Of a DNA stretch of 64,000 bases, positions 1-64,000 are shown piece by piece. The notes beneath the pieces are model-generated. The model ran no database searches, was not told where the DNA came from, and saw only the letters and a program-made list of their open reading frames with translations. Each line of letters begins with the position of its first letter. Position 1 is the first letter of the stretch. The translations under genes were made by a program, and so were the position numbers. This stretch comes from Salarchaeum japonicum. GTDB taxonomy: Archaea; Halobacteriota; Halobacteria; Halobacteriales; Halobacteriaceae. The DNA lies in the NCBI RefSeq assembly GCF_020614395.1, contig NZ_CP085324.1, forward strand, positions 310,001 through 374,000, read 5' to 3'.

Positions 1-343
1 AGACCCGCGCGCCGTCATCCTCGAACGCAAGTCGAAGGACCTCGGGAACGCGAGCGGCGAGAAGAAGTGGTACGACATCGCCCACGACATCGAACAGTAC
101 CTTATCGATGAGAAGAACTTCGACGAGAAGGGCCTCGCCCCGAACGTCGACTTCTACTCCGGCACCGTCTACTACCAGCTCGGCATCCCCCTCGACCTCT
201 ACACGCCCATCTTCGCGATGAGTCGCGTCGGTGGCTGGGTCGGTCACGTCCTCGAATACCAGGAGGACAACCGCCTCATCCGGCCGCGCGGCCGTTACAT
301 CGGCGACGAGTCCAACGACTGGACGCCCATCGACGAGCGGTAG
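1..343 (+). CDS. gltA: Citrate synthase, C-terminal part (5' end outside window)
   Basis: The reading frame is open from base 2 and gives about 113 residues ending NDWTPIDER. It contains the stretch DFYSGTVYYQLGIP and then GGWVGHVLEY, which are typical of the C-terminal domain of type I citrate synthase: the conserved FYS/Y segment near the CoA site and the closing helix with W-hxxE. The enzyme condenses acetyl-CoA and oxaloacetate in the cytoplasm at the entry to the TCA and glyoxylate cycles, which fits the acetate genes later in the window. The start and the catalytic His residues lie to the left. A T-rich stretch after the stop (about 350-370) may end transcription. Confidence 0.9.
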   Translation, partial: DPRAVILERKSKDLGNASGEKKWYDIAHDIEQYLIDEKNFDEKGLAPNVDFYSGTVYYQLGIPLDLYTPIFAMSRVGGWVGHVLEYQEDNRLIRPRGRYIGDESNDWTPIDER

Positions 344-386
344 ACGCCGTTTCTTTTCGGGCGGTTTCGTTCGTTAGTGTGGTCGG

Positions 387-593
387 TCAGTCGGTGGTGG
401 CGCGTTCGTCCATCCTGTCGGCGGCGCGCGCGGCCCAGTCGCCGTCCCGGAACCCCCAGGCGGCGACGGGGCTGAACGTCGCGGTGACGACGATGTCCAC
501 CGCCCGCATCAGCGTGCGGAGCGTCTGCTCGCTCATCACCGGCCACGCGAGCGAGAGGACGCGCGTCCAGACCGCGCGGTGAGAGCGCACCAC
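387..593 (-). pseudogene. Internally deleted MATE efflux protein remnant
   Basis: A 68-residue frame starts with a segment resembling the first helix of MATE transporters: VLSLAWPVMSEQTLRTLMRA, followed by VDIVVTATFSPVA. After about 45 residues it jumps to GFRDGDWAARAADRMDER, which looks like the hydrophilic tail that closes haloarchaeal MATE proteins. MATE transporters are normally 440-490 residues, so roughly 400 residues and about eleven helices are missing. I read this as an in-frame internal deletion that kept the start and the end of the gene. It could still be expressed as a short peptide but cannot transport. The family call comes from recognised sequence pattern only; no alignment was run. 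Confidence 0.55.
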
Positions 594-859
594 GTCCAGC
601 GACAGGGCCGAGCGTGTTCACCGTACCGGAACCGACAGCCCGACCCCGGTGAAACTGAACGCGACCGGAGAAACGCTCGAAAACGACACACTGGGGGTTC
701 AAGGGGCGGATTCCGTTCTCTATGAGAACGCCGCCCGGTTTCACTTTCACTCCGCTTCCCGCGGGTTTATGATTCGAGCGCTCGTCGGGTCGAGTGGAGT
801 CACACGCTCCCCCTCTGCGACATCGCTATTCTTACTGTAGCCCCTGCTCTCTCCCCGGT
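594..859 (+). promoter_or_regulatory. Intergenic region with probable ilvA promoter
   Basis: No convincing gene is seen here. A weak TATA-like stretch (TTACTGTA, about 829-836) lies about 25 bases before the ilvA ATG, consistent with leaderless transcription. A second AT-rich stretch, GGTTTATG, lies near 761-768. Neither is strong, and the assignment is inference from spacing. Confidence 0.35.
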
Positions 860-2071
860 ATGCTCGAACTCGCGGACGTCCTCGAAGCCGAGGACCGCGT
901 GAGCGACGTCGCCCGCCACACGCCGCTCGACTACTCGCACACGTTCTCGGACATCACCGGCGCGGAAGTCCACCTGAAACTGGAGTGCTTCCAGCGCACC
1001 GGGTCGTTCAAGATTCGGGGCGCGGCGAACCGCATCCGCACGCTCTCCGACGAGGAGGCGGCCGCGGGCGTCGTCACCGCCAGCGCGGGCAACCACGCGC
1101 AGGGCGTCGCGCTCGCCGCCAGCCGGTCGGGCGTGGACGCGAAGGTCGTGATGCCCGAGACCGCGCCCATCTCGAAAATCAAGGCGACGCGGAGTTACGG
1201 CGCGGAGGTCGTCCTGCACGGCGTGGACTACGACGCCGCCCAGGAGCGCGCGCACGAACTCGAACGCGAGGAGGGCCGGACGTACGTCCACGCGTTCGAC
1301 GACGAGACGGTGATGGCGGGCCAGGGCACCATCGGCCTCGAAATCCTCGACCACCTCCCCGAGGTCGAGACCGTCGTCGTCCCCATCGGCGGCGGCGGCC
1401 TCATCTCCGGCATCGCCACCGCCATCAAGGCCCGCAGCCCCGACACGCGCGTCGTCGGCGTGCAGGCCGACGGCGCGTCCACCGTCGCGCAGTCCCTCCG
1501 GAAGGGAAGTCCGGAGGCCATCGACGCCGTGGACACCATCGCGGACGGCATCGCCGTGCGGCGGGTCGGCGAGCAGACGTTCCCCGTCATCCGCGAGCGC
1601 GTGGACGACGTGGTCACCGTCACGGACGACGAAATCGCGAGCGCCGTCACGATGCTCCTCGAACGCGGGAAGACGCTCGTCGAGGGCGCGGGCGCGGTGC
1701 CGCTCGCCGCGCTCCTCGAAGGCAAGTTCGTCTACGAGAAGGACGAGGTCATCGTCCCCGCGCTCTGCGGCGGGAACATCGACCTCAACCTCCTCACCAC
1801 CGTCATCACGCGCGGCCTCGTCGCCAGCGGCCGCTACATCAAGATTCGCACCGTCCTCAAGGACCGGCCCGGCGCGCTCGACGACCTCATCGAGGTGCTC
1901 AGCGACGCCCGCGCGAACATCTACGCCATCCAGCACGACCGAACCAACCGCGACATCGCGATGAACGCCGCCGAGGTCGAACTCGACCTCGAAACCCGGG
2001 GCGAAGACCACGTCGAGGACCTCCTCGACAGCCTCCGCGAACGCGGCTACGACGTGGAAGTCCTCGTCTAA
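860..2071 (+). CDS. ilvA: Threonine ammonia-lyase with C-terminal ACT domain
   Basis: A 403-residue PLP enzyme that deaminates threonine to 2-oxobutanoate, the first step toward isoleucine (it usually also acts on serine). Visible signatures are SFKIRGAANR with the Schiff-base lysine at K51, the substrate loop SAGNHAQG at 75-82, and the glycine-rich phosphate loop GGGGLISG near residue 180. The last 75 residues (from IKIRTVLKDRPGALDDL) form one ACT domain, which suggests allosteric control by an amino acid. The ATG at 860 is chosen because the protein then begins at the family's usual position; a longer in-frame ATG at 794 would add an unlikely Ser/Pro/Cys-rich leader. ridA lies about 1 kb downstream on the same strand. 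Confidence 0.93.
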   Translation: MLELADVLEAEDRVSDVARHTPLDYSHTFSDITGAEVHLKLECFQRTGSFKIRGAANRIRTLSDEEAAAGVVTASAGNHAQGVALAASRSGVDAKVVMPETAPISKIKATRSYGAEVVLHGVDYDAAQERAHELEREEGRTYVHAFDDETVMAGQGTIGLEILDHLPEVETVVVPIGGGGLISGIATAIKARSPDTRVVGVQADGASTVAQSLRKGSPEAIDAVDTIADGIAVRRVGEQTFPVIRERVDDVVTVTDDEIASAVTMLLERGKTLVEGAGAVPLAALLEGKFVYEKDEVIVPALCGGNIDLNLLTTVITRGLVASGRYIKIRTVLKDRPGALDDLIEVLSDARANIYAIQHDRTNRDIAMNAAEVELDLETRGEDHVEDLLDSLRERGYDVEVLV

Positions 2072-2072
2072 G

Positions 2073-3020
2073 CTATCGCGCGATGCCGTACGTCACGGTG
2101 AGGAATTTCTGACCCAACAGCCACATCTCGTGGGTCGCCACCACCGCCCCGTCGCCGGGCGCGTCCGGCGCGTCCGACGCGTCCGCGGGCCACACCGTGA
2201 ACGTCTGCTCCATCGGCAGCCAGAACCCCGCGCCGTCCCGCACCCAGTAGAGGCCGGGGTCGCCGGGCGCGCGCGTCGTCAACCGCACGCCGTCCCCGCG
2301 CGCGCTGTCCGTCGCGACCGATTCGAGGTGGAGTACCGTCGAGAGATTTCCGCCCGGTAGGGGGGCGGCGATGTTCACGAAGCGTTCCGGGGTTTGTGAG
2401 CCAGCAGGCCGGTGGTCTGCGTTGTTCACGAAGCGTTCCGGGGTTTGTGAGCCAGCAGGCCGGTGGTCTGCGTTGTTCACGAACCGCTCGTTTTGCGCGT
2501 CGTGGTGGGCGTAGAGCGCGACGAACACTGCCTCGCCGGTGTCGGGGTCGGTGCGTATCCACGCTCGCGCGCCGGGCCGCGGGTCGGCGTCGGGGTCAAT
2601 GGGGACGAAGCGGCTCTCCAGTGTTCGCGTCCCGTCGTCGCCGGGTGCGGGGAGGTTCAGTTGCTGGAGGTGGGTCGTGAGAGGGGCGGCGAGGCGCGCG
2701 CCGGTGCGGAACGGGCGGTGCCAGCGGGTTCGATAGGCCATCTCGTAGTCGCTCGTCGCCTCGTAGAACGCGCGGATGTCGGGGGCGACGCGGTCGGTGT
2801 CGAAGTCGGGGCGCGCGAACGCGTCGAAGTTGTCCATCTCGCCCGTCGGGGTCGGCGCGGCCTCGTCCGAGAGTCCTGTGCGCTCGGGGAAGTCCGCGCC
2901 GATGCGACGACCGCCGTTCACGGGGCTGAACGGAATCCCGCGCGCACGCTCGCGCGACCCCGCGAGACCGGCGAGTCCCGCGAGCGCCGCCGCGACGCCG
3001 CCCGCCCGCAGTCTGTTCAT
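2073..3020 (-). CDS. Uncharacterised protein with N-terminal hydrophobic segment and internal 17-residue repeats
   Basis: 315 residues, family not named. Residues 1-21 (MNRLRAGGVAAALAGLAGLA) look like a signal or anchor segment. The body has Trp/His-rich blocks (TRWHRPFRTGAR) and ends GQKFLTVTYGIAR. Near residue 180 the 17-residue unit NNADHRPAGSQTPERFV occurs twice in tandem, and ERFVN appears three times. It sits between ALYAHHDAQN and IAAPLPGGNLSTV, which would join into a smooth sequence without it, so the repeat looks like an insertion into a conserved core. The stop lies one base from the ilvA stop (convergent). The gene separates ilvA from ridA and may be a later insertion between them; that is inference. 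Confidence 0.7.
   Translation of the reverse strand: MNRLRAGGVAAALAGLAGLAGSRERARGIPFSPVNGGRRIGADFPERTGLSDEAAPTPTGEMDNFDAFARPDFDTDRVAPDIRAFYEATSDYEMAYRTRWHRPFRTGARLAAPLTTHLQQLNLPAPGDDGTRTLESRFVPIDPDADPRPGARAWIRTDPDTGEAVFVALYAHHDAQNERFVNNADHRPAGSQTPERFVNNADHRPAGSQTPERFVNIAAPLPGGNLSTVLHLESVATDSARGDGVRLTTRAPGDPGLYWVRDGAGFWLPMEQTFTVWPADASDAPDAPGDGAVVATHEMWLLGQKFLTVTYGIAR
2373..2484 (+). repeat. 51-base tandem repeat, 2.2 copies, in frame inside a gene
   Basis: Copies start at 2373, 2424 and (partial, about 10 bases) 2475, with a period of exactly 51. The two full copies appear identical. Because 51 is a multiple of three the host frame is kept. Each unit contains a core (TTTGTGAGCCAGCAGGCC, then GGTCTGCGTTGTTCA) resembling the dispersed two-stem element at 3847-3898. 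The core runs 2393-2432 in copy 1 and 2444-2483 in copy 2. It can pair as TTTGTGA with TCACGAA (one G-T wobble) outside and CAGGCC with GGTCTG inside. Confidence 0.9.
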
Positions 3021-3100
3021 ACGTCCGGTTGGGGTCGGGCCGCCATCAGCGCGACGGCTAGTCGCGGGGAGTTAAGTCCTCCCGCGGTCTCCCCTCGGGT

Positions 3101-3481
3101 ATGAAGCGAACGATCTCCACCGGTGACGCGCCCGAGGCCGTCGGCGCGTACAGCCAGGCGACGACGAACGGCGACCTCGTGTTCACCGCCGGCCAGATTC
3201 CGATGACGCCGGACGGCGACCTGCTCGACGACGAACCCATCGCCACCCAGACCCGGCAGAGCCTCGAAAACGTGAAAGCCATCCTCGAAGAGGAAGGCCT
3301 CACCACCCAGGACGTGCTGAAGACGACGGTGTTCCTCGCGGACATCGACGACTTCGACGAGATGAACGAGACGTACGAGGAGTACTTCCAGGACAACCCG
3401 CCCGCGCGGAGCGCCGTGCAGGCGGGCGCGCTCCCGAAGGGCGTCGGCGTCGAAATCGAAGCCATCGCCACCCGCGACTAG
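3101..3481 (+). CDS. ridA: RidA family enamine/imine deaminase
   Basis: 126 residues, the standard length for the YjgF/YER057c/UK114 family. RidA hydrolyses reactive 2-aminoacrylate and related enamines or imines released by PLP enzymes such as threonine/serine dehydratase, giving the keto acid and ammonia. The conserved carboxylate-binding Arg is at R103 (PPARSAVQ) and the conserved Glu is at E120 (GVEIEAIA). Other signatures are YSQA (17-20) and FTAGQIPM (28-35). The start follows a TATA-like GAGTTAAG (about 3068-3075) by roughly 26 bases. Its nearness to ilvA fits its role in cleaning up after that enzyme. The next gene begins directly after the stop. Confidence 0.93.
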   Translation: MKRTISTGDAPEAVGAYSQATTNGDLVFTAGQIPMTPDGDLLDDEPIATQTRQSLENVKAILEEEGLTTQDVLKTTVFLADIDDFDEMNETYEEYFQDNPPARSAVQAGALPKGVGVEIEAIATRD

Positions 3482-3667
3482 ATGAACCGCGACGCCGCCG
3501 TCTGGGGGCTCGTCGGCGCGCTCACCTTCCTCGTCCTCGCGCAGGGCTACCGCCTCGCCACCGGCGACGGCCCGGGCTTCCCCGTCCTCCTCGCCGTCGC
3601 CCTCGCCGTCTTCCTTGCCACCACGCTCACCGTCCCCGTCGTCGCCGCCCGAATGAGAAGGGTTTAA
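3482..3667 (+). CDS. Small two-helix membrane protein
   Basis: 61 residues with two predicted membrane helices (about 7-24 and 33-54) and a short basic tail RMRRV. The ATG follows the ridA stop directly, so the two genes are almost certainly co-transcribed. No family is recognised. The TATA box of the downstream tRNA gene overlaps the last codons and the stop codon of this frame. Confidence 0.65.
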   Translation: MNRDAAVWGLVGALTFLVLAQGYRLATGDGPGFPVLLAVALAVFLATTLTVPVVAARMRRV

Positions 3668-3668
3668 A
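3663..3668 (+). promoter_or_regulatory. TATA box for tRNA-Ser
   Basis: TTTAAA within AGGGTTTAAACGCC, 29 bases before the mature tRNA start. Nearly the same block (AAGGTTTAAACGCC) precedes rpl40e at 19774-19787, which supports both as real BRE/TATA promoters. Confidence 0.7.
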
Positions 3669-3696
3669 CGCCGGAGTCGGCTACGAAGTGGTGTAA

Positions 3697-3778
3697 GCCG
3701 GGATGGCCGAATGGCAAAGCGCACGCCTGGAAAGCGTGTCCCCTTACGGGGTTCTGGGTTCAAATCCCAGTCCCGGCG
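3697..3778 (+). tRNA. tRNA-Ser (anticodon GGA)
   Basis: 82 bases. The acceptor stem GCCGGGA pairs with TCCCGGC at 3771-3777. The anticodon stem CACGC/GCGTG closes loop CTGGAAA, giving anticodon GGA, which reads UCC and UCU. A long variable arm (TCCCCTTACGGGG region) marks it as a class II tRNA, as expected for Ser. The T arm is CTGGG-TTCAAAT-CCCAG. No intron is seen. CCA is not encoded. A run of four T follows at 3779-3782 and probably ends transcription. serS lies at 21069-22442. Confidence 0.95.
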
Positions 3779-3790
3779 TTTTCTACTGAG

Positions 3791-3825
3791 ACCGAGACGC
3801 CCAGTCTCGGCTGGGCGTCTCCGGT
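3791..3825 (+). other. Strong hairpin downstream of tRNA-Ser
   Basis: GAGACGCCCAG (3794-3804) pairs perfectly with CTGGGCGTCTC (3811-3821) around loop TCTCGG. Flanking ACC/GGT adds three more pairs with one bulge. It may be a terminator backup for the tRNA transcript or part of the remnant element. Confidence 0.7.
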
Positions 3826-3846
3826 CGAGGATGCGGTAGCCCGGTC

Positions 3847-3898
3847 GGGATTTGAGCCAGTCAGGCGACCGTAGGGAGTCTGACGCTGTTCAAATCCC
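3847..3898 (+). repeat. Two-stem dispersed element, copy A
   Basis: The outer stem GGGATTTGA (3847-3855) pairs perfectly with TCAAATCCC (3890-3898). The inner stem GTCAGGC (3860-3866) pairs with GTCTGAC (3878-3884) with one G-T wobble. The core from GAGCCAGTCAG to GACGCTGTTCA matches copy B (63918-63970, opposite strand) at about 37 of 39 positions. The outer arms differ in a compensating way. The right arm is shared with the duplicated tRNA-Ser T arm. Confidence 0.75.
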
Positions 3899-3960
3899 AG
3901 TCCCGGCGCTTCTCTCCACGAACGACACTCCTGAGCGACGCGTAGCGGTCAGCTCTTCGA

Positions 3961-4833
3961 TTACACGACGCCTGCGCCGTACGCGATGGCGGCGATGCCG
4001 GCGAGTGCGAGGGCGGCGGCGATGGCGTACGCGTACGTGTAGCGGCCGAAGGTTTCGACGAGTTCGTCTTCGGGTTTGTCGGAGACGATGAAGGTCTCGC
4101 CGTCGATGGGTTCGACGACGACGTCCTCGGGTTTGAGGGGGTGGGTGGCGGTCTCGCTGGCGCGGGCGTGCCCGAGGACGTACACGTCGTCGCCGGGGGA
4201 GAGCGTGCCTTCGTAGTAGCGGCGTTCGCCGTGGGCGTTCCCGATGTCGATGACGTTCGTGATTGAGTCGGCCTGTGTGGCGACGCTGGTTTCGCCGCGC
4301 ACGAACTCCGTGATTCGTTCGGGGGGTTCGGTGTCCGGCGGGACGGTGAGTTCGACGCCGAAGTCGTCGAGGGCGGCGATTACGTCGCCGACGGTGACGC
4401 CGGTGGAGAGGAAGCGATCCACGTCGATGGCGCTCACCTGAATGTCGTCGATGCCCGTGCCCGTCGACGTGTCGTCCACGTGCGTGCCGATGTCGATGGT
4501 GACGTTCCCGGTGCCGTCGTCGAGCGTGAACGGGGTGGCGTAGACGCCTTCGGCGCGCGTCTCCCACATGTCCGAGCTTCCGCCTTCGTCCCACTCCTCG
4601 ACCTCCCACGCGGAGAGCACGGCGGGGTCGCCGCGGATGGGGGCGTCGAACGTGCTGTCGCTTCGAACCGTGCCTTTCAGTTCGACGCGGCCTTCCTCGC
4701 GGATGTCCCGCACGGCGGTCGTTTCGGTGGCTTCGACGAGCGCGCGCCGGCGGTGCTGGCGGCGGCCGTACACGCCGGCGGCCGCGGCGACGAGAAGGAG
4801 TATCGCTCCGACCGCGATGAGGGCGGATGCCAT
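3961..4833 (-). CDS. GIDE-domain membrane protein
   Basis: 290 residues with a single helix at each end (about 3-21 and 265-288) and a soluble beta-rich middle. The layout and motifs resemble the GIDE domain first described in the mitochondrial E3 ligase MUL1/MAPL: VELKGTVRSDSTFDAPI, then a Trp region (LSAWEVEEWDE), then RYYEGTLSPGDDVYVLGHA. Haloarchaeal members lack the RING finger, and none is seen here, so ligase activity is not implied. The domain probably faces one side of the cell membrane. The small membrane gene at 4880 lies 46 bases upstream on the same strand and may be co-transcribed. The specific function is unknown. Confidence 0.7.
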   Translation of the reverse strand: MASALIAVGAILLLVAAAAGVYGRRQHRRRALVEATETTAVRDIREEGRVELKGTVRSDSTFDAPIRGDPAVLSAWEVEEWDEGGSSDMWETRAEGVYATPFTLDDGTGNVTIDIGTHVDDTSTGTGIDDIQVSAIDVDRFLSTGVTVGDVIAALDDFGVELTVPPDTEPPERITEFVRGETSVATQADSITNVIDIGNAHGERRYYEGTLSPGDDVYVLGHARASETATHPLKPEDVVVEPIDGETFIVSDKPEDELVETFGRYTYAYAIAAALALAGIAAIAYGAGVV

Positions 4834-4879
4834 GGTCTGGGGTTGCGGGACGCGGAAGGTAAAACCAGGGGGCGCGGGG

Positions 4880-5128
4880 TTAGTCGCGGACGGCGCGGAC
4901 GCGTTCGCGGAGGCGGGGGTGGCCGTAGAGGCCGGCCGCGACGGTGAGGAGGGAGACGGCGAGCGCGAGCGCGAACCCGAGCGCGCTCCACGGCGCGGGG
5001 CCGACCGCTCGCAGGAACGTGTAGCCGACGCAGAGCGCGCCGGCGAACGCGAGCAGCCAGGCGAGCGCGCCCGCGAGGGTTCTCCCCGCGTGTTCCGCGC
5101 CCCGCGCCCATCGTGGTTCGGTCGTCAT
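4880..5128 (-). CDS. Small two-helix membrane protein
   Basis: 82 residues, with hydrophobic stretches at about 17-38 and 46-67 and charged ends (MTTEPRWARG at the N terminus, RERVRAVRD at the C terminus). It precedes the GIDE-domain gene by 46 bases on the same strand. No family is recognised. Confidence 0.6.
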   Translation of the reverse strand: MTTEPRWARGAEHAGRTLAGALAWLLAFAGALCVGYTFLRAVGPAPWSALGFALALAVSLLTVAAGLYGHPRLRERVRAVRD

Positions 5129-5165
5129 ACGGCGAACTGGTCGAGTATGTGACTTAATTCTTGTT

Positions 5166-5405
5166 CTATATGTCCGCGTGGACGCGGACTTCCTCGTCGG
5201 TGACGGTGTCCACGGCGTCGCCGCTCACGGTGTAGTCGTCCTCGCCTTTCTCCGTCCAGCCGAAGGCGGCGAGCACGGATTCGCCGAGGCCGGGTTCGGG
5301 GTCGACCCAGGCGGTGTTGTCCTCGACGGCGGTGACGATTCCGAGCTGTTCGCCCTCGATGTCCACGAGGAACTTGCCCTCGTCTTCCGGCGTGAGTGTC
5401 GCCAT
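5166..5405 (-). CDS. Small PRC-barrel-like protein
   Basis: 79 residues starting MATLTPEDEGKFLVD. The pattern of alternating strands with EGEQLGIVTAVEDNTAWVDPE recalls the PRC barrel found in RimM and photosynthetic reaction centre H subunits, and common as stand-alone proteins in haloarchaea. It is very acidic. The ATG at 5405 is preferred over upstream in-frame starts, which would add a Cys/Pro/Arg-rich leader unlike the rest of the protein. A role in RNA binding or protein assembly is possible but not shown. Confidence 0.65.
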   Translation of the reverse strand: MATLTPEDEGKFLVDIEGEQLGIVTAVEDNTAWVDPEPGLGESVLAAFGWTEKGEDDYTVSGDAVDTVTDEEVRVHADI

Positions 5406-5548
5406 GCTCGGGGGTTCTCGGAGCGGCGTGAAAGGCGTGGTGGGCGGACGCCGACACACCACTCCCCGACTGTACCGTGTGAACACACAACACGAATTCT
5501 GGGGTTTCGGGGCGTCTCGCCGGCGTTCTCTCCCCGCGGGTGGCAAAG

Positions 5549-5557
5549 TTTTATATA
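5549..5557 (+). promoter_or_regulatory. TATA box of the thermosome gene
   Basis: TTTTATATA, 27-35 bases before the ATG at 5585, with the purine-rich GCAAAG just before it as a possible BRE. This is one of the strongest TATA boxes in the window and fits a highly expressed, heat-inducible chaperonin gene. Confidence 0.7.
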
Positions 5558-5584
5558 GAAGGACAAACAATCATTCGAGTAGCT

Positions 5585-7249
5585 ATGTCGCAACAGCGTA
5601 TGCAGGGCCAGCCCATGATTATCATGGGAGACGACGCCCAGCGAGTGAAGGACAAGGACGCGCAGGAACACAACATCTCCGCGGCACGCGCCGTCGCGGA
5701 CGCCGTCCGCTCCACCCTCGGGCCGAAAGGCATGGACAAGATGCTCGTCGACTCGATGGGTGACGTAACCATCACGAACGACGGCGTCACCATCCTCGAA
5801 GAGATGGACATCGACAACCCCACCGCGGAGATGATCGTGGAAGTCGCCGAGACCCAGGAGGACGAGGCCGGCGACGGCACCACGACCGCGGTCGCCATCG
5901 CGGGCGAACTCCTCAAGGAGGCCGAAGACCTCCTCGAACAGGACATCCACCCGACGGCCATCATCAAGGGCTACAACCAGGCCGCCGAGAAGGCCCGCGA
6001 GGAAGTCGACGACATCGCCGTCTCCGTCGACCCCGAGGACGAAGCCCTCATCCGCTCCGTCGCGGAGACGTCCATGACGGGCAAGAGCGCCGAAATCGAC
6101 AAGGAACTCCTCAGCAGCCTCCTCTACGAGGCGCTCAAGCAGGTGTCCGTGGACGCCGAGGACGGCTCCACCGTCGTCGACGTGGCGAACATCAACATCG
6201 AGACCCAGACGGGTCGCTCCGTCGGCGAGTCCGAGCTCCTCAAGGGCGCGGCCATCGACAAAGACCCCGTCCTCGACTCGATGCCCACGGAACTCGACGA
6301 CGCGAACACGCTCCTCCTCAACGAACCCATCGAGGTCGAGGAGGCGAACGCCGACACCTCCGTCAGCATCGACAGCCCCGACCAGCTCCAGAGCTTCCTC
6401 GACCAGGAGGAGAAACAGCTCCGGGAGAAGGTCGACAAAATCGTCGAGACCGGCGTCGACGTGGTGTTCTGCCAGAAGGGCATCGACGACATGGCCCAGC
6501 ACTACCTCGCGAAGGAGGGCGTGCTCGCCGTCCGCCGCGTGAAGAAGTCCGACATCGGCTTCCTCAAGAACGTCCTCGGCGGCAGCGTCGTCCAGGACCT
6601 CGACAGCCTCACCGCCGACGACCTCGGGCGCGGCAGCGTCCGCCGCGACGAGGAGGACGACCTCTTCTACGTCGAAGGCCTCGCCGAGGAGGCGCACGGC
6701 GTCACGCTCCTCCTCCGCGGCAGCACTGACCACGTCGTCGACGAACTCGAACGCGGCGTCACGGACGCCCTCGATGTGGCCGCCCAGACCATCACGGACG
6801 GCCGCGTCCTCCCCGGCGGCGGCGCAATCGAAGTCGAACTCGCCGACCGCCTCCGCTCCTACGCGGACTCCGTCAGCGGCCGCGAGCAGCTCGCCGTCGA
6901 GTCCTTCGCGAACGCGCTCGAACTCATCCCGCGCGTCCTCGCCGAGAACGCGGGCCTCGACCCCATCGACATCCTCGTCGACCTCCGCGCGGCCCACGAG
7001 ACGGGCGAGCAGAACACCGGCCTGAACGTCCTCACGGGCGACCTCGAAGACACCTACGAGGCCGGTGTCGTCGAACCCGCGCACGCCAAGGAGCAGGCGC
7101 TCAGTAGCGCCACCGAGGCCGCGAACCTCGTGCTCAAAATCGACGACATCATCTCCGCCGGCGACCTCTCCACCGACAAGGGCGACGACGACGGTGGCGC
7201 GGCCGGCGGCATGGGCGGCATGGGCGGCGGCATGGGCGGCATGATGTAA
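5585..7249 (+). CDS. ths: Thermosome (group II chaperonin) subunit
   Basis: 554 residues, normal for an archaeal thermosome/CCT subunit. It folds proteins in an ATP-driven double ring in the cytoplasm. The equatorial ATPase signatures are [10 protein letters not shown] (45-54), GDVTITNDG (59-67) and GDGTTT (96-101). A second conserved block, [10 protein letters not shown], lies near residue 412. The C-terminal tail is a run of Gly-Gly-Met repeats, which sit in the central cavity in this family. The ATG at 5585 matches the TATA spacing; the longer frame from 5540 begins upstream of the promoter. Only one subunit gene is in the window, and haloarchaea usually carry two or three. Confidence 0.97.
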
Positions 7250-7352
7250 GAATCGGCCCGCCTGCCCCGCTCCCACCCCCGACTGCACTGCGTTCGCACC
7301 GCTCGACGACTATCTTCTGCGTTCTTTTCGAACTGGAGAGCGACGCGTCCGG

Positions 7353-7811
7353 TTACTCCTGGATGTCGAGTTCGAACTGTTCGTGTTCGGCGGCGGCGTT
7401 GAGGACGACGCTCGTGCTGGACTCCTTGATGTCGGCGTCCCCGAGCAGGGTCTTGATGAGGTCGTTCATGTCGTCGGTGTCCCGGAACTTCCCGACGGCG
7501 AAGATGTCGTAGTCGCCCGTGACCTCGTACACGGAGACCATCTGCTTGTGCGCGCGCATCCGGTCGGTGATGTCGGGGAGGCTGTTCCCCTCGACCTTGA
7601 GCTGGAGGACGGCGGTGACGTCGTAGCCGAGTTCGTCGTAGTCGACGATGGGTGTGTAGCCGTCGATGACACCGGCGTCTTCGAGGTCTTTGAGGTGGTT
7701 GGAGACGGTGGTGACGGACACGTCGAGGTCGTCGGCGAGGCTCCGGAGGCTCGCCCGTCCGTCCCCGAGCAGTGCGTTGATGAGTTTCGCGTCGAGGTTT
7801 TCGTACGTCAT
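7353..7811 (-). CDS. lrp: Lrp/AsnC family transcriptional regulator
   Basis: 152 residues. The N-terminal helix-turn-helix (about 5-55) includes [20 protein letters not shown]. The C-terminal RAM/AsnC ligand domain (about 65-140) includes [13 protein letters not shown] and [13 protein letters not shown], the glycine loop where amino acids bind. It is divergent from glnA with 126 bases between the starts. Haloarchaeal Lrp proteins next to glnA are known to influence glutamine synthetase expression, so glnA and its own gene are likely targets. The shared region contains TTAAATTCTAAAC on the minus strand as a candidate TATA for lrp. Confidence 0.92.
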
Positions 7812-7937
7812 CGAACCCTACTACGTCATCGGGGGTTTAGAATTTAACGAATGTCCAGTTCAGGCTCGGGTGGTGGAGATTGCGCCAACCGGTACCGCTA
7901 ATATGGTGGCTCCTTTCTTCACTTACTGTCGAAACCA

Positions 7938-9311
7938 ATGACAAAAGGGAACCTTTCTCCGGACGGCGGTCTGAGCGAGACGGAACAGGACGTCCTTGAC
8001 GAAATCGAGGAGAAGAACGTCGACTTCCTTCGACTCCAGTTCACGGACATCCTCGGCACGGTGAAGAACGTCTCCGTCCCCGCCGATCAGGCGGAGAAAG
8101 CCTTCACTGACGGTATCTACTTCGACGGCTCCAGCATCGAGGGCTTCGTCCGCATCCAGGAGTCCGACATGCGCCTCAAGCCCGACCCCGAGACGTTCGC
8201 CGTGCTCCCGTGGCGCGACCTGGAGGACGGCGCGTCCGCCCGCCTCATCTGCGACGTCATCGACACGTCCACGGGCGAGCCGTTCGAGGGCGACCCGCGC
8301 CGCGTCCTGAAGAACGCCATCGACCGCGCGGAAGAGATGGGCTATCAGGTGAACTTCGCGCCCGAACCCGAGTTCTTCCTCTTCGAGGAGGACGAGAACG
8401 GCCGCGCGACCACCGAACTCTCCGACGTGGGCGGCTACTTCGACCTCGCGCCGAAAGACCTCGCCGCGGACGTGCGCCGCGACATCATCCGCGGCCTCGA
8501 ATCCATGGGCTTCGAGATCGAAGCCTCCCACCACGAGGTCGCCGAGTCCCAGCACGAGATCAACTTCGAGTACGACGACGCGCTCGCGACGGCGGACAAC
8601 GTCGCGACGTTCCGCTCCGTCGTTCGCGCCATCGCCGCCGAACACGACCTGCACGCGACGTTCATGCCGAAGCCCATCGCCGAAATCAACGGCTCCGGCA
8701 TGCACACGCACATGTCGCTGTTCACCGAGGACGGCGAGAACGCGTTCCACGACGAGTCTGATGAGTTCGACCTCTCCGACACCGCGCACTCCTACCTCGC
8801 GGGCGTCCTCGAACACGCGCCCGCCATCACGGCGGTGTCGAACCCGACCGTGAACTCCTACAAGCGCCTCGTCCCCGGCTACGAAGCGCCCGTGTACGTC
8901 GCGTGGTCCGACCGGAACCGCAGCGCGCTCATCCGGAAGCCCGCGGCGCGCGTCCCCGCCGCCTCCCGCATCGAGGCGCGGTTCCCCGACCCGTCCTGTA
9001 ACCCCTACCTCGCGTTCGCCGCGCTCATCCACGCCGGCCTCGACGGCATCGAGAACGACCTCGACGCGCCCGACCCGGTTCGCGAGAACATCTACGAGTT
9101 CGACGAGGAGAAGCGCGAGGAGTACGGCATCGAGACGCTTCCGTCCAACCTCGGCGAGGCCGTGGACGCCCTCGAAGCGGACGAGGTCGTGCAGGACGCG
9201 CTCGGCGAGCACGTCTTCGAGAAGTTCGTCGAAGCGAAGCGCGAGGAGCACACCGGCTACCGGATTCAGGTGTCGGACTGGGAGAAAGAGCGCTACCTGG
9301 AGAAGTTCTAG
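7938..9311 (+). CDS. glnA: Glutamine synthetase type I
   Basis: 457 residues. It makes glutamine from glutamate, ammonia and ATP as a cytoplasmic dodecamer. Signatures are FDGSSIEGF near 58-66, the Mn-binding EPEFFLFE, the glycine loop [10 protein letters not shown] near 253-262, and the ATP/Glu site block [20 protein letters not shown]. The length and short C terminus match archaeal GSI forms that are controlled by effectors rather than adenylylation; the adenylylation Tyr region of enterobacterial enzymes is not evident. It is divergent from lrp, which probably regulates it. Its stop overlaps the stop of the convergent PAP2 gene by four bases. Confidence 0.96.
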
Positions 9312-10111
9312 AGGCGCGTCGGCACCCACACCACGCCGAACCCTAACACTATTCCTGCCGCCGTCGCGACCGGGAGCGAGAGCGGTATCGCGAGCGGAAG
9401 TCCGCCGACCGCGAGCAGCGGCGCGAGCGCGAGCACCGACCAGGGGGACGCGTCGCGGAGTCGGTGGACGCGTTCGCGGGCGACCCGCCAGCCGAGGACG
9501 CCGCCGACCGTCGCGCCGAACACGGTCGCGGCCTCCGCCGTCCACGCCAGCGCGAGACCGACGGTACCGGCGGCGAGCGCGGCCGCGAACGCGTGTTCGA
9601 CGCGCGAGCGCGAGACGGTGAGCGCGAACGCGACGTAGAGGCTTCCCGCGAGGACGCCGGCGGTCACGTCGGCGAGGTAGTGCACGCCGAGCGCGAGCCG
9701 CGTGCCCGCGACGACGGCGACGACGACGCCCGCGACCGCGTACCGCGTTCGTCGAGTGCCGGTTCGGAGGAGCGCGGCGAGCGAGCCGTAGAAGACGGTC
9801 ACGCCCGTCGCGTGCCCGCTCGGGAACCCGTAGCCGTCGGCGTGCACGAGCGCGACCGCCGCGGGCGGCCGGTGGAACGCGAACAGGCTCTTGAGCGCGA
9901 CGACGAGCGCCAGCCCGCCCACCACGACGCCGAGCAGGCGTGCGGCGCGCTCGGGAGAGAGCACGTCGTATCGGGGGCCGAGCCAGTACAGCAGGGGTGT
10001 GGCGACGAGGAACAGTTCGGGGTCGCCGAGCGCGGTGAGCGCGCGGACGAGGGGGACGAGTCCGTCGGGCACGCTCCCGGCGAGCGCGTCGGTGACGCCG
10101 AGGCCGTGCAT
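9308..10111 (-). CDS. PAP2 superfamily membrane phosphatase
   Basis: 267 residues with six or more predicted membrane helices. All three PAP2 motifs are present: KSLFAFHRP (74-82), PSGH (97-100) with the general-acid His, and [13 protein letters not shown] (about 136-148) with the nucleophile His. Such enzymes remove phosphate from lipid phosphates such as undecaprenyl or dolichyl pyrophosphate at the outer membrane face. The length and motif spacing match haloarchaeal PAP2 proteins. The ATG is separated from the YihY-family stop by no bases, so the two are one transcription unit, possibly concerned with membrane lipids. The exact substrate is unknown. Confidence 0.87.
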
Positions 10112-11275
10112 CTACCGGCGGTCGTTCACCCAGCCGAGGATGCGACCGGGGATGCCGGCGGCGTTGAGTCCGACGCCGAACAGCAACATGAGGGCGTAGA
10201 GGCCGAGCGTGGACAGCCACACCACGAGCATCGCGAGGATGGCCCAGCCGCCGGAGAGGAAGTAGAACGCGCCGAGCGTCATCAGCGTCCCGTAGAGGAG
10301 GACGAGGTAGGGCCCCCAGCCGCGCGCGTGGTTGCGCCGCATCCGCGTGCGGACGTAGGTCTTGAGGTCCGATTCGAGGTCGTCCTTCGACACCGTCTTG
10401 GCGTCGAGTTCGGCGCGGAGCGCCCGCACCTCTCGCTCCATCTCCGCGATGTCGGGCGCGGAGTCCGGTTCGTCGACCTCGTCGTGTACGTCGGTTTCGT
10501 CGGTTCGTCCCGCGAGCACGGCGTTCAGTACCGCCCCTATCATGATAATCGTACCGCCAACGTACAGCACCGTCACGAGGAGCAAGGCGGCCCCGAGGAT
10601 GCCGTACGCCTGGTACTTCCCGGCGAGCGGCGCGTACGCCTCGAAGATACCGGTGAGCGCGGTCCAGCCGCCGGCGGCGAGCAGGGTGCCGGGCACGGCC
10701 TCCTCGGGGGTGAGGTCGGCGTCCGGGAAGATGTAGAAGACGGGGTAGAAGACGAGACAAAGCGTGACGACGAGCAGGCAGAACGCGACGACGCCGACGA
10801 ACGGGCCGGTGGCGACGAACCCGGCGACGACGGCGGCGACGGTGGCGGCGACGACGCCCGCGGCGATAGCGCCGAGGACGAGCACGCCGTCCTTCAGTTG
10901 GTGGGCGAGCGGGCGCGCGCCGAACACGCCGTAGACGTGCGCGAACGCCACGTCCAGCCCGCGGAAGAGTTTGAGGCCCGACCACGCGAGCACGACGAGG
11001 GAGACGACGGTGGCGGTGGAGCGGCCGCTCGCGTCCTGGAGAGCGTTCCGCACGGCGGCGCTCCCCTCGGGCGTGAGGAGGCTCCCGACGAGTTCGACTA
11101 TCTGCTCGCCGACGGACTCGACGCCGAGGTAGGACGCGGCGGCGAGCGTCAGCAGGAGGAGGGGGATGAGGGAGACGAACCCGTAGTAGGCGACGGCGGC
11201 CGCGAGGAACGTTATCTGGCTGTCCTGGGCCTCGGCGACGACCTCGCGGACGACCGAGACGGCGCTTCGTGACAC
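10112..11275 (-). CDS. YihY/BrkB family membrane protein
   Basis: 387 residues. The N-terminal block TFLAAAVAYYGFVSLIPLL and six predicted helices match the YihY/BrkB (UPF0761) family; the function is unsettled (the old name RNase BN is wrong for it). After the membrane domain comes a charged, coiled-coil-like stretch (about 285-325, EMEREVRALRAELDAK), then two more hydrophobic segments at the C terminus. This tail extends the usual 280-300 residue family core and looks like a haloarchaeal addition. It is directly upstream of the PAP2 gene with which it shares a transcript. Confidence 0.85.
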   Translation of the reverse strand: MSRSAVSVVREVVAEAQDSQITFLAAAVAYYGFVSLIPLLLLTLAAASYLGVESVGEQIVELVGSLLTPEGSAAVRNALQDASGRSTATVVSLVVLAWSGLKLFRGLDVAFAHVYGVFGARPLAHQLKDGVLVLGAIAAGVVAATVAAVVAGFVATGPFVGVVAFCLLVVTLCLVFYPVFYIFPDADLTPEEAVPGTLLAAGGWTALTGIFEAYAPLAGKYQAYGILGAALLLVTVLYVGGTIIMIGAVLNAVLAGRTDETDVHDEVDEPDSAPDIAEMEREVRALRAELDAKTVSKDDLESDLKTYVRTRMRRNHARGWGPYLVLLYGTLMTLGAFYFLSGGWAILAMLVVWLSTLGLYALMLLFGVGLNAAGIPGRILGWVNDRR

Positions 11276-11306
11276 AGTCGGGGTTCGCCCCCCGTCTGAA
11301 AAAGCC

Positions 11307-12419
11307 CTACGGGGCGAGGTCGCGCAGTTCGGTGACGGACGCCGTCGTCTTGAACGTCGTGCCGCCGTAGTGCGCGCGGGACGCCTCGTGGCCGCCGTCG
11401 CGAACCGCGTCGAGGAACTCGTCCATGCCGACTGCGGGTTCGTTCCAGCGCTTGTAGAGCTTGTGCTGGTCGTAGTGCGTGGGTTCGTGGAGTTCGCCCG
11501 CGATGCGTTCGAGGAGGCGTTCGGCGCGCTCGGCCGCCCCCATCTCGCCCGTGAGTTCCAGAATCACGTTCTCGACGAACGCGGCGTCGTGCGCGGGGCC
11601 GAGCCAGACCGGGCCGGCGGTCTGCACGCCCTCCCCGCAGTTCGGGCAGGCGTCCGGCGACTCGGGGAGCAGGGTCTTCTCCGTCCAGCGGTGGAGGCAG
11701 GCCTCGCAGTGGTGGATGTAGCCGAGTTCGTCGATGGCGGCGTTGGCGTCGGTCGCGCGGTGGGAGAGGTCGAGGTAGGTGCGGACGTAGTGGTCGCTCA
11801 CGTGACTCAATATCGGGGTGACGCCCACGTCGTAGCGCGCGGCGGTGCGCGCGAACGCGGAGAGGAGCACCCTGAGACCCATCTCGGCGTGGTACTCGGT
11901 GTTCCGCGGGACGGTGGAGTACTTGCGGACGCCGGACTCGAAGTGCGCGCCACACAGCGGCGCGGTGTCGGTCGCGGTGACGCAGACGAGGTCGCGGGCG
12001 TTCGCGAGCGCCGCGTCCGCGAACGGAATCGGCGTGCCAAAGGGGTCGATATCGACCACGTCGAAGTACGCGTCCTCGTCGTGGAGGACGGCGTTCGCGT
12101 CCTGCTGGACGGCCGTCCCGTCGAGGTCGTTCCGGTCGAGGTTCCGGCGGGCGAGTTCGACCGCGTCCGGGTCGGTATCGGCGAGCGTGACGTTCCAGCC
12201 CTCGTTCGCCGCGCGCACGCCCCGGATGCCGCTCGCGGCGGTGGCGTCGAGGTAGCTGTCGGCCTCGGGCGTTCGCTCGCCATACGCGCGGAGCGCGGCG
12301 ACGGTGATGTCGCGGTTGAGCTCCTGGCCGGGGTTGAAGAACACGCCGTCAGCCGCGCCCTCGCCACCGCCGGACTCGGACTCGACCTCCACGGTCACCG
12401 CACCCTCCTCTACGAGCAT
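11307..12419 (-). CDS. trm1: tRNA (guanine-26-N2)-dimethyltransferase Trm1
   Basis: 370 residues. It transfers methyl groups from SAM to G26 of many tRNAs. Seen: [13 protein letters not shown] near residue 27, the SAM-binding loop [11 protein letters not shown] (about 57-67), the catalytic motif DIDPFGTP (about 123-130), and a CxxC pair at CEACLHRW with a second pair at CPNCGEG that forms a small zinc site as in archaeal Trm1. The ATG at 12419 gives the normal length. Neighbours aceB and YihY are functionally unrelated and it probably has its own promoter in the 42-base gap before it. Confidence 0.95.
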
Positions 12420-12461
12420 ACGCGACCTCCGCGACCCGCAGAAAAAAGCCCCGCGAATCGG

Positions 12462-13772
12462 TTACTCGCCGACCGCGGTCGCGCGCTCCACGACGTCCTC
12501 GCTGTACCGCTCGGCGAGTTCGTCGTGCTGGTCGGGACGGTGCTCGTACACGTCCTGGAACAGCGTGATGGGCGTCTTCGCCGCCTGATAGGTGGCTTCG
12601 TCCCACATCCGGTCGTTCTCGATGTCCACGGTGACGCCGTCCACCTCGATGGTGGCTTCGCGCGTCATCGCTATCGCGCCGGTGCCGGCTTCCTTCGCGG
12701 CCTCGAACTGCTCCATCGAGTCCACGATGTCGTCCATGCTCGGCACGTAGGACGCCCGGTCGAGGAGTTCCTCGCGGAGGCCGTCCGCGTCGCACTCCCG
12801 GGTCTCCGCGCCGGCCTGGAACCGGTAGCCGTCGTCGGTCTCCTCTATCCAGAGGGAGTCCCCCGTGTACGCCCAGCGGCCGTTCTCCTCGCGGAGTTCG
12901 ACCTCGCCGCTCCCGTCGTCGAGCAGCCACTGGCCGTCCTCCGGCGGGAGCGGGGCCGTGTTCGCCTCCACGACCTGCCCGGGCGTGAGCGACCAGATGC
13001 CGGTCATGCCCTTCGCGCGGTTCGCCTCCATCCGCCCGCGGTAGCCCGTCACGTCCCGGATGTCGTCGTACGGGCCGTCCACGGCCACGAGGCCGGCGGC
13101 GCTCGCGCCACGGGACGTGTTGTGCCGCAACTCCGGCCACTCGGGGAGTTCGCCCGTCGGCGTCATCGCCCGCATGTCCTTCGTGTAATCGACCTCGCCG
13201 TCCACGAGCAGGAACATGCGTTCGAGGTTGTTGCTCGGGTTCCCGAGTTCTCCGCGGAGGTCGCTCATCGCGAGTTCGGCCTCTCCTGACTCGATGATGA
13301 CGGACATCGAGAGGCTCCCGGGTTCGAGGCCGTGTTCGGTCTCCACGATGGTGATGAACTCGTCCGCCTTCTTCCAGTCGTCGAGGTCGCCGACCTCGGG
13401 GATGACGAAGCCGTCGATGTGCTCGACCGCGCCGTTCTCGGGGTCGGCGATTTCGAGCATGTGCCGGAAGCCTCGATACCGGGTTTCGGGGCTGTCGCGG
13501 TGCCAGACGACCCGCGGGTGGATTTCGCCGGGGAAGTCCGCGCCGTGCTCCGAGACGACCTCGGCGATGTTCCGCGCGCCCTCGTCGCGCATCGAGGGCG
13601 CGGTCGCGTCCTCGTTGTCCGGCACCCACACGTCGGGCGCTTCGAGGCCGCGGAGCTGGGCGGCGCGCCGCAGCATCTTCGCGGAGTCGTCCTCGCCGTC
13701 CACCGCCGTCGGACTCGTGAAGAACGACCGCACGAACTCGCGGTCGTAGTGGCGGTCGGTCGGGTCAGTCAT
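12462..13772 (-). CDS. aceB: Malate synthase, haloarchaeal type
   Basis: 436 residues, much shorter than bacterial malate synthases A (about 530) and G (about 720) and matching the compact haloarchaeal isoform. It condenses glyoxylate with acetyl-CoA to give malate, the second step of the glyoxylate bypass. Visible features are [15 protein letters not shown] near the N terminus, [13 protein letters not shown], and the metal-binding acid region [20 protein letters not shown] in the barrel. Its start overlaps the end of aceA by 8 bases, so translation is coupled and the two enzymes are made together. No frame defect is seen. Confidence 0.95.
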
Positions 13773-14814
13773 CCTGCGTCGGCTCCGGCGCGTCTCCGTC
13801 GGACGTGATGGGGTCGGACTCGTCCTCGGTGAACCCCGCGGACTCCTCCATCCGCCGCTTCGCGTCCGGGTCGAACTGCGCCTCGATCTCCTGGTAGCGC
13901 GGCACGAGCGACATCTCGTGGTGACTCTCCGTCTCGTGACCGAGGTAGCGGTCTTCGAGGTCGAACTGCGCCTGCTCGTCGTTCTCCGCGATGTTCTTCA
14001 TGTCCTCGTACACCGCGTGCGCGCCGGAGTGGAGGGCGTACAGCGTGATGAACTGGTACGTGTAGCCGAGGTCGCCCAGTTCCTGGAACGTCAGCGGGTC
14101 GTCCTGCTCGCTCCACGCGAACGACGACGAGTAGTTGAACGCGAGGTCGAGGTCGGGATGGGTCTCGTGGATGGTCTCCGCGTAGTTGACCGCGTCCTCC
14201 CGGCTCGGGTCGGGCATCTCGGGCCAGACGAGGTCAGCGCCGGCGTCCGCGAAGAGGCGGCCGCGTTCGAGATGGTCTTCCCAGTCGCCGTTCGCGGAGC
14301 CGTAGGAGTCGATGCGGGCGATGATGACCGTGTCCTCGGACTGCTTCGCGTCCACGGCGGCTTCGATGCGCGCTCGGGCGTCCTCCTGGGAGACGACTTG
14401 CTTGCCGGCGATGTGGCCGCAGCGCTTCGGCGTGGTCTGGTCTTCGATGTGGATGGCGGCGACGCCGGCCTTCTCGTACTCCCGGACCGCGCGCCGGACG
14501 TTGTGGACGCCGCCGTAGCCGGTGTCGGCGTCCGCGACGACGGGGAGGTCGGTGGCGTCGACGATTCGCTTCGCGTTCTCCACCATCTCGGTCATGGAGA
14601 CCATTTCGAGGTCGGGGAAGCCGAACTGGCCGAGGACGGTGGAGTACCCGCTCATGTAGGCGGCGTCCAACCCGGCGCGCTCGGCGAGCCGGGCGTCGAG
14701 CGCGTGGTACAGGCCGGGCGCGAAGACGTAGTCCTGGTTCTCCAGCTTGTCGCGGAACTCGCGGCCGGCCGGGTTGTCGATGTCGCGGTACGTGTAGTCC
14801 TTGTAGTCACTCAT
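13765..14814 (-). CDS. aceA: Isocitrate lyase
   Basis: 349 residues. It cleaves isocitrate to succinate and glyoxylate and opens the glyoxylate bypass for growth on acetate. The catalytic signature KRCGH is at 130-134. The Mg/substrate region [18 protein letters not shown] (about 92-109) and IHIEDQTTP (121-129) agree with the family. It is shorter than bacterial AceA (about 430), as usual in haloarchaea and close to the PEP mutase/methylisocitrate lyase size, but KRCGH and adjacency to aceB support isocitrate lyase. A 41-aa gene immediately upstream overlaps its start, and a large palindrome lies further upstream. Confidence 0.95.
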
Positions 14815-14932
14815 TGGTCTGGATGCGGTGGCTGAGGACGGTTTCGTCGTAGTCCTCGCGGGGGTCGGTGGTGTTCGTCAGGTCGGGGACGGCCGGTGCG
14901 CCGGTGTTCTCTATGTCGGTGTATTCGGACAT
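14807..14932 (-). CDS. 41-residue acidic peptide gene overlapping the aceA start
   Basis: A short frame begins [18 protein letters not shown] and ends [10 protein letters not shown]. Its stop lies inside aceA, so the two frames overlap by 8 bases, the same overlap as aceA-aceB. It is in a different frame from aceA and so is not an N-terminal extension. Base use is gene-like: almost every third position is G or C, and the peptide is acidic (10 Asp/Glu), as are other proteins here. It is probably translated ahead of aceA and couples to it. A regulatory leader peptide or a small partner protein are both possible. No family is recognised. Confidence 0.6.
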
Positions 14933-15034
14933 TGTATCGTGGTGTCTGGGGCTGGTCGATAGGCGGTGCGTGCGTCGGGTGCGTCGCGGTGTACTACCAT
15001 TGCGTCCAGTCAGGTGTGGAACACCACGATAAAG

Positions 15035-15083
15035 TTAATGATTGATAATGTAATATGGCTAGATACGCATTAATAATCATTAA
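15035..15083 (+). promoter_or_regulatory. Long AT-rich palindrome upstream of the aceA operon
   Basis: TTAATGATTGATAATG (15035-15050) and CATTAATAATCATTAA (15068-15083) are inverted repeats matching at 14 of 16 positions, separated by 17 bases. The region is strikingly AT-rich against a GC-rich background. It lies between the divergent aceA unit (start 14932) and the SWIM gene (start 15140) and probably holds the promoters of both and an operator. The left arm contains TTGATAAT, also present in the acs promoter at 27286-27293. Confidence 0.6.
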
Positions 15084-15139
15084 GGATGGGTGGGTGGGGC
15101 AATCGAACCGGCTAAACCACGCCCCCACCAAACCCACCC

Positions 15140-15478
15140 GTGACGGACGACTGGCGCGACGCCCTCCAAAACGCGGGAGAACTCACGCCCAGCATCGTCC
15201 AACGAATCCTCACCGAACACGGCGACCGCGGCCAACGCGCAATCGAAGCCGTCAGCGAACGCCGCGTCAAAGAATACAACGACTTCACCGTCGTCGTCGG
15301 CCACCACGACGAATACGTCGTCGAAAACGGCGGCTGCCACTGCCAGGACTCCACCTACAACATCGACACCGACCAAGGCCAACGCTGCTGGCACGCCCTC
15401 GCCGCCGACATCGCCCACGCCATCGACGAACTCGACCACCACGACATGTACTACTCGGACGTCCGGGACTTCATCTGA
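15140..15478 (+). CDS. SWIM zinc-finger protein
   Basis: 112 residues from a GTG start. The SWIM signature CxCx(n)CxH is present as C66, C68, C83, H85 (NGGCHCQD, then QRCWHALA). SWIM domains bind DNA or protein partners, in archaea often near recombination or stress functions. The N-terminal half is helical and polar. The GTG is supported by the start of acidic, gene-like sequence there. A G-rich stretch (15086-15098) and its approximate complement (15121-15139) could form a hairpin over the start region. It is divergent from aceA across the palindrome and closed by a strong terminator. The specific role is unknown. Confidence 0.8.
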   Translation: MTDDWRDALQNAGELTPSIVQRILTEHGDRGQRAIEAVSERRVKEYNDFTVVVGHHDEYVVENGGCHCQDSTYNIDTDQGQRCWHALAADIAHAIDELDHHDMYYSDVRDFI

Positions 15479-15484
15479 AAGCCC

Positions 15485-15519
15485 TCAGCCCGACGCTTCG
15501 CGTCGGGCTGACCCCTTTT
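15485..15519 (+). terminator. Hairpin terminator after the SWIM gene
   Basis: TCAGCCCGACGC (15485-15496) pairs perfectly with GCGTCGGGCTGA (15500-15511) around loop TTC, followed by CCCCTTTT. The stem of 12 pairs starts six bases after the SWIM stop codon. Confidence 0.75.
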
Positions 15520-15754
15520 CATGTCCCGCCCTTGCCGTGGGCGCACGCAGACGGCGGCCTGCCGGCCGCCGCGGCATCCCCGAAACGCCTACCGGCGTGC
15601 CGCACCGCGTCCGCACCGCGACCGCGCCGCATCTGCACTCCACCGTTCCGCCTCTGAACCGCGACGGCGGCGTCTTCCGCCCGCCCCATGTCTGTTTTTC
15701 TCACAGTTCTCGCGAATCATCACGTTCAGGTGCCTGCCCGTTCTGACCCGATGG

Positions 15755-16909
15755 GTGGACAGTCGCTATCGCTACCCCGCGCTCTACTTCGTGTTCTTCG
15801 CGGCGTTCAGCGGGTTCGCCGCGTTCCGGAACGTCCTCCTCGAAGAGATGGGGATGTCCGGCGTCGAGATGGGTATCGTCGGGATGGTGATGATCATCGC
15901 GGGCGTCGTCGTCCAACCCCTCTGGGGGTTCGTCGCGGACTACACGCGCTCGCCCGCCCGCGTGCTCGTCGTCGCCGCCACCGTCTCCGCGCTCGCGCTC
16001 CTCAGCTACCCGCTCGGCGCGAGCCTCTCCGGCGACGCCTTCCTCCTCATCACCGCCGGCACCGCCCTGTTCGCCGTCGGCCGCGCCCCAATCGTCCCGC
16101 TGTCGAACGCGCTCGTCCTCCGCGAGGGCTTCGACTACGGCTACGCCCGGAGCTTCGGCTCCACCTCCTTCGGCATCGCCGTCCTCGCTATCGGCTTCCT
16201 GCTCGCCTACACGACCACCCTGCTCGTCGTCTACCTCTACATCGCGGGAATGGTCGTGTTCGTCGCGCTCGCGCTCACCATCCCCGACGACGAGGAGTCC
16301 ATCCTGGAGGGCGGCCTCGGCACGCAAGCGCTCGGCCTGCTCGCACGCCGCCAGTTCCAGGTCGTGCTCGTCGCCGCGTTCCTCCTCGGGTTCGTCTCCC
16401 GGTCCGGCGACGCCTTCTTCTCCGTCTACATGCGCGCCGTCGGCCTGGGCGACGGCTACACCGGCGCGGCGTGGGCGGCCAAGACCGTCGCCGAAACCGT
16501 CGTCTTCCTCGCCGTCGGCCGCACCGCCCTCTCCTACGGCAGCCTCGTCTCCGTCGGCGGCCTCGGGTTCGCCGCCGGCTACGCCGGCCTCGCCGTCTTC
16601 CCCACCCTCGGCTCCGTCCTCCTCGCGAACGTCGGCCTCGGCGTCGGCCTCGCCCTCCTCTTCTTCGCGCTCGTCAACCTCGCGCACGACTGCGCGCCCG
16701 ACGGCCTCCACTCCACCGCCCAAACCCTCCTCACGAGCGTCGGCGTCGGCGCGGGCGGCGCGCTCGGCCACATCGCCGCCGGCTGGCTCGTGGACGCCGT
16801 CGGCGTCCAGTCCATGTTCGCCTACCTCGCCGCCGCCTCCGTCATCCTCGCGCTCGTCGGCATCGCCGTCCACGCCGTCGCTGACAGCCGCGCCCCCACC
16901 GCGGCGTAA
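15755..16909 (+). CDS. MFS transporter
   Basis: 384 residues from the GTG at 15755, with about twelve predicted membrane helices in two sets of six. The pattern (YFVFFAAFSGFAAFRNVLLEE, then GVVVQPLWGFVADYTRSP) resembles the LacY/nucleoside-symporter-like branch of the major facilitator superfamily. The frame is open further up to 15521, but that part codes for Arg/Pro-rich sequence typical of a wrong frame, so the GTG next to the first helix is chosen. It stands alone between the SWIM terminator (a 243-base gap with nothing else recognised) and convergent hisH. The substrate cannot be told. Confidence 0.82.
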   Translation: MDSRYRYPALYFVFFAAFSGFAAFRNVLLEEMGMSGVEMGIVGMVMIIAGVVVQPLWGFVADYTRSPARVLVVAATVSALALLSYPLGASLSGDAFLLITAGTALFAVGRAPIVPLSNALVLREGFDYGYARSFGSTSFGIAVLAIGFLLAYTTTLLVVYLYIAGMVVFVALALTIPDDEESILEGGLGTQALGLLARRQFQVVLVAAFLLGFVSRSGDAFFSVYMRAVGLGDGYTGAAWAAKTVAETVVFLAVGRTALSYGSLVSVGGLGFAAGYAGLAVFPTLGSVLLANVGLGVGLALLFFALVNLAHDCAPDGLHSTAQTLLTSVGVGAGGALGHIAAGWLVDAVGVQSMFAYLAAASVILALVGIAVHAVADSRAPTAA

Positions 16910-16952
16910 CCGCTCACCGACCCACCCCACGCCCGAAAAACCGCCCACGCCC

Positions 16953-17663
16953 TCACTCCGCGCAGATGTCCACGAAGTTCCGCAGAATCGTCAGCCCCGT
17001 CTCGCCCGACTTCTCCGGGTGGAACTGCGTCCCGAACACGTTCCCCGCCTCGTTCGCGACGATGGACGCGAACTCCACCCCGTAGTCCGTCGTCGCGACG
17101 ACGTTCGTCTCGTTCTCGGGTTCCGCGTAGTAGGAGTGCACGAAGTACGCGTACTCGCCATCGACGGAACCGCCTCCGGTTCCGTCGGCCAGTCGCGTCT
17201 CCGACGAGACGTCGTCCACGCCCTCGACGAGCGGGTGGTCGCGCTGCACGTCGAGTTCGTTCCAGCCCATGTGCGGCACCTTCTGCTCGCCGCTGAACCG
17301 GACGTTCCGCCCGGAAATCAGGCCGAGGCCGTCCACGTCGCCCTCGCCGTCCCGGGTGGCTTCCTCGCTTCCCTCCAGGAGCATCTGCATCCCGAGACAG
17401 ATGCCGAACAGGGGCGTCCCCGACGCCGCCACGTCGAGCAGGGTGTCGCGGAACGGCCCCGCGTTCTCCATGCCCTCGCTGAACGCGCCGACGCCGGGCA
17501 GGACGACGCCGTCCGCGTCCAGAATCTCCTCGGTGTCGTCCGTGATGGTGACGGACGCGCCCGCGCGTTCGAGGCCGCGCGTCACGCTCCGCAGGTTCCC
17601 CAGGCCGTAGTCCACGACGACGACTGACGCCGCCGCCTGCCGCTGGGCGTCCGTAGTGCTCAT
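16953..17663 (-). CDS. hisH: Imidazole glycerol phosphate synthase, glutamine amidotransferase subunit
   Basis: 236 residues. HisH releases ammonia from glutamine for HisF in histidine synthesis. The class I amidotransferase nucleophile lies in LFGICLGMQ (C89), and the catalytic His/Glu pair in GTQFHPEKSGE near the C terminus. PHMGWNELDV and YFVHSYY are typical HisH blocks. Just before YFVHSYY a short Gly-rich insert (ADGTGGGSVDG) is encoded by a perfect DNA palindrome at 17162-17187, giving a protein longer than the usual 200-215 residues. hisF is not in the window. The ATG at 17663 is used; the first 12 residues look like a dispensable polar leader. Confidence 0.94.
   Translation of the reverse strand: MSTTDAQRQAAASVVVVDYGLGNLRSVTRGLERAGASVTITDDTEEILDADGVVLPGVGAFSEGMENAGPFRDTLLDVAASGTPLFGICLGMQMLLEGSEEATRDGEGDVDGLGLISGRNVRFSGEQKVPHMGWNELDVQRDHPLVEGVDDVSSETRLADGTGGGSVDGEYAYFVHSYYAEPENETNVVATTDYGVEFASIVANEAGNVFGTQFHPEKSGETGLTILRNFVDICAE
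17162..17187 (+). repeat. Perfect 11-bp palindrome inside hisH
   Basis: CGACGGAACCG (17162-17172) and CGGTTCCGTCG (17177-17187) are exact inverted repeats around CCTC. It encodes the extra Gly-rich loop of HisH and keeps the frame, so it looks like a small inserted palindromic unit. Confidence 0.8.
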
Positions 17664-17710
17664 GCACGTGGGTACGCCGACCGCGGGCAAGTCGTTTTCC
17701 CCTCCGGCTC

Positions 17711-18304
17711 TCAGTAGTCGTCGAACGTCGCCTGCCCGCCCTCGACGCCCGCGATGGTCGCAGCCTTCTCGATGGTCGCGTCGAACGTCGCCTCCTGACT
17801 GCGGTCGTAGAGCGTCGCCGCCGGATGCACGCAGACGAGGACGTCCCGGCGCGCACCCCCGAGTTCGACGGTTTCGACCGTCCCCGCTTCGCTCGTCACC
17901 GCCACGTCCCGCCCGAGCAGGTGTTCGCTCGGCACCTTCCCGAGCGTCACCACCACCTCGGGGTCGATGTGGTCGAGTTCGGCCTCCAGGTAGGGCCGGC
18001 AGTTCGCGAGTTCCTCCGTGCTCGGGTCGCGGTTGTCCGGCGGCCGACACCGCACGCAGTTCGTGATGCGCACCCGCTTCCGGGGGAGGCCGTGCTCGCC
18101 GAGCGCCGAGTCGAGCACGTCGCCGCTCCGCCCGACGAACGGCACGCCCTCACTGTCCTCCTGCGCGCCCGGAGCCTCCCCGACGAACACCACGTCCGCG
18201 TCCGCGGGCCCCGTGCCGTTCACGATGCGCGACCGCGACTCAGCGAGGTCGCCGCAGCGCTCGCACGCGGTCACGTCGAGGCCGTCCATGTTCTCCATAT
18301 CCAC
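17711..18304 (-). CDS. Uracil-DNA glycosylase, family 4 (4Fe-4S type)
   Basis: 197 residues. It removes uracil from DNA as the first step of base excision repair. Motif 1 is GEAPGAQEDSEGVPFVGRSG (about 42-61). The iron-sulfur cluster ligands are C14 and C17 (CERC) plus C86 and C102 from TNCVRCRPPDNR and ELANCRPYL. The motif 2 region is VHPAATLYDRS, with the catalytic-loop His. Two further in-frame ATG codons (18298, 18289) could be the real start and would remove only a few residues. It lies head to tail after the DUF99 gene with an 18-base gap, which suggests a small DNA-repair unit. Confidence 0.93.
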   Translation of the reverse strand: MDMENMDGLDVTACERCGDLAESRSRIVNGTGPADADVVFVGEAPGAQEDSEGVPFVGRSGDVLDSALGEHGLPRKRVRITNCVRCRPPDNRDPSTEELANCRPYLEAELDHIDPEVVVTLGKVPSEHLLGRDVAVTSEAGTVETVELGGARRDVLVCVHPAATLYDRSQEATFDATIEKAATIAGVEGGQATFDDY

Positions 18305-18322
18305 CCCTTGCTTGCCGGGGGA

Positions 18323-18865
18323 TTAATCGGTGCGGTAGTCGTCCGCCGCGCGCGCCGCCAGCCGCGCCACCCGCACCGGCTCCGGCCGCCCGCCCGCCGG
18401 CGTGAACGCCCGCACCACCTCGGTCGGGGTCTCACAGCCCACCGACCGCACGAACACCGCCTCGTCGTTCACCCATACTTCTTTGCGCGGCGGCTGGCGC
18501 TCGTAGCGTTCGAGGCGCTCCCCGGGGTCGTCGAACTCGCGCTCGATGGCGTCACCGAGTCCCGGACTCGCCTCGAACGACACGGAGAGCACGGGTCGTT
18601 CGACGGCGTCGTGAATCCGCCGGAGGTCGAGAACGTTGAACCACGCCGGCGCGACGCCCGCCACGAGGAGGTACTGTACGTCCGGCCGGTCGAGGTCGTT
18701 CCAGATGTCGATAACGCAGTCGGTGGCGTCGAGGCCGCCGACGGTGCACGATTCGAAGGAGAAGTCGTCTACGACGCGGTCGGCGCGCACCACGGCCCCG
18801 GCGAGCGTCGAGTCCTCGCCGGTGTATGACTCCGCGACGCCGAGCGCGCGCGTCCCGGACTTCAC
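18323..18865 (-). CDS. DUF99 family protein (endonuclease dU-like)
   Basis: 180 residues. The sequence ALGVAESYT, AGAVVRADRVVDDF and GLDATDCVIDIW follows the DUF99 pattern, a family structurally related to endonuclease V and reported in archaea to act on deoxyuridine-containing DNA. Its position directly before a uracil-DNA glycosylase, with 18 bases between, supports a shared role in removing uracil from DNA. Catalytic residues cannot be assigned with certainty by eye. The start overlaps the stop of the upstream 58-aa gene by four bases. Confidence 0.8.
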   Translation of the reverse strand: MKSGTRALGVAESYTGEDSTLAGAVVRADRVVDDFSFESCTVGGLDATDCVIDIWNDLDRPDVQYLLVAGVAPAWFNVLDLRRIHDAVERPVLSVSFEASPGLGDAIEREFDDPGERLERYERQPPRKEVWVNDEAVFVRSVGCETPTEVVRAFTPAGGRPEPVRVARLAARAADDYRTD

Positions 18866-19038
18866 TCGCCCTTGATGTCCTTGAGTTTGTCCAGCAGTTC
18901 GTCGTTCGACGCGTCTATCTCGTAATCGACCTCCCCCCGGTGCGCGTGTTCTTCGGTATCGACGCTCGCGCTCTCGTCGATGTCCGAGTCGAGGTTCTGG
19001 TTCTCCTGTTCGGACTCGTCGTAACTACCGAAGCCCAT
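18862..19038 (-). CDS. 58-residue acidic haloarchaeal protein (DUF5786-like)
   Basis: The peptide begins [19 protein letters not shown] and ends [11 protein letters not shown]. The opening [10 protein letters not shown] is one I associate with a small haloarchaeal family (DUF5786); that name is from memory. The middle is disordered-looking and acidic, and the end forms an amphipathic helix. The ATG at 19038 is preferred to one nine codons earlier because the conserved opening starts there. Its stop overlaps the DUF99 start, so it heads a three-gene unit with DUF99 and UDG. Confidence 0.75.
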
Positions 19039-19107
19039 GTGTGTTCCATGGCGCGACGGATTCAAAAATTCCCCGCCTATTTGTCACGCCCGGCCGTCTC
19101 CCCGCGT

Positions 19108-19719
19108 ATGCACGTCACGACCGTCACCGCGGACGCGGACACGTTCACCTGTAACGCCTACCTCGCGCTCGACGACACTCCGACGCTCGTGGACGCCGGC
19201 GCGATGCCCGGCGTCGAGGACGTCGTCCGCGAGCACACCGACACCCTCGACCGCGTCGTCCTCACCCACCAGCACGGCGACCACGTCGCGGAACTCGACG
19301 CCGTGGTCGAGGCCTTCGACCCCGACGTGTACGCGTACGCCGACCACCCCCACAGGACGCACGAACTCGCGGACGGCGACACCGTCACCGTCGCCGACGA
19401 GTCCTTCGAGGTCGTGCACACGCCCGGACACGCCGACGACCACGTCTCCCTCGTCTCCGACACGAGCCTGTTCAGCGGCGACGTGGTCGTCCACGACGAC
19501 GGCGCGTTCGACGACGGGAGCTTCGGCCGCACCGACATGCCCGGCCAGGACAGGGAGACGCTCATCGAGAGCATCCAGCGCCTTCTCTCGCGAATGGACG
19601 ACGCCGTCGAACACATGTACAGCGGCCACGGCGACACCTTCCACGGCGACGTGCGCGCGGTCGTCGAACGCGCGCTCGAACGCGCCGAACGCCGCGAACC
19701 GAAGTACCCGGACGAGTAG
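19108..19719 (+). CDS. MBL-fold metallohydrolase (glyoxalase II-like)
   Basis: 203 residues. The metal-binding motif THQHGDH gives H54, H56, D58 and H59. Further ligands lie in [14 protein letters not shown] (His), LFSGDVV (Asp) and YSGHGDTF (His). The short length and order match stand-alone glyoxalase II-like or thioesterase MBL hydrolases. The ATG at 19108 begins with the first beta strand; the frame is open further upstream but overlaps the opposite gene. The physiological substrate is unknown. Confidence 0.85.
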
Positions 19720-19777
19720 GTGGGTCGGACGAAGCGCCGTCCGGTACTGGGCCGGCGAGTGGGCGCGTTTCTCAAGG

Positions 19778-19783
19778 TTTAAA
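19778..19783 (+). promoter_or_regulatory. TATA box of rpl40e
   Basis: TTTAAA in AAGGTTTAAACGCC, 25-30 bases before the ATG at 19808, so the transcript is probably leaderless. It is almost identical to the tRNA-Ser promoter. Confidence 0.7.
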
Positions 19784-19807
19784 CGCCTCGGCGTCGAGAA
19801 CTCCCGT

Positions 19808-19957
19808 ATGAGCAAGGAACTCTCCATCGAGGACCGACTCCTCGGCAAGCAGGTCTGCATGCGCTGCAACGCCCGCAACCCCCAGGAGGCCGCGAAGTGC
19901 CGGAAGTGCGGCTACGGGAAACTCCGCCCGAAGGCCCGCGAGCGCCGCTCCGCCTGA
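19808..19957 (+). CDS. rpl40e: 50S ribosomal protein L40e
   Basis: 49 residues, the normal size of the archaeal protein without the ubiquitin fusion seen in eukaryotes. Four cysteines in two CxxC pairs (CMRCNARNP and CRKCGYG) form a zinc finger, and the tail [10 protein letters not shown] is basic for rRNA binding. It is a stand-alone gene with a good TATA box. It is followed by 215 bases that hold the relic of a second tsr3 end on the other strand. Confidence 0.95.
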
Positions 19958-20017
19958 TTTCCGACTCGTCCGTTCGTTTCGACCGCACCACGCCGCGAGC
20001 GTCTCGCTCGCGGTTCG

Positions 20018-20125
20018 TCACTCCGCGCCGGCGTCGAGGTATTCCTGCTGGACTTCGACGATTTCGGTCGAGTTTTCGCACTCGCTGTATCGTCTGAGGG
20101 GATCCTCAGCGAGTTCCAAGCCCTC
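20018..20125 (-). pseudogene. Relic of a second tsr3 3' end
   Basis: On the minus strand this reads [18 protein letters not shown], then [15 protein letters not shown] and a stop. It matches the last 33 residues of the intact Tsr3 just upstream (20173-20673) at 25 positions, and the DNA at roughly 85 percent. Most differences are silent or conservative (Asp/Glu, Ile/Val), so this tail diverged while still under selection. No homology continues upstream of the fragment. It is best read as the leftover end of an alternative tsr3 allele after recombination, not a decaying tandem copy. Confidence 0.75.
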
Positions 20126-20172
20126 GTCGCTTCGCTCCTCGCCCTTGGAGAGTCCACCAGGAAGTGGGTGTT

Positions 20173-20673
20173 TCACTCCGCGCCGGCGTCGAGGTACTCC
20201 TGCTGGATTTCGACGACGTCCGTCGAGTTCTCGCATTCGGCGTATCGTCCGAGGGGTTCGTCGTTGAGTTCGAGGAAGGTGTGGCCCCAATTGAACTTCG
20301 CGAGAATCTCCTCTGCGTGCTCGCGTTCTCCGAGGATGCAGAGCGCGCCGGCGAACGCCTCGACGGTGTTGAGTTGGAACGGCTGGCCGTAGTTCACGGG
20401 GTTCGCGGCGACGAGGAATGGGAGGGCCCGGTGGTCGCCGGGCATCTCGAACATCGCTTTCTCCGCGGTCTCCCACGAGCAGTCCAGCGCCACCAGTCGG
20501 TCGTGGTCGGCGTCCGCGGGGCTGAGCGCGGTGTCGGCGTGCGGGTTCAGGACGACGCCGTAGGGCGTGGCGCGGTTCGTGCGGTGGAGCGCCGCCTTCT
20601 CGAAGCGCGCGAGCTTTCGCGCCGTGCACTTCTCTGGGTCGTCGTCGCCCTCGTACCGGACGTGTAACTCCAC
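20173..20673 (-). CDS. tsr3: Tsr3-like rRNA aminocarboxypropyltransferase (DUF367)
   Basis: 166 residues from a GTG at 20673. Tsr3 transfers the aminocarboxypropyl group of SAM to a hypermodified uridine near the decoding site of small-subunit rRNA. Typical blocks are [52 protein letters not shown], and the C-terminal [12 protein letters not shown]. No ATG lies at a suitable position; the GTG precedes the first strand [13 protein letters not shown] duplicated 3' fragment lies immediately downstream, and the promoter is probably in the 78-base gap shared with the SnoaL-like gene. Confidence 0.92.
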
Positions 20674-20751
20674 ACCGATAGTTCGGCGTCGGGCGGCAAA
20701 AGCGCCGCGTTCGCCCCCGGTTTCTTGTCCGTCGAGCGCCCACCACGAGGT

Positions 20752-21072
20752 ATGGACTCGGTCGAGCTCGCGCACGCCTACTACGACGCCATCGACGCGG
20801 GCGACTACGCGGCGCTCCGGGACGTGCTCGCGCCCGGCTTCACGCACGTCCGCCCCGACCGCACGCTCGCGGGCCGCGAGGAGTTCCTCTCCTTCATGCG
20901 GGACGACCGCCCGCGCACGGACACCAAGCACGTCGTGGACTCGGTGACGGCGGGCGTGGACGGCGCGGTCGCGCACGGCCACCTGTTCGCGCCCGACGAA
21001 CTCATGTTCGCGTTCGTGGACGTGTTCGAGACCGGCGAAAAGATAGAGCGCCTGCGGACGTACGCGGATTAG
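20752..21072 (+). CDS. NTF2/SnoaL-like protein
   Basis: 106 residues with the cone-shaped NTF2 fold pattern: an N-terminal helix pair ([20 protein letters not shown]), then strands [19 protein letters not shown] and a closing strand [10 protein letters not shown]. Proteins of this class are often isomerases, hydrolases or ligand binders; catalytic residues cannot be fixed. The second in-frame ATG (20752) is used because it starts the first helix. Its stop overlaps the convergent serS stop by four bases. Confidence 0.75.
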
Positions 21073-22442
21073 TCCTGCGCGCCGAGCGCCGACTCGCCGA
21101 CTTTCTCCCCGCCCTCGATGACTTCCTGGCCGCCCATGTACGGCTGGAGCGCCTCCGGCACGTCCACCGTTCCGTCCTCGTTCTGGTAGTATTCGAGGAT
21201 GGCGACGACGATTCGCGGCACGGCGAGCCCCGACCCGTTCAGGGTGTGGACGTACTCCGCGCTCTCGTGTTTCTCCGGCCGGTACTGGATGCCCGCGCGG
21301 CGCGCCTGGAAGTCCTCGAAGTTCGACACCGAGGACACTTCGAGCCACCGCCCTCCGACAGCGGGGCCGTCCTCCATGTCGTCGCCGGGAGCCCACACTT
21401 CGAGGTCGTACTTCTTCGCCTGCGTGAACCCCAGGTCGCCCGTGCACATTTCCAGGATGCGGTAGGGGAGTTCGAGGCGGCGAAGCACTTCCTCCGCTTC
21501 CTCGACGAGTCCCTCGAAGCGCTCGTAGCTCTCGTCGGGTTCGACGAAGTTCACCATCTCCACCTTGTTGAACTGGTGGACGCGCACGATGCCCCGGGTT
21601 TCGGTGCCGTGCTCGCCGGCCTCCCGGCGGAAGTTCGGACTGTATGCCTGGTGTTTGAGGGGGAGGTCTTCGCTGAGCAGAATCTCGTCCCGGTACATGT
21701 TCGTCACCGGGACTTCGGCGGTCGGGAGGAGCCAGAGGTCGTCGTCGTCGTACGCCTCCTCGTTCGACCCGCCGAGCCGGTACGCGTCCTCCGTGAACTT
21801 CGGGAACTGGCCCGTGCCCCGCATCGACGCCGAGTTCACGGGAATCGGCGGGAACACGTCCACGTAGTCCTGCTCGCGGTGCACGTCCAACATGAACTGG
21901 ACGAGCGCGTGTTCGAGGCGCGCGCCGTCGCCCTTCGCGAAGTAGAACCCACCCCCGGAAACTTTCGCGCCGCGCTCGAAGTCGAGGATGTCGAGTTCCT
22001 CGCCGAGGTCGTAGTGCGGCACCACCTCCTCGGGGAGGTCGCGGCGGTCGTCGAACAGCTCGCGGCGGCGCTCGACGTTCTCCGACTCGTCCGCGCCGAT
22101 GGGCACGCTCTCGTGCGGAATCTGGGGGAGTTCCAGCAGGCGCTCTTCGAGTTCGGCTTCGAGTTCGTCCGCGCGCTCCTCGACCTCCTCGATGCGCTCC
22201 TTGAGTTCGCTCGACCGCTCGATGGCGTCCTCGGCCTCCTCCTCTCTGCCTTCCTGCTTGAGTCGGCCGATTTTCGAGCTGACTTCGTTGCGTTCGTGGC
22301 GGAGGTCGTCGCCCTCTGCCTTGAGGTCGCGCCACTCCTCGTCCACGTCGAGAATGCGGTCGAGGTCGACCTCGACGCCCTTGTTGTCGAGGGCCTCGCG
22401 TACCGTCTCGGGGTTCTCCCGGACGAACTGACGGCTGAGCAT
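21069..22442 (-). CDS. serS: Seryl-tRNA synthetase
   Basis: 457 residues. It charges tRNA-Ser in the cytoplasm. The N-terminal arm (about 30-110) is a long antiparallel coiled coil that grips the long variable arm of tRNA-Ser. The class II catalytic core shows [19 protein letters not shown] (motif 2 region), [14 protein letters not shown] and [10 protein letters not shown] (motif 3). It is the common bacterial/eukaryal-type SerRS, not the rare methanogen type. A tRNA-Ser(GGA) gene lies at 3697. The last residues ESALGAQD are slightly longer than some homologues. Confidence 0.97.
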
Positions 22443-22492
22443 ACTCTCGCTTCTGCCGGGGCCGCCAAAATCGTGTCGGAGTAGGGGGCGGG

Positions 22493-22696
22493 CTACTGTT
22501 GCGCCCGCGCCATCTCCAGGGACGTGAAGAACCCGAAGTACGCGATTACCCCCGCGAACATGCAGAGGTAGTACGCCCAGTCGGGGCCGTTCGTCAGGTC
22601 GAACAGGAGGTTCACGCCCACGACCCAGGCGACGGCGAACACGAGGTCAGCCATCATCCCGGACTTCTGCTCGCGGACGGAGTCGATGACGCCCAT
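22493..22696 (-). CDS. Small two-helix membrane protein
   Basis: 67 residues with two predicted helices (about 15-33 and 39-60) and the sequence [20 protein letters not shown]. It begins one base after the stop of the universal stress gene and is the last gene of the acs/symporter unit. The family is not recognised; in context it may be an accessory membrane factor for the symporter. Confidence 0.7.
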
Positions 22697-22697
22697 C

Positions 22698-23162
22698 TCA
22701 GTCCTCCGGTTCGAAGTCCACGACGAGCACTGGCTTGCGGGTGGAGCGGAGCACGCGCTCGGTGACGCTCCCGAGGAGCGCGCGGCGCACGCCGCTACGG
22801 CCGTGACTCCCGATGACGACGAGGTCGATGTCCTCGTCGTCCGCGTAGTCCGCGACCACCGCGTGCGGCTGGCCGACCCGCACGGCCTCCACCACGCTGA
22901 CGCCGCGGTCGGTCGCGGCGTCCGCGACCGCGCCCGTGGCGGCGTTCGCCTTCTCCTCCACTTCCTCCATCTCGTCCAGGTGGCCCTGGCGGATGCGGTC
23001 TACTTGCTCCGCGCCGAGGCCGAAGCTCACGGCGTCCACGTCCACGACGTAGAGCGCGTGCACGTCGGCGTCGTACTTCTCCGCGAGGTCGACGGCGTGC
23101 TCGATGGCGACCGCCGAGACGTCGCTCCCGTCGGTCGGGACGAGGATGCGGTCGTACATCAC
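22698..23162 (-). CDS. Universal stress protein (UspA family)
   Basis: 154 residues. Seen: N-terminal YDRILVPTDGSDVS and the ATP-binding motif GSHGRSGVRRALLGSVTERV (Gx2GxGx9GS/T type), so this is probably an ATP-binding Usp. Its ATG overlaps the symporter stop (ATGA type), so it is translated with the transporter. Usp proteins next to SSS transporters are common in haloarchaea and may sense energy state at the transporter. Two adjacent Met codons (MMYDR) leave the exact start ambiguous by one residue. Confidence 0.92.
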   Translation of the reverse strand: MMYDRILVPTDGSDVSAVAIEHAVDLAEKYDADVHALYVVDVDAVSFGLGAEQVDRIRQGHLDEMEEVEEKANAATGAVADAATDRGVSVVEAVRVGQPHAVVADYADDEDIDLVVIGSHGRSGVRRALLGSVTERVLRSTRKPVLVVDFEPED

Positions 23163-24847
23163 GCGTCACCTCCCTGGACGTCCTCGCCGCCGTCCGTGGA
23201 CACGACTTCCTCCGCGGACTCCATGCGGTCCATCGGTTCGGGGCTGTGACACTGGCGGACGAGCCGCTTCGTCTCCATGTCGGGTTCCTCGGTCGCGAGC
23301 GACACCGCGATGGTGACGATGAACACGACCGGAACCGCGACGAGCGCGGAGCCGATTGCGGGCACCCACTGCGCGAGCGTCGGCGAGATGGTGCTGTCGA
23401 GCGACGAGACGTACGTCGGCAGCACTTCGTTTATCATCGGGATTATCCAGATGATGAGGCCGGTGGTCATGCCGGCGAGCGCGCCCTGCCGGTTCGTGTT
23501 CTCCCACCAGAGACCGAGGAAGAACATCGGGAACAGCACCGCGCCGGCGAGCGAGAACGCGTACGACACGAGCGCTGCGATGGGCGCGGCGGGGTTGAGT
23601 GCCGCGAGCGTCGTGATGACGCCGAGCGCGACGATGCTCAGCCGACCGACGAGCACCTGCTGGCGCTGGGTCGCGTCGGGGTTGATGATGTTCGCGTAGA
23701 TGTCGTGCGAGATGGCGGACGACCCGGCGATGAACAGGCCGGCGATCGTCGCGATGGCGGCCGCGATGCCGCCCGCGGCGACGAGGCCGACGAACCACGT
23801 CGGGAGGTTCGACAGCTGCGCGGCGAGCACGACGATGACGTCACCGGCCGCGCTCGTCATCCCGGGGTCGCCGTACACGTCACCGATCTGGTTCGCGTAG
23901 AGGTCGGTGCCGAACGCGGCGAACGCGGGCGAACTCAGGTAGAGGAGGCAGATGAAGCCGAGCCCCCACACCGTCGACCAGCGCGCGGTGCGCTCGGAGT
24001 CGACCGTGTAGAACCGCACGAGGACGTGCGGGAGGCCGCAGGTTCCGACCACGAGCGAGAACGCGGTCGCGATCCAGAGGTAGTAGCTCTGGTGGACGAA
24101 CGGCTCGCTGAACTCGCTGCTCAGCACGCTGAACATCTCCCCGTACTCGATGTGCGGGAGGACGGTGGAGTAGCCGTTCGCGTATCCGACGACGTAGAGG
24201 CCGGCGAGGAACGCGACGATGAGGATGACGTACTGGACGGCCATGTTCTTCGTCGCGCCCATCATGCCGGAGATGCTGAGGTAGCCGACCGTTATCGCCA
24301 TCATGAAGACGACCATCGACTGGTAGCCGGTGAGACCGAGGATGCCGAGGTCGCCGAAGATGTAGAGGCCGACGAGGCCCATGCCGCGCGCCTGCCCGAT
24401 GGCGTACACGAACCCGATGAGGAACGTGGTGACGGCGGCGATTGCGCGCGCGGTGTCGGAGTTGTAGCGGTCGCCGACGAAGTCGGGCGCGGTGTACTTC
24501 CCGAACCGCCGCATCTGGGCGGCCATGAAGATGAGGAGGATGAAGTACCCGGTTGACCAGCCGACGACGAACGCGAGTCCGTAGAACCCGCTCAGTGCGA
24601 TGAGCGCGGCCATGCCGAGGTAGGACGCGGCGCTCATCCAGTTCGCGCCGATGGCCATGCCGTTCTCGACGTTCCCGATGGAGCGTCCGGCGACCCACAT
24701 GCCCTCGGTGTCGGCGACCTTGAACACGAAGCCGATGACGAGGAACAGCGCGAGCATCGCCAGCACGAGGATGGCGGGGATGAGTTTGAACGAGACGTTC
24801 AGTCCCTCGGGGAGCAGGCCGCTCTGCATCGGGAGGAGCAGACTCAT
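23159..24847 (-). CDS. actP: Sodium:solute symporter, acetate permease-like
   Basis: 562 residues with about thirteen predicted membrane helices, in the SSS family. The sequences EGMWVAGRSIGNVENGMAIG, ANWMSAASYLGMAA and SGSS-like core regions match the ActP/VC_2705 branch that carries short organic acids such as acetate with sodium. The C-terminal 50 residues are soluble. Its start overlaps the DUF4212 stop, a pairing typical of this branch, and it lies downstream of acs, which supports acetate as substrate. Other short-chain acids remain possible. Confidence 0.87.
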   Translation of the reverse strand: MSLLLPMQSGLLPEGLNVSFKLIPAILVLAMLALFLVIGFVFKVADTEGMWVAGRSIGNVENGMAIGANWMSAASYLGMAALIALSGFYGLAFVVGWSTGYFILLIFMAAQMRRFGKYTAPDFVGDRYNSDTARAIAAVTTFLIGFVYAIGQARGMGLVGLYIFGDLGILGLTGYQSMVVFMMAITVGYLSISGMMGATKNMAVQYVILIVAFLAGLYVVGYANGYSTVLPHIEYGEMFSVLSSEFSEPFVHQSYYLWIATAFSLVVGTCGLPHVLVRFYTVDSERTARWSTVWGLGFICLLYLSSPAFAAFGTDLYANQIGDVYGDPGMTSAAGDVIVVLAAQLSNLPTWFVGLVAAGGIAAAIATIAGLFIAGSSAISHDIYANIINPDATQRQQVLVGRLSIVALGVITTLAALNPAAPIAALVSYAFSLAGAVLFPMFFLGLWWENTNRQGALAGMTTGLIIWIIPMINEVLPTYVSSLDSTISPTLAQWVPAIGSALVAVPVVFIVTIAVSLATEEPDMETKRLVRQCHSPEPMDRMESAEEVVSTDGGEDVQGGDA

Positions 24848-25233
24848 CAGGCGTCACCTCCGTGACTGATGCCGTACTTCTCGTCGAGCGCGTCCCGTCG
24901 GCGGGCGTACCAGACCGAGAGGATGAGCGCGCCCGCGGGCGCGCCGATGGCGACGAGGAAGTAGTGCAGCGGGAAGCCGCCCGGGATGGTCATCGTCATG
25001 GTGTCGGGGGCGAGCGCGGTCGCGGTCACCGGCCCGAACACGAGCACCGCCCAGATGATGAAGCCCGTCCAGATGAGCCGGAGGTGGTCGCGCATGAACT
25101 CCGTGCTCGGTTTGAGGAGGTTCACTTCCTCCTCCAGGTAGTTCGTCTCCCGGTGTCGTTGCGCGGCGGTCGCGGTGCCGCCGTCGGGAGCGGTTCGTTC
25201 GCCGTCCGAATCGTGCCTGTCATTTTCTGTCAT
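24847..25233 (-). CDS. DUF4212 small subunit of the sodium:solute symporter
   Basis: 128 residues. The N-terminal 50 residues are polar and acidic, followed by two membrane helices (about 53-73 and 87-110) and the conserved-looking ending VWYARRRDALDEKYG. The DUF4212 family is the small partner encoded just upstream of ActP-type symporters, as here (overlap of stop and start). The gene follows acs by 42 bases on the same strand, so activation and import may be co-transcribed. Confidence 0.88.
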   Translation of the reverse strand: MTENDRHDSDGERTAPDGGTATAAQRHRETNYLEEEVNLLKPSTEFMRDHLRLIWTGFIIWAVLVFGPVTATALAPDTMTMTIPGGFPLHYFLVAIGAPAGALILSVWYARRRDALDEKYGISHGGDA

Positions 25234-25275
25234 AGTGTCTCACGTTGAGTATGGTGGAATCGCTGATTGGGGGTG

Positions 25276-27270
25276 TTAGTTGCGTGCCTGGTCGCGGATT
25301 TCGGAGACGATTTCGGGGTTGCGGAGCGTCGAGGTGTCACCGAGTTCCTCGTCGTTCGCCACGTCCTCCAGGAGGCGGCGCATAATCTTCCCGGAGCGCG
25401 TCTTCGGGAGTTCGGGCGTGAACACGACCTGCTCGGGGCGCGCGATGGGGCCGATGGCGTCCTCGATGCCCTCGACGATGCGCGCGCGCAGGTCGTCGTC
25501 GCCCTCGTAGCCGTCCTCGGTGATGACGTAGGCGTACACGGCCTCGCCCTTGATGTCGTGGTCGCCGCCGACGACGGCGGCTTCCGCGACGCCCTCGACG
25601 CCGACGATGGCGGACTCTATCTCCATCGTCCCCAGCCGGTGGCCGGAGACGTTGATGACGTCGTCCACCCGCCCGAGCACGGTGATGTAGCCGTCGTCGT
25701 CTATCTTCGCGCCGTCCTCGGGGAAGTACACCCAGTCGTCGGGGTCGTCGCTGTCGGTGTCCGAGTACTCGGCCCAGTACTCGTCGATGTAGCGCTCGTC
25801 GTTCTTGTAGAGCGTGCGCAACATCCCCGGCCACGGCTTCTGCACCGTGAGGTAGCCGGCGCGGCCGGGTTCTATCTGGTCGCCCGCGTTGTCCACGATT
25901 TCGACGTCGAGACCGGGGAGAGGCGGGCCGGCGCTCCCGGGTTTCATCTTCTTCACGCCGGGAAGCGTCGTTATCATCATCCCGCCCGTCTCGGTCTGCC
26001 ACCACGTGTCCACGATGGGGCACTCCTCGTTCCCGATGTGCTTGTAGTACCACTTCCACGCGCGCGGATTGATGGGTTCGCCGACCGTTCCCAGCAGGCG
26101 GAGGCTGGAGAGGTCGTGCTGGTCGGGGAACTCGGAGCCCCACTTCATGAACGACCGAATCGCGGTCGGCGCGGTGTACAGCTGGGTCGCCTCGTACTCC
26201 TCGATTATCTCCCAGAGCCGGTCGCGCTCGGGGTAGTCGGGCGTCCCCTCGTACATCATCGTCGTCGTTCCGAGCGCGAGCGGGCCGTACACGATGTAGG
26301 AGTGCCCGGTGATCCAGCCGATGTCGGCGCTGCAGAAGTAGGTGTCCTCGGGCTTGATGTCGAGGACTGCCTGACTCGTCCACGCCGCCCACGAGAGATA
26401 CCCGCCGGTCGTGTGTTTCACACCCTTCGGCTCCCCGGTTGTGCCCGAGGTGTACATCAGGAAGAGCATGTCCTCGGCGTCGCGCTCGACCGGTTCGACC
26501 TCCGCGCCCTCGTTGGCGGCGACCACGTCGTCGTAGTCGCGCTGGGTGTCGGTGAGGTCGTGGCCGAAGCCGTCGTCGCCGAGCCGGTCGACGACCACCA
26601 CGTCGGAGACCTCGTGTTCGACGCCGCTCAAGCCCTCGTTCGCCTTGTCGAGGTGGTCGAGCGGGTCGCCGCGGCGGTAGTAGCCGTCGCAGGTCACGAG
26701 GTACTCGGAGTCCGCGGCGTTCATCCGGGTGGCGAGCGCGTCGGCGCTGAACCCGGCGAACACGACGGAGTGCGGCGCGCCGATGCGCGCGCAGGCGAGC
26801 ATCGCGATGGGGAGTTCGGGAATCATCGGCATGTAGAGGGTGACGATGTCGCCCTCGCCGACGCCCATCTCCCGGAGGCCCGCGGCGAACTCGTTCACCT
26901 CGCGGTGGAGTTCCGCGTACGTGTACGTCCGGTCGGCCTCGTCGGTGGGTTCCCCGACCCACTCGATGGCGGCCTCGTCCCCGCGCTCGTCGAGGTGGCG
27001 GTCGAGGCAGTTCGCCGACGCGTTCAGACTGCCGTTCGTGAACCACTCGAAGAAGGGCGGGTTCGAGTCGTCGAGTACCTGGTCGTAGTCCGAGTCCCAG
27101 TCGAGGAGGTCTGCCGCCCCCTCCCAGCACTCGGGCCAATTCTCCTCGAACTCGTCGTATACGGACGCGTCGGTGACGTTCGCCTGCTCGACGAACGACT
27201 CCGGCGGCTCGAACTCCGCCTGCTCTTCGAGACGCGCTTCCAGTTCGACGTCCGCGTCGTCGCCTGACAT
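25276..27270 (-). CDS. acs: Acetyl-CoA synthetase (AMP-forming)
   Basis: 664 residues, normal for Acs. It makes acetyl-CoA from acetate, ATP and CoA. Signatures are the AMP-binding P-loop MYTSGTTGEPKGVKHTTGG, the acetate-pocket block VDTWWQTETGG, GRVDDVINVSGHRLG near the hinge, and the catalytic lysine in PKTRSGKIMRR, which is the usual site of regulatory acetylation. The ATG at 27270 is preceded by a strong TATA (minus strand) at 27296-27304. It lies between the HTH-10 regulator upstream and the DUF4212/SSS transporter downstream. Confidence 0.96.
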   Translation of the reverse strand: MSGDDADVELEARLEEQAEFEPPESFVEQANVTDASVYDEFEENWPECWEGAADLLDWDSDYDQVLDDSNPPFFEWFTNGSLNASANCLDRHLDERGDEAAIEWVGEPTDEADRTYTYAELHREVNEFAAGLREMGVGEGDIVTLYMPMIPELPIAMLACARIGAPHSVVFAGFSADALATRMNAADSEYLVTCDGYYRRGDPLDHLDKANEGLSGVEHEVSDVVVVDRLGDDGFGHDLTDTQRDYDDVVAANEGAEVEPVERDAEDMLFLMYTSGTTGEPKGVKHTTGGYLSWAAWTSQAVLDIKPEDTYFCSADIGWITGHSYIVYGPLALGTTTMMYEGTPDYPERDRLWEIIEEYEATQLYTAPTAIRSFMKWGSEFPDQHDLSSLRLLGTVGEPINPRAWKWYYKHIGNEECPIVDTWWQTETGGMMITTLPGVKKMKPGSAGPPLPGLDVEIVDNAGDQIEPGRAGYLTVQKPWPGMLRTLYKNDERYIDEYWAEYSDTDSDDPDDWVYFPEDGAKIDDDGYITVLGRVDDVINVSGHRLGTMEIESAIVGVEGVAEAAVVGGDHDIKGEAVYAYVITEDGYEGDDDLRARIVEGIEDAIGPIARPEQVVFTPELPKTRSGKIMRRLLEDVANDEELGDTSTLRNPEIVSEIRDQARN

Positions 27271-27354
27271 GGTGTAGCGTAATAGTTGATAATAGGGATA
27301 AAAAGCACCCTCGCTAATTATCGTAATTCTTCACGCGGAAGCGAACCGCTCACC
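27271..27354 (-). promoter_or_regulatory. acs promoter with inverted repeat around the TATA box
   Basis: On the minus strand TTTTTATCC (27304-27296) is a TATA box 26 bases before the ATG, so the transcript is probably leaderless. GATAATAG (27288-27295) and CTAATTATC (27314-27322) form an imperfect inverted repeat flanking it. The left arm contains TTGATAAT (27286-27293), also found in the aceA palindrome. Confidence 0.6.
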
Positions 27355-29031
27355 CTACGCGTCGTCCGTGAACGCGGCCGTCAGCAACTTTTGCTGGGCC
27401 TTCCGCAGGTGGTTGTGGAGCGTCGGCGCGGAGACGTCCATCGCGTCCGCCAACTCCTCCGCCGTGCTCCCGCGCGGCCACTCGAAGTACCCGCCGAAGT
27501 ACGCCGCTCGCAGGGTCGCGCGCTGTTTCTCGGTCAGGTCTTCCTGGAGGGTCTGCCGGAGGTCGGTCGTCTGCGGGCGGCGCTCCGTCTCGCGTTTCGC
27601 GCGGAGTTCCACGCCGTCGAAGCGGTCGGTGACGGCCTCCACGACGCCCCGCACGTCCACGGCCTTCGGGAAGACGGCGGTGAGGGCCGCGTCGCCCTCC
27701 GCGACCGAGAGCGACTCCACCGCGCCGCCGCGGTCGACCACGACCCCGGTCGGCGTCCCCCCGGAGACGACGCACTCGAGGTGCGCGCGGTCGCCGTGGT
27801 CGCGGATGAGGCGCACGTCCCGCACCCGGTCGTCCTCGCCCGCGTGCGCGAGGATGTCCTCCACGGACGCCCCGCTCGCGGTGACGAAACACAGGAGGTC
27901 GCCGTCCTCCACGGGAACCAGTCCTTCGAGGTCGAACGCGCAGTCGAGTTCGCGGGACGCCGCGACGAAGAACGACCCGCGGGTGACGCCGAAGGAGAGT
28001 TCGACGCCGGTGTCCGCGACGAGCAGGCGCTTTCGCTCGACCGCCGCGGTCGTCCAGCCGATTCGCCGGCCCGCGTCCACGAGGAACTCCCGCAGTCCCT
28101 CGGTGTCCGCGTCCTCCGTGACCGCGCAGAGGAGGCCGTGGGGCGTGCCGTTCGACCGTATCGCGCTCACCGCGACCGACGCGTTCGGCCCCCAGCGCTC
28201 CCCGTCGAGCGCGCGCTGTGCGAACGCGCCCTGCTCGTCCACGCCGTGGCCGTCCAGCAGGCCGGTCTGTCGCACGCTCTCCCGGACGGTCGCGCGCGCC
28301 GTCTCCGCGTTCACGCCCGCGCACTCCCGGAGGTCGCCGTGCTCGTCGCACGTCCAGACCGCGCGTACGGACGGCGCGAGCGCCTCGCAGGCCGCGCGGT
28401 CGACCGCGTCCCGGGTGGACACGTCGGCGAGCGCCGCGCCGAGCCGCCGCGACGCGCCCGCGAACGGCACCGCCGTCTCCGACTCTCCCGAGTTCTCGTC
28501 GGTCATCGCGGCCGCTATCTCGCGGTCGGTCGGCGTCTCCGTGTAGGGTTCGAGGCTGTCGAGGCTCGCCCACCCGCCGGTCGCGCGCACCACTCGGGGG
28601 TCGACGCCGTCGTCGAGGTGTCGGCGCGCGAACCCCGCGCGGAGGTCGCGCGCGGCCACGTCCGCGAGCCGGTCGTCGTCCGTCGAGGCCCGGGTCGCCA
28701 CCTCGGAGACGAGCATCTGGAGCCGGCGCGGCGTCACGTCGAACACGCGCTCGTCGGTTCCGACGTTGTTCGCGTTCACGTACCGCTCGAACTCCCGCGC
28801 CACGTCCTCGGGGACGTACGCGCGCCGGCCGTCGTTCGGCACGCGCAGGAACGCGTGCGTCCGCCCGTCGAACGACCGCTCCGTCAGGTGGGCGGGGTTC
28901 ACGTCCGCGAGTTCGCCCGACCGCAGGCCGACGCGCCCGCAGAGCGCGACGACGAGCGCCTCCCGGTACGTCCGCGCCGCCCGCGCGACCCGCTCGTACT
29001 CCGCGACCGTGAGCGCCCCCTCGTCCGCCAT
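27355..29031 (-). CDS. Integrase-like domain fused to a bacterio-opsin-activator (HTH-10) regulator
   Basis: 558 residues in three parts. Residues 1 to about 170 resemble the catalytic domain of a tyrosine recombinase: GRVGLRSGEL carries the first Arg, RDLRAGFARRHLDDGVD the second Arg, TGGWAS sits where GHxS is usual, and LEPY the Tyr. The usual active-site His residues are replaced, so DNA cutting is doubtful and DNA binding more likely. The middle (about 200-330) is GAF-like. The C-terminal HTH-10 domain (about 495-550, LTEKQRATLRAAYFGGYFEW, then STAEELADAMDVS) is the Bat-type DNA binder. Its place between two acs genes on the same strand suggests it controls acetate use. Confidence 0.85.
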   Translation of the reverse strand: MADEGALTVAEYERVARAARTYREALVVALCGRVGLRSGELADVNPAHLTERSFDGRTHAFLRVPNDGRRAYVPEDVAREFERYVNANNVGTDERVFDVTPRRLQMLVSEVATRASTDDDRLADVAARDLRAGFARRHLDDGVDPRVVRATGGWASLDSLEPYTETPTDREIAAAMTDENSGESETAVPFAGASRRLGAALADVSTRDAVDRAACEALAPSVRAVWTCDEHGDLRECAGVNAETARATVRESVRQTGLLDGHGVDEQGAFAQRALDGERWGPNASVAVSAIRSNGTPHGLLCAVTEDADTEGLREFLVDAGRRIGWTTAAVERKRLLVADTGVELSFGVTRGSFFVAASRELDCAFDLEGLVPVEDGDLLCFVTASGASVEDILAHAGEDDRVRDVRLIRDHGDRAHLECVVSGGTPTGVVVDRGGAVESLSVAEGDAALTAVFPKAVDVRGVVEAVTDRFDGVELRAKRETERRPQTTDLRQTLQEDLTEKQRATLRAAYFGGYFEWPRGSTAEELADAMDVSAPTLHNHLRKAQQKLLTAAFTDDA

Positions 29032-29044
29032 ATCGTTTCGGAAA

Positions 29045-29073
29045 ACCCCAGTGTACCGAATAAGTGTTGGGGT
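29045..29073 (-). promoter_or_regulatory. Promoter and inverted repeat before the HTH-10 regulator
   Basis: ACCCCA (29045-29050) and TGGGGT (29068-29073) are exact inverted repeats 17 bases apart. They flank CTTATTCGG on the minus strand, a TATA-like box 27-33 bases before the ATG at 29031. This could be an autoregulatory site. Confidence 0.45.
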
Positions 29074-29139
29074 CGAAAAACTACGGGATGAGCGGAATCG
29101 CTCGACAGCCGTCGAAACTGGCCGTACTGGTTTCGGCTT

Positions 29140-31050
29140 CTACGATGATTCCGAAACGTCTTCGACGATGGATTCGAGTTCGCCGACGATTTCGGGGTTG
29201 CGGAGCGCGGACGTGTCCTCGATGTCGTCGCCGTTCGTGATGCGTTCGAGGTAGCGCCGCATCAGTTTCCCCGAGCGCGTCTTCGGGAGGTCGGGCGTGA
29301 ACACGACCACGTCCGGCGCGGCGAACCGGCCGATGGCGTCCGCGACCGCGTCCCGCACGCGCTCGCGGAGCGGGTCGGTCGCGCTCACGTTCTTCCGCGG
29401 GCTGACGTACGCGTACAGCGACGTACCCGCCTCCCCCGACCCGCCGACGACGGCGGCTTCCGCGACGCCCTCGACGCCGACGATGGCGGACTCCACCTCG
29501 GCGGTTCCGAGGCGGCGGCCCGCGACGTTCAGGAGGTCGCCGCGCCGCCCCAGCAGTCGGATGTAGCCCGCGTCGTCCACGGTCGCGGTGTCGCCCGTGT
29601 CGTACGCCCAGCCCTCACGGGTCGCGTTCTCGCGGAGGGAGTCCGCCATCCCCGGCCACGGCCGCGTCACCGCGAGCATCCCGGACTCGCCCGGGTCGAC
29701 GGGGTCGCCGCGCGCGCCCACCACGTCCGCCTCGACGCCCGGAATCGGCGGGCCCGCCGCGCCCGGCCGCATCTCGTCCACGCCCGGGAGCGTCGAGAGG
29801 AGGATGCCGCCCGTCTCGGTCTGCCACCACGTGTCCACGATGGGGCACTCCCCGCGGCCGATGTGCTCGTAGTACCACCACCACGCCGTCTCGTCGATGG
29901 GTTCGCCGACCGTTCCCAGCAGGCGGAGGCTGGAGAGGTCGTGCTTCTCCGGGTACTCCGCGCCCCACTTCATGAAGGAGTGGATGGCGGTCGGCGCGGT
30001 GTAGAACACGTCCACGGCGTTGCGTTCCACGATCTCCCAGATGCGGTTGCGCTCGGGGTGGTCGGGCGCGCCCTCGTACATCACGGTGGTCGCGCCGAGC
30101 GCGAGCGGGCCGTACACGATGTAGGAGTGCCCGGTGATCCAGCCCACGTCCGCGCTACACCAGTGCGTGTCCTCGTGGGAGAGGTCGAGGACGGTCTCGC
30201 TCGTCCACGCGACGTGCGCGAGGTAGCCCCCGGTGGCGTGGCGAACCGCCGTCGGCTCTCCCGTGGTTCCCGACGTGTGGATGACGAACAGGGCGTCCTC
30301 GGCGTCCCGGGGAACCGGCTCCACGTCCGCGCCCGCGTGCTCGTCCACGAGGCGGTCGTACGCGTGGTCGCCGTCGAGCGCGCGGCCGTTCCCGAGGCGG
30401 TCGACGACGACCTGCTGGACGGACTGCGGCACGGCGAGCGCGGCGTTGTCCGCCTTGCTCTTCAGGTCGTACGCAGTGCCCCTGCGGTAGTAGCCGTCGC
30501 AGGTCACCAGCAGGGAGGAGCCGGTCTGTTCGAGGCGGGTCGCCAGCGCGTCCTTCGAGAACCCCGCGAACACGACGGAGTGCACCGCGCCGATGCGCGC
30601 GCAGGCCAGCATCGCGATGGGGAGTTCCGGCACCATCGGGAGGTAGAGCGTCACCACGTCGTCCTCTTCGACCCCCAGCTCGCGGAGCGCCGCCGCGAAC
30701 GCGTTCACCTCCCGGTGGAGATCCTGGTACGTGTACGTCCGCGTCTCCCCGCGCTTTCCCTCCCACTTGATGGCCGCGCGGTTCTTCCGGCCCGCCTCGA
30801 CGTGGCGGTCCACGCAGTTCGCCGCGGCGTTCAACCGCCCGCCCGCGAACCAGGTCGCGCGCTCGCCGTCGGCGTCCAGTACGTCGTCGTACGCCGACTC
30901 CCAGTCGAGCAGGTCGCCCGCGGCCGCCCAGCAGTCGGGCCAGTCCGCGAACTCGCCGCGCAACGCGTCCGTCGCGTTCGCGTCCGCCGCGAATCCCTCG
31001 GGCGGCGCGACGCTCGCCGGGCGCTCCCGCCCGGGTCGTCCATCGTCCAT
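29140..31050 (-). CDS. Second acyl-CoA synthetase of the Acs family
   Basis: 636 residues, clearly a paralogue of the acs gene two places downstream. It keeps the P-loop (HTSGTTGEPTAVRHATGG, with Lys replaced by Thr after EP), VDTWWQTETGG and the acetylatable lysine in PKTRSGKLMRR. It differs at the hinge: GRRGDLLNVAGRRLG instead of GRVDDVINVSGHRLG, and lacks a segment of about 25 residues before it. These changes suggest another substrate (for example propionate) or altered kinetics. ATG 31050 is in frame; an ATG seven bases later is not. A TATA-like CTTATGGG lies about 30 bases upstream. It is divergent from the MBL gene at 31144. Confidence 0.9.
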   Translation of the reverse strand: MDDGRPGRERPASVAPPEGFAADANATDALRGEFADWPDCWAAAGDLLDWESAYDDVLDADGERATWFAGGRLNAAANCVDRHVEAGRKNRAAIKWEGKRGETRTYTYQDLHREVNAFAAALRELGVEEDDVVTLYLPMVPELPIAMLACARIGAVHSVVFAGFSKDALATRLEQTGSSLLVTCDGYYRRGTAYDLKSKADNAALAVPQSVQQVVVDRLGNGRALDGDHAYDRLVDEHAGADVEPVPRDAEDALFVIHTSGTTGEPTAVRHATGGYLAHVAWTSETVLDLSHEDTHWCSADVGWITGHSYIVYGPLALGATTVMYEGAPDHPERNRIWEIVERNAVDVFYTAPTAIHSFMKWGAEYPEKHDLSSLRLLGTVGEPIDETAWWWYYEHIGRGECPIVDTWWQTETGGILLSTLPGVDEMRPGAAGPPIPGVEADVVGARGDPVDPGESGMLAVTRPWPGMADSLRENATREGWAYDTGDTATVDDAGYIRLLGRRGDLLNVAGRRLGTAEVESAIVGVEGVAEAAVVGGSGEAGTSLYAYVSPRKNVSATDPLRERVRDAVADAIGRFAAPDVVVFTPDLPKTRSGKLMRRYLERITNGDDIEDTSALRNPEIVGELESIVEDVSESS

Positions 31051-31143
31051 CGTCTCACACACGGGTTCGGGGCGAGCGCCCATAAGAGTCGCCCCGTCGC
31101 CGGGGCACCAACGCTTTTGCGTGCGCGCGACCGCGCTTCGAGT

Positions 31144-32055
31144 ATGCAACCCGGAGACGTCGCCACGGTTCCCTCCTGCACCGACATCCACTACGTGGAC
31201 ACCGGCATGTACGACACCGCGGAGTACGGCGCGGTCTACGTCGTGGACGCGGAGCGCCCCGCCGTTGTCGATACGGGCATCGGAACGAACTACGAGCGCA
31301 TCCTCGACGCGCTCGACGAGGTCGGTATCGCCCGCGAGGACGTCGCGGTCATCGCGCCGACGCACGTCCACCTCGACCACGCGGGCGGCGCGGGCCTGCT
31401 CGCGGAGGCGTGCCCGAACGCGGACGTGTACGTCCACGAACTCGGCGCGCGCCACCTCGTCGATCCGAGCCGGCTCGTCGCGGGCACGAAGAACGCGGTG
31501 GGCGACCAGTGGCAGTTCTACGTCGAACCCACGCCCGTCCCCGAGGAGCGCGTGGTCGAACTCGCTGACGGGGACACGATCGACCTCGGGTCGCGCGCGC
31601 TCGACGTGCACCACGCGCCCGGGCACGCCCCCCACCAGGTCGTGTTCCACGACGACCGCGACGACGCCGTCTTCGTCGCGGACGCCGCCGGCATCTACGT
31701 CCCCGACCTCGACGCCGTCCGGGAGACGAGTCCGCCGCCGAACTTCGACCTCGACCAGTGCCTCGACGACGTGGAGACGATTCGCGGCCTCGACCCCGAC
31801 GCCCTGCTCTACCCGCACTTCGGGCCGGTCGCGGACGACGTGGACGCCCGCCTCGCCGGCTACGCGGAGACGCTCACCGAGTGGGTCGGCGCGGTCGAAT
31901 CGAAGTACGACGAACTCGGGGACGAGGCGGCGGTGCAGGAGTACTTCGCGGAGAACGCCGCCGTGAGCGAGGTGTGGGGGTCGCTGAAGGCGTCTGAGGA
32001 AACCGCGATGAACGTGCGGGGCGTGTTGCGATACCTTAAGCACTCTGAGGACTAA
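31144..32055 (+). CDS. MBL-fold metallohydrolase
   Basis: 303 residues. The metal site begins with PTHVHLDHAGG, and further ligands come from HHAPGHAPHQVVF, VADAAG (Asp) and LLYPHFGP (His). The C-terminal extension of about 80 residues (from LAGYAETLTEWVGAVE) is helical. Similar archaeal proteins are annotated as hydroxyacylglutathione hydrolase-like or thioesterase-like. It precedes the fatty acyl-CoA ligase by only 9 bases, so a thioesterase or acyl-related hydrolase role is plausible. The precise activity is not known. Confidence 0.85.
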   Translation: MQPGDVATVPSCTDIHYVDTGMYDTAEYGAVYVVDAERPAVVDTGIGTNYERILDALDEVGIAREDVAVIAPTHVHLDHAGGAGLLAEACPNADVYVHELGARHLVDPSRLVAGTKNAVGDQWQFYVEPTPVPEERVVELADGDTIDLGSRALDVHHAPGHAPHQVVFHDDRDDAVFVADAAGIYVPDLDAVRETSPPPNFDLDQCLDDVETIRGLDPDALLYPHFGPVADDVDARLAGYAETLTEWVGAVESKYDELGDEAAVQEYFAENAAVSEVWGSLKASEETAMNVRGVLRYLKHSED

Positions 32056-32064
32056 CCCCATGAT

Positions 32065-33996
32065 ATGAGTTGGCAAGACGCCGAGCGGGAGTACGAGGAC
32101 GAAGTCATCGGCCGAACCACGCTCCCGCGACTCTTCGAGGACGCCGCGGAGCGACACGCGGAGCGTCCCGCGCAGGGGTACAAGGGCGGTATCTACGACC
32201 GCACGCTCACCCCCGACGTCCTCCCCGCCGCGCCCGCGGGCGAGTACGCGAACGTCACGTACGACGAGATGCGTTCCATCGTGCGGTACCTCGCCGCGGG
32301 CTTCCGCGACATCGGCCTCGGCCCGGACGACCGCGTCGGCGTGTTCGCGCACACCCGGATGGAGTGGGCGCAGACCGACTTCTCGGTGCTCGCCGCGGGC
32401 GGCGTCATCACCACCGTCTACCCGAGTTCGAGCGAACGCCAGGTGTCCTACCTCCTCGGGGACTCCGGCGCGACCGGCGTCGTCGTCGAGAACCAGGAAC
32501 TCTTAGAGCGCGTGCTCGCCGTGGAGGACGACCTCGACGTGGAGTGGGTGGTCGTGATGGACGAATTCGAGAGCCAGCGCGACGACGTGCACTCGTTCGC
32601 GGAGGTGCACGAGCGCGGCCGCGAGGTCTACGACGAGGACGCCTACCTCGGGTGGCTGGACGACCGCGACCCCGACGACCTCGCGAGCCTCATCTACACG
32701 TCGGGCACCACGGGCCGGCCGAAGGGCGTGGAACTCACGCACTGGAACTTCCGGTCGAACGTCAATCAGTGCCGGAAGCGCTTCGGGCCGCGGCCGGACA
32801 AGGGCGACGTGCCCGCCATCACGGAGGAGAGCCGACTGGTGTCCTACCTCCCGCTCTCCCACGTCTTCGAGCGGCTCTCCGGGCACTTCCTCCAGTTCGG
32901 GAGCGGCGGCCACGTCTGTTACGCCGAGTCCCCGGACACGCTCCAGGAGGACATGGGACTCGTGAAGCCGACGACCGGGACGAGCGTCCCGCGCGTGTAC
33001 GAGAAACTCTACGACGCGGTGCGCGAGCAGGCGTCCGGTTCCGCCCTCAGCGAGCGAATCTTCGAGTGGGCGGTCGGCGTCGCGCGCGACCACTACACCG
33101 CGGAGACCCCCGGCCTCGTGCTCTCCGCGAAGCACGCGCTCGCGGACCGCCTCGTCTACTCGAAGGTCCGGGAGGCGCTCGGCGGGAACATCGACTACTT
33201 CATCAGCGGCGGCGGCAGCCTCGACCCCGGACTCGCGAAGGTGTTCCACGGGATGGGCCTCCCGATGCTCGAAGGCTACGGTCTCACCGAGACGAGTCCC
33301 GTCATCTCCGTCAACCCCCCGGAGGCACCGAAGGTCGGCACCATCGGCCCGACCGTCGTCGATACCGACGTGGAGATAGACGAGTCCGTCGCGACGCCCG
33401 AACAGCGCGAGCGCGCGGACGGCACGGCGGGCGAACTGCTCGTGAAGGGCCCGCAGGTGTTCTCGGGCTACTGGGAACTCCCGGACGCGACGGACGAGGC
33501 GTTCACGGAGGACGGCTACTTCCGCACCGGCGACGTGGTCGACCTCCGCGCGGACGGCTACATCCAGTTCCTCGAACGCGCGAAACAGCTCCTCAAGCTC
33601 TCGACGGGGAAGAACGTCGCGCCCGGCCCCATCGAGGACGCGTTCGCGCAGAGCTCGCTCGTCGAGCAGGTGATGGTCGTCGGGGACGACCGGAAGTTCG
33701 TCGGCGCGGTCGTCGTCCCGAACGTCGAGGGCGTGCGGAAGTGGGGCGACCGCCAGGACATCGACCTCCCGGAGTCGCCCGCTGAACTCTGCCGGGACGA
33801 CCGCGTGCACGAGCGCATCCAGCGCGAGGTCGATTCGGTGAACGAGGAGTTCGAGGACTTCGAGACGATCAAGCAGTTCGTGCTCGTTCCCGAGGAGTTC
33901 ACGGAGGAAAACGACATGCTCACTCCCTCGCTGAAGAAGAAACGCCGGAACATCGAGGCGCGCTACGCGGACGAAATCGAATCCCTGTACGAGTAA
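32065..33996 (+). CDS. fadD: Long-chain acyl-CoA synthetase (AMP-forming)
   Basis: 643 residues of the ANL superfamily. Seen: YTSGTTGRPKGVELTH (AMP-binding loop), SYLPLSHVFERL, the Gly-rich FISGGGSLDPGLAKVF, GYGLTETSPV and the hinge region YFRTGDVVDLRADGYIQFLE. The arrangement is like the eukaryal/bacterial long-chain ligases FAA1/FadD15 with an unusually long N-terminal part. It activates fatty acids or similar acids to CoA thioesters in the cytoplasm. The MBL hydrolase ends 9 bases upstream, and a thiolase is encoded 2.4 kb downstream, which suggests a local fatty-acid beta-oxidation group. Confidence 0.9.
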   Translation: MSWQDAEREYEDEVIGRTTLPRLFEDAAERHAERPAQGYKGGIYDRTLTPDVLPAAPAGEYANVTYDEMRSIVRYLAAGFRDIGLGPDDRVGVFAHTRMEWAQTDFSVLAAGGVITTVYPSSSERQVSYLLGDSGATGVVVENQELLERVLAVEDDLDVEWVVVMDEFESQRDDVHSFAEVHERGREVYDEDAYLGWLDDRDPDDLASLIYTSGTTGRPKGVELTHWNFRSNVNQCRKRFGPRPDKGDVPAITEESRLVSYLPLSHVFERLSGHFLQFGSGGHVCYAESPDTLQEDMGLVKPTTGTSVPRVYEKLYDAVREQASGSALSERIFEWAVGVARDHYTAETPGLVLSAKHALADRLVYSKVREALGGNIDYFISGGGSLDPGLAKVFHGMGLPMLEGYGLTETSPVISVNPPEAPKVGTIGPTVVDTDVEIDESVATPEQRERADGTAGELLVKGPQVFSGYWELPDATDEAFTEDGYFRTGDVVDLRADGYIQFLERAKQLLKLSTGKNVAPGPIEDAFAQSSLVEQVMVVGDDRKFVGAVVVPNVEGVRKWGDRQDIDLPESPAELCRDDRVHERIQREVDSVNEEFEDFETIKQFVLVPEEFTEENDMLTPSLKKKRRNIEARYADEIESLYE

Positions 33997-34082
33997 CGCA
34001 CTCACGGCGAGATTTTCCGCCTATGTTCGGTTTTTTCCGAGGAGACTGTACACCCTACCGTTTCTCTGAGCGCAAACGCATG

Positions 34083-34090
34083 CTTTTATG
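34083..34090 (+). promoter_or_regulatory. TATA box of the cation/proton antiporter gene
   Basis: CTTTTATG, about 26-33 bases before the GTG at 34116. This spacing supports the GTG as the real start and a leaderless message. T-rich stretches at about 34016-34038 probably end the upstream acyl-CoA ligase transcript. Confidence 0.5.
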
Positions 34091-34115
34091 ACGCTTGGGT
34101 ATATGTTTTCGAGTA

Positions 34116-35981
34116 GTGTCAGGGTCGGAAGTCATCCCACTGGTCGCGGCTATCATCGCGCTCGGCGTCGGGTCGCAGATACTCTCCGATAAGCTCCAGG
34201 TGCCGAGCGTGCTGTTCCTCATCCTCGCCGGCATCGTGCTGGGGCCGGAAGGAGCGGAACTCATCACGCCGAGCGCGCTCGGACTGGACGCGCTCTCGGC
34301 CATCGTCGGGCTCTCGGTCGCCATCATCGTCTTCGAGGGCGCGTTCCACTTGAAGTGGGAGAAACTCCGGGAAGCCCCCGGGGAGACCTTACGGCTCGTG
34401 ACTATCGGCGCGGTCATCGCGCTCGTCGGCACGACCGCCGCCGTCCACTTCCTGCTCGGCGCGGCCTGGGACCTCTCCTTCCTCATCGGCGCGCTCCTCG
34501 TCGCCACGGGGCCGACGGTCATCACGCCGATTCTCGAAGTCGTCCCCGTCCGCGACCGCGTCGGCGCGGCGATGGAGACGGAAGGCGTCGTGAACGACGT
34601 GACCGCCGCCATCCTCGCCATCGTCGTGTTCGAGGTCGTGAACCCGAGTCACGCCTCCATGGGACTCGTGCAGTCGTTCGCGTCCCGACTCGGAGCCGGT
34701 ATCGCCATCGGCGCGCTCGTCGCCGGCGTCGTCTGGTACCTCCTCCGGCACGTCGACCTCTCCGCGGGCGGCGCGGTGCAGAACGCCCGCCTCCTCGTGC
34801 TCGCCGGCGCGCTCGTCGCGTACGCGGCCGCGAACTCCCTCTTCTCCGAAGCGGGTATCGCCGCCGTCGCGACCGCCGGCATGCTCCTCGGGAACGCCGA
34901 CCTCCCCTACGAGGAGGAGATAGAGACGTTCAAGGGCGACATCACGCTCCTCGTGCTGTCGTTCGTCTTCATCGCGCTCGCCGCGCTCCTCCAGTTCGAA
35001 GACCTCATCCGCCTCGGACTCGGCGGCATCGGCGTCGCCGTCCTCGTCGCGGTCGTCATCCGGCCGCTCGCCGTGTTCGCGTCCACGTTCGGCGACCGCT
35101 ACACGGTTCCGGAGCGCGCGTTCATGAGCGCGGTCGGCCCGCGCGGCATCATCCCCGCGTCCGTCGCGACCCTGTTCGCCGTCGAACTGCAGAACGCCGG
35201 ACAGGAAGCCGCGGCGAGCACGCTCGTCGGCACCGTCTTCCTCGTCATCCTCCTCACGGTCGTCTTCGAAGGCGGCCCGGCCCGGCAGTTCGCGGAACTA
35301 CTCGACATCATACCCATGCGCGTCATCATCGTCGGCGGCGGCACCGTCGGTCGAGCGCTCGCGGAGCGCCTCGAAGACCGCGGTGAGAACGTCGTCATCA
35401 TCGAATCGGACGAATCGATCATCGAAATCGCACGCAACGAAGGATTCACCGTCCACCAGGGCGACGGCACGGACACCGACGTCCTGCGGAAGGCCGGCGC
35501 GGAGAAAGCGAAAATCATGGTCGCCGCGACCGGCGACGACGACGCGAACCTCCTCGTCAGCCAGCTCGCGGACTCCAAGTTCGACGTCGAGACCGTCATC
35601 GCTCGCGCGAACAACCCCGACAACGTGGACGCCTTCGAAGACCTCGGCGTCCGCACCGTCTCCAGTTCGATGGCGACCGCGTGGGGTATCGACAACCTCA
35701 TCGAACGCCCCGCGCTCGCGAACTGGATGACCGAAATCGGCCGCTCGGGCGACGTCCAGGAAATCGAAGTCACCGCCGACGAACTCGCCGGCATGACCAT
35801 CGACGAACTCGACGAGAAACTCCCGAACGGCTGCATCATCGCGCTCGTCGGCCGCGGCGGCGAGAACGAAGTGCCGGAACGCGACCGCGCCCTCCAGAAG
35901 GGCGACCACCTCACCTTCCTCGGTCGGAAGGAAGCCGTCCGGGAGGCACTCGACATGTGTCACCCGCGAGACGAACCCTAG
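34116..35981 (+). CDS. Cation/proton antiporter with TrkA-N nucleotide-binding domain
   Basis: 621 residues from the GTG. Residues 1 to about 395 form a CPA1-type (NhaP/KefB-like) antiporter with 12-13 helices, including ILAGIVLGPEGAELI, GALLVATGPTVITPIL and the paired acidic motif VVNDVTAAIL expected for ion exchange. Next comes a Rossmann fold RVIIVGGGTVGRALAERL (TrkA-N, NAD-binding, about 403-520) and then a TrkA-C domain (VQEIEVTADELAGMTIDEL). The nucleotide domain probably gates transport. Substrates would be Na+ or K+ against H+, important in a halophile. The frame extends to a TTG at 34095, but the promoter spacing argues for 34116. Confidence 0.92.
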   Translation: MSGSEVIPLVAAIIALGVGSQILSDKLQVPSVLFLILAGIVLGPEGAELITPSALGLDALSAIVGLSVAIIVFEGAFHLKWEKLREAPGETLRLVTIGAVIALVGTTAAVHFLLGAAWDLSFLIGALLVATGPTVITPILEVVPVRDRVGAAMETEGVVNDVTAAILAIVVFEVVNPSHASMGLVQSFASRLGAGIAIGALVAGVVWYLLRHVDLSAGGAVQNARLLVLAGALVAYAAANSLFSEAGIAAVATAGMLLGNADLPYEEEIETFKGDITLLVLSFVFIALAALLQFEDLIRLGLGGIGVAVLVAVVIRPLAVFASTFGDRYTVPERAFMSAVGPRGIIPASVATLFAVELQNAGQEAAASTLVGTVFLVILLTVVFEGGPARQFAELLDIIPMRVIIVGGGTVGRALAERLEDRGENVVIIESDESIIEIARNEGFTVHQGDGTDTDVLRKAGAEKAKIMVAATGDDDANLLVSQLADSKFDVETVIARANNPDNVDAFEDLGVRTVSSSMATAWGIDNLIERPALANWMTEIGRSGDVQEIEVTADELAGMTIDELDEKLPNGCIIALVGRGGENEVPERDRALQKGDHLTFLGRKEAVREALDMCHPRDEP

Positions 35982-36012
35982 ATTTAGGGCGTTTCTCCCG
36001 TTCACTCTACCC

Positions 36013-36291
36013 GTGTCCGAGGAGCTAGCGCGAGCGCTCACCCGCGTCGCGCCCGGCGACCGCGCACACGCGACCACCGACAGCCAGCGCTACACCGCCG
36101 TCGTCACCACCACCGAACACGACGACACCGGCGTCCGCGTCGCCGCCGTCCCCGAAACCGGCGACGACTGGCTCGAACTCCGCGCCACCCGCACCGCCGG
36201 CGAGTGGACGCCACCGACCGTTCACCGACTCCAACACCCCGAGGACGACTGGACGAAACTCGGCAGACTCGTCACCCTCGACCTCGAATAA
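36013..36291 (+). CDS. Small uncharacterised protein
   Basis: 92 residues from a GTG, acidic and without membrane segments. The pattern TDSQRYTAVVTTTEHDDTGVRVAAV suggests a small beta-sheet protein. ATTTAGGGC at about 35981-35989 gives a TATA-like box upstream. No family is recognised. It is convergent with the thiolase gene, with a hairpin between them. Confidence 0.65.
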   Translation: MSEELARALTRVAPGDRAHATTDSQRYTAVVTTTEHDDTGVRVAAVPETGDDWLELRATRTAGEWTPPTVHRLQHPEDDWTKLGRLVTLDLE

Positions 36292-36319
36292 CGCCCTCCC
36301 GGAAAATAAACCTATAACG

Positions 36320-36338
36320 CCGCTCGCGGTGCGAGCGG
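36320..36338. terminator. Hairpin between convergent genes
   Basis: CCGCTCGC (36320-36327) and GCGAGCGG (36331-36338) pair perfectly around GGT. It lies between the stop of the 92-aa gene and the thiolase stop, so it may serve both directions. Confidence 0.5.
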
Positions 36339-36343
36339 TCGTG

Positions 36344-37489
36344 TTACTCGCGCTTGAACGTGATCGCGGCTCCCTGCCCGAAGCCGACGCAGAGCGTGGC
36401 GAGTCCCTTCTCGGCGTCCTGCTTCTGCATCTCGTGGATGAGCGTGACGGGGAGGCGTGCGCCGGACGCGCCGAGCGGGTGGCCGAGCGCGATTGCGCCG
36501 CCGTTCACGTTGAACTTCTCGTCGTCCACGCCGAGTTTGCGCTGGCTGTACAGCGTCTGGGACGCGAACGCCTCGTTCAGTTCCACGAGGTCGAACTCCT
36601 CGATGTCCTCGCCGGTGCGTTCGAGGAGTCCCTGCGTGGCGGGGACGGGGCCGACGCCCATGATGGTGGGGTCGACGCCCGCGACGTTGTTGTCGCCGAC
36701 GTACGCGAGGATGTCGAGGTCGTGTTCCTCCGCGAACTCCTCGCTCGTGATGAGGGTCGCGGCCGCGCCGTCCGAAATCTGGCTCGCGTTCCCGGGCGTG
36801 ACCGTGCCGTCGCTCTTGAAGACGGTGGGGAGGCCGGCGAGCGTTTCGAGGTCGGTGTCGCGGCGGATGCCCTCGTCCTCCTCGACGAGCCCGTCCTCGG
36901 TCTCGACGGGCACGATTTCGTCGTCGAACCGACCGGAGTCGGTCGCTTCGGCGGCGCGCTGGTGGCTGCGGAGCGCGTACTCGTCCTGTTCTTCGCGGCT
37001 CATGTCGAACTCCTCGGAGACCTTCTCCGCGGTCATCCCCATCTGGAGTTCGGGGACGTTGTAGAGGTCGGCGAGTTCCGGGTGGAGGTCGTTGTAGGAG
37101 TCGCCGCCCATCGGGACGCGACTCATGTTCTCCACGCCGCCGGCGATGATGGCGTCGCGCTGGCCGGCGCGAACCGCGTCGCTCGCGCTGATGACGGCCT
37201 GCATCGAGGACGCACACCAGCGGTTGATGGTGGTCGCGGGCGTGCCCTCGCCGAGTTCTGAGAGCAGTGCGATGACGCGCGCGACGTTGTTGTCCTGCTC
37301 GGTGCGCTGCTGTGCGACGCCCCACATCAGGTCGTCGATGGCGTCCGCGTCGAGACCGGTCTCGTCGAGGATGTGGTCGATGAGCGTCACCGAGAGGCCT
37401 TCGCTACGCGTGTCCGCGAACACGCCGCCCTCCTTGCCTTGGGGCGTTCGGACGGCCTTCGCGACGACTGGCGTGGGCATTTCTCCCAT
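36344..37489 (-). CDS. Acetyl-CoA C-acyltransferase (thiolase)
   Basis: 381 residues. It splits or forms 3-ketoacyl-CoA using CoA. The nucleophile Cys is in NRWCASSMQAV (C about 90). The conserved C-terminal blocks are LNEAFASQTLYS, NVNGGAIALGHPLGASGAR and CVGFGQGAAITF with the second Cys. The Met at 37489 gives a full-length protein, and an in-frame Met three codons later could also serve. It probably acts in fatty-acid beta-oxidation with the acyl-CoA synthetase upstream, or in acetoacetyl-CoA formation. No OB-fold (DUF35) partner gene is adjacent, so a degradative role is more likely than the isoprenoid complex. Confidence 0.93.
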   Translation of the reverse strand: MGEMPTPVVAKAVRTPQGKEGGVFADTRSEGLSVTLIDHILDETGLDADAIDDLMWGVAQQRTEQDNNVARVIALLSELGEGTPATTINRWCASSMQAVISASDAVRAGQRDAIIAGGVENMSRVPMGGDSYNDLHPELADLYNVPELQMGMTAEKVSEEFDMSREEQDEYALRSHQRAAEATDSGRFDDEIVPVETEDGLVEEDEGIRRDTDLETLAGLPTVFKSDGTVTPGNASQISDGAAATLITSEEFAEEHDLDILAYVGDNNVAGVDPTIMGVGPVPATQGLLERTGEDIEEFDLVELNEAFASQTLYSQRKLGVDDEKFNVNGGAIALGHPLGASGARLPVTLIHEMQKQDAEKGLATLCVGFGQGAAITFKRE

Positions 37490-37614
37490 ACCGTCGTCTC
37501 GCGCCCACAGGGCCTTAAGCCTGCCACAACGGGCCACACGTTCCGAGACGTTTCTTCGCCCGACCGCGAGCGGAGAGGACAAACGGTTTATCGGGCGGTG
37601 CGCTACGCGAACGC

Positions 37615-39384
37615 ATGCGTCGGTTCCTCCGCCGTCCCTCGCGTCCGCTCCCCGCCCTCCTCGCCGTGAGCGCGCTCGCGCTCGCCGTCCGCCTCTACGA
37701 CCTCGGCGGCCGGGTCGCCCACCAGGACGAGGCCCGGGTCGCGGACTGGATTCTCCAGTACATGGCGATGGGCACGTGGGAGTACCGCCCAATCATCCAC
37801 GGTCCCTTCCTCCCGCACGCGAACGGCGTCCTGTTCGACCTCCTCGGCCCCTCCGATTTCGTGATGCGCCTCCTTCCCGCAGTCGCGGGCGCGCTCCTCC
37901 CGCTCGCGGCGCTCCTCTACCGCACGCGGTTGCGGGACGACGAGACGGTGGCGCTCGGCCTCCTGCTCGCCGCGAACCCCCTCCTCCTCTACTACAGCCG
38001 GTTCATGCGGAACGACCTCATGCTCGCCGCGGTGATGTTCGCCGCCGTCGGCTGTTTCGTCCGCGCGTGGGACACCAAGCGCCTGCGCTGGCTCCCCGTC
38101 GCCGCCTTCCTCTTCGCGCTCGGGTTCACGATGAAGGAGAACGGCCTCCTCTACCCCGTCGCGTGGGCGGGCGCGCTCCTCCTCGTCGCCGACAGCCGCG
38201 TCGTCACCGGCGACCGCGGCTGGGTCGGGCGCGCCGTCGCTGGCGGCCGCCGCGTCTACCGCTGGCTCCTCGGACTGGTGGACGTGCTCGCCGGCGGCCC
38301 CCGCGAACCCGACCACGGCCTCGCCGCGCACGTCCGCGGCGGCCTCCGCGCCGCCCTCCGGAACCCCGTGGTTCGGTACGTCCCGCTCGCCGTCCTCCTC
38401 GTCGCGGAAGCCGTGCTCGTCGTCGTGCTGTTCTACGCGCCGAAACCCGACCTCTGGACGGCGCTCTCCGGCGGCCGCCCCCTCCTTCCCGTCCTCCGCG
38501 AGGCGACCCTCGGCGTCTGGTTCGAGTTCCTCGGCACGTGGGGCGGCGCGGAGATGCACGCCCACTCCACCGTCCAGTTCCTCGGCCACCTCCTCGAAAT
38601 CACCATCGTCGGCGCGCCCGCCCTCCTCCCGCTCGCCGTCGTCGGGTTCGTCGCCGACCGCTACACCGGCGACTCCCCCCGCGACCTCGTCGCCTTCTCC
38701 GCGTACTGGGGGTTCGCGTCCATCTTCGGGTACGCCGCCATCACCGACATCCTCGCCGGCTGGACGGCGATTCACGCGGTCGTCCCGCTCGCCGTCCCCG
38801 CCGCCGTCGCGCTCGCCGCGCTCTACCGCATGGGACGGGAGGCGTTCGCCACCGACCGGCCGTCGCTCGCCGCGGGCGTCGTCGCCGCGCTCGCGCTCAG
38901 CGCGCTCATGACGGGCGGCGTCGCGGCCGGCGCGTCCTTCGCCTACGACCAGTCCACGGAGAACCCGCTCGTCCAGTACGCCCAGCCCGCCGGCGACATG
39001 AAACCCGTCCTCGACGACATCCGCGAGGCCTCCCAGTCGAACGACGGCGTGGACGTGCTGTTCTACGGCGACGAGTTCCACAACCCCACAGGGAGCCACG
39101 AGTTCACCATCGACGACTGGGACGACCCCGGTGACGCGGGCGGCGCGTACCCCGGGTGGTTCGCGCGCCTCCCGCTCCCCTGGTACCTCAACCAGTACGA
39201 CGCGAACGTGACGAGCGTCCAGTCCGTCGCCGGGTTCCCCGACAGTCCGCCGCCGGTCGTCGTCACGCTCGACCGCGAGAGCGACGACATCGAAGACCGC
39301 CTCGACGGCTACGCGCGCTACACGTTCCCGCGCTACCTCACCTCGGGCCACGGCGACCTCGCCATCTACGTCCGCGAGGACTGA
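37615..39384 (+). CDS. Agl23-like membrane protein (TIGR03663 family)
   Basis: 589 residues with about ten to twelve predicted helices in the first 460, and a soluble C-terminal domain of about 110 residues. The loop between the first helices, GGRVAHQDEARVADWILQY and then YRPIIHGPFLPHANGVLF, resembles GT-C glycosyltransferases with an acidic motif (DEAR). The long form matches TIGR03663, whose haloarchaeal member Agl23 is linked to flipping of dolichol-phosphate sugars in N-glycosylation. No other agl genes are in the window. It may instead be a general GT-C mannosyltransferase-like protein. Confidence 0.8.
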   Translation: MRRFLRRPSRPLPALLAVSALALAVRLYDLGGRVAHQDEARVADWILQYMAMGTWEYRPIIHGPFLPHANGVLFDLLGPSDFVMRLLPAVAGALLPLAALLYRTRLRDDETVALGLLLAANPLLLYYSRFMRNDLMLAAVMFAAVGCFVRAWDTKRLRWLPVAAFLFALGFTMKENGLLYPVAWAGALLLVADSRVVTGDRGWVGRAVAGGRRVYRWLLGLVDVLAGGPREPDHGLAAHVRGGLRAALRNPVVRYVPLAVLLVAEAVLVVVLFYAPKPDLWTALSGGRPLLPVLREATLGVWFEFLGTWGGAEMHAHSTVQFLGHLLEITIVGAPALLPLAVVGFVADRYTGDSPRDLVAFSAYWGFASIFGYAAITDILAGWTAIHAVVPLAVPAAVALAALYRMGREAFATDRPSLAAGVVAALALSALMTGGVAAGASFAYDQSTENPLVQYAQPAGDMKPVLDDIREASQSNDGVDVLFYGDEFHNPTGSHEFTIDDWDDPGDAGGAYPGWFARLPLPWYLNQYDANVTSVQSVAGFPDSPPPVVVTLDRESDDIEDRLDGYARYTFPRYLTSGHGDLAIYVRED

Positions 39385-39425
39385 CCGGCGACGGTCTTAA
39401 GCGGGTCGCACGGCAAGGGTAGGCG

Positions 39426-40763
39426 ATGAGCGAAAGGGCGCTCGACGTCATCGAAGTTCTCCTCACCGCTCGCGTCTACGGGCGTACGCCGAGTCTCGAC
39501 GAGGACGACCTCCCACCCCACCTCCGGGAGGCGTTCTGGGCCGAGGACGGCGTGCCGGACTCACCGACGGTGGACGAGGACACCGTCCGCGAGGCCACGG
39601 GCATCGCCGACCCGTGGGAGGAGATTTCGGGACTGATGTTCACCGACCGCGACACGTTCAGCGGGCGGTTGAACCTCGTGAACGACGACATGGCGCGCGA
39701 GTGGTACGACGAGCGGGCGGACGCCGACCGACTGAACGCGAACCCGGCGCTCGCGCACGAGTTCGAAGACCGCGAGGGCGTGGACTACGAGGCCGCCCGG
39801 TCGGAGAACCGGCCGGTGCGCGCCGACCCGCAGTGGATAGACGGCCTCCTCGCGGAGTTCTTCGACGAGGAGGACGAGGAGATGCTCGACCTCGTGGAGG
39901 TTCGCGCGCCCTCGGAAATCGACGTGTCGATGGACGACCTCGTGCTCACGCCCGAGCAGGAGGCCGAAATCGGGAAGGTCGGGAAGGCAATCGAACACCG
40001 CGACTTCCTCGCCGAGGTCGGCCTGTACGAAATCGGGAAACTCCTCTTCGTCGGCCCGCCCGGCACCGGGAAGACTTCGACGGCGAAGGCGCTCGCGCAC
40101 AGCCTCGACCTCCCGTTCGTCGAGGTGAAGCTGTCGATGATTACGAGCCAGTACCTCGGTGAGACGGCGAAGAACGTCGATAAGGTGTTCGAGGTGGCGC
40201 GACGGCTCTCGCCCTGCATCTTCTTCATCGACGAGTTCGACTTCGTCGCGAAGACCCGGAGTTCGGACGAGCACGCGGCCATCAAGCGCGCCGTCAACAC
40301 CCTCCTGAAGAGCATCGACGAGATCAGCCTGATTCGGGACGAAGTCCTGTTGATCGGCGCGACGAACCACCCGGACGACCTCGACTCCGCGGTGTGGCGG
40401 CGCTTCGACGAGATTCTCGCGTTCCCGAACCCCTCGGAGTCGATGCGGGCGGACATCCTCCGCCTCATCACGCACGACATGGACATCGAGAACTTCGACC
40501 CCGCGGAGATAGCGGCGGAGACGGACGGCCTCACCGGGAGCGACCTCCGGCTCGTGATGCGCGAGGCAGTGCTGGACGCGCTGACGGAAGACCGGACGAC
40601 GCTGACGCAGGACGACCTCCTCGGTGCGGTTCAGCAGTTCGAGGAGCGCGACCACCTCCGCAACCTCGACAACCTGGAGGACGCGCTCACGCACGGCGAC
40701 CCGATCGACGGCGACGAGGCCGAGGAATCGGGGGACGCACACGACCACGTTCACACGCACTAG
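39426..40763 (+). CDS. AAA ATPase with unique N-terminal domain
   Basis: 445 residues. The N-terminal 170 residues are acidic and of no known family. They are followed by an AAA module with Walker A GPPGTGKTS (210-218), Walker B CIFFIDEFDF (about 258), the sensor-1 region LLIGATNHPDDLDSAVWRRF with the Arg finger, and a lid domain. The module resembles the proteasome ATPase/CDC48/katanin group but occurs once. The protein ends in a His-rich tail (HDHVHTH) that could bind metal. The MBL gene starts directly at its stop, so the two probably work together, perhaps with the ATPase as remodeller of a substrate of the hydrolase. Confidence 0.88.
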   Translation: MSERALDVIEVLLTARVYGRTPSLDEDDLPPHLREAFWAEDGVPDSPTVDEDTVREATGIADPWEEISGLMFTDRDTFSGRLNLVNDDMAREWYDERADADRLNANPALAHEFEDREGVDYEAARSENRPVRADPQWIDGLLAEFFDEEDEEMLDLVEVRAPSEIDVSMDDLVLTPEQEAEIGKVGKAIEHRDFLAEVGLYEIGKLLFVGPPGTGKTSTAKALAHSLDLPFVEVKLSMITSQYLGETAKNVDKVFEVARRLSPCIFFIDEFDFVAKTRSSDEHAAIKRAVNTLLKSIDEISLIRDEVLLIGATNHPDDLDSAVWRRFDEILAFPNPSESMRADILRLITHDMDIENFDPAEIAAETDGLTGSDLRLVMREAVLDALTEDRTTLTQDDLLGAVQQFEERDHLRNLDNLEDALTHGDPIDGDEAEESGDAHDHVHTH

Positions 40764-41588
40764 ATGCGCGTCACACTCCTCGGGACGGGCGACACGACGG
40801 GAACGCCGACGCCGGGATGTGACTGCGACACCTGCCTGGAGGCGCGTGCGCGCGGCGTGGAACGAACCCGGTTTTCGGTGCACGTCGAGAACGAACGCAC
40901 GGGCGAGTCCCTCCTCCTCGACGCGAGTCCGGACTTCCGCCACCAGTTCCTCACACAGGACGTGTCGCTCCCGGACGAGGTCGTCGTGACGCACGTGCAC
41001 TTCGACCACCTCGACGGTCTCGGGAACGCGTACCGGCTCGTCGACGACCTCCCGGTGCACGCGGCGAACGAACGCGACCCGAAGACGGGAACGTCCGTCG
41101 CGGGGACGGTGCGGGAGAAGTACGACTACCTCGACCCGGTCTCCGTCCGCGAGCACGCGCCCGGCGAGACCTTCCGCGCGGCGGGGTTCGACGTGACGCT
41201 CGTCCCGGTCGACCACCCGCCGCTCGTGTGTTACGGCGTCGTCGTCCAGGACTCGGAGACGGGCGCGAAACTCTCGCTCACCGGGGATACGAGCTACGAC
41301 GTGCCGACGAAGTCCCGGGACGCGCTCCGGGACGCCGACCTCCTGCTCGCGGACGCTATCGTCCCCGCCGCGCTCTGCGACCACCACCCGATGGGCGGCC
41401 GGCACGAGGACGGCGACGGGGTTCCGCGGACGTTCGGCACGAAACACATGACGCGGGAGGGCGCGCTCGACCTGGCGGCCGAACTCGACGCCGACACGAC
41501 CCGGCTCGTGCACGTCTCTCACTTCTATCCGGTCGAGGAGGCGTTCGACGACGCGCTCGCGGTGGACGGCGAACAGTACGAGTTCTAG
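40764..41588 (+). CDS. PhnP-like MBL-fold phosphodiesterase
   Basis: 274 residues. The N-terminal LLGTGDTTGTPTPGCDCDTC and metal motif THVHFDHLDGLG place it in the PhnP/RNase Z-like branch of MBL phosphodiesterases that cleave cyclic or alkyl phosphodiesters. PhnP carries a zinc-binding Cys cluster near the N terminus, and CDCDTC here is consistent with it. Later ligands are LTGDTSYD (Asp) and HVSHFYP (His). It starts directly after the AAA ATPase stop with no gap. Its stop overlaps the convergent membrane gene by four bases. Confidence 0.88.
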   Translation: MRVTLLGTGDTTGTPTPGCDCDTCLEARARGVERTRFSVHVENERTGESLLLDASPDFRHQFLTQDVSLPDEVVVTHVHFDHLDGLGNAYRLVDDLPVHAANERDPKTGTSVAGTVREKYDYLDPVSVREHAPGETFRAAGFDVTLVPVDHPPLVCYGVVVQDSETGAKLSLTGDTSYDVPTKSRDALRDADLLLADAIVPAALCDHHPMGGRHEDGDGVPRTFGTKHMTREGALDLAAELDADTTRLVHVSHFYPVEEAFDDALAVDGEQYEF

Positions 41589-41932
41589 CGGGACGCGCCG
41601 ACCGCGAATCCAAGGTAGGCGAGGCCGAGGCCGAGGAGGGCGGGCGCGTACCCGAACCCGGTCGTGGCGAACGCGATGCCGAGCGCGCTGAACGTCGCGA
41701 TGGCCGTGAGTCCGGCCGCGGCGGTGTCGCCGGACGTGCCGAACACCGCGGGGTGGTCGAGCGCGACGAAGGCGAGACCGGCGTACGTGCAGAACAGGCC
41801 GACGAGCAACAGCGGTTGCGTGTGCGCGGCGTCGAGCGCGCCCGCGCCGGCCGCGAGCGCCCCGGAGACCGCTGCGAGCGCCGCGCGACCTCGCCGCGAG
41901 TACCGCGCTCCCGCGGCCGTTACGAGGCTCAT
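41585..41932 (-). CDS. Small four-helix membrane protein
   Basis: 115 residues, about 40 percent Ala and Gly, with four predicted helices (about 17-35, 39-57, 71-88, 92-110). No family is recognised. It is convergent and overlapping with the PhnP-like gene. A short AT-rich stretch (AAAAGTTTAGC, about 41959-41969) upstream could hold its promoter. Confidence 0.65.
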   Translation of the reverse strand: MSLVTAAGARYSRRGRAALAAVSGALAAGAGALDAAHTQPLLLVGLFCTYAGLAFVALDHPAVFGTSGDTAAAGLTAIATFSALGIAFATTGFGYAPALLGLGLAYLGFAVGASR

Positions 41933-41980
41933 ACTCGGAACACACCCGTCCCGGTCATAAAAGTTTAGCAGTGATTTCTA

Positions 41981-42952
41981 TCAATTGAAACGGTCGAGGG
42001 CCGTCTGGGTGCGCTTCTCGCCCGCGTCGGGCGTCCACGCGGTTCTGGCCGCGCGCTCCGCGTCGCGGTCGGCGTCCGGCGCGTCCCCCGGTTCGTAGCC
42101 GGGGCAGTCCGGGCCGCACTCGCTCGCCGCGTCCACCAGCCGTTCCTTGAACGCGCAGTAGGGAAGCGTCGCCGCGCCCGCCTCGCGCCCGCGTTTGCTC
42201 TCCGCGCACGCCGGGAGGCCGTACGTCCGCCAGCCCTTCCCGAACGCGCGCTCCGCCAGTCGTCGCCGCTTCGCCGCCTTCTCGTCCGGGGACGCGAACC
42301 CGACCCTCGTTTCGAGTCCGCGCTCGTCCAGGATTTCGACGCCCGGCGCGTCCGGGTCGAGCGGCGTCGCCTCCCGAACCACCGTTATCGGGTCGTCGGC
42401 CGCGAAGTCCACGCGCCACACGCCGACCGCCTCGGGAATCCGGTTCAGGTGCGCGCGCGTCACGTACGACTCCGTCGCCAACACCACCTCGTCCAGGAGG
42501 CCGAGCGCGGCGTCGTGCCGGAGCTGGAAGTCGAGGTCGCCCGGCGTCCCGAGGTCGGGCTTGTTCTCGATGCCGACGATTCGCCCGAACCAGTCGTCGG
42601 GGTAGCGCGCGACCTGCCGCACGACCCGCTGACCGTCCCGCCGCGTGAGTTCCAGGAACCCGGCGTCCGCGCCCGCCTCCGCGAGTCGGTGCGCGCGCTC
42701 GGGCGGGCCGTCGAACGCCTCGCTCACGCGCCGCCACCGTCCCGCGCCCACGTCCGCGTCGAGGACGCCCGCCGGGATTTCGTCCGGCGTGAGCGCCACG
42801 CGCCCCTCGAACGCGGGGCCGGGCGCGACAGTCACCACGTCGAGAATCCGGTTCCCGGTACCGTGGACGCTCGCGCCGAGCTGTCGGCTCACGACCTCCT
42901 CGCGGGATTCCAGATGGGCGCAGAGCCGGAGTTCGAACGCGAACTCGCGCAT
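41981..42952 (-). CDS. Uncharacterised haloarchaeal protein with C-terminal Cys cluster (DUF5787-like)
   Basis: 323 residues, opening MREFAFELRLCAHLE. The middle contains GRIVGIENKPDLGTPGDLDF, a D-x(n)-E-x-K arrangement like the PD-(D/E)XK nuclease core. The later region has cysteines LPACAES, LPYCAFK and ECGPDCPGY, four of which could hold an iron-sulfur cluster as in Cas4/AddB-type nucleases. Together these suggest a nuclease fold; this is inference from motifs. I associate the opening with DUF5787 from memory only. It lies just after the LPG-synthase-like gene with a 29-base gap. Confidence 0.7.
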   Translation of the reverse strand: MREFAFELRLCAHLESREEVVSRQLGASVHGTGNRILDVVTVAPGPAFEGRVALTPDEIPAGVLDADVGAGRWRRVSEAFDGPPERAHRLAEAGADAGFLELTRRDGQRVVRQVARYPDDWFGRIVGIENKPDLGTPGDLDFQLRHDAALGLLDEVVLATESYVTRAHLNRIPEAVGVWRVDFAADDPITVVREATPLDPDAPGVEILDERGLETRVGFASPDEKAAKRRRLAERAFGKGWRTYGLPACAESKRGREAGAATLPYCAFKERLVDAASECGPDCPGYEPGDAPDADRDAERAARTAWTPDAGEKRTQTALDRFN

Positions 42953-42981
42953 ACCTCCCGTACCTCGTCGCGGGGGAAAAG

Positions 42982-43995
42982 CTAGTCGGCGATGACGGCC
43001 GCGGCCGCGCCGCCGAGCACCATCGGGAACAGGTAGGTGGCGACGCGGTGGACGAGCGCGGCGGCGGCGACGACGCCCGCTGGGACGGGTGCGAGCGTGC
43101 TGACGACGAGCACGAGCAGGGCTTCGAGGCCGCCGAGGCCGCCGGGAATGGGGACGACGGCGGCGAGGTCGCCGACGGGGATGGCGACCAGCGCGACGAC
43201 GAACGGTATCGTGTACCCGAGCGCGTAGAGCGAACTCCAGAGGGAGGCGGCGAGCGCGAGCCAGCCGAGCGCGGAGAACCCGACTGCGAGCAGGAGGCCG
43301 CGGCGGTCGGCGGCGACGCGGTCGATGGCGACGAAGAACTCCGCGACCCGCGCCTCCACGGCGTCGGCGTCCGGCGCGCTGATTCGGGGGACGAGGCGCG
43401 CGATGAGGTGCGCGACGGGCGTGACGGCGCGGGCGACGCCGCGCTCGACGCGGTCGCGGTTCGTCCACGCGAGGTAGACGAGGACGGGGAGACCGACCGC
43501 GAGGACGGCGACCGCGGCGGCGACCAGGGTGAGTCGGTCGCCGAGCGTCGCGGTCGCGGCGAGGTAGCCGAACCCGGCGACGCCGAGCGTGAGCGACGGG
43601 ACGAAGTGGAGGGCGTCCACGCTCGAAATCGCCGCGAACCCCGTGCCGTACTCCACGTCGGTCTCCCGCGAGATGAGGTACGCGCTGAACGGCTCGCCGC
43701 CCGCCTGCCCGAACGGCGTGACGTTGTTCGCGAACGCCGTCGAGGCGTACACAGCGACCGCGCGCGGCACGCTCACGTCGCGGCCGAGCACGCGGAGGAC
43801 GGTGCGGAGACTGAGCGCCCACGCGACCAGCCAGCACGCCGCGGCCGCCGCGACGAGCAGGAGGCGACGCGGCCGCGCCCGGGCGAGCGCGTCAACGACC
43901 GTGCCGACGCCGACCACCCAGAGCAGGAGGGCGGTGACGAGCGCGCCCGCGAGGAAGCCGACGACCACCGACCGGGTTTCGACGGGTGTGTCCAC
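42982..43995 (-). CDS. Flippase-like membrane protein (UPF0104 / lysylphosphatidylglycerol synthase TM region)
   Basis: 337 residues with eight or more predicted helices. FANNVTPFGQAGGEPFSAYL matches the conserved motif of the UPF0104/AglD-like membrane domain, and VPIPGGLGGLEALLVLV near the C terminus matches the GGLGxxE signature. The family includes flippase-like domains of MprF and AglD; no synthase domain is attached here. It probably moves lipids or lipid-linked groups across the membrane. It is divergent from aIF2 gamma with a 100-base gap. Confidence 0.87.
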   Translation of the reverse strand: MDTPVETRSVVVGFLAGALVTALLLWVVGVGTVVDALARARPRRLLLVAAAAACWLVAWALSLRTVLRVLGRDVSVPRAVAVYASTAFANNVTPFGQAGGEPFSAYLISRETDVEYGTGFAAISSVDALHFVPSLTLGVAGFGYLAATATLGDRLTLVAAAVAVLAVGLPVLVYLAWTNRDRVERGVARAVTPVAHLIARLVPRISAPDADAVEARVAEFFVAIDRVAADRRGLLLAVGFSALGWLALAASLWSSLYALGYTIPFVVALVAIPVGDLAAVVPIPGGLGGLEALLVLVVSTLAPVPAGVVAAAALVHRVATYLFPMVLGGAAAAVIAD

Positions 43996-44054
43996 GCCCC
44001 CGACTGGGGACGGCGGCGGGATGTAGCTGACGGGCGTCGAACTGTAACAGTAGG

Positions 44055-44059
44055 TTTAT
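44055..44059 (+). promoter_or_regulatory. TATA box of the aIF2 gamma operon
   Basis: TTTAT in AGGTTTATCAGG, 37-41 bases before the ATG, which leaves a leader of about 10 bases. This appears to be the main promoter of the long operon that follows. Confidence 0.5.
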
Positions 44060-44095
44060 CAGGCGTTCGGGGCGAAAATCACGCAAGATTACTCA

Positions 44096-45334
44096 ATGGC
44101 CCAAAACAATCGACAACCGGAGGTGAACATCGGCCTCGTCGGACACGTCGACCACGGGAAGACGACGCTCGTGCGCGCGCTGTCCGGCGAATGGACCGAC
44201 CAGCACTCCGAGGAGATGAAGCGAGGCATCTCCATCCGTCTCGGGTACGCGGACGCGACGTTCCGCAAGTGCCCCGAGTGCGAGGAGCCCGAGGCGTTCA
44301 CCGTCGAGGAGACCTGTCCCGAACACGACGTCGAGACCGAGGTTCTCCGCACGGTCTCGTTCGTGGACGCGCCCGGACACGAGACGCTGATGGCGACGAT
44401 GCTCTCCGGCGCGGCGCTGATGGACGGCGCGGTGCTCGTCGTCTCCGCGAACGAACCCGTCCCGCAGCCGCAGACGGAAGAACACCTGATGGCGCTCGAC
44501 ATCATCGGCATCGAGAACGTCGTCATCGCGCAGAACAAGGTCGACCTCGTGGACGCCGAGCAGGCCCGCGAGAACTACGAGCAGATTCAGGAGTTCGTCG
44601 AGGGAACGGTCGCCGAGGACGCGCCCATCGTGCCCGTGAGCGCCGAACAGGGCATCAACACCGACCTCGTCATCGACGCCATCGAGGAGCGGATTCCGAC
44701 GCCCGACCGCGACCCGGACGCCGACCCCGAGATGTTCGTCGCGCGCTCCTTCGACATCAACCGGCCCGGCACCACCTGGGAGGGCCTCCAGGGCGGCGTC
44801 GTCGGCGGCAGCCTCGTCGAGGGCGAACTCGAAGCGGGCGACGAGTTCGAGATTCGGCCCGGCCGCGAAGTGGACGAGGGCGGCGAGACCGAGTGGCGTC
44901 CCATCACCACCGAAGTCCGGTCGATTCAGGCCGGCGGCGAGATGGTGGATTCCGCGACGCCCGGCGGCCTGCTCGGCGTCGGAACCGGTCTCGACCCCTC
45001 GCTGACGAAGGGTGACGCGCTCGCCGGCCAGGTCGCCGGCCACCCGGACGCCCTTCCGCCGGTCTGGAACGACTTCACGATGAGCGTCGAACTCCTCGAA
45101 CGCCTCGTCGGCGCGGAGGAGGGCGAGACGGTCGACCCCATCAACACGGGCGAACCGCTCATGCTCACCGTCGGCACCGCCACCACCGTCGGCGCTGTCA
45201 CGAGCGCCCGGGACGGCGAGTGCGAAGTCCAGCTCAAGCGCCCCGTCTGCGCGAAGGAGGGCTCGAAAATCGCCATCAACCGCCGCGTCGGCGCGCGCTG
45301 GCGGCTCATCGGCGTCGGGACGCTGGACGGATAA
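44096..45334 (+). CDS. eif2g: Translation initiation factor aIF2, gamma subunit
   Basis: 412 residues. It is the GTPase core of the archaeal initiation factor that brings initiator tRNA to the ribosome. The G motifs are [13 protein letters not shown] (14-26), DAPGHE and NKVD. Domains 2 and 3 follow as beta barrels. The zinc knuckle region shows [10 protein letters not shown] and then TCPEHD, so the fourth position is His where many homologues have Cys. It is the first gene of a tight cluster of information-processing genes; the PIN gene begins one base after its stop. Confidence 0.96.
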
Positions 45335-45335
45335 C

Positions 45336-45716
45336 ATGACGCGAGTGGCCGTGGACGCGAACGCGCTGATGATGCCTGTCGAAGCCGGCGTTCGGCTGTT
45401 CGACGAACTCGACCGCCTCGTCGGCACGTACGACGCGGTCGTCCCCGAACCCGTGCTCGCCGAACTCGACTCCCTCTCGGAGTCGGGCGGCGAGGAGGGA
45501 CGGGCGGCCAGCGTGGGCGCGGACCTCGCGGCCCGTTGCGACACCGTCGAGACCGAGGAATCGTACGCGGACGACGCCATTCACGCGCTCGGCGAGTCGG
45601 GCGCGGTGGACGCGGTCGTCACGAACGACGCCCCCCTGAAGGAACGCCTGCTCGACGCGGGCGTGCCAGTAATTCATTTACGGGGCCGGAATCAACTCAC
45701 ACGCACTCAACCATAG
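45336..45716 (+). CDS. PIN-domain protein, Fcf1/Utp24-like
   Basis: 126 residues. Acidic PIN residues are seen in VAVDANALMMP (first Asp), VLAELDSL (Glu), ESYADDAIHAL (Asp pair) and VVTNDAPLK (last Asp), so a metal-dependent ribonuclease site seems intact. In archaea this gene regularly sits between aIF2 gamma and RNA polymerase Rpo7. It resembles Fcf1/Utp24, which cut pre-rRNA in eukaryotes, so rRNA processing is the best guess. It fits with no spare bases between its neighbours, arguing for coupled translation and against a mobile toxin. Confidence 0.85.
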   Translation: MTRVAVDANALMMPVEAGVRLFDELDRLVGTYDAVVPEPVLAELDSLSESGGEEGRAASVGADLAARCDTVETEESYADDAIHALGESGAVDAVVTNDAPLKERLLDAGVPVIHLRGRNQLTRTQP

Positions 45717-46277
45717 ATGTACAAGCGAGCACGCCTCACGGATACGATAGAAGTTCCCCCCGAACACCTGGCGGACGTCACGCCCGACCTGGTGAAACGA
45801 CTCCTGCAGGACAAACTCGAAGGTCGGATGGACGAAGACCTCGGGAGCATCGTCACCGTCACCGAAGTCCACGACATCGGCGACGGCGCGGTACTCCCGA
45901 ACCGGCCGGGCGTCTACTACGAGGCCGAGTTCGACGCGCTCGCGTTCGACCCCGAGATGCAGGAAGTCATCGACGGCGAGGTCGTCGAGGTCGTGAACTT
46001 CGGCGCGTTCGTCGGCATCGGGCCCGTGGACGGCCTGCTGCACGTCAGTCAGATTTCGGACGAGTACCTCGCGTACGACGAGGAGAACCAGCAGCTCGCC
46101 AGCCGCGAGTCGAACCAGGTGCTCGGCGTCGGTGACTCCGTGCGGGCGCGCATCGTCACGAAGAGCATCGACGAGCGCAACCCCCGCGAGTCCAAGATCG
46201 GACTCACGGCGAAGCAGCCCGGGCTCGGGAAGCACGGCTGGCTGCAGGAGAAGCGCGAGGAAGAGGAGGGCCGGTAG
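45717..46277 (+). CDS. rpo7: RNA polymerase subunit Rpo7 (E')
   Basis: 186 residues. Rpo7 with Rpo4 forms the stalk of archaeal RNA polymerase, which helps open promoters and binds nascent RNA. The N-terminal tip-associated RNP domain starts MYKRARLTDTIEV. The S1/OB domain carries VVNFGAFVGIGPVDGLLHVSQ (shown here in part as GAFVGIGPVDGLLHVSQ). The acidic tail EKREEEEGR is typical. The start is directly after the PIN stop and spt4 starts directly after its stop. Confidence 0.96.
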   Translation: MYKRARLTDTIEVPPEHLADVTPDLVKRLLQDKLEGRMDEDLGSIVTVTEVHDIGDGAVLPNRPGVYYEAEFDALAFDPEMQEVIDGEVVEVVNFGAFVGIGPVDGLLHVSQISDEYLAYDEENQQLASRESNQVLGVGDSVRARIVTKSIDERNPRESKIGLTAKQPGLGKHGWLQEKREEEEGR

Positions 46278-46475
46278 ATGGCGTCCAACAGGCTGGCGTG
46301 CCACGACTGCCACCGCATCGTCGACCCGGACGAGGAGACGTGTCCGTACTGCGGGTCGAACTCGCTCACGGAGGACTGGGCGGGCTACGTCGTCATCACG
46401 CACCCCGAGCAGTCCGAAATCGCGGAGAAGATGGAGGTCACGGAAGCGGGCGAGTACGCGCTCAAGGTCCGATAG
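46278..46475 (+). CDS. spt4: Transcription elongation factor Spt4 (RpoE'')
   Basis: 65 residues, normal for archaeal Spt4. Two CxxC pairs (CHDCHR and CPYCGS) bind zinc, followed by the short mixed fold that pairs with Spt5, TEDWAGYVVITHPEQSEIA. Spt4/5 clamps over the polymerase cleft to raise processivity. It is in the standard archaeal order rpo7-spt4, and the GTG of the next gene overlaps its stop by one base. Confidence 0.96.
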   Translation: MASNRLACHDCHRIVDPDEETCPYCGSNSLTEDWAGYVVITHPEQSEIAEKMEVTEAGEYALKVR

Positions 46476-47011
46476 TGCCCCGGACGGTCGCACGCCTCCC
46501 GAAGTCCGCGCGCGCGGAGTTCAAGGAGCCGCTCGGCCGCATCTACACGGACGCCCAGGAACTCCTGGCGGACGCCGGCAGCCCGATTATCGCCGTCGGC
46601 GACGTGGTGACGTACCACCTCGAACGAGCGGGCGCGACGCCGCACGTCTCCGTGGTGGACGGCCGCACCGAGCGCGAGGCCGTGGAGGAAGAGATCGTCG
46701 AGGGGTTCCCGGACGCGGACACGGACGTGCACGTCGCGTCCGACCCGGCGACGCTCTCCCACGAACTCGTAGAGGCGCTCGTGGACGCCATCGGCCGCGC
46801 GGAGACGACGCTTCTCGTCGTGGACGGCGAGGAAGACCTCGCGTCCCTGCCGGCAGTCGTCGCCGCGCCCGTCGGCGCGTCCGTCGTGTACGGCCAGCCC
46901 GGCGAGGGGATGGTGCTCGTGAACGTGGACAGCGAACTCAAGGAGCGAGTGCGCGACCTCCTCGGACTCCTCGAAACCGAGGACGCGTTCTGGCGGCTCT
47001 TGGACTCGTAG
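46475..47011 (+). CDS. GTP-dependent dephospho-CoA kinase (DUF359 family)
   Basis: 178 residues from a GTG that shares one base with the spt4 stop. The DUF359 pattern is seen in LPKSARAEFKEPLGRIYTD, IIAVGDVVTYHL, VVDGRTER and VYGQPGEGMVLV. Members phosphorylate dephospho-CoA with GTP as the last step of archaeal coenzyme A synthesis. The gene commonly follows spt4 in archaea, as here. An alternative ATG start is not available in a suitable position. Confidence 0.9.
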   Translation: MPRTVARLPKSARAEFKEPLGRIYTDAQELLADAGSPIIAVGDVVTYHLERAGATPHVSVVDGRTEREAVEEEIVEGFPDADTDVHVASDPATLSHELVEALVDAIGRAETTLLVVDGEEDLASLPAVVAAPVGASVVYGQPGEGMVLVNVDSELKERVRDLLGLLETEDAFWRLLDS

Positions 47012-47063
47012 GGGGCTTCGAAATCCTTTTGAGCGAACCGAGACAAGTGAGGGACAACTGACC

Positions 47064-47390
47064 ATGGAAATCGACATTCTGGAGCAGGACGACAACCCCC
47101 TGCTCCACCGGACCGAGGTCTCGTTCGAAATCACTCACGAGGACGCGTCCCCCTCCCGTCTCTCCGTTCGCGACAGCCTCGCGGCCCAGCTCGACAAGAA
47201 CTCGGACGAGGTCGTCGTGCACAGCCTCGACACGAAGTTCGGGATGCGCAAGACCGTCGGGTACGCAAAGGTGTACGACTCCGCGGACTCCGCCGTGGAC
47301 GTGGAGCAGGAGTACATGCTCGACCGGAACAAGATCTCCGCCGAGTCCGAGGAGGGCGCGGACGCCGCGGAAGCGGAGGGTGAGGAGTAA
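47064..47390 (+). CDS. rps24e: 30S ribosomal protein S24e
   Basis: 108 residues. The core [20 protein letters not shown] and [20 protein letters not shown] is the S24e fold. The last 15 residues are an acidic tail ([13 protein letters not shown]) typical of halophiles. The 52-base gap before it contains a T-rich stretch and could hold an internal promoter. The stop shares one base with the ATG of rps27ae. Confidence 0.96.
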
Positions 47391-47521
47391 TGGCGCGAAA
47401 CGAGTACTACGAGGACGGCGAGGCGACGAAAGAGCAGTGCCCCCGGTGTGGGGACACGTTCCTCGCGGCCCACGGTGACCGCCAGCATTGCGGGAAGTGC
47501 GGTTACACCGAGTGGAACTGA
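47390..47521 (+). CDS. rps27ae: 30S ribosomal protein S27ae
   Basis: 43 residues, beginning [16 protein letters not shown]. The zinc ribbon cysteines are CPRCGDTF and CGKCGY, with the usual spacing for S27ae and no ubiquitin fusion. It overlaps the rps24e stop by one base and precedes the Kae1-Bud32 gene by 15 bases. This is the common archaeal order S24e-S27ae-Kae1. Confidence 0.95.
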
Positions 47522-47536
47522 GGTAACTCGTTTTCG

Positions 47537-49180
47537 ATGCGCGTTCTCGGCGTCGAGGGTACCGCGTGGTGTGCGAGTGCGGCCGTGTACGAGACCACCG
47601 ACCTGCGGGACTCCGACGCCGGCAGCGTGACGATTCACTCGGACGCCTATCAGCCGGTGGAGGGCGGTATCCATCCGCGGGAGGCGGCCGAGCACATGCG
47701 GGACGCGATTCCCGGCGTGGTCGCGGACGCGCTCGACGCCGCGAGCGGCCCCATCGACGCGGTGGCGTTCTCGCGCGGCCCGGGACTGGGGCCGTGTCTC
47801 CGCATCGTCGCGACGGCCGCGCGGTCGCTCGCGCAGGCGCTCGACGTTCCCCTGGTGGGCGTGAACCACATGGTCGCCCACCTGGAGGTCGGCCGGCACT
47901 ACGCGGGCTTCGACGCGCCCGTCTGCCTGAACGCGTCCGGCGCGAACGCCCACGTTCTCGGCTACCACAACGGCCGGTACCGCGTGCTCGGGGAGACGAT
48001 GGACACGGGCGTCGGGAACGCCCTCGATAAGTTCACGCGCCACCTCGACTGGAGCCACCCGGGCGGTCCGAAGGTCGAAGAGCACGCGAAACAGGGCGAG
48101 TACGTCGACCTCCCCTACGTCGTGAAGGGCATGGACTTCTCCTTCTCCGGAATCATGTCCGCGGCGAAGGACGAGGTGGACGCCGGCACGCCCGTCGAGG
48201 ACGTCTGTCGCGGCCTGGAGGAGACGGTGTTCGGGATGCTCACCGAGGTCGCGGAGCGCGCGCTCGGCCTCACCGGGCGCGACGAACTCGTGCTCGGCGG
48301 CGGGGTCGGGCAGAACGCCCGCCTCCGGGACATGCTCGCATCGATGTGCGAGCAACGCGGCGCGCGGTTCTACGCGCCCGACCCCCGGTTCCTCCGGGAC
48401 AACGCGGGCATGATAGCGGTGCTCGGCGCGAAGATGTACGACGCCGGCGACACCCTGCCCGTCGCGGAGTCCGCGGTGGACTCGAACTACCGGCCGGACG
48501 AGGTGCCCGTGACGTGGCGCGACCGCGAGACGAGCGTCCTCCAGCCCGCCGGCGCGGCGGACGTGCAGGGCGCGGAAGCCGTCGTCTCCCTCGGCGAGAC
48601 GGTGACGAAACACCGCCGGCCGAAGGCGTACCGGCACGCCGCGCTCGACTCGCGGCTCCGCCGCGACCGCACCGTCCTCGAAGCCCGACTCACCAGCGAG
48701 GCGCGACGCGTCGGCGTCCCAACGCCCGTCGTATTCGACGTGGACGTCCCCGAGAGCACCATCGAGTTCGAACACGTCGGGTACGCCGACCTCCGGGACG
48801 CCCTCACCGAACCCGCGGTCCGCGAGACCGCGCGCCACCTCGCCGCGATTCACGACGCCGGGTTCGTCCACGGCGACCCGACCACGCGGAACGCGCGCGT
48901 CGCGACCCCCGGCGAAACGACCGACCGGTCGGGCCGCGAGAGCGGGACGGACGACACCCGGGTCTACCTCATCGACTTCGGCCTCGGATACTACACGGAC
49001 GACGTCGAGGACTACGCGATGGACCTCCACGTCTTCCAGCAGAGCCTCGCCGGCACCGCCGACGACCCCGACCCGCTCCTCGACGCCGCCGCGGACGCCT
49101 ACCGCGACCACGGCGACCCGGTCGTCCTCGACCAACTGGACGAGATTCTCGGCCGCGGCCGCTATCGCTCCCCAAACTGA
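47537..49180 (+). CDS. Kae1-Bud32 fusion of the KEOPS complex
   Basis: 547 residues in two domains. Kae1 (about 1-325) makes threonylcarbamoyl-adenosine at position 37 of ANN-decoding tRNAs. It shows GVNHMVAHLEVGRHY with the metal His pair, GPGLGPCLR and GGGVGQNARL. Bud32 (about 335-547) is a small atypical kinase/ATPase with KHRRPKAYRH (Lys), FVHGDPTTRNA (catalytic loop) and LIDFGLG (DFG-type). The fusion is known from many euryarchaea. The linker region around EVPVTWRDRETSVLQPAGA joins the two. Other KEOPS genes are not adjacent. Confidence 0.96.
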   Translation: MRVLGVEGTAWCASAAVYETTDLRDSDAGSVTIHSDAYQPVEGGIHPREAAEHMRDAIPGVVADALDAASGPIDAVAFSRGPGLGPCLRIVATAARSLAQALDVPLVGVNHMVAHLEVGRHYAGFDAPVCLNASGANAHVLGYHNGRYRVLGETMDTGVGNALDKFTRHLDWSHPGGPKVEEHAKQGEYVDLPYVVKGMDFSFSGIMSAAKDEVDAGTPVEDVCRGLEETVFGMLTEVAERALGLTGRDELVLGGGVGQNARLRDMLASMCEQRGARFYAPDPRFLRDNAGMIAVLGAKMYDAGDTLPVAESAVDSNYRPDEVPVTWRDRETSVLQPAGAADVQGAEAVVSLGETVTKHRRPKAYRHAALDSRLRRDRTVLEARLTSEARRVGVPTPVVFDVDVPESTIEFEHVGYADLRDALTEPAVRETARHLAAIHDAGFVHGDPTTRNARVATPGETTDRSGRESGTDDTRVYLIDFGLGYYTDDVEDYAMDLHVFQQSLAGTADDPDPLLDAAADAYRDHGDPVVLDQLDEILGRGRYRSPN

Positions 49181-49208
49181 TTTAGTCCGCCTCGCCCTAC
49201 TTCCGGGT

Positions 49209-49481
49209 ATGTCCGAGAAGCCGTCCTCCGGCGAACTGTTCGGCGTGCCGTACAACTTCGACCGTCCGAGCCTCTCCAACCTCCTGTCCGCGTACTGGCA
49301 GCCCGGCGAGGGGATGCTCGTGGAGAAGCCGTTCGGCGTCGGGTACACGCTGAACCTCGCGAACTGGCGGTCGTGGGTCGTGCTCGCCGTCGCCGGCGTC
49401 CTCCTCTACCAGCAGCAGTCGGGCGACGACAGCGAGGACGGCGTCGTGGACGAAGCGGTCGAAGTCGTCGTGGACGAGTAA
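49209..49481 (+). CDS. Small haloarchaeal membrane-anchored protein (DUF5808-like)
   Basis: 90 residues. FGVPYNFDRPSLSNLLSAYW and FGVGYTLNLANWRSWVVL form a small conserved domain that I associate with DUF5808 (from memory). One predicted helix (about 54-67) is followed by a very acidic tail. It lies 28 bases after the KEOPS fusion and 37 bases before the nucleotide diphosphatase, so it is probably part of the same operon. The role is unknown. Confidence 0.75.
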   Translation: MSEKPSSGELFGVPYNFDRPSLSNLLSAYWQPGEGMLVEKPFGVGYTLNLANWRSWVVLAVAGVLLYQQQSGDDSEDGVVDEAVEVVVDE

Positions 49482-49518
49482 CCGACGGCGTTTTTCAGCC
49501 CGGCCGTTCAGAGAGCGT

Positions 49519-50061
49519 ATGAAGTTCGTCACGACAAACCAGGGGAAGGTGCGCGAGGCCCGCGAGTACCTCTCCGACCTCACCACGGTCGAACAGTTCG
49601 ATTACGACTACACGGAGATTCAGAGCGACAGCCTCGCGGACATCGCGGCCGCGGGCGCGGAGGAGGCCTACGAGGCGGCGGGCGGCGACGACCCCGTCAT
49701 CGTGGACGACGCCGGCCTCTTCGTGGAGGAACTCGACGGTTTTCCCGGTCCCTACTCGGCGTACGTCGAGGACACGCTCGGCATCGACCGCGTCTGGGAA
49801 CTTGCGGAATCGCTCGCCGACCGGCGTGCCGCGTTCCGCTGCACGGTCGCGTACGCCGACGGCGATGTCGTGGAAACGTTCGACGGCGCTGTCTCGGGGA
49901 CGCTCGTCACCCCGCGCGGGTCGGGCGGATTCGGATACGACCCGATATTCGAACACGACGGCGAGACGTTCGCGGAGATGAGTACGGAGAAGAAGAACGC
50001 GCTCAGCCACCGCGGCCGCGCGCTCGCGAAGCTCGCGGACTGGCTCGCCGAGAATTCATAA
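49519..50061 (+). CDS. rdgB: XTP/dITP diphosphatase (RdgB/HAM1 family)
   Basis: 180 residues. It removes the non-canonical nucleotides ITP, dITP and XTP from the pool. Seen: N-terminal KFVTTNQGKVREA (the TxNxxK signature), IVDDAGLFVEELDGFPG with the catalytic Asp, SGFGYDPIF-type block GSGGFGYDPIFEHDG and KNALSHRGRALAKL. All functional blocks are present. It is the last gene of the information operon before a convergent gene. Confidence 0.95.
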   Translation: MKFVTTNQGKVREAREYLSDLTTVEQFDYDYTEIQSDSLADIAAAGAEEAYEAAGGDDPVIVDDAGLFVEELDGFPGPYSAYVEDTLGIDRVWELAESLADRRAAFRCTVAYADGDVVETFDGAVSGTLVTPRGSGGFGYDPIFEHDGETFAEMSTEKKNALSHRGRALAKLADWLAENS

Positions 50062-50121
50062 GTGAAGCCGCGGCCAGACCGGGTGTGCTGTAGCGCTCGC
50101 GGGCGGGGAGACAGCGAAATC

Positions 50122-50157
50122 CGGCGGCACGCTCCCCGTCCATCGGTCGTGCCGCCG
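50122..50157. terminator. Inverted repeat between convergent transcription units
   Basis: CGGCGGCACG (50122-50131) pairs perfectly with CGTGCCGCCG (50148-50157) with 16 bases between. It lies in the 104-base gap between rdgB and the convergent PIN-like gene, so a two-way terminator or insulator is plausible; there is no T-run. Confidence 0.5.
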
Positions 50158-50165
50158 TGTTAGCC

Positions 50166-50639
50166 CTATGCCCGCGGGTCGCGGTCGGGGCCGGGGTACT
50201 CGCCGTCCGCGACGACGGGGTACAGTCGCTCGGGGTCGAACAGGCGCGCGAACGCGTCCGGGGACTTCACGCTCGTCGTCACGTACTGCTTCAGCGACGC
50301 GTTCGCCTCGACGGACTGGAGGCTGTCGTCGAACGTGACGAGGTGCGCGGCGTTCCCGTGGTACGCACACGCCAGTCCGGGATGGTCGCCCTCGGGGTGT
50401 TCGACGAACTCCCCGAGTTCGCTGATGCGGTCGCGCCACGCGTCCGCGAGGTCGGCGTCCGCGAGTTCCGCGATGACCGCGTGGGCGTCGTCCAGCAGCG
50501 GGTCGCTCACGACGAGCGTCGTCCACGAGTGCGCGCGCACGTGGTCGAGCGCGTCGCGCGCCGCGCCGCCGCAGAGCAGGTCGGCGGCGAGCACGTCCGC
50601 GTCCGCGACGACGGTCGCGGGGTTCGGTTCGTCACTCAT
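50166..50639 (-). CDS. PIN-like domain protein
   Basis: 157 residues. VVADADVLAADLL has the first PIN Asp pair, LLDDAHAVIAEL a second acidic site, and LVTFDDSLQSVEAN the late Asp, as in PIN-like nucleases. It lacks a clear VapC-type spacing, so it may be a haloarchaeal PIN-like subgroup. It overlaps the end of a 30-residue frame immediately upstream, which itself overlaps the lipoprotein gene, making a coupled three-gene set. A nuclease with a small antitoxin-like partner is possible but unproven. Confidence 0.7.
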   Translation of the reverse strand: MSDEPNPATVVADADVLAADLLCGGAARDALDHVRAHSWTTLVVSDPLLDDAHAVIAELADADLADAWRDRISELGEFVEHPEGDHPGLACAYHGNAAHLVTFDDSLQSVEANASLKQYVTTSVKSPDAFARLFDPERLYPVVADGEYPGPDRDPRA

Positions 50640-50724
50640 CTCGGTGGGCGTCGAGCGCCGCCCGCACCTCCGGCTCCGTGACCGCGTACTCGTCGGCCGC
50701 GTCGAACAGCTCCTGCCACGTCAT
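50632..50724 (-). CDS. 30-residue coupled small gene
   Basis: The frame MTWQELFDAADEYAVTEPEV, then RAALDAHRDE, starts within the lipoprotein stop (ATGA overlap) and ends 8 bases inside the PIN-like gene. The peptide is helical and acidic. Overlap at both ends suggests it is translated and may act as the antitoxin or chaperone of the PIN-like protein. It is too short for any family assignment. Confidence 0.5.
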   Translation of the reverse strand: MTWQELFDAADEYAVTEPEVRAALDAHRDE

Positions 50725-51494
50725 TCCGTCTGGCGCATGAACGCGTGGATTTCCTCGCGGTACGTCTCGGGTTCGAGGCCGAGGTCGACGTCTACGGACA
50801 CCGTGATGGCGTCGGAGATGTCCTGGGTCGCGGAGCGAGCGAAGTTCTCGCCGACCCACGCGCCGCCGGCGACGAGCGCGTAGTCGCCGTGGTGCCAGAC
50901 CGCGAGGTCGCCGCGCACGGCGAGCGCGTCCCCGTCGATAGTGACGGTGGTGCCGTCCTCGACGGGGAACTCGAACGTCGGCACGTCGTAGGTCGCCTCG
51001 TACTCGGTGAGGCTCGCGGACTCGCCGGTCGCCACGTCGAACGAACCGGTGCCGATGCGCTGGATGTCCGACAGGCCGGCGTCGGCGAGGCGGTCGCGGA
51101 ACTGGTCGCGCGCGCTCGCCTCGACTTCGTTCAGCACTTCCTCGCGGCCGATGCCGGCGGGGAGGTTGCCCACGTCGGGGCTGAAGTCGATGCGGGTCGC
51201 GGAGAACAGCGCGAGCTGGCTCGTCACGCGTCCGAGAGTCGCGTCCTCGATTCGCTGGGTGAGCGCGGTGTCCGTGTGCGTGGTCGTGTAGCCCTTCGCG
51301 GTGAACGTGACGGGGCCGTACGACTGCTCGATGAGCGTGCGTTCGCTCGAATCGGTCTGCTCCCAGCCGGCGCTCTGCATCTCCTCGGTCGGGAGGTCGG
51401 GCGGCGAGACGGACGCTTGGGCGAGCGTCGAGCAGCCCGCGAGTCCGGCTAGCCCGAGTCCGGCAGTCGTTCCGAGTAGCGTTCGACGGTTCAT
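50721..51494 (-). CDS. Tat-exported lipoprotein (DUF6517-like)
   Basis: 257 residues. The N terminus MNRRTLLGTTAGLGLAGLAG has a twin-arginine motif and is followed by the lipobox LAGC (Cys at 21), so the protein is exported folded and lipid-anchored outside the cell. The rest alternates strands and polar segments and ends YREEIHAFMRQTE. The ATG at 51494 is chosen because it begins the signal peptide; the frame is open 17 codons further. I associate the family with DUF6517 from memory. Its stop overlaps the 30-aa gene. Confidence 0.78.
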   Translation of the reverse strand: MNRRTLLGTTAGLGLAGLAGCSTLAQASVSPPDLPTEEMQSAGWEQTDSSERTLIEQSYGPVTFTAKGYTTTHTDTALTQRIEDATLGRVTSQLALFSATRIDFSPDVGNLPAGIGREEVLNEVEASARDQFRDRLADAGLSDIQRIGTGSFDVATGESASLTEYEATYDVPTFEFPVEDGTTVTIDGDALAVRGDLAVWHHGDYALVAGGAWVGENFARSATQDISDAITVSVDVDLGLEPETYREEIHAFMRQTE

Positions 51495-51577
51495 ACCGGG
51501 TGTAGGACGCCCATACCCTAAGTCTGTTCGACGCCGCGTCCGCAACGGTCAAGCGGCCGCCGTTCCTGGGTCGAGGC

Positions 51578-52735
51578 GTGTCGGAGTCCCGCGTTCCCTG
51601 GTCGTCGCCCCGCTTCCAGGTCATCGTTCTGAGTTCCCTGATGGGCGTGATGGGCGTCTCGCTCATCAGTCCCGCTCTCCCGACGGTGCGGGAGGCGCTC
51701 GCTATCACGGACGGCCAGGCGGCGTTGCTCGTCACCGCGTTCACGGTGCCGGGTATCGTGCTCGCGCCGCTCGTGGGCGTGCTCGCCGACCGGTACGGCC
51801 GGCGCGCCGTGCTCGTGCCGTGTCTCGTGGGGTACGGCGTGTCGGGCGCGGCGGTCGCGCTCACCACGGATTTCACGGTGATTCTCGGCCTGCGCGTCCT
51901 GCAGGGCGTGGCGGGGAGCGCGCTCGTCACGCTCGCGGTGACGCTCATCGGCGACCTCTACGACGCCGGTCAGCGCAACCACCTGATGGGCGTGAACGGC
52001 GCGGCCATCTCCGTCGGGACGGCGTCCTATCCGCTCGTCGGCGGCGCGCTCGCGAGCGTGTCGTGGCGCGCGCCCTTCCTCCTCTACGTCGTCGGCGTGC
52101 CCGTCGGCCTCGTCGCGTACCGGTCGCTCGACGATAGTGATGGCCGCGCGCACGGCCTCGATTACTTCCGGAACGTCCTCGCCGCCGTTCCGACCCGGCG
52201 GACGGCCGCCCTGTACGGGACGTACGTCGCGGCGTTCGTCGTGCTGTACGGCACGCTCATCACCGCGGTGCCGTTCCTCCTGCACGAGGCGTACGGACTG
52301 GGGTCGTTCGGGACGGGGCTCGTGCTCACGTCGGCGTCGGCGATGACGGCGGTGACGGCGAGCCAGAACGGCCGGCTCTCCGCGCTCGCGAGCAACGACC
52401 GCCTCGTCGCGTTCGGGTTCGTCGGGTACGGCGTCGGTCTCGTGGGCGCGTTCTTCGCCGGGAGTCCGGTGGGGTTCGCGGTGGCGATTCTCGCGTTCGG
52501 CGCGGGGCAGGGAGTCGTTCAGCCGAGCATCGACACGGCGACGAGCAGTCTCGTTGGCGCGGAGTTCCGCGGCGGCGTGATGAGTTTCCGGACGACGGCG
52601 ATTCGGACGGGGCAGACGCTCGGCCCGCCGCTCGCCACGGCGGCGGACGCGGTGGTCGGCTACCAGGCGTTCCTGCTCGCGGTCGGTGTCGTCGCGCTCG
52701 TCGGCGGTGGCGTTGCGCTCGCGGTCGTCGAGTAG
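51578..52735 (+). CDS. MFS transporter, multidrug-efflux-like
   Basis: 385 residues from a GTG, with twelve predicted helices. Motif A appears as GVLADRYGRRAVL between helices 2 and 3, and the motif C region as GAAISVGTASYPLVGGAL. These fit drug/proton antiporters of the Bcr/CflA and DHA1 type. It is divergent from the lipoprotein gene with an 83-base gap. The substrate is unknown. Confidence 0.85.
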   Translation: MSESRVPWSSPRFQVIVLSSLMGVMGVSLISPALPTVREALAITDGQAALLVTAFTVPGIVLAPLVGVLADRYGRRAVLVPCLVGYGVSGAAVALTTDFTVILGLRVLQGVAGSALVTLAVTLIGDLYDAGQRNHLMGVNGAAISVGTASYPLVGGALASVSWRAPFLLYVVGVPVGLVAYRSLDDSDGRAHGLDYFRNVLAAVPTRRTAALYGTYVAAFVVLYGTLITAVPFLLHEAYGLGSFGTGLVLTSASAMTAVTASQNGRLSALASNDRLVAFGFVGYGVGLVGAFFAGSPVGFAVAILAFGAGQGVVQPSIDTATSSLVGAEFRGGVMSFRTTAIRTGQTLGPPLATAADAVVGYQAFLLAVGVVALVGGGVALAVVE

Positions 52736-52789
52736 CGAGTGTTCCGGTGAGCGACGGAGTTTAACCCCTCGGTGTGGTATGCCGTACCG

Positions 52790-53329
52790 ATGAGTTCAGA
52801 CCGGTTGACCGTGTCGCTCGACGAGGACGCCCGCGACGCGCTCGACACCATCACGAGCAAGACCGATAGTTCGCAGAGCGAACTGGTGCGGCGGGCGCTC
52901 ACGTTTTACGCCGCGAACTACGAGGCGGCGAGCACGGACAGCTCGGAGAAACTGGAGGAGTACTACAAGATGTTGACGGGCGGCGAGCACGTCCTGCTCG
53001 ACATCGACTTCCTCCACTGTTTTCTCGACCACGTGAAGGAGGACGGGGAGCCGAGGTCGGAGTTCGTCGCGGACGCCGACCAGGTCTCGGACTACCACGC
53101 CCAGGAGTACGTCGACCGGTTCGATTCGCTGGACGAACTCCTGGAGTGGCTGTCGCTCTGCGGGTTCCTGACGGTTCGGCGCACCACCGAGAACACGTAC
53201 CACATCGTCTTCCCGTCGGCGGACATCCGCTGGTTCATGACGCGGTTCATCGAGCGGAGCGTCGAACCGCTCCCGTTCGACGTGACCATCAACCCGGGCG
53301 TTGCGAAGGTTCTCCTCGTCGAGGAGTAG
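52790..53329 (+). CDS. Ribbon-helix-helix regulator with C-terminal sensor-like domain
   Basis: 179 residues. Residues 1-45 form a CopG/RHH DNA-binding domain (DRLTVSLDEDARDALDTITS, then SQSELVRRALTFYAAN). Residues 60-179 form an alpha/beta domain of no known family, ending FDVTINPGVAKVLLVEE, which may sense a ligand or mediate pairing. The ATG at 52790 starts the RHH strand. It lies 154 bases before the LIV/hydantoinase operon on the same strand. RHH dimers bind inverted repeats, and one lies just before that operon, so it is the likely local regulator. Confidence 0.8.
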   Translation: MSSDRLTVSLDEDARDALDTITSKTDSSQSELVRRALTFYAANYEAASTDSSEKLEEYYKMLTGGEHVLLDIDFLHCFLDHVKEDGEPRSEFVADADQVSDYHAQEYVDRFDSLDELLEWLSLCGFLTVRRTTENTYHIVFPSADIRWFMTRFIERSVEPLPFDVTINPGVAKVLLVEE

Positions 53330-53447
53330 TCTGGACGTTCGGTCACAAACTGGTCTGTCTCTTTCTGGTTCGTACGTCCTCTGCGACGATTCATATTCGA
53401 TTCGCACTCGTTCACACGCGATATGCGTGGTGTGTGCATTCCTCACA

Positions 53448-53481
53448 AGTACCACTAAGTGGGTGCTTTGGTAGTGGTACT
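53448..53481 (+). promoter_or_regulatory. Palindromic site immediately before the LIV/Hyu operon
   Basis: AGTACCACTA (53448-53457) and TAGTGGTACT (53472-53481) are exact inverted repeats 14 bases apart, ending 2 bases before the ATG at 53484. A further inverted copy of the half-site CCACT lies inside (AGTGG at 53458-53462), giving CCACT-A-AGTGG. It could be an operator for the upstream RHH protein, or an RNA hairpin that masks the start codon region. Confidence 0.55.
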
Positions 53482-53483
53482 CT

Positions 53484-54761
53484 ATGGCACAAGACGACTC
53501 GTTCGCCGACCGCCTGACCCGTCGTCGCGCGATGCGCCTCGGTGGCGCGGCCGGTGCCGCCGGCCTGACGGGCCTCGCCGGCTGTCTCGACAGCCTGCAG
53601 AACAGCGGGAACAGTAGTAGCGGAAGCATCGACGTGGGCGCGGTTCTCCCGTTCAGCGGGGATCTCAGCGACTTCGGCGCGCCGATGCAGAACGCGCTCC
53701 GGATGGCCGAAGAGGACATCAACGCCGCGGGCGGCCCGCTCGGCCGCGAACTCAACGTCCACTTCGAGGACTCCACGTCGTCCTCGACGGACGGCGTGAA
53801 CGCCGCGAACAAGCTTGTGGACACCACGGGCGTGAACGCGTTGTTCGGCGCGGTGTCCTCCGGCGTCACCATCAGTATCGCGCAGTCCGTCTCGATTCCG
53901 AAGGAGACGGTTCACATCACGCCCGCGTCCTCGTCGCCCGTCATCAGCACGCTCGACGACGACGATTACGTCTGGCGCACCCGGACGAACGACCGGTTCG
54001 TCGCGAAGGTGATGGCGATGATAGCCGAGCAGAACGACGCAAGCACCGCCGCGGTTCTCTACATCAACAACGACTTCGGGTCGGCGCTCGCGGACGTGTT
54101 CTCCTCGTCGTTCGGCGGCGAAGTTACGGCGGAAGTCGGCTACGAGTCGGGGCAGTCGTCCTACCAGCAGCTCCTCTCCGAGCTGTTCGCGGACGACCCC
54201 GAGTTCGTCGCGTTCGCCGGCTACCCCGAGTCCGGGACGACCATCCTCTCTCAGTGGGACGAGGAGGGCTACGGCGGGAACTGGATTCTCCACACGAGCC
54301 TCCTCTCCGACGACGTCATCGGGAACGTCGGCGCGGACGTGATGAACGGCATGTACGGCGTGCGCACGAAACCGCCGAGCGGGAGCGCGACGGAGAACTT
54401 CGTGAGCGACTACGAGTCCGCGTACCCGGACGCCCAGTTGTTCTCGCCGTACTCGTGGAACTCCTACGACGCGCTCGTCTCGTGGGCGCTCGCCGCGCAC
54501 GCCGCCGGCACGCCCGAGTCCCCGAGCGTGAAGGAGGAACTCCGCCCCGTCGCCACGCCGCCCGGTGAGGCCGTCGGGTACGACGGCTTCGAGTCCGGCG
54601 TGAGCCTGCTCGACGACGACACCGACATCGATTACAGCGGGCCGAGCGGGAACGTGAACTACGATTCGAACGGCGACGTGGCGAGCGACATGGTCATCGT
54701 GCAGGTCGAGGACGGCGAGTTCGTCGACCAGGAGACCGTGCCCGCGGAAGACCTCACCTAG
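53484..54761 (+). CDS. ABC transporter substrate-binding lipoprotein (LIV family)
   Basis: 425 residues. The N terminus has a Tat signal (DRLTRRRAMRLGGAAGAAGL) and lipobox LAGC, so the protein is anchored outside the membrane. The two-lobed amide-binding fold of branched-chain amino acid binding proteins follows: IDVGAVLPFSGDLSDFG, AEEDINAAGGPLGREL, ITPASSSPVISTLDDDDYVW and AAVLYINNDFGSALADVF. Haloarchaeal members bind amino acids, amides, urea or aromatic compounds. Being first in an operon with HyuA/HyuB suggests a cyclic amide or related ligand. A 77-base gap separates it from hyuA, perhaps for differential expression. Confidence 0.9.
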   Translation: MAQDDSFADRLTRRRAMRLGGAAGAAGLTGLAGCLDSLQNSGNSSSGSIDVGAVLPFSGDLSDFGAPMQNALRMAEEDINAAGGPLGRELNVHFEDSTSSSTDGVNAANKLVDTTGVNALFGAVSSGVTISIAQSVSIPKETVHITPASSSPVISTLDDDDYVWRTRTNDRFVAKVMAMIAEQNDASTAAVLYINNDFGSALADVFSSSFGGEVTAEVGYESGQSSYQQLLSELFADDPEFVAFAGYPESGTTILSQWDEEGYGGNWILHTSLLSDDVIGNVGADVMNGMYGVRTKPPSGSATENFVSDYESAYPDAQLFSPYSWNSYDALVSWALAAHAAGTPESPSVKEELRPVATPPGEAVGYDGFESGVSLLDDDTDIDYSGPSGNVNYDSNGDVASDMVIVQVEDGEFVDQETVPAEDLT

Positions 54762-54838
54762 GGCCTCCAGATTCTCATGTTCGCACTCTCTCACTACTCG
54801 ATAGTCGCCTCGCACGCACAGCACGGGAGGGCGGAGCC

Positions 54839-56893
54839 GTGAGCGACGACGACGTTCGCGTCGGCGTCGACATCGGCGGCACCTTCACCGACATCGTCAG
54901 CCTCCGGGACGGCGACGTGCACGTCACGAAGACGCCGTCGACGCCGAGCGACCCCGAGGAGGGCGTCGTGAACGGCCTGGAGAAGAGCTCCGCGGACGCG
55001 GGCTTCGGGTTCGACGACGTGGGCTTCCTCAGCCACGGGACGACGGTGGCGACGAACGCCGTCCTCGAAGGCACGTGGGCGGACACCGCGCTCGTCACCA
55101 CCGAGGGGTTCCGGGACGTGCTCGAAATCGGCCGCCAGGACAGACCGGACATCTACGATTTCGACGCGGAGAAACCCGCACCCATCGTCCCCCGCGACCG
55201 CCGCTTCGAGGTGCCCGAGCGCCTCGACGAACGCGGGAACGCGCTCCGCGAACTGGACGCGGACGCGGTTCGCTCGCTCGCGCGCACCCTCGACGACCGC
55301 GGCGTCGATTCCGTCGCGGTCTCCCTGTTGTTCGCGTTCGAGGACGACAGCCACGAGCGCCGGGTCGCGGAGATTCTGGACGAGGAACTGGACGCGTCGC
55401 TCTCGCTTTCGAGCGACGTGCTCCCGGAGATTCGGGAGTACGAGCGCACGCTCACCACGTCGCTGAACGCCGCGCTGAAGCCCGTGATGGACGACTACAT
55501 CGGGAACCTCGAAGGCCACGTCCGCGACCACGACATCGGCGCGGAACTGAAGATAATGCAGTCGAACGGCGGTCTCATCACGGCGGACGCCGCGCGCACC
55601 CGACCCGTCAACACCCTGCTCTCCGGCCCCGCCGGGGGCGTGCAGGGCGCGACGTACGTCGCGGAGCGCGCGGGCGTCGAGGACATCATCACGATGGACA
55701 TGGGCGGCACGTCCTGCGACGTGTCCCTCGTGGAGGGCGGCGACCCCCTCGTCTCGACGGACGTGCAGGTCGGGGACTACACGGTCGGCGTCCCGATGAT
55801 AGACATCCACACCGTCGGCTCCGGCGGCGGCTCCATCGCGTGGGTGGACACCGGCGGCGCGCTCCGCGTCGGCCCCCGGTCGGCGGGCGCGGATCCCGGC
55901 CCGATTTCGTACGGCCGCGGCGGCACCGAGCCGACGACCACGGACGCCCACCTCCTGCTCGGCCGCCTCGACCCCGACCGCTTCCTCTCCGGCGAACTCG
56001 ACGTGGAGGTCGCGGACGTGGAGCGCGCGTTCGAGTCGGAGCTCGGCGACGAACTCGGGATGGGGCCCGAGGAGGCCGCGCAGGGCGTGCTCGACGTGGC
56101 GAACGCGAACATGGCGCGCGCGCTCCGCGTCGTCTCCGTCGAGCGCGGCTACGACCCTCGGGAGTTCGCGCTCGTCGCGTTCGGCGGCGCTGGCCCCCTG
56201 CACGCGTGCGGTCTCGCGGAGGAACTCGACATCCCGAAGGTCATCGTCCCGCAGACCGCGGGCGTGCTGTCCGCGCTCGGCCTCCTCATCAGCGACGTGC
56301 TCTACGACTACAGCGTCTCGCGCGTCCGCGAGTGGAGCGAGGTCACGCCCGCCACGCTCCGCGACGCGCTCGCCGACCTGCACGCGGAGGGCGAGGAACG
56401 CCTCGCGAACGAGGACATCCCGGAGTCGGGCCGCGTGTACGAGCGCACGGCCGACCTCCGGTACGTCGGGCAGTCGTTCGAGATTTCGGTGCCGCTCCCC
56501 GAGGGCGACCTCGACGCGGACGCGCTCGCCGCCGTCGAACGCGAGTTCCACGAGCGCCACGAGCGCCGGTACGGCCACGCCGACCCCGAGGAACCCGTGG
56601 AGCTCGTGACGCTCCGGTTGCGGGCGCGCGGCCTCGTGGAGACGCCCGACCTCGCCGCGCCGAACACGGCGGGAAGCGTCGAGGACGCCATCCGGGAGGT
56701 TCGCGGCGTGACCTACGACGGAACGGTGCACGACACGACGATTTACGACCGCACGCGGTTGCCGACGGACGCGACCTTCGACGGCCCCGCGGTCGTCGAG
56801 GGGCCGGAGTCCACCGTCGTCGTCCACCCGGGACAGACCGTCTCCGTGGACGCGGACGGCAACCTCGTCGTGGAGACCGGAGGTGACGCCTGA
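54839..56893 (+). CDS. hyuA: Hydantoinase/oxoprolinase A subunit
   Basis: 684 residues from a GTG, preceded by GGAGG (about 54827-54831). It belongs to the HyuA/OplA family of ATP-dependent cyclic-amide hydrolases, with the actin-like ATPase blocks VGVDIGGTFTDIV (8-20), DMGGTSCDVSL and AFGGAGPLHACGL. HyuA phosphorylates the ring so that HyuB can open it; substrates in this family include N-methylhydantoin, 5-oxoproline and caprolactam. The family also includes acetone and acetophenone carboxylase subunits, so the precise substrate is open. Its stop overlaps the hyuB ATG (TGATG). Confidence 0.9.
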   Translation: MSDDDVRVGVDIGGTFTDIVSLRDGDVHVTKTPSTPSDPEEGVVNGLEKSSADAGFGFDDVGFLSHGTTVATNAVLEGTWADTALVTTEGFRDVLEIGRQDRPDIYDFDAEKPAPIVPRDRRFEVPERLDERGNALRELDADAVRSLARTLDDRGVDSVAVSLLFAFEDDSHERRVAEILDEELDASLSLSSDVLPEIREYERTLTTSLNAALKPVMDDYIGNLEGHVRDHDIGAELKIMQSNGGLITADAARTRPVNTLLSGPAGGVQGATYVAERAGVEDIITMDMGGTSCDVSLVEGGDPLVSTDVQVGDYTVGVPMIDIHTVGSGGGSIAWVDTGGALRVGPRSAGADPGPISYGRGGTEPTTTDAHLLLGRLDPDRFLSGELDVEVADVERAFESELGDELGMGPEEAAQGVLDVANANMARALRVVSVERGYDPREFALVAFGGAGPLHACGLAEELDIPKVIVPQTAGVLSALGLLISDVLYDYSVSRVREWSEVTPATLRDALADLHAEGEERLANEDIPESGRVYERTADLRYVGQSFEISVPLPEGDLDADALAAVEREFHERHERRYGHADPEEPVELVTLRLRARGLVETPDLAAPNTAGSVEDAIREVRGVTYDGTVHDTTIYDRTRLPTDATFDGPAVVEGPESTVVVHPGQTVSVDADGNLVVETGGDA

Positions 56894-58593
56894 TGGTCGA
56901 TTCGGTCACCCTCGAAGTGATTCGGAACGGCTGCATCGCCATCGCGGAGGAGATGAACGCGAACCTCATCCGAACCGGGTACTCGCCGAACATCAAGGAG
57001 CGCCGCGACTGCTCCTGTGCGCTGTTCGACGCCGAGGGCGAGATGATAAGCCAGGCGGAGAACATGCCCGTCCACCTCGGCGCGATGCCGTTCTCGGTGT
57101 CCGCGGCAGTCGAGGCGTACGGCGGCGACCTCGAACCCGGTGACGCCGTCCTCCTGAACGACCCGTTCCGGGGCGGCGCGCACCTCCCCGACCTCACGCT
57201 CGTCTCCCCCATCTTCGACGACCCGGAGAGCGACGACCCCGAACTCGTGGCGTACGCGGCGAACCGCGCGCACCACGCCGACGTGGGCGGGAGCACCGCC
57301 GGGTCGGTCGCCGCTGATTCCACCGAAATCTACCAGGAGGGCCTGCGGATTCCGCCGGTGAAGCTGTTCTCGGGCGGCGAGGTCGTGGAGGACGTGATGG
57401 AGATGATACTGACGAACGTCCGCACGCCCGACGAGCGCCGGGGCGACATCCGCGCGCAGGAGGCCGCGAACGAGACGGCGCGTGAGCGCGTGCACGAACT
57501 CGTCGCGGACTACGGCGCGCGCGACCTCGCGGAGGCGTTCGGCGAGGTGAAGGACTACTCGGAGCGCCGGATGCGCGCCGAAATCGAGGAGTTCCCGGAC
57601 GGCACGTACAGTTTCGAGGACGTGCTGGACGACGACGGCCGCGGGAACACCGACCTCCCCGTGCGGGCGACCGTCACGGTCTCGGGCGACGAGGTCGGCG
57701 TGGACTTCTCGGGTACCGCAGACCAGACCGAGGGGCCGGTGAACGCCGTGCTCGCGGTCACGTCCTCCGCGACCTACTACGCGATCCGGTGCGTGACCGA
57801 CCCCGACATCCCGCCGAACCACGGCTGTTATCGCCCCATCACCATCGACGCGCCCGAGGGCAGTATCGTGAACCCGGAGCCGCCGGCGGCGGTCGTCGGC
57901 GGCAATCTCGAAACCTCTCAGCGCGTCACGGACGTGGTGCTCGGCGCGTTCGCCACCGAAGCCCCCGAGCGGGTGACGGCGGCGGGCCAGGGGACGATGA
58001 ACAACATCACGTTCGGCGGCACCGACCCGCGAAGCGACAGCCCGTACGCGTTCTACGAGACGCAGGGCGGCGGGTTCGGCGCGCGCGAGGGCAAGGACGG
58101 CATGGACGGCGTGCACGTCCACATGAGTAATACGATGAACACGCCCGCGGAGGTGCTGGAGACCGCGTACCCGCTTCGGGTGCGGCGGTACGCCTACCGG
58201 CCAGACTCCGGCGGTGCGGGCGAGTTCCGCGGCGGTCTCGGCCTTCGGCGCGACATCGAAGTGCGGGGGCACACGGCGCGGTTCAGCCTGCTCGCCGACC
58301 GCCACCAGCACGCGCCCTACGGCCTGCTCGGCGGCGAACCCGGCGAACCCGGCGCGGCGTACGTCTTCGACCCCGACGCGGACGACACCGACGACGCGGA
58401 CGGCGAGCGCCTCCCGCAGAAGTCCGTGCACGACCTCCCGCCGGGGACGGTCGTGAGCGTCCGCACGCCGGGCGCGGGCGGGTACGGCGACCCCGCCGAC
58501 CGCGACGCCGACTCGGTCGAACGCGACCTGCGCCTCGGGAAGATAAGCGACGAGTACGCCGACCGGTACCACGAGGGGGGCGACGGTGAGTGA
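56893..58593 (+). CDS. hyuB: Hydantoinase/oxoprolinase B subunit
   Basis: 566 residues, the partner of HyuA. Family blocks seen are IAEEMNANLIRTGYSPNIKE, the NDPFRGGAHLPDL motif near residue 90, GSTAGS and the C-terminal RVRTPGAGGYGDP-like block (VRTPGAGGYGDP). HyuB carries the hydrolytic half of the reaction. GGAGGTGA at 56879-56886 is a strong ribosome site 7 bases before the ATG. The stop overlaps the GTG of the MFS gene by four bases. Confidence 0.9.
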   Translation: MVDSVTLEVIRNGCIAIAEEMNANLIRTGYSPNIKERRDCSCALFDAEGEMISQAENMPVHLGAMPFSVSAAVEAYGGDLEPGDAVLLNDPFRGGAHLPDLTLVSPIFDDPESDDPELVAYAANRAHHADVGGSTAGSVAADSTEIYQEGLRIPPVKLFSGGEVVEDVMEMILTNVRTPDERRGDIRAQEAANETARERVHELVADYGARDLAEAFGEVKDYSERRMRAEIEEFPDGTYSFEDVLDDDGRGNTDLPVRATVTVSGDEVGVDFSGTADQTEGPVNAVLAVTSSATYYAIRCVTDPDIPPNHGCYRPITIDAPEGSIVNPEPPAAVVGGNLETSQRVTDVVLGAFATEAPERVTAAGQGTMNNITFGGTDPRSDSPYAFYETQGGGFGAREGKDGMDGVHVHMSNTMNTPAEVLETAYPLRVRRYAYRPDSGGAGEFRGGLGLRRDIEVRGHTARFSLLADRHQHAPYGLLGGEPGEPGAAYVFDPDADDTDDADGERLPQKSVHDLPPGTVVSVRTPGAGGYGDPADRDADSVERDLRLGKISDEYADRYHEGGDGE

Positions 58594-59708
58594 CCGCTCG
58601 CACGCTCCGGTACGCGCCGCACGTCGCGGTGTTCGCGGTCGGGTACGTGACGTTCACGTACTCCGCCGTCCCGGGGTACGTCGCCGCGCGGTACGGCGCG
58701 ACAATCACCACAGTCGGCTTCCTGATGAGCGCGGCGCTCCTCTCGTTCGTGCTCGCGCAGGCGGTCGCCGACCGCCTCGCGTCGCGCTGGACGACCACGC
58801 AGGCCCTGCTCGGACTGCTGGGCGCGCACGCCGCGCTCGCCGTCGCGCTGGACTTCGCGCCGTCGCTCGAATCCCTGCTCGTCCTGCGCGCGCTCTGGGG
58901 GCTCGCGGGCGGCCTCCTCTTGAGCATCGGCGCGACGCACGTCGCCCGACTCTACGACGGCCGCGCCGCCACCCGCCAGCAGGGCGTCTACGGCGGGATG
59001 CTCACGCTCGGCGGCGCGTTCGGCTTCCTGCTCGCGGAGCCGGTCGTCTCGCTGACGGGCGGGTTCGGCGTGCACGCGCTCGGCGCGCCGCTCGCGCTCC
59101 CCGCCATCGCGATGCTCTGGCCGCACCGCCGCGGCACCCGCACCGCGGGCACCGCCGCCAGCGGCGGGTTTCGGACGGTGCTCGCGAACCGCGTCGTGCT
59201 CGTCGCCGCGCTCTGCTACGTCGCCACCATCGGCGCGTACATCACGCTCTCGACGTTCATCACGGCGTACTTCGACGACCTCGGCGTCACCGGCCCCCTG
59301 AACGCCGCGGTGCTCGCCACCGCGACCGCCGGGCGCGCGCTCGGCGGCACCGTCTCGGCGCGCTGGGGCGTCTCGGACGCCCGCATCGTCTCGGTGACCA
59401 CCCTGCTCGGCGCGCTCGCGTTCGTCGGCCTGCTCGTGGACGCCCGCGTCGTCGCGCTCGTCGGTCCGCTCGTCGCGATGATAGCCGTCTCGCTCCCGTT
59501 CGGTGCGGTGTACAACCTCGCGGCGGCCGCGACCGCGCAGGAGACCGCGGCGCTCGCGCTCGTCGTCGCCGCCGGGAACGTCGCGGCGGTCGCGCTCCCA
59601 ACGTTCACGGGCGTCGTCCGCGCCAACACCGGGGGGTACGCCGCGGTGTTCTGCGTGCTCGCCGCCCTGCTCCTCGCCGCCTCGCTCGCGGCACGACAGA
59701 CACGATGA
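58590..59708 (+). CDS. MFS transporter within the LIV/Hyu operon
   Basis: 372 residues from a GTG overlapping the hyuB stop, with about twelve predicted helices and many Ala/Gly/Leu. Loop motifs such as VADRLASRWTT (motif A position) and GGLLLSIGATHVARLYDG are MFS-like. It lies inside an operon that already has an ABC importer, so it may export a product or offer low-affinity uptake. livH follows after 37 bases with its own ribosome site. Confidence 0.82.
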   Translation: MTARTLRYAPHVAVFAVGYVTFTYSAVPGYVAARYGATITTVGFLMSAALLSFVLAQAVADRLASRWTTTQALLGLLGAHAALAVALDFAPSLESLLVLRALWGLAGGLLLSIGATHVARLYDGRAATRQQGVYGGMLTLGGAFGFLLAEPVVSLTGGFGVHALGAPLALPAIAMLWPHRRGTRTAGTAASGGFRTVLANRVVLVAALCYVATIGAYITLSTFITAYFDDLGVTGPLNAAVLATATAGRALGGTVSARWGVSDARIVSVTTLLGALAFVGLLVDARVVALVGPLVAMIAVSLPFGAVYNLAAAATAQETAALALVVAAGNVAAVALPTFTGVVRANTGGYAAVFCVLAALLLAASLAARQTR

Positions 59709-59745
59709 CACGGAACAACACAGTCTCGACTCGCGGAGGCCAGCC

Positions 59746-60948
59746 ATGGTGAGCGCCGGACTCGCGGACGCGCTCGCGCAAGGCCTCGTCACCGGCGGCA
59801 TCATCGCCGCCGGCGCGCTCGGCCTCTCACTGGTGTACAGCATCGCGGGCGTCCCGAACTTCGCGCACGGCGACATGATAACCGTCGGCGCGTACCTCGT
59901 GCTCGCGCTCAACAACCCCGGCGAACTCGCGCTCGTCCCGAACCTCGTCGCGCTCCCGTTCGCCGTCGCTGCCGTCGTCGGCATCGGCGTCGCCGGCGCG
60001 TTCGGAAGCGCGTACGAGTTCGCCGTCTTCCGGCGGTTCCGCGGGAAGGACGCCGACCTCATCACGATGGTCATCGTCTCCCTCGGCCTCGCCCTGATAC
60101 TCAGGAACCTCGTCCTGTTCCTCGTCGGGTCGAAGAACGTCACGTACGACACGCCGAGCGGCGTCAACCTCAACGTCGACCTCTACCTCACCGGGAACGG
60201 ACTCGCCGTCGAACTCACGCGGCGCGTCCGCGGGTCGCTCCAGACCATCGACGCCTGGGGGTACGGCTGGCCCGCGCTCGTCGCCGTCGTCGCGCTCGCC
60301 GTCCTGGCGGGCTACGCCGTCTACCGGTGGCGGCGCGGCGACGCCGGGTTCGACGAGGTTCACTTCGTCGACCCCCGCATCTGGGGGGTCGCCGGGTTCG
60401 CGGTGGCGTTCGCCGCGCTCGCGTTCGCGCTCCGCGGCGGCGCGCTCGACGCCGCGAACGCCGCGTACAGCACCCGCGTCGGCGTCAGTCGGAAGTACGG
60501 CCTCATCCTCGCCGTCATGCTCGCAACCATGTTCTGCATCAACTACGTCCTCAAACGCACGAAGACCGGTCGCGCGATGCGCGCGACCGCCGACGACCAA
60601 TCGCTCGCCCGCATCCGCGGCGTGGACATCGACCGCGTCCAGCTCGTCGTCTGGGTGCTCGCCGCCGTGCTCGCCGCCGTCGCCGGCGCGCTCCTCGGCT
60701 GGTACTCGTCCAGCCTCAACCCCAACATGGGGTTCTCCCTGCTGTTGCCGGTGTTCGCCGCGGTCATCGTCGGCGGCATCGACTCGCCGTACGGCGCGGC
60801 GCTCGGCGGGCTCCTCGTCGGCGTCAGCATGGACGTCGGCGTCTACCTGCTCCCGACGGAGTTCGCGACCTACCGCACCGCCATCGCGTTCGTCATCCTC
60901 GTCGTCGTCCTCCTCGTGAAACCCGAGGGCCTGTGGGGTGACGCCTGA
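59746..60948 (+). CDS. livH: LIV-type ABC transporter permease LivH
   Basis: 400 residues with GGAGG at 59735-59739 before the ATG. The core matches LivH: SLVYSIAGVPNFAHGDMITV (about 27-46), GRAMRATADDQSLARIRGVD (the EAA-like loop that meets the ATPase) and FAAVIVGGIDSPYGAALGGL. It is about 100 residues longer than typical LivH (290-300). The extra part lies around residues 165-250 and carries two additional hydrophobic stretches (ALVAVVALAVLAGYAVY and WGVAGFAVAFAALAFAL). Its stop overlaps the livM start. Confidence 0.92.
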   Translation: MVSAGLADALAQGLVTGGIIAAGALGLSLVYSIAGVPNFAHGDMITVGAYLVLALNNPGELALVPNLVALPFAVAAVVGIGVAGAFGSAYEFAVFRRFRGKDADLITMVIVSLGLALILRNLVLFLVGSKNVTYDTPSGVNLNVDLYLTGNGLAVELTRRVRGSLQTIDAWGYGWPALVAVVALAVLAGYAVYRWRRGDAGFDEVHFVDPRIWGVAGFAVAFAALAFALRGGALDAANAAYSTRVGVSRKYGLILAVMLATMFCINYVLKRTKTGRAMRATADDQSLARIRGVDIDRVQLVVWVLAAVLAAVAGALLGWYSSSLNPNMGFSLLLPVFAAVIVGGIDSPYGAALGGLLVGVSMDVGVYLLPTEFATYRTAIAFVILVVVLLVKPEGLWGDA

Positions 60949-62351
60949 TGGCGCTCTCGGACTTCCTCGTCAGCCTCCTCACCGTGGTCGGCATCTACAC
61001 GCTGTTCGGCCTCGGTCTCAACGTGAAGTACGGGTTCACGGGTCTCGTGGACTTCGGGCACGTGCTCTACTTCATGATCGGCGCGTACGTCACGGTCGTC
61101 GTGGCGATGCCGTCCGGCGCGGCCGACTACGCCGGCATCGGCGGGTTCGCGCTCCCCGAACTCCTGTCCGCGCTCCCGCTCGGCGGCCTGCTCGGCTGGC
61201 TGGTCGCCATCGCGGTCGCGATGGTCGCCGCCGCCCTCCTCTCGCTTCTGGTGGGCGTGCCGACACTGCGGTTGCGCGAGGACTACCTCGCCATCACCGC
61301 GCTCGGCGTCGCGACCATCCTGCACTCGGTCGTGAACGACGAGGAGTGGCTGTTCAACGGGCCGTTCGGCGTGCGCGAGGTCTACCAGCCATTGAGCGGC
61401 GTGTTCCCGCTCTCGCTCGGCGGGTTCGCCCTGAACCTCGTCGTGTTCGGTCTGCCGTCCGTGCTCGCGCTCGGGTACGTCGCGTACCGGGTCGCGCGGT
61501 ACGTCCGCCCCATCTCGCGGGACGCCGCCCTGCTCACGGTCGCGGGCGTCGTCCTCACCATCGCCGGGTTCGGCGTCACCACGCTCGGCGGCGCGCCGCT
61601 CGTCGCCGCCGGCGCGGCGGTCATCGCGGCCGGCGTGTACGTCGTCGCGCGCGGCGTCCGCACCGCCGGCGGGTTCGGCCGGCCGCTCGCGCTGTTCGCC
61701 GCGCTCGTGTTCGCACTCTGGTACTTCGTCTTCCCCGCCGTCACGGACAGCCCCGCCGCCGTCGTCGTGAACCTCGTCTGGCTGTTCGACCCGACCACGG
61801 GCGCGAACGGCGCGGTCACGTACAGTCGGTTCGTCCTCCTGCTCACGGGCGCGTTCGTCCTGCTCGCCTACCTCTGGTGCGAACGCACCGTGAACAGCCC
61901 GTACGGCCGCGTCCTCCGCGCGATTCGCGAGGACGAGGACGTGCCGGAGGCGCTCGGGAAACCGACGTTCAAGTACAAGGTGCACAGCATGATGTTCGGG
62001 TCCGCGCTCGCCGCCGCCGCCGGCGGCCTCTGGGCGACCCACATCGGCTTCATCGACCCCGGGCAGTTCACGTCCTCCATCACGTTCTTCGCGTTCACCG
62101 CCGTCATCATCGGCGGCACCGCGAACAACAAGGGCGTCATCCTCGGCACCGCCGTGTTCTGGACGCTCCGCACCGGCACGCGGTTCCTCGACGACTACTT
62201 CCCCGCGGAGTACGCGACCCAGCTCGCCGCGCTCCGCGTGATGCTCATCGGCACCCTCCTCATCGTCATCCTCTACTACCGCTCGGAGGGCCTGCTCGGC
62301 GAGCAGACCTACGACACCGGCATCGGCCTGGGAGGTGAGTCGAGTGACTGA
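60948..62351 (+). CDS. livM: LIV-type ABC transporter permease LivM
   Basis: 467 residues. LivM signatures are GLNVKYGFTGLVDFGHVLYF (about 24-43), LLSLLVGVPTLRLREDYLAI, and RAIREDEDVPEALGKPTFKYK (about 321-341), the loop facing LivG/LivF. It is about 140 residues longer than common LivM (310-340). The insert (about 165-290) holds three or more extra hydrophobic segments such as LLTVAGVVLTIAGFGVTTLG. GGGGTGA (about 60936-60942) serves as ribosome site. The 3' end overlaps the livG start. Confidence 0.92.
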   Translation: MALSDFLVSLLTVVGIYTLFGLGLNVKYGFTGLVDFGHVLYFMIGAYVTVVVAMPSGAADYAGIGGFALPELLSALPLGGLLGWLVAIAVAMVAAALLSLLVGVPTLRLREDYLAITALGVATILHSVVNDEEWLFNGPFGVREVYQPLSGVFPLSLGGFALNLVVFGLPSVLALGYVAYRVARYVRPISRDAALLTVAGVVLTIAGFGVTTLGGAPLVAAGAAVIAAGVYVVARGVRTAGGFGRPLALFAALVFALWYFVFPAVTDSPAAVVVNLVWLFDPTTGANGAVTYSRFVLLLTGAFVLLAYLWCERTVNSPYGRVLRAIREDEDVPEALGKPTFKYKVHSMMFGSALAAAAGGLWATHIGFIDPGQFTSSITFFAFTAVIIGGTANNKGVILGTAVFWTLRTGTRFLDDYFPAEYATQLAALRVMLIGTLLIVILYYRSEGLLGEQTYDTGIGLGGESSD

Positions 62352-63129
62352 CCCGATTCTCTCCGTGGACGGCGTCGAGAAGCGCTTCGGCGGCATCACC
62401 GCGCTCGACGGCGCGTCCTTCGACGTCGAGCCGGGAATCACGGGCCTCATCGGGCCGAACGGCGCTGGGAAGTCCACGATGTTCAACGTGATAACGGGCT
62501 TCCTCTCCCCGGACGCGGGCACCGTCGAGTTCCGCGGGAACGACATCACGGGACTGCGGCCGTCCGCCGTCGCGGAGCGCGGTCTCGTGCGGACGTTCCA
62601 GATTCCGCACGAACTCCCCGAGATGACGGTGCGGGAGAACCTCGCGCTCGCGCCGCGCGACCAGCGCGGCGAGGGCTTGTTCACCACGTGGACGCGCGGC
62701 GACGGCTACGCCCGGGACGAACGCAACGCCCAGCGCCGCGCCGTCGAGATGGCGGAACGCTTCGACATCGACCACGTGCTCGACACGCCCGCCGGCGAAC
62801 TCTCCGGCGGCCAACGCAAACTCCTCGAACTCGCCCGCGCGCTCCTCACCGACCCCGACCTCGTCCTCCTCGACGAACCGCTCGCGGGCGTCAACCCCAC
62901 GCTGGAGAACCGCATCCTCGACCACCTCCAAGACCTCGAATCGGAGGGGTACTCCTTCCTCTTCATCGAACACGACATCGACGTCATCATGGAACACTGC
63001 CAGGAAGTCATCGTCATGCATCAGGGCCGCGTCCTCACCGCCGGCGACCCCGAGGACGTCCGGTCCGACGACCGCGTCATCGACGCCTACCTCGGCGGCG
63101 ACGCCGACGACGGAGGTGACGGCGAATGA
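62344..63129 (+). CDS. livG: LIV-type ABC transporter ATPase LivG
   Basis: 261 residues. Walker A GPNGAGKST, signature LSGGQRKLLELARALL and Walker B LVLLDEPLAGVNP are intact, and FFHT-type LivG features such as RTFQIPHELPEMTVREN are present. The GTG at 62344 is chosen over the in-frame GTG at 62335, because GGAGGTGA (62331-62338) sits at the right distance from it and would overlap the other. It overlaps livM by 8 bases and livF by 4. It powers import with LivF. Confidence 0.95.
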   Translation: MTDPILSVDGVEKRFGGITALDGASFDVEPGITGLIGPNGAGKSTMFNVITGFLSPDAGTVEFRGNDITGLRPSAVAERGLVRTFQIPHELPEMTVRENLALAPRDQRGEGLFTTWTRGDGYARDERNAQRRAVEMAERFDIDHVLDTPAGELSGGQRKLLELARALLTDPDLVLLDEPLAGVNPTLENRILDHLQDLESEGYSFLFIEHDIDVIMEHCQEVIVMHQGRVLTAGDPEDVRSDDRVIDAYLGGDADDGGDGE

Positions 63130-63833
63130 GCCCGCTCCTCGAACTCGACGGACTGGACGCGGGCTACGGCGACCTCCAGGTGCTCTCCGGCGTCGATCTC
63201 CACGTCGAGGACGGCGAGTACGTCACCATCGTCGGCCCGAACGGCGCGGGGAAATCCACCGCGATGAAATCCGTGTTCGGCCTCACCACCCACATGGGCG
63301 GGTCGATACGGTTCCGCGACGAGAACGTCCACACCGCCGACACCGCCGACCTCATCGACCGCGGCATCACCTACGTCCCCCAGTCCGACAACATCTTCAC
63401 GAGCCTCACCGTCCGCGAAAACCTCGAAATGGGCGTCTACGTCGAAGACACCGTCCCCGAGAACGTCCTCGACGAGGTCTTCGACCACTTCCCCATCCTC
63501 GAAGAACGCCAACAGCAACGCGCCGGCACCATGTCCGGCGGGCAACGCCAGATGCTCGCCATGGGCTGCGCGCTCATGGCCGACCCCGACCTCCTCCTCC
63601 TCGACGAACCGTCCGCGGGCCTCGCGCCCGACCTCGTCCAGGAGATGTTCGACCGCATCGACGACATCAACCAGGCAGGCACAGCCATCCTCATGGTCGA
63701 ACAGAACGCCAAAGCCGCCCTCCGCCGCTGCGACCGCGGCTACGTCCTCGTCAACGGAGAAAACGCCTACGACGGCCCCGGAAGAACGCTCCTCGACGAC
63801 CCCGAAGTCCGCCAACGCTTCCTCGGCGGCTAA
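63126..63833 (+). CDS. livF: LIV-type ABC transporter ATPase LivF
   Basis: 235 residues. Walker A GPNGAGKSTAMKS, signature MSGGQRQMLAMGCALM, Walker B LLLLDEPSAGLAP and the LivF-type ending MVEQNAKAALRRCDRGYVL are intact. GGAGGTGA (63112-63119) lies 6 bases before the ATG, which overlaps the livG stop. It completes the LIV importer with LivH, LivM, LivG and the binding lipoprotein. A hairpin 40 bases after the stop probably ends the operon. Confidence 0.95.
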   Translation: MSPLLELDGLDAGYGDLQVLSGVDLHVEDGEYVTIVGPNGAGKSTAMKSVFGLTTHMGGSIRFRDENVHTADTADLIDRGITYVPQSDNIFTSLTVRENLEMGVYVEDTVPENVLDEVFDHFPILEERQQQRAGTMSGGQRQMLAMGCALMADPDLLLLDEPSAGLAPDLVQEMFDRIDDINQAGTAILMVEQNAKAALRRCDRGYVLVNGENAYDGPGRTLLDDPEVRQRFLGG

Positions 63834-63872
63834 CGGAACCACTCGCTTTCTCGATTTCCACAAAAACACGAC

Positions 63873-63892
63873 CCCAAAGCTACAGCTTTGGG
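63873..63892. terminator. Hairpin after the LIV/Hyu operon
   Basis: CCCAAAGCT (63873-63881) pairs perfectly with AGCTTTGGG (63884-63892) around AC, followed by TTGTTCC. On the minus strand it is followed by GTCGTGTTTTT, so it could also end a gene entering from the right. Confidence 0.6.
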
Positions 63893-63917
63893 TTGTTCCT
63901 CACAGAGAGCCTAGGCC

Positions 63918-63970
63918 GGAATTATGAACAGCGTCAGACTCCCTCCGGTCGTCTGACTGGCTCAAATTCC
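63918..63970 (-). repeat. Two-stem dispersed element, copy B
   Basis: On the minus strand the outer stem GGAATTTGA (63970-63962) pairs with TCATAATTCC (63927-63918) with one bulged base. The inner stem GTCAGAC (63957-63951) pairs exactly with GTCTGAC (63939-63933). The core matches copy A at 3847-3898. It is in the opposite orientation, and the sequence continues to the window end without a recognisable gene. Confidence 0.75.
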
Positions 63971-64000
63971 GAGACGGCTCGCGTTCGTCACGGATGCGAA

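Follow-up and report, generated by a model that had tools for sequence, protein, structure and literature searches.

A Bat-type regulator with a plasmid-type recombinase domain is a candidate activator of acetate uptake and activation in haloarchaea

In the 64,000-nt stretch of Salarchaeum japonicum DNA analysed here (the window), two acetyl-CoA synthetase genes flank a gene whose 558-aa product, hereafter REG, is a regulator of the Bat type that begins with a tyrosine-recombinase-like domain. REG is probably an activator dedicated to one pathway, acetate uptake and activation, and one that carries a domesticated recombinase domain of plasmid type. Judged from gene order and promoter sequence, it very likely regulates the acsB-DUF4212-ssf-usp operon, and it quite probably does so as an activator. 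The initial annotation had called the gene a strong candidate for the acetate regulator, a proposal that gains weight from recurrent synteny and from a cis-element that tracks the gene. REG thereby offers a concrete candidate regulator of haloarchaeal acetate use, for which we found no named one, together with a concrete DNA element, and this candidate can be tested in Haloferax volcanii, where the acetate induction of the operon has already been published. No description of REG or its architecture appeared among the papers listed by searches of a literature collection with few subscription journals. The features of the locus, by position in the window, are:

22698–23162, minus strand: universal stress protein, USP (PF00582)
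23159–24847, minus strand: SSF symporter (PF00474; gene order as in H. volcanii, PMC7746861, seen in part)
24847–25233, minus strand: DUF4212 small protein (PF13937)
25276–27270, minus strand: acsB, AMP-forming acetyl-CoA synthetase (PF00501, PF13193, PF16177)
27298–27327, minus strand: TT-N4-AYANYTAG-N8-TATA, acsB promoter (position matrix, 27.7 bits)
27355–29031, minus strand: REG, 558-aa Bat-type regulator with N-terminal tyrosine-recombinase-like domain (ORF, translation, family searches)
27382–27537, minus strand: HTH_10 domain of REG, residues 499–550 (PF04967, 72.4 bits; cut-off 23.1)
27562–28014, minus strand: BAT domain of REG, residues 340–490 (PF15915, 137.5 bits; curated cut-off 25.8)
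28027–28464, minus strand: GAF-like region of REG, about residues 190–335, bounds approximate (GAF matches at the same place in relatives)
28525–29016, minus strand: tyrosine-recombinase catalytic-domain homologue of REG, residues 6–169 (NF040815 and PF00589, both below cut-off; PDB 4a8e; profile against the PDB; Foldseek; residue table)
29140–31062, minus strand: acsA, second AMP-forming acetyl-CoA synthetase, start approximate (PF00501, PF13193, PF16177)

The REG open reading frame fits its coordinates exactly and starts with ATG. Its BAT and HTH_10 domains both exceed the Pfam cut-offs in all ten relatives scanned (10/10 each), and the HTH_10 domain lies at the C-terminus, where the initial annotation had put it. 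A GAF-like region had also been proposed; Pfam finds GAF above cut-off in six of the ten relatives and PAS in two, but neither GAF nor PAS in the window protein, and the BAT domain that follows had gone unnamed. The N-terminal domain matches PF00589 with 24.1 bits, under the cut-off of 27.1 that is exceeded in five of the ten relatives, and the NCBIfam XerA model NF040815 with 36.9 bits, far under its equivalog cut-off of 220, and residues 6–169 match PDB 4a8e with E = 2e-6. The domain order was seen in 11 of 11 members by Pfam scan, with an integrase match below cut-off in six of the 11. Bat and other BAT-HTH_10 regulators share BAT (PF15915) and a C-terminal HTH_10 with REG, and a GAF-type region with those REG relatives in which Pfam detects one. 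Bat itself, as described in the accessible part of PMC3184054, has GAF and PAS domains in addition to its C-terminal HTH, activates bop, and is encoded near its target, as REG is near the acs operon. REG differs from Bat in its N-terminal recombinase domain, in its acetate cluster in place of bop, and perhaps in its element, TT-N4-AYANYTAG. The plasmid-borne full-length REG members seen are annotated solely as "bacterio-opsin activator domain-containing protein", a name that hides both the candidate acetate role and the recombinase domestication.

All genes of the window cluster are encoded on the minus strand in the order acs-REG-acs-DUF4212-SSF-USP, and, judged by its family and the order of the genes, the symporter is probably related to the acetate transporter ActP. 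We compared the window with 103 fetched loci (100 as 20-kb stretches and three others), giving 104 rows of which 103 are distinct. These loci were drawn from genomes with matches, and the synteny counts below are silent on genomes without REG. An acs gene is found within 1 kb upstream of REG in 102 of the 104 loci, downstream in 101, and on both sides in 99; SSF (93/104), DUF4212 (92/104), and USP (86/104) are found downstream. A position between two acs genes, already reported in the initial annotation together with the suggestion to survey the neighbours of this architecture, is thus common to 99/104 loci, and Pfam assigns both neighbours in the window to the AMP-forming acetyl-CoA synthetases. 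Those loci that carry kinship labels span ten haloarchaeal families (f1–f4 and f6–f11), all within the order to which the window belongs. The five exceptions comprise two loci without acsB (L078, L127), one with no acsA in reach (L125), and two with wider gaps (L149, L160). In L149, about 2.1 kb lie between REG and acsB, and the promoter element described below is found next to acsB instead of REG. The cluster order of the window recurs on annotated plasmids of Haloferax lucentense and H. larsenii. Among 391 sampled genomes of the class, the full REG protein is detected in 182 at E ≤ 1e-55 and the N domain in 295 at E ≤ 1e-8, the latter count possibly including stand-alone relatives; both searches score the best few candidates of each genome. 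In one genome (G319:C1:1716020-1719162), the N and C parts of REG occupy two frames with a distance of about 1.5 kb between them, which may reflect an interrupting insertion.

Aligned stretches upstream of acsB share TT-N4-AYANYTAG, followed after 8 nt by a TATA box; relative to the acsB ATG, the element lies at about −56 to −44 and the TATA box at about −35 to −28. When both strands of the 64-kb window are scanned, the acsB-promoter site alone reaches at least 6 bits. In the 600 nt that follow the REG stop codon (2700 nt in L149), the position matrix detects the element with at least 10 bits in 102/104 REG loci, a count to be read with the facts that the loci are related, and so not independent, and that the loci scored also served to derive the element. 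A held-out test softens the latter point: matrices trained on loci with REG proteins less than 50% identical recover the element in 98/104, against 0/104 for shuffles and 1/104 for the opposite strand. Of the two loci under 10 bits in the scanned stretch, L130 reaches 8.7 bits and L079 has its site further on, directly before acsB. The element is absent at 8 bits or more upstream of REG (0/103) and occurs upstream of acsA in 4/103. Both strands of the 4.26 Mb of REG loci contain 17 other matches of at least 10 bits. Six of these (L078, L108, L127, L133, L159, and L165) belong to the promoter region already described, downstream of REG but beyond the stretch scanned first, and in L078 and L127, which lack acsB, the site is located between REG and DUF4212-ssf. 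Four more (L093, L105, L110, and L111, neighbours in the BAT + HTH tree) sit before acsA, with this copy about 2.1 kb before REG and scoring 13.8–21.7 bits. The H. lucentense and H. larsenii plasmids also carry the element (22.5 and 20.5 bits, respectively); they were outside the training set, which may include close relatives.

Across the whole S. japonicum genome, the exact element pattern matches once, and with one mismatch allowed it matches three times, against five for the reversed control. Through this site, which marks only one promoter in S. japonicum, REG does not act as a general acetate/glyoxylate regulator. The initial annotation had also expected aceA among the targets. The gene meant is probably the one with a KRCGH-type isocitrate lyase/PEP-mutase signature near 14427 on the minus strand, about 13 kb from REG and not adjacent to it, and the window scan found no copy of the element near this gene. 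Measured by the element, with its one site of at least 6 bits in 64 kb and its one exact genomic match, aceA gains no support as a target, and other second targets in this genome were rejected on the same grounds.

Operons without REG nearby offer a comparison. DUF4212 is detected at E ≤ 1e-10 in 260 of the 391 genomes, and we fetched stretches of 18.5–20 kb from 20 such genomes with no or weak REG matches. REG is missing from 19 of the 20 stretches, and these 19 come from four families; the remaining one (G009) has REG, and the element at 23.9 bits. An N-domain match is absent from the matches listed for 15 of the 19 genomes and lies elsewhere in the other four (G068, G114, G283, and G286), and the N-domain profile matched none of the ORFs of the 19 stretches. 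In the 750 nt upstream of the operon, the element reaches 10 bits in 0/19. Over the whole stretches, a match of at least 9 bits is present in five of the 19, four of them far from the operon; in L197, a 14.3-bit site with CAG for TAG is located close to where acs probably starts, beyond the 750 nt scanned, and may be a decayed element. The element thus comes and goes with REG. For an earlier tally (98/102 vs. 1/19), Fisher's test gives p = 1e-16, a value that overstates the association because the loci are related. Seven of the 19 loci encode REG-C-terminal-like proteins nearby. Five of them (L187–L191, genus g13) share a GAF-BAT-HTH-like protein of 557–584 aa, encoded 2.7–4.4 kb upstream of acs and receiver-like at its start as read from the sequence, which suggests regulator replacement, and two more have other such proteins, short ones of 222 aa. 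These data bear on the idea that REG acts elsewhere and that the element serves a different factor, either an unlinked regulator or a variant of TBP/TFB. The element does include the TATA box, and the possible decayed site of L197 stands in an operon without REG; however, the presence of the element in nearly all REG loci as opposed to none of the 19 scanned upstream stretches, and its absence from the operon in the seven loci with REG-C-terminal-like proteins nearby, make ownership by another factor improbable, and regulation by REG remains the preferred reading.

The link to acetate comes from other haloarchaea. In H. volcanii, the operon acs7-HVO_A0155-ssf-uspA28 gives a transcript of 4.6 kb on acetate, with no transcript on glucose or casamino acids, and its symporter is an acetate transporter, according to the accessible part of PMC7746861. 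As acs7 is HVO_A0156 and acs8 is HVO_A0158, HVO_A0157 should be REG; this locus tag has no occurrence in the accessible text of PMC7746861. H. mediterranei raises HFX_5129 3.5-fold and HFX_5131 3.1-fold on acetate, according to a paper whose main text, as far as accessible, does not contain the word "regulator" (PMC11784441). Dedicated control of acs is also known from the CrbS/R system of Pseudomonas and Vibrio, a bacterial two-component system whose proteins are unrelated to REG (PMC5715377, seen in part).

We propose that REG, encoded directly upstream of the acsB-DUF4212-ssf-usp operon, would switch it on. Its GAF/BAT part would probably sense an acetate-related or energy signal, and its HTH_10 end would bind at or beside TT-N4-AYANYTAG, immediately before the TATA box, a contact from which the basal machinery would be recruited. 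The position of the element directly upstream of the TATA box fits an activator. A repressor that a signal releases from the operon is unlikely by comparison: a regulator encoded beside its target can act either way, and the lack of a detectable operon transcript on glucose in H. volcanii (PMC7746861, accessible part) would suit repression, but the element stops 8 nt short of the TATA box and covers neither this box nor the start, and Bat itself is described as an activator in the accessible part of PMC3184054.

The N-terminus of REG is homologous to the catalytic domain of tyrosine recombinases. In a search of the PDB, a profile built from 40 of 56 diverse REG N domains (A2) matched the archaeal XerA structures 4a8e (E = 1.6e-18) and 5hxy (E = 1.9e-11). 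A Foldseek search with a model of the N domain returned 39 PDB matches at E ≤ 0.001, all of them tyrosine recombinases (XerA, Cre and variants, lambda Int, integron and Tn1549 integrases, and XerH), with XerA and Cre as the top matches. The N-domain model is modest (pLDDT 64, pTM 0.60, pLDDT below 50 from residue 155 on) and was used solely for fold confirmation; the AlphaFold model of full-length REG is too weak for use (pLDDT 57, pTM 0.32). XerA consists of a core-binding domain and a catalytic domain with a full active site. Archaeal XerA and the REG N domain share the fold and are homologous in sequence, but REG has the catalytic domain alone and lacks both the separate core-binding domain and the full active site.

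The residues of the active site speak strongly against REG being an active site-specific recombinase whose inversions or excisions would switch the acetate genes. The XerA/Cre fold is present, and window REG retains R37, R131, W154, and Y163, which agrees with the initial statement that both arginines and the tyrosine of integrases are kept. Over the 104 members (103 distinct, as locus L118 repeats L002), Arg-I (the R37 position) is found in 91 and Arg-II (R131) in all 104, and position III, Trp in window REG, is occupied by Trp in 91, Tyr in ten, and Phe in three. The box-II His, in contrast, is absent from 101/104: the position is taken by Arg in window REG (R128), and in the family by His in three members, Arg in 51, Ser in 28, and Lys in one. 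The Lys of the β2-β3 hairpin is missing from window REG and from 102/104 members in total, counting any Lys in the hairpin columns; since the two members that have it (L001 and L104) both lack the box-II His, the full catalytic set occurs in 0/104. The nucleophile Tyr (Y163), present in window REG and in 73/104 members, is replaced in 31 (Leu 14, Phe seven, His five, others five), and its state changes 11 times, by gain or loss, on a tree of the BAT and HTH parts only, at least ten times by well supported branches. Gene order is nearly constant, with acs on both sides in 99/104 loci, and the 2.5 kb around the gene, scanned in the window only, contain imperfect repeats of 14–40 nt and no exact inverted pair of at least 14 nt. 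An active recombinase or invertible switch was rejected on the residue losses, the Tyr changes, and the repeat scan, and we regard it as extremely improbable. The recombinase domain looks dead, and cleavage activity would have been lost with these residues; where catalysis is concerned, the absence of a full set from every member speaks for the original notion of a re-used integrase fold.

The closest matches to the REG N domain outside the family are stand-alone haloarchaeal plasmid proteins of about 200 aa, mostly annotated as "site-specific integrase" (e.g. VNG_RS12805 on pNRC100, and others on pHSAL2 and pNG200). We examined 12 of the 27 non-REG records listed, along with L229 (genome G021) and L013, L233, and L234 from other genomes. 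The 12 plasmid proteins are 171–203 aa long, are about 31–41% identical to the N domain, and have GGW and EPY motifs, and all 16 stand-alone relatives examined combine a complete set of R, K, H, R, W, and Y with GGW. The initial annotation had reported that the active-site His residues were lost, with GGW in place of GHS at position III. This stands for box II, where R128 replaces His, but not for position III, and a loss of the position-III residue was rejected, since the close relatives pair GGW with the full set. As GGW is common to REG and its stand-alone relatives, the losses of REG are Lys and His, the hairpin Lys being additional to those noted initially. Cre and Flp likewise have Trp at position III. 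The XerA-like protein of the same genome (L175) is more distant, with His-II present and GGW absent. Many haloarchaeal plasmids carry stand-alone integrases of about 200 aa with a complete catalytic set and no core-binding domain; one of these is encoded on pNRC100 (L235, 2399–3004).

In a 40-row tree that included 23 of the 104 REG N domains, these 23 form one clade (99/100, bootstrap rough), and the deeper branching is poorly supported. Profile searches of whole genomes yielded many more stand-alone relatives. Outside the class, among 294 sampled genomes of the phylum, matches at E ≤ 1e-15 were restricted to two genomes of one genus, with frames of 275–280 aa. Two PHROG integrase profiles match the REG N domain (E = 2.6e-11 and 8.3e-10), yet no viral relative of the domain was confirmed in viral contigs or found in phage records, and a viral source was rejected, plasmid relatives having been found instead. 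The stand-alone integrases keep all six catalytic residues and have no regulator part, in contrast to REG, which has lost Lys and His. The family thus presents a case of domestication in which active-looking plasmid relatives exist alongside a widespread family without Lys and His and repeatedly without Tyr, which despite these losses retains its arginines and its genomic place.

The N domain would have been captured as a whole catalytic domain, once as far as the tree shows, from kin of the approximately 200-aa plasmid recombinases, and may have been retained after the loss of strand cleavage as a DNA-holding or dimerising module. We lean slightly towards contact of this domain with DNA. Besides R131, also R102 and R103 are invariant (104/104), R69 and M106 are present in 103/104, R23 in 102/104, and Q105 in 100/104, and the motif RR-(L/V/I)-QM is nearly fixed. 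The invariant arginines fit contacts with the DNA backbone without proving them, and may be structural. Across the family, Lys and Arg are more frequent in the N domain (13.2%) than in the other three parts of the protein, and its median charge, −4.9 per 100 aa, is the least negative. The difference in charge is modest, and window REG departs from it, with −2.7 for the GAF part against −3.4 for the N domain. Somewhat less probable, and still a serious contender, is a dimerisation or ligand module that stays off the DNA and leaves HTH_10 alone to read the element. Recombinase domains also make protein-protein contacts, and co-variation between element and protein gives the N domain no special place, with the 100 top pairs spread over all domains (BAT 35, GAF 24, N 23, HTH 18); the conserved arginines weigh on the other side.

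DNA contact by the N domain could take a bolder form, which we consider doubtful: the gutted recombinase domain itself might read TT-N4-AYANYTAG, much as recombinases read half-sites, with HTH_10 holding a second block or contacting TBP/TFB. If this were true, a recombinase catalytic domain would have become the part that gives a transcription factor its specificity, and would have been maintained in at least ten haloarchaeal families. A related re-use is known from the plant ALOG regulators, which contain the DNA-binding part of tyrosine recombinases, and thus a different recombinase domain from the catalytic one re-used in REG (PMC3537659, seen in part). A review of recruited mobile elements covers recombinases that rearrange DNA for gene regulation, and a dead recombinase domain within a transcription factor was not seen in its accessible part (PMC8987985). 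Finally, chain 14 of PDB entry 9i5v, a 401-residue protein named RaiA (ribosome-associated inhibitor), has a Xer-like domain at residues 135–280, possibly another re-use of the recombinase fold or else a naming slip.
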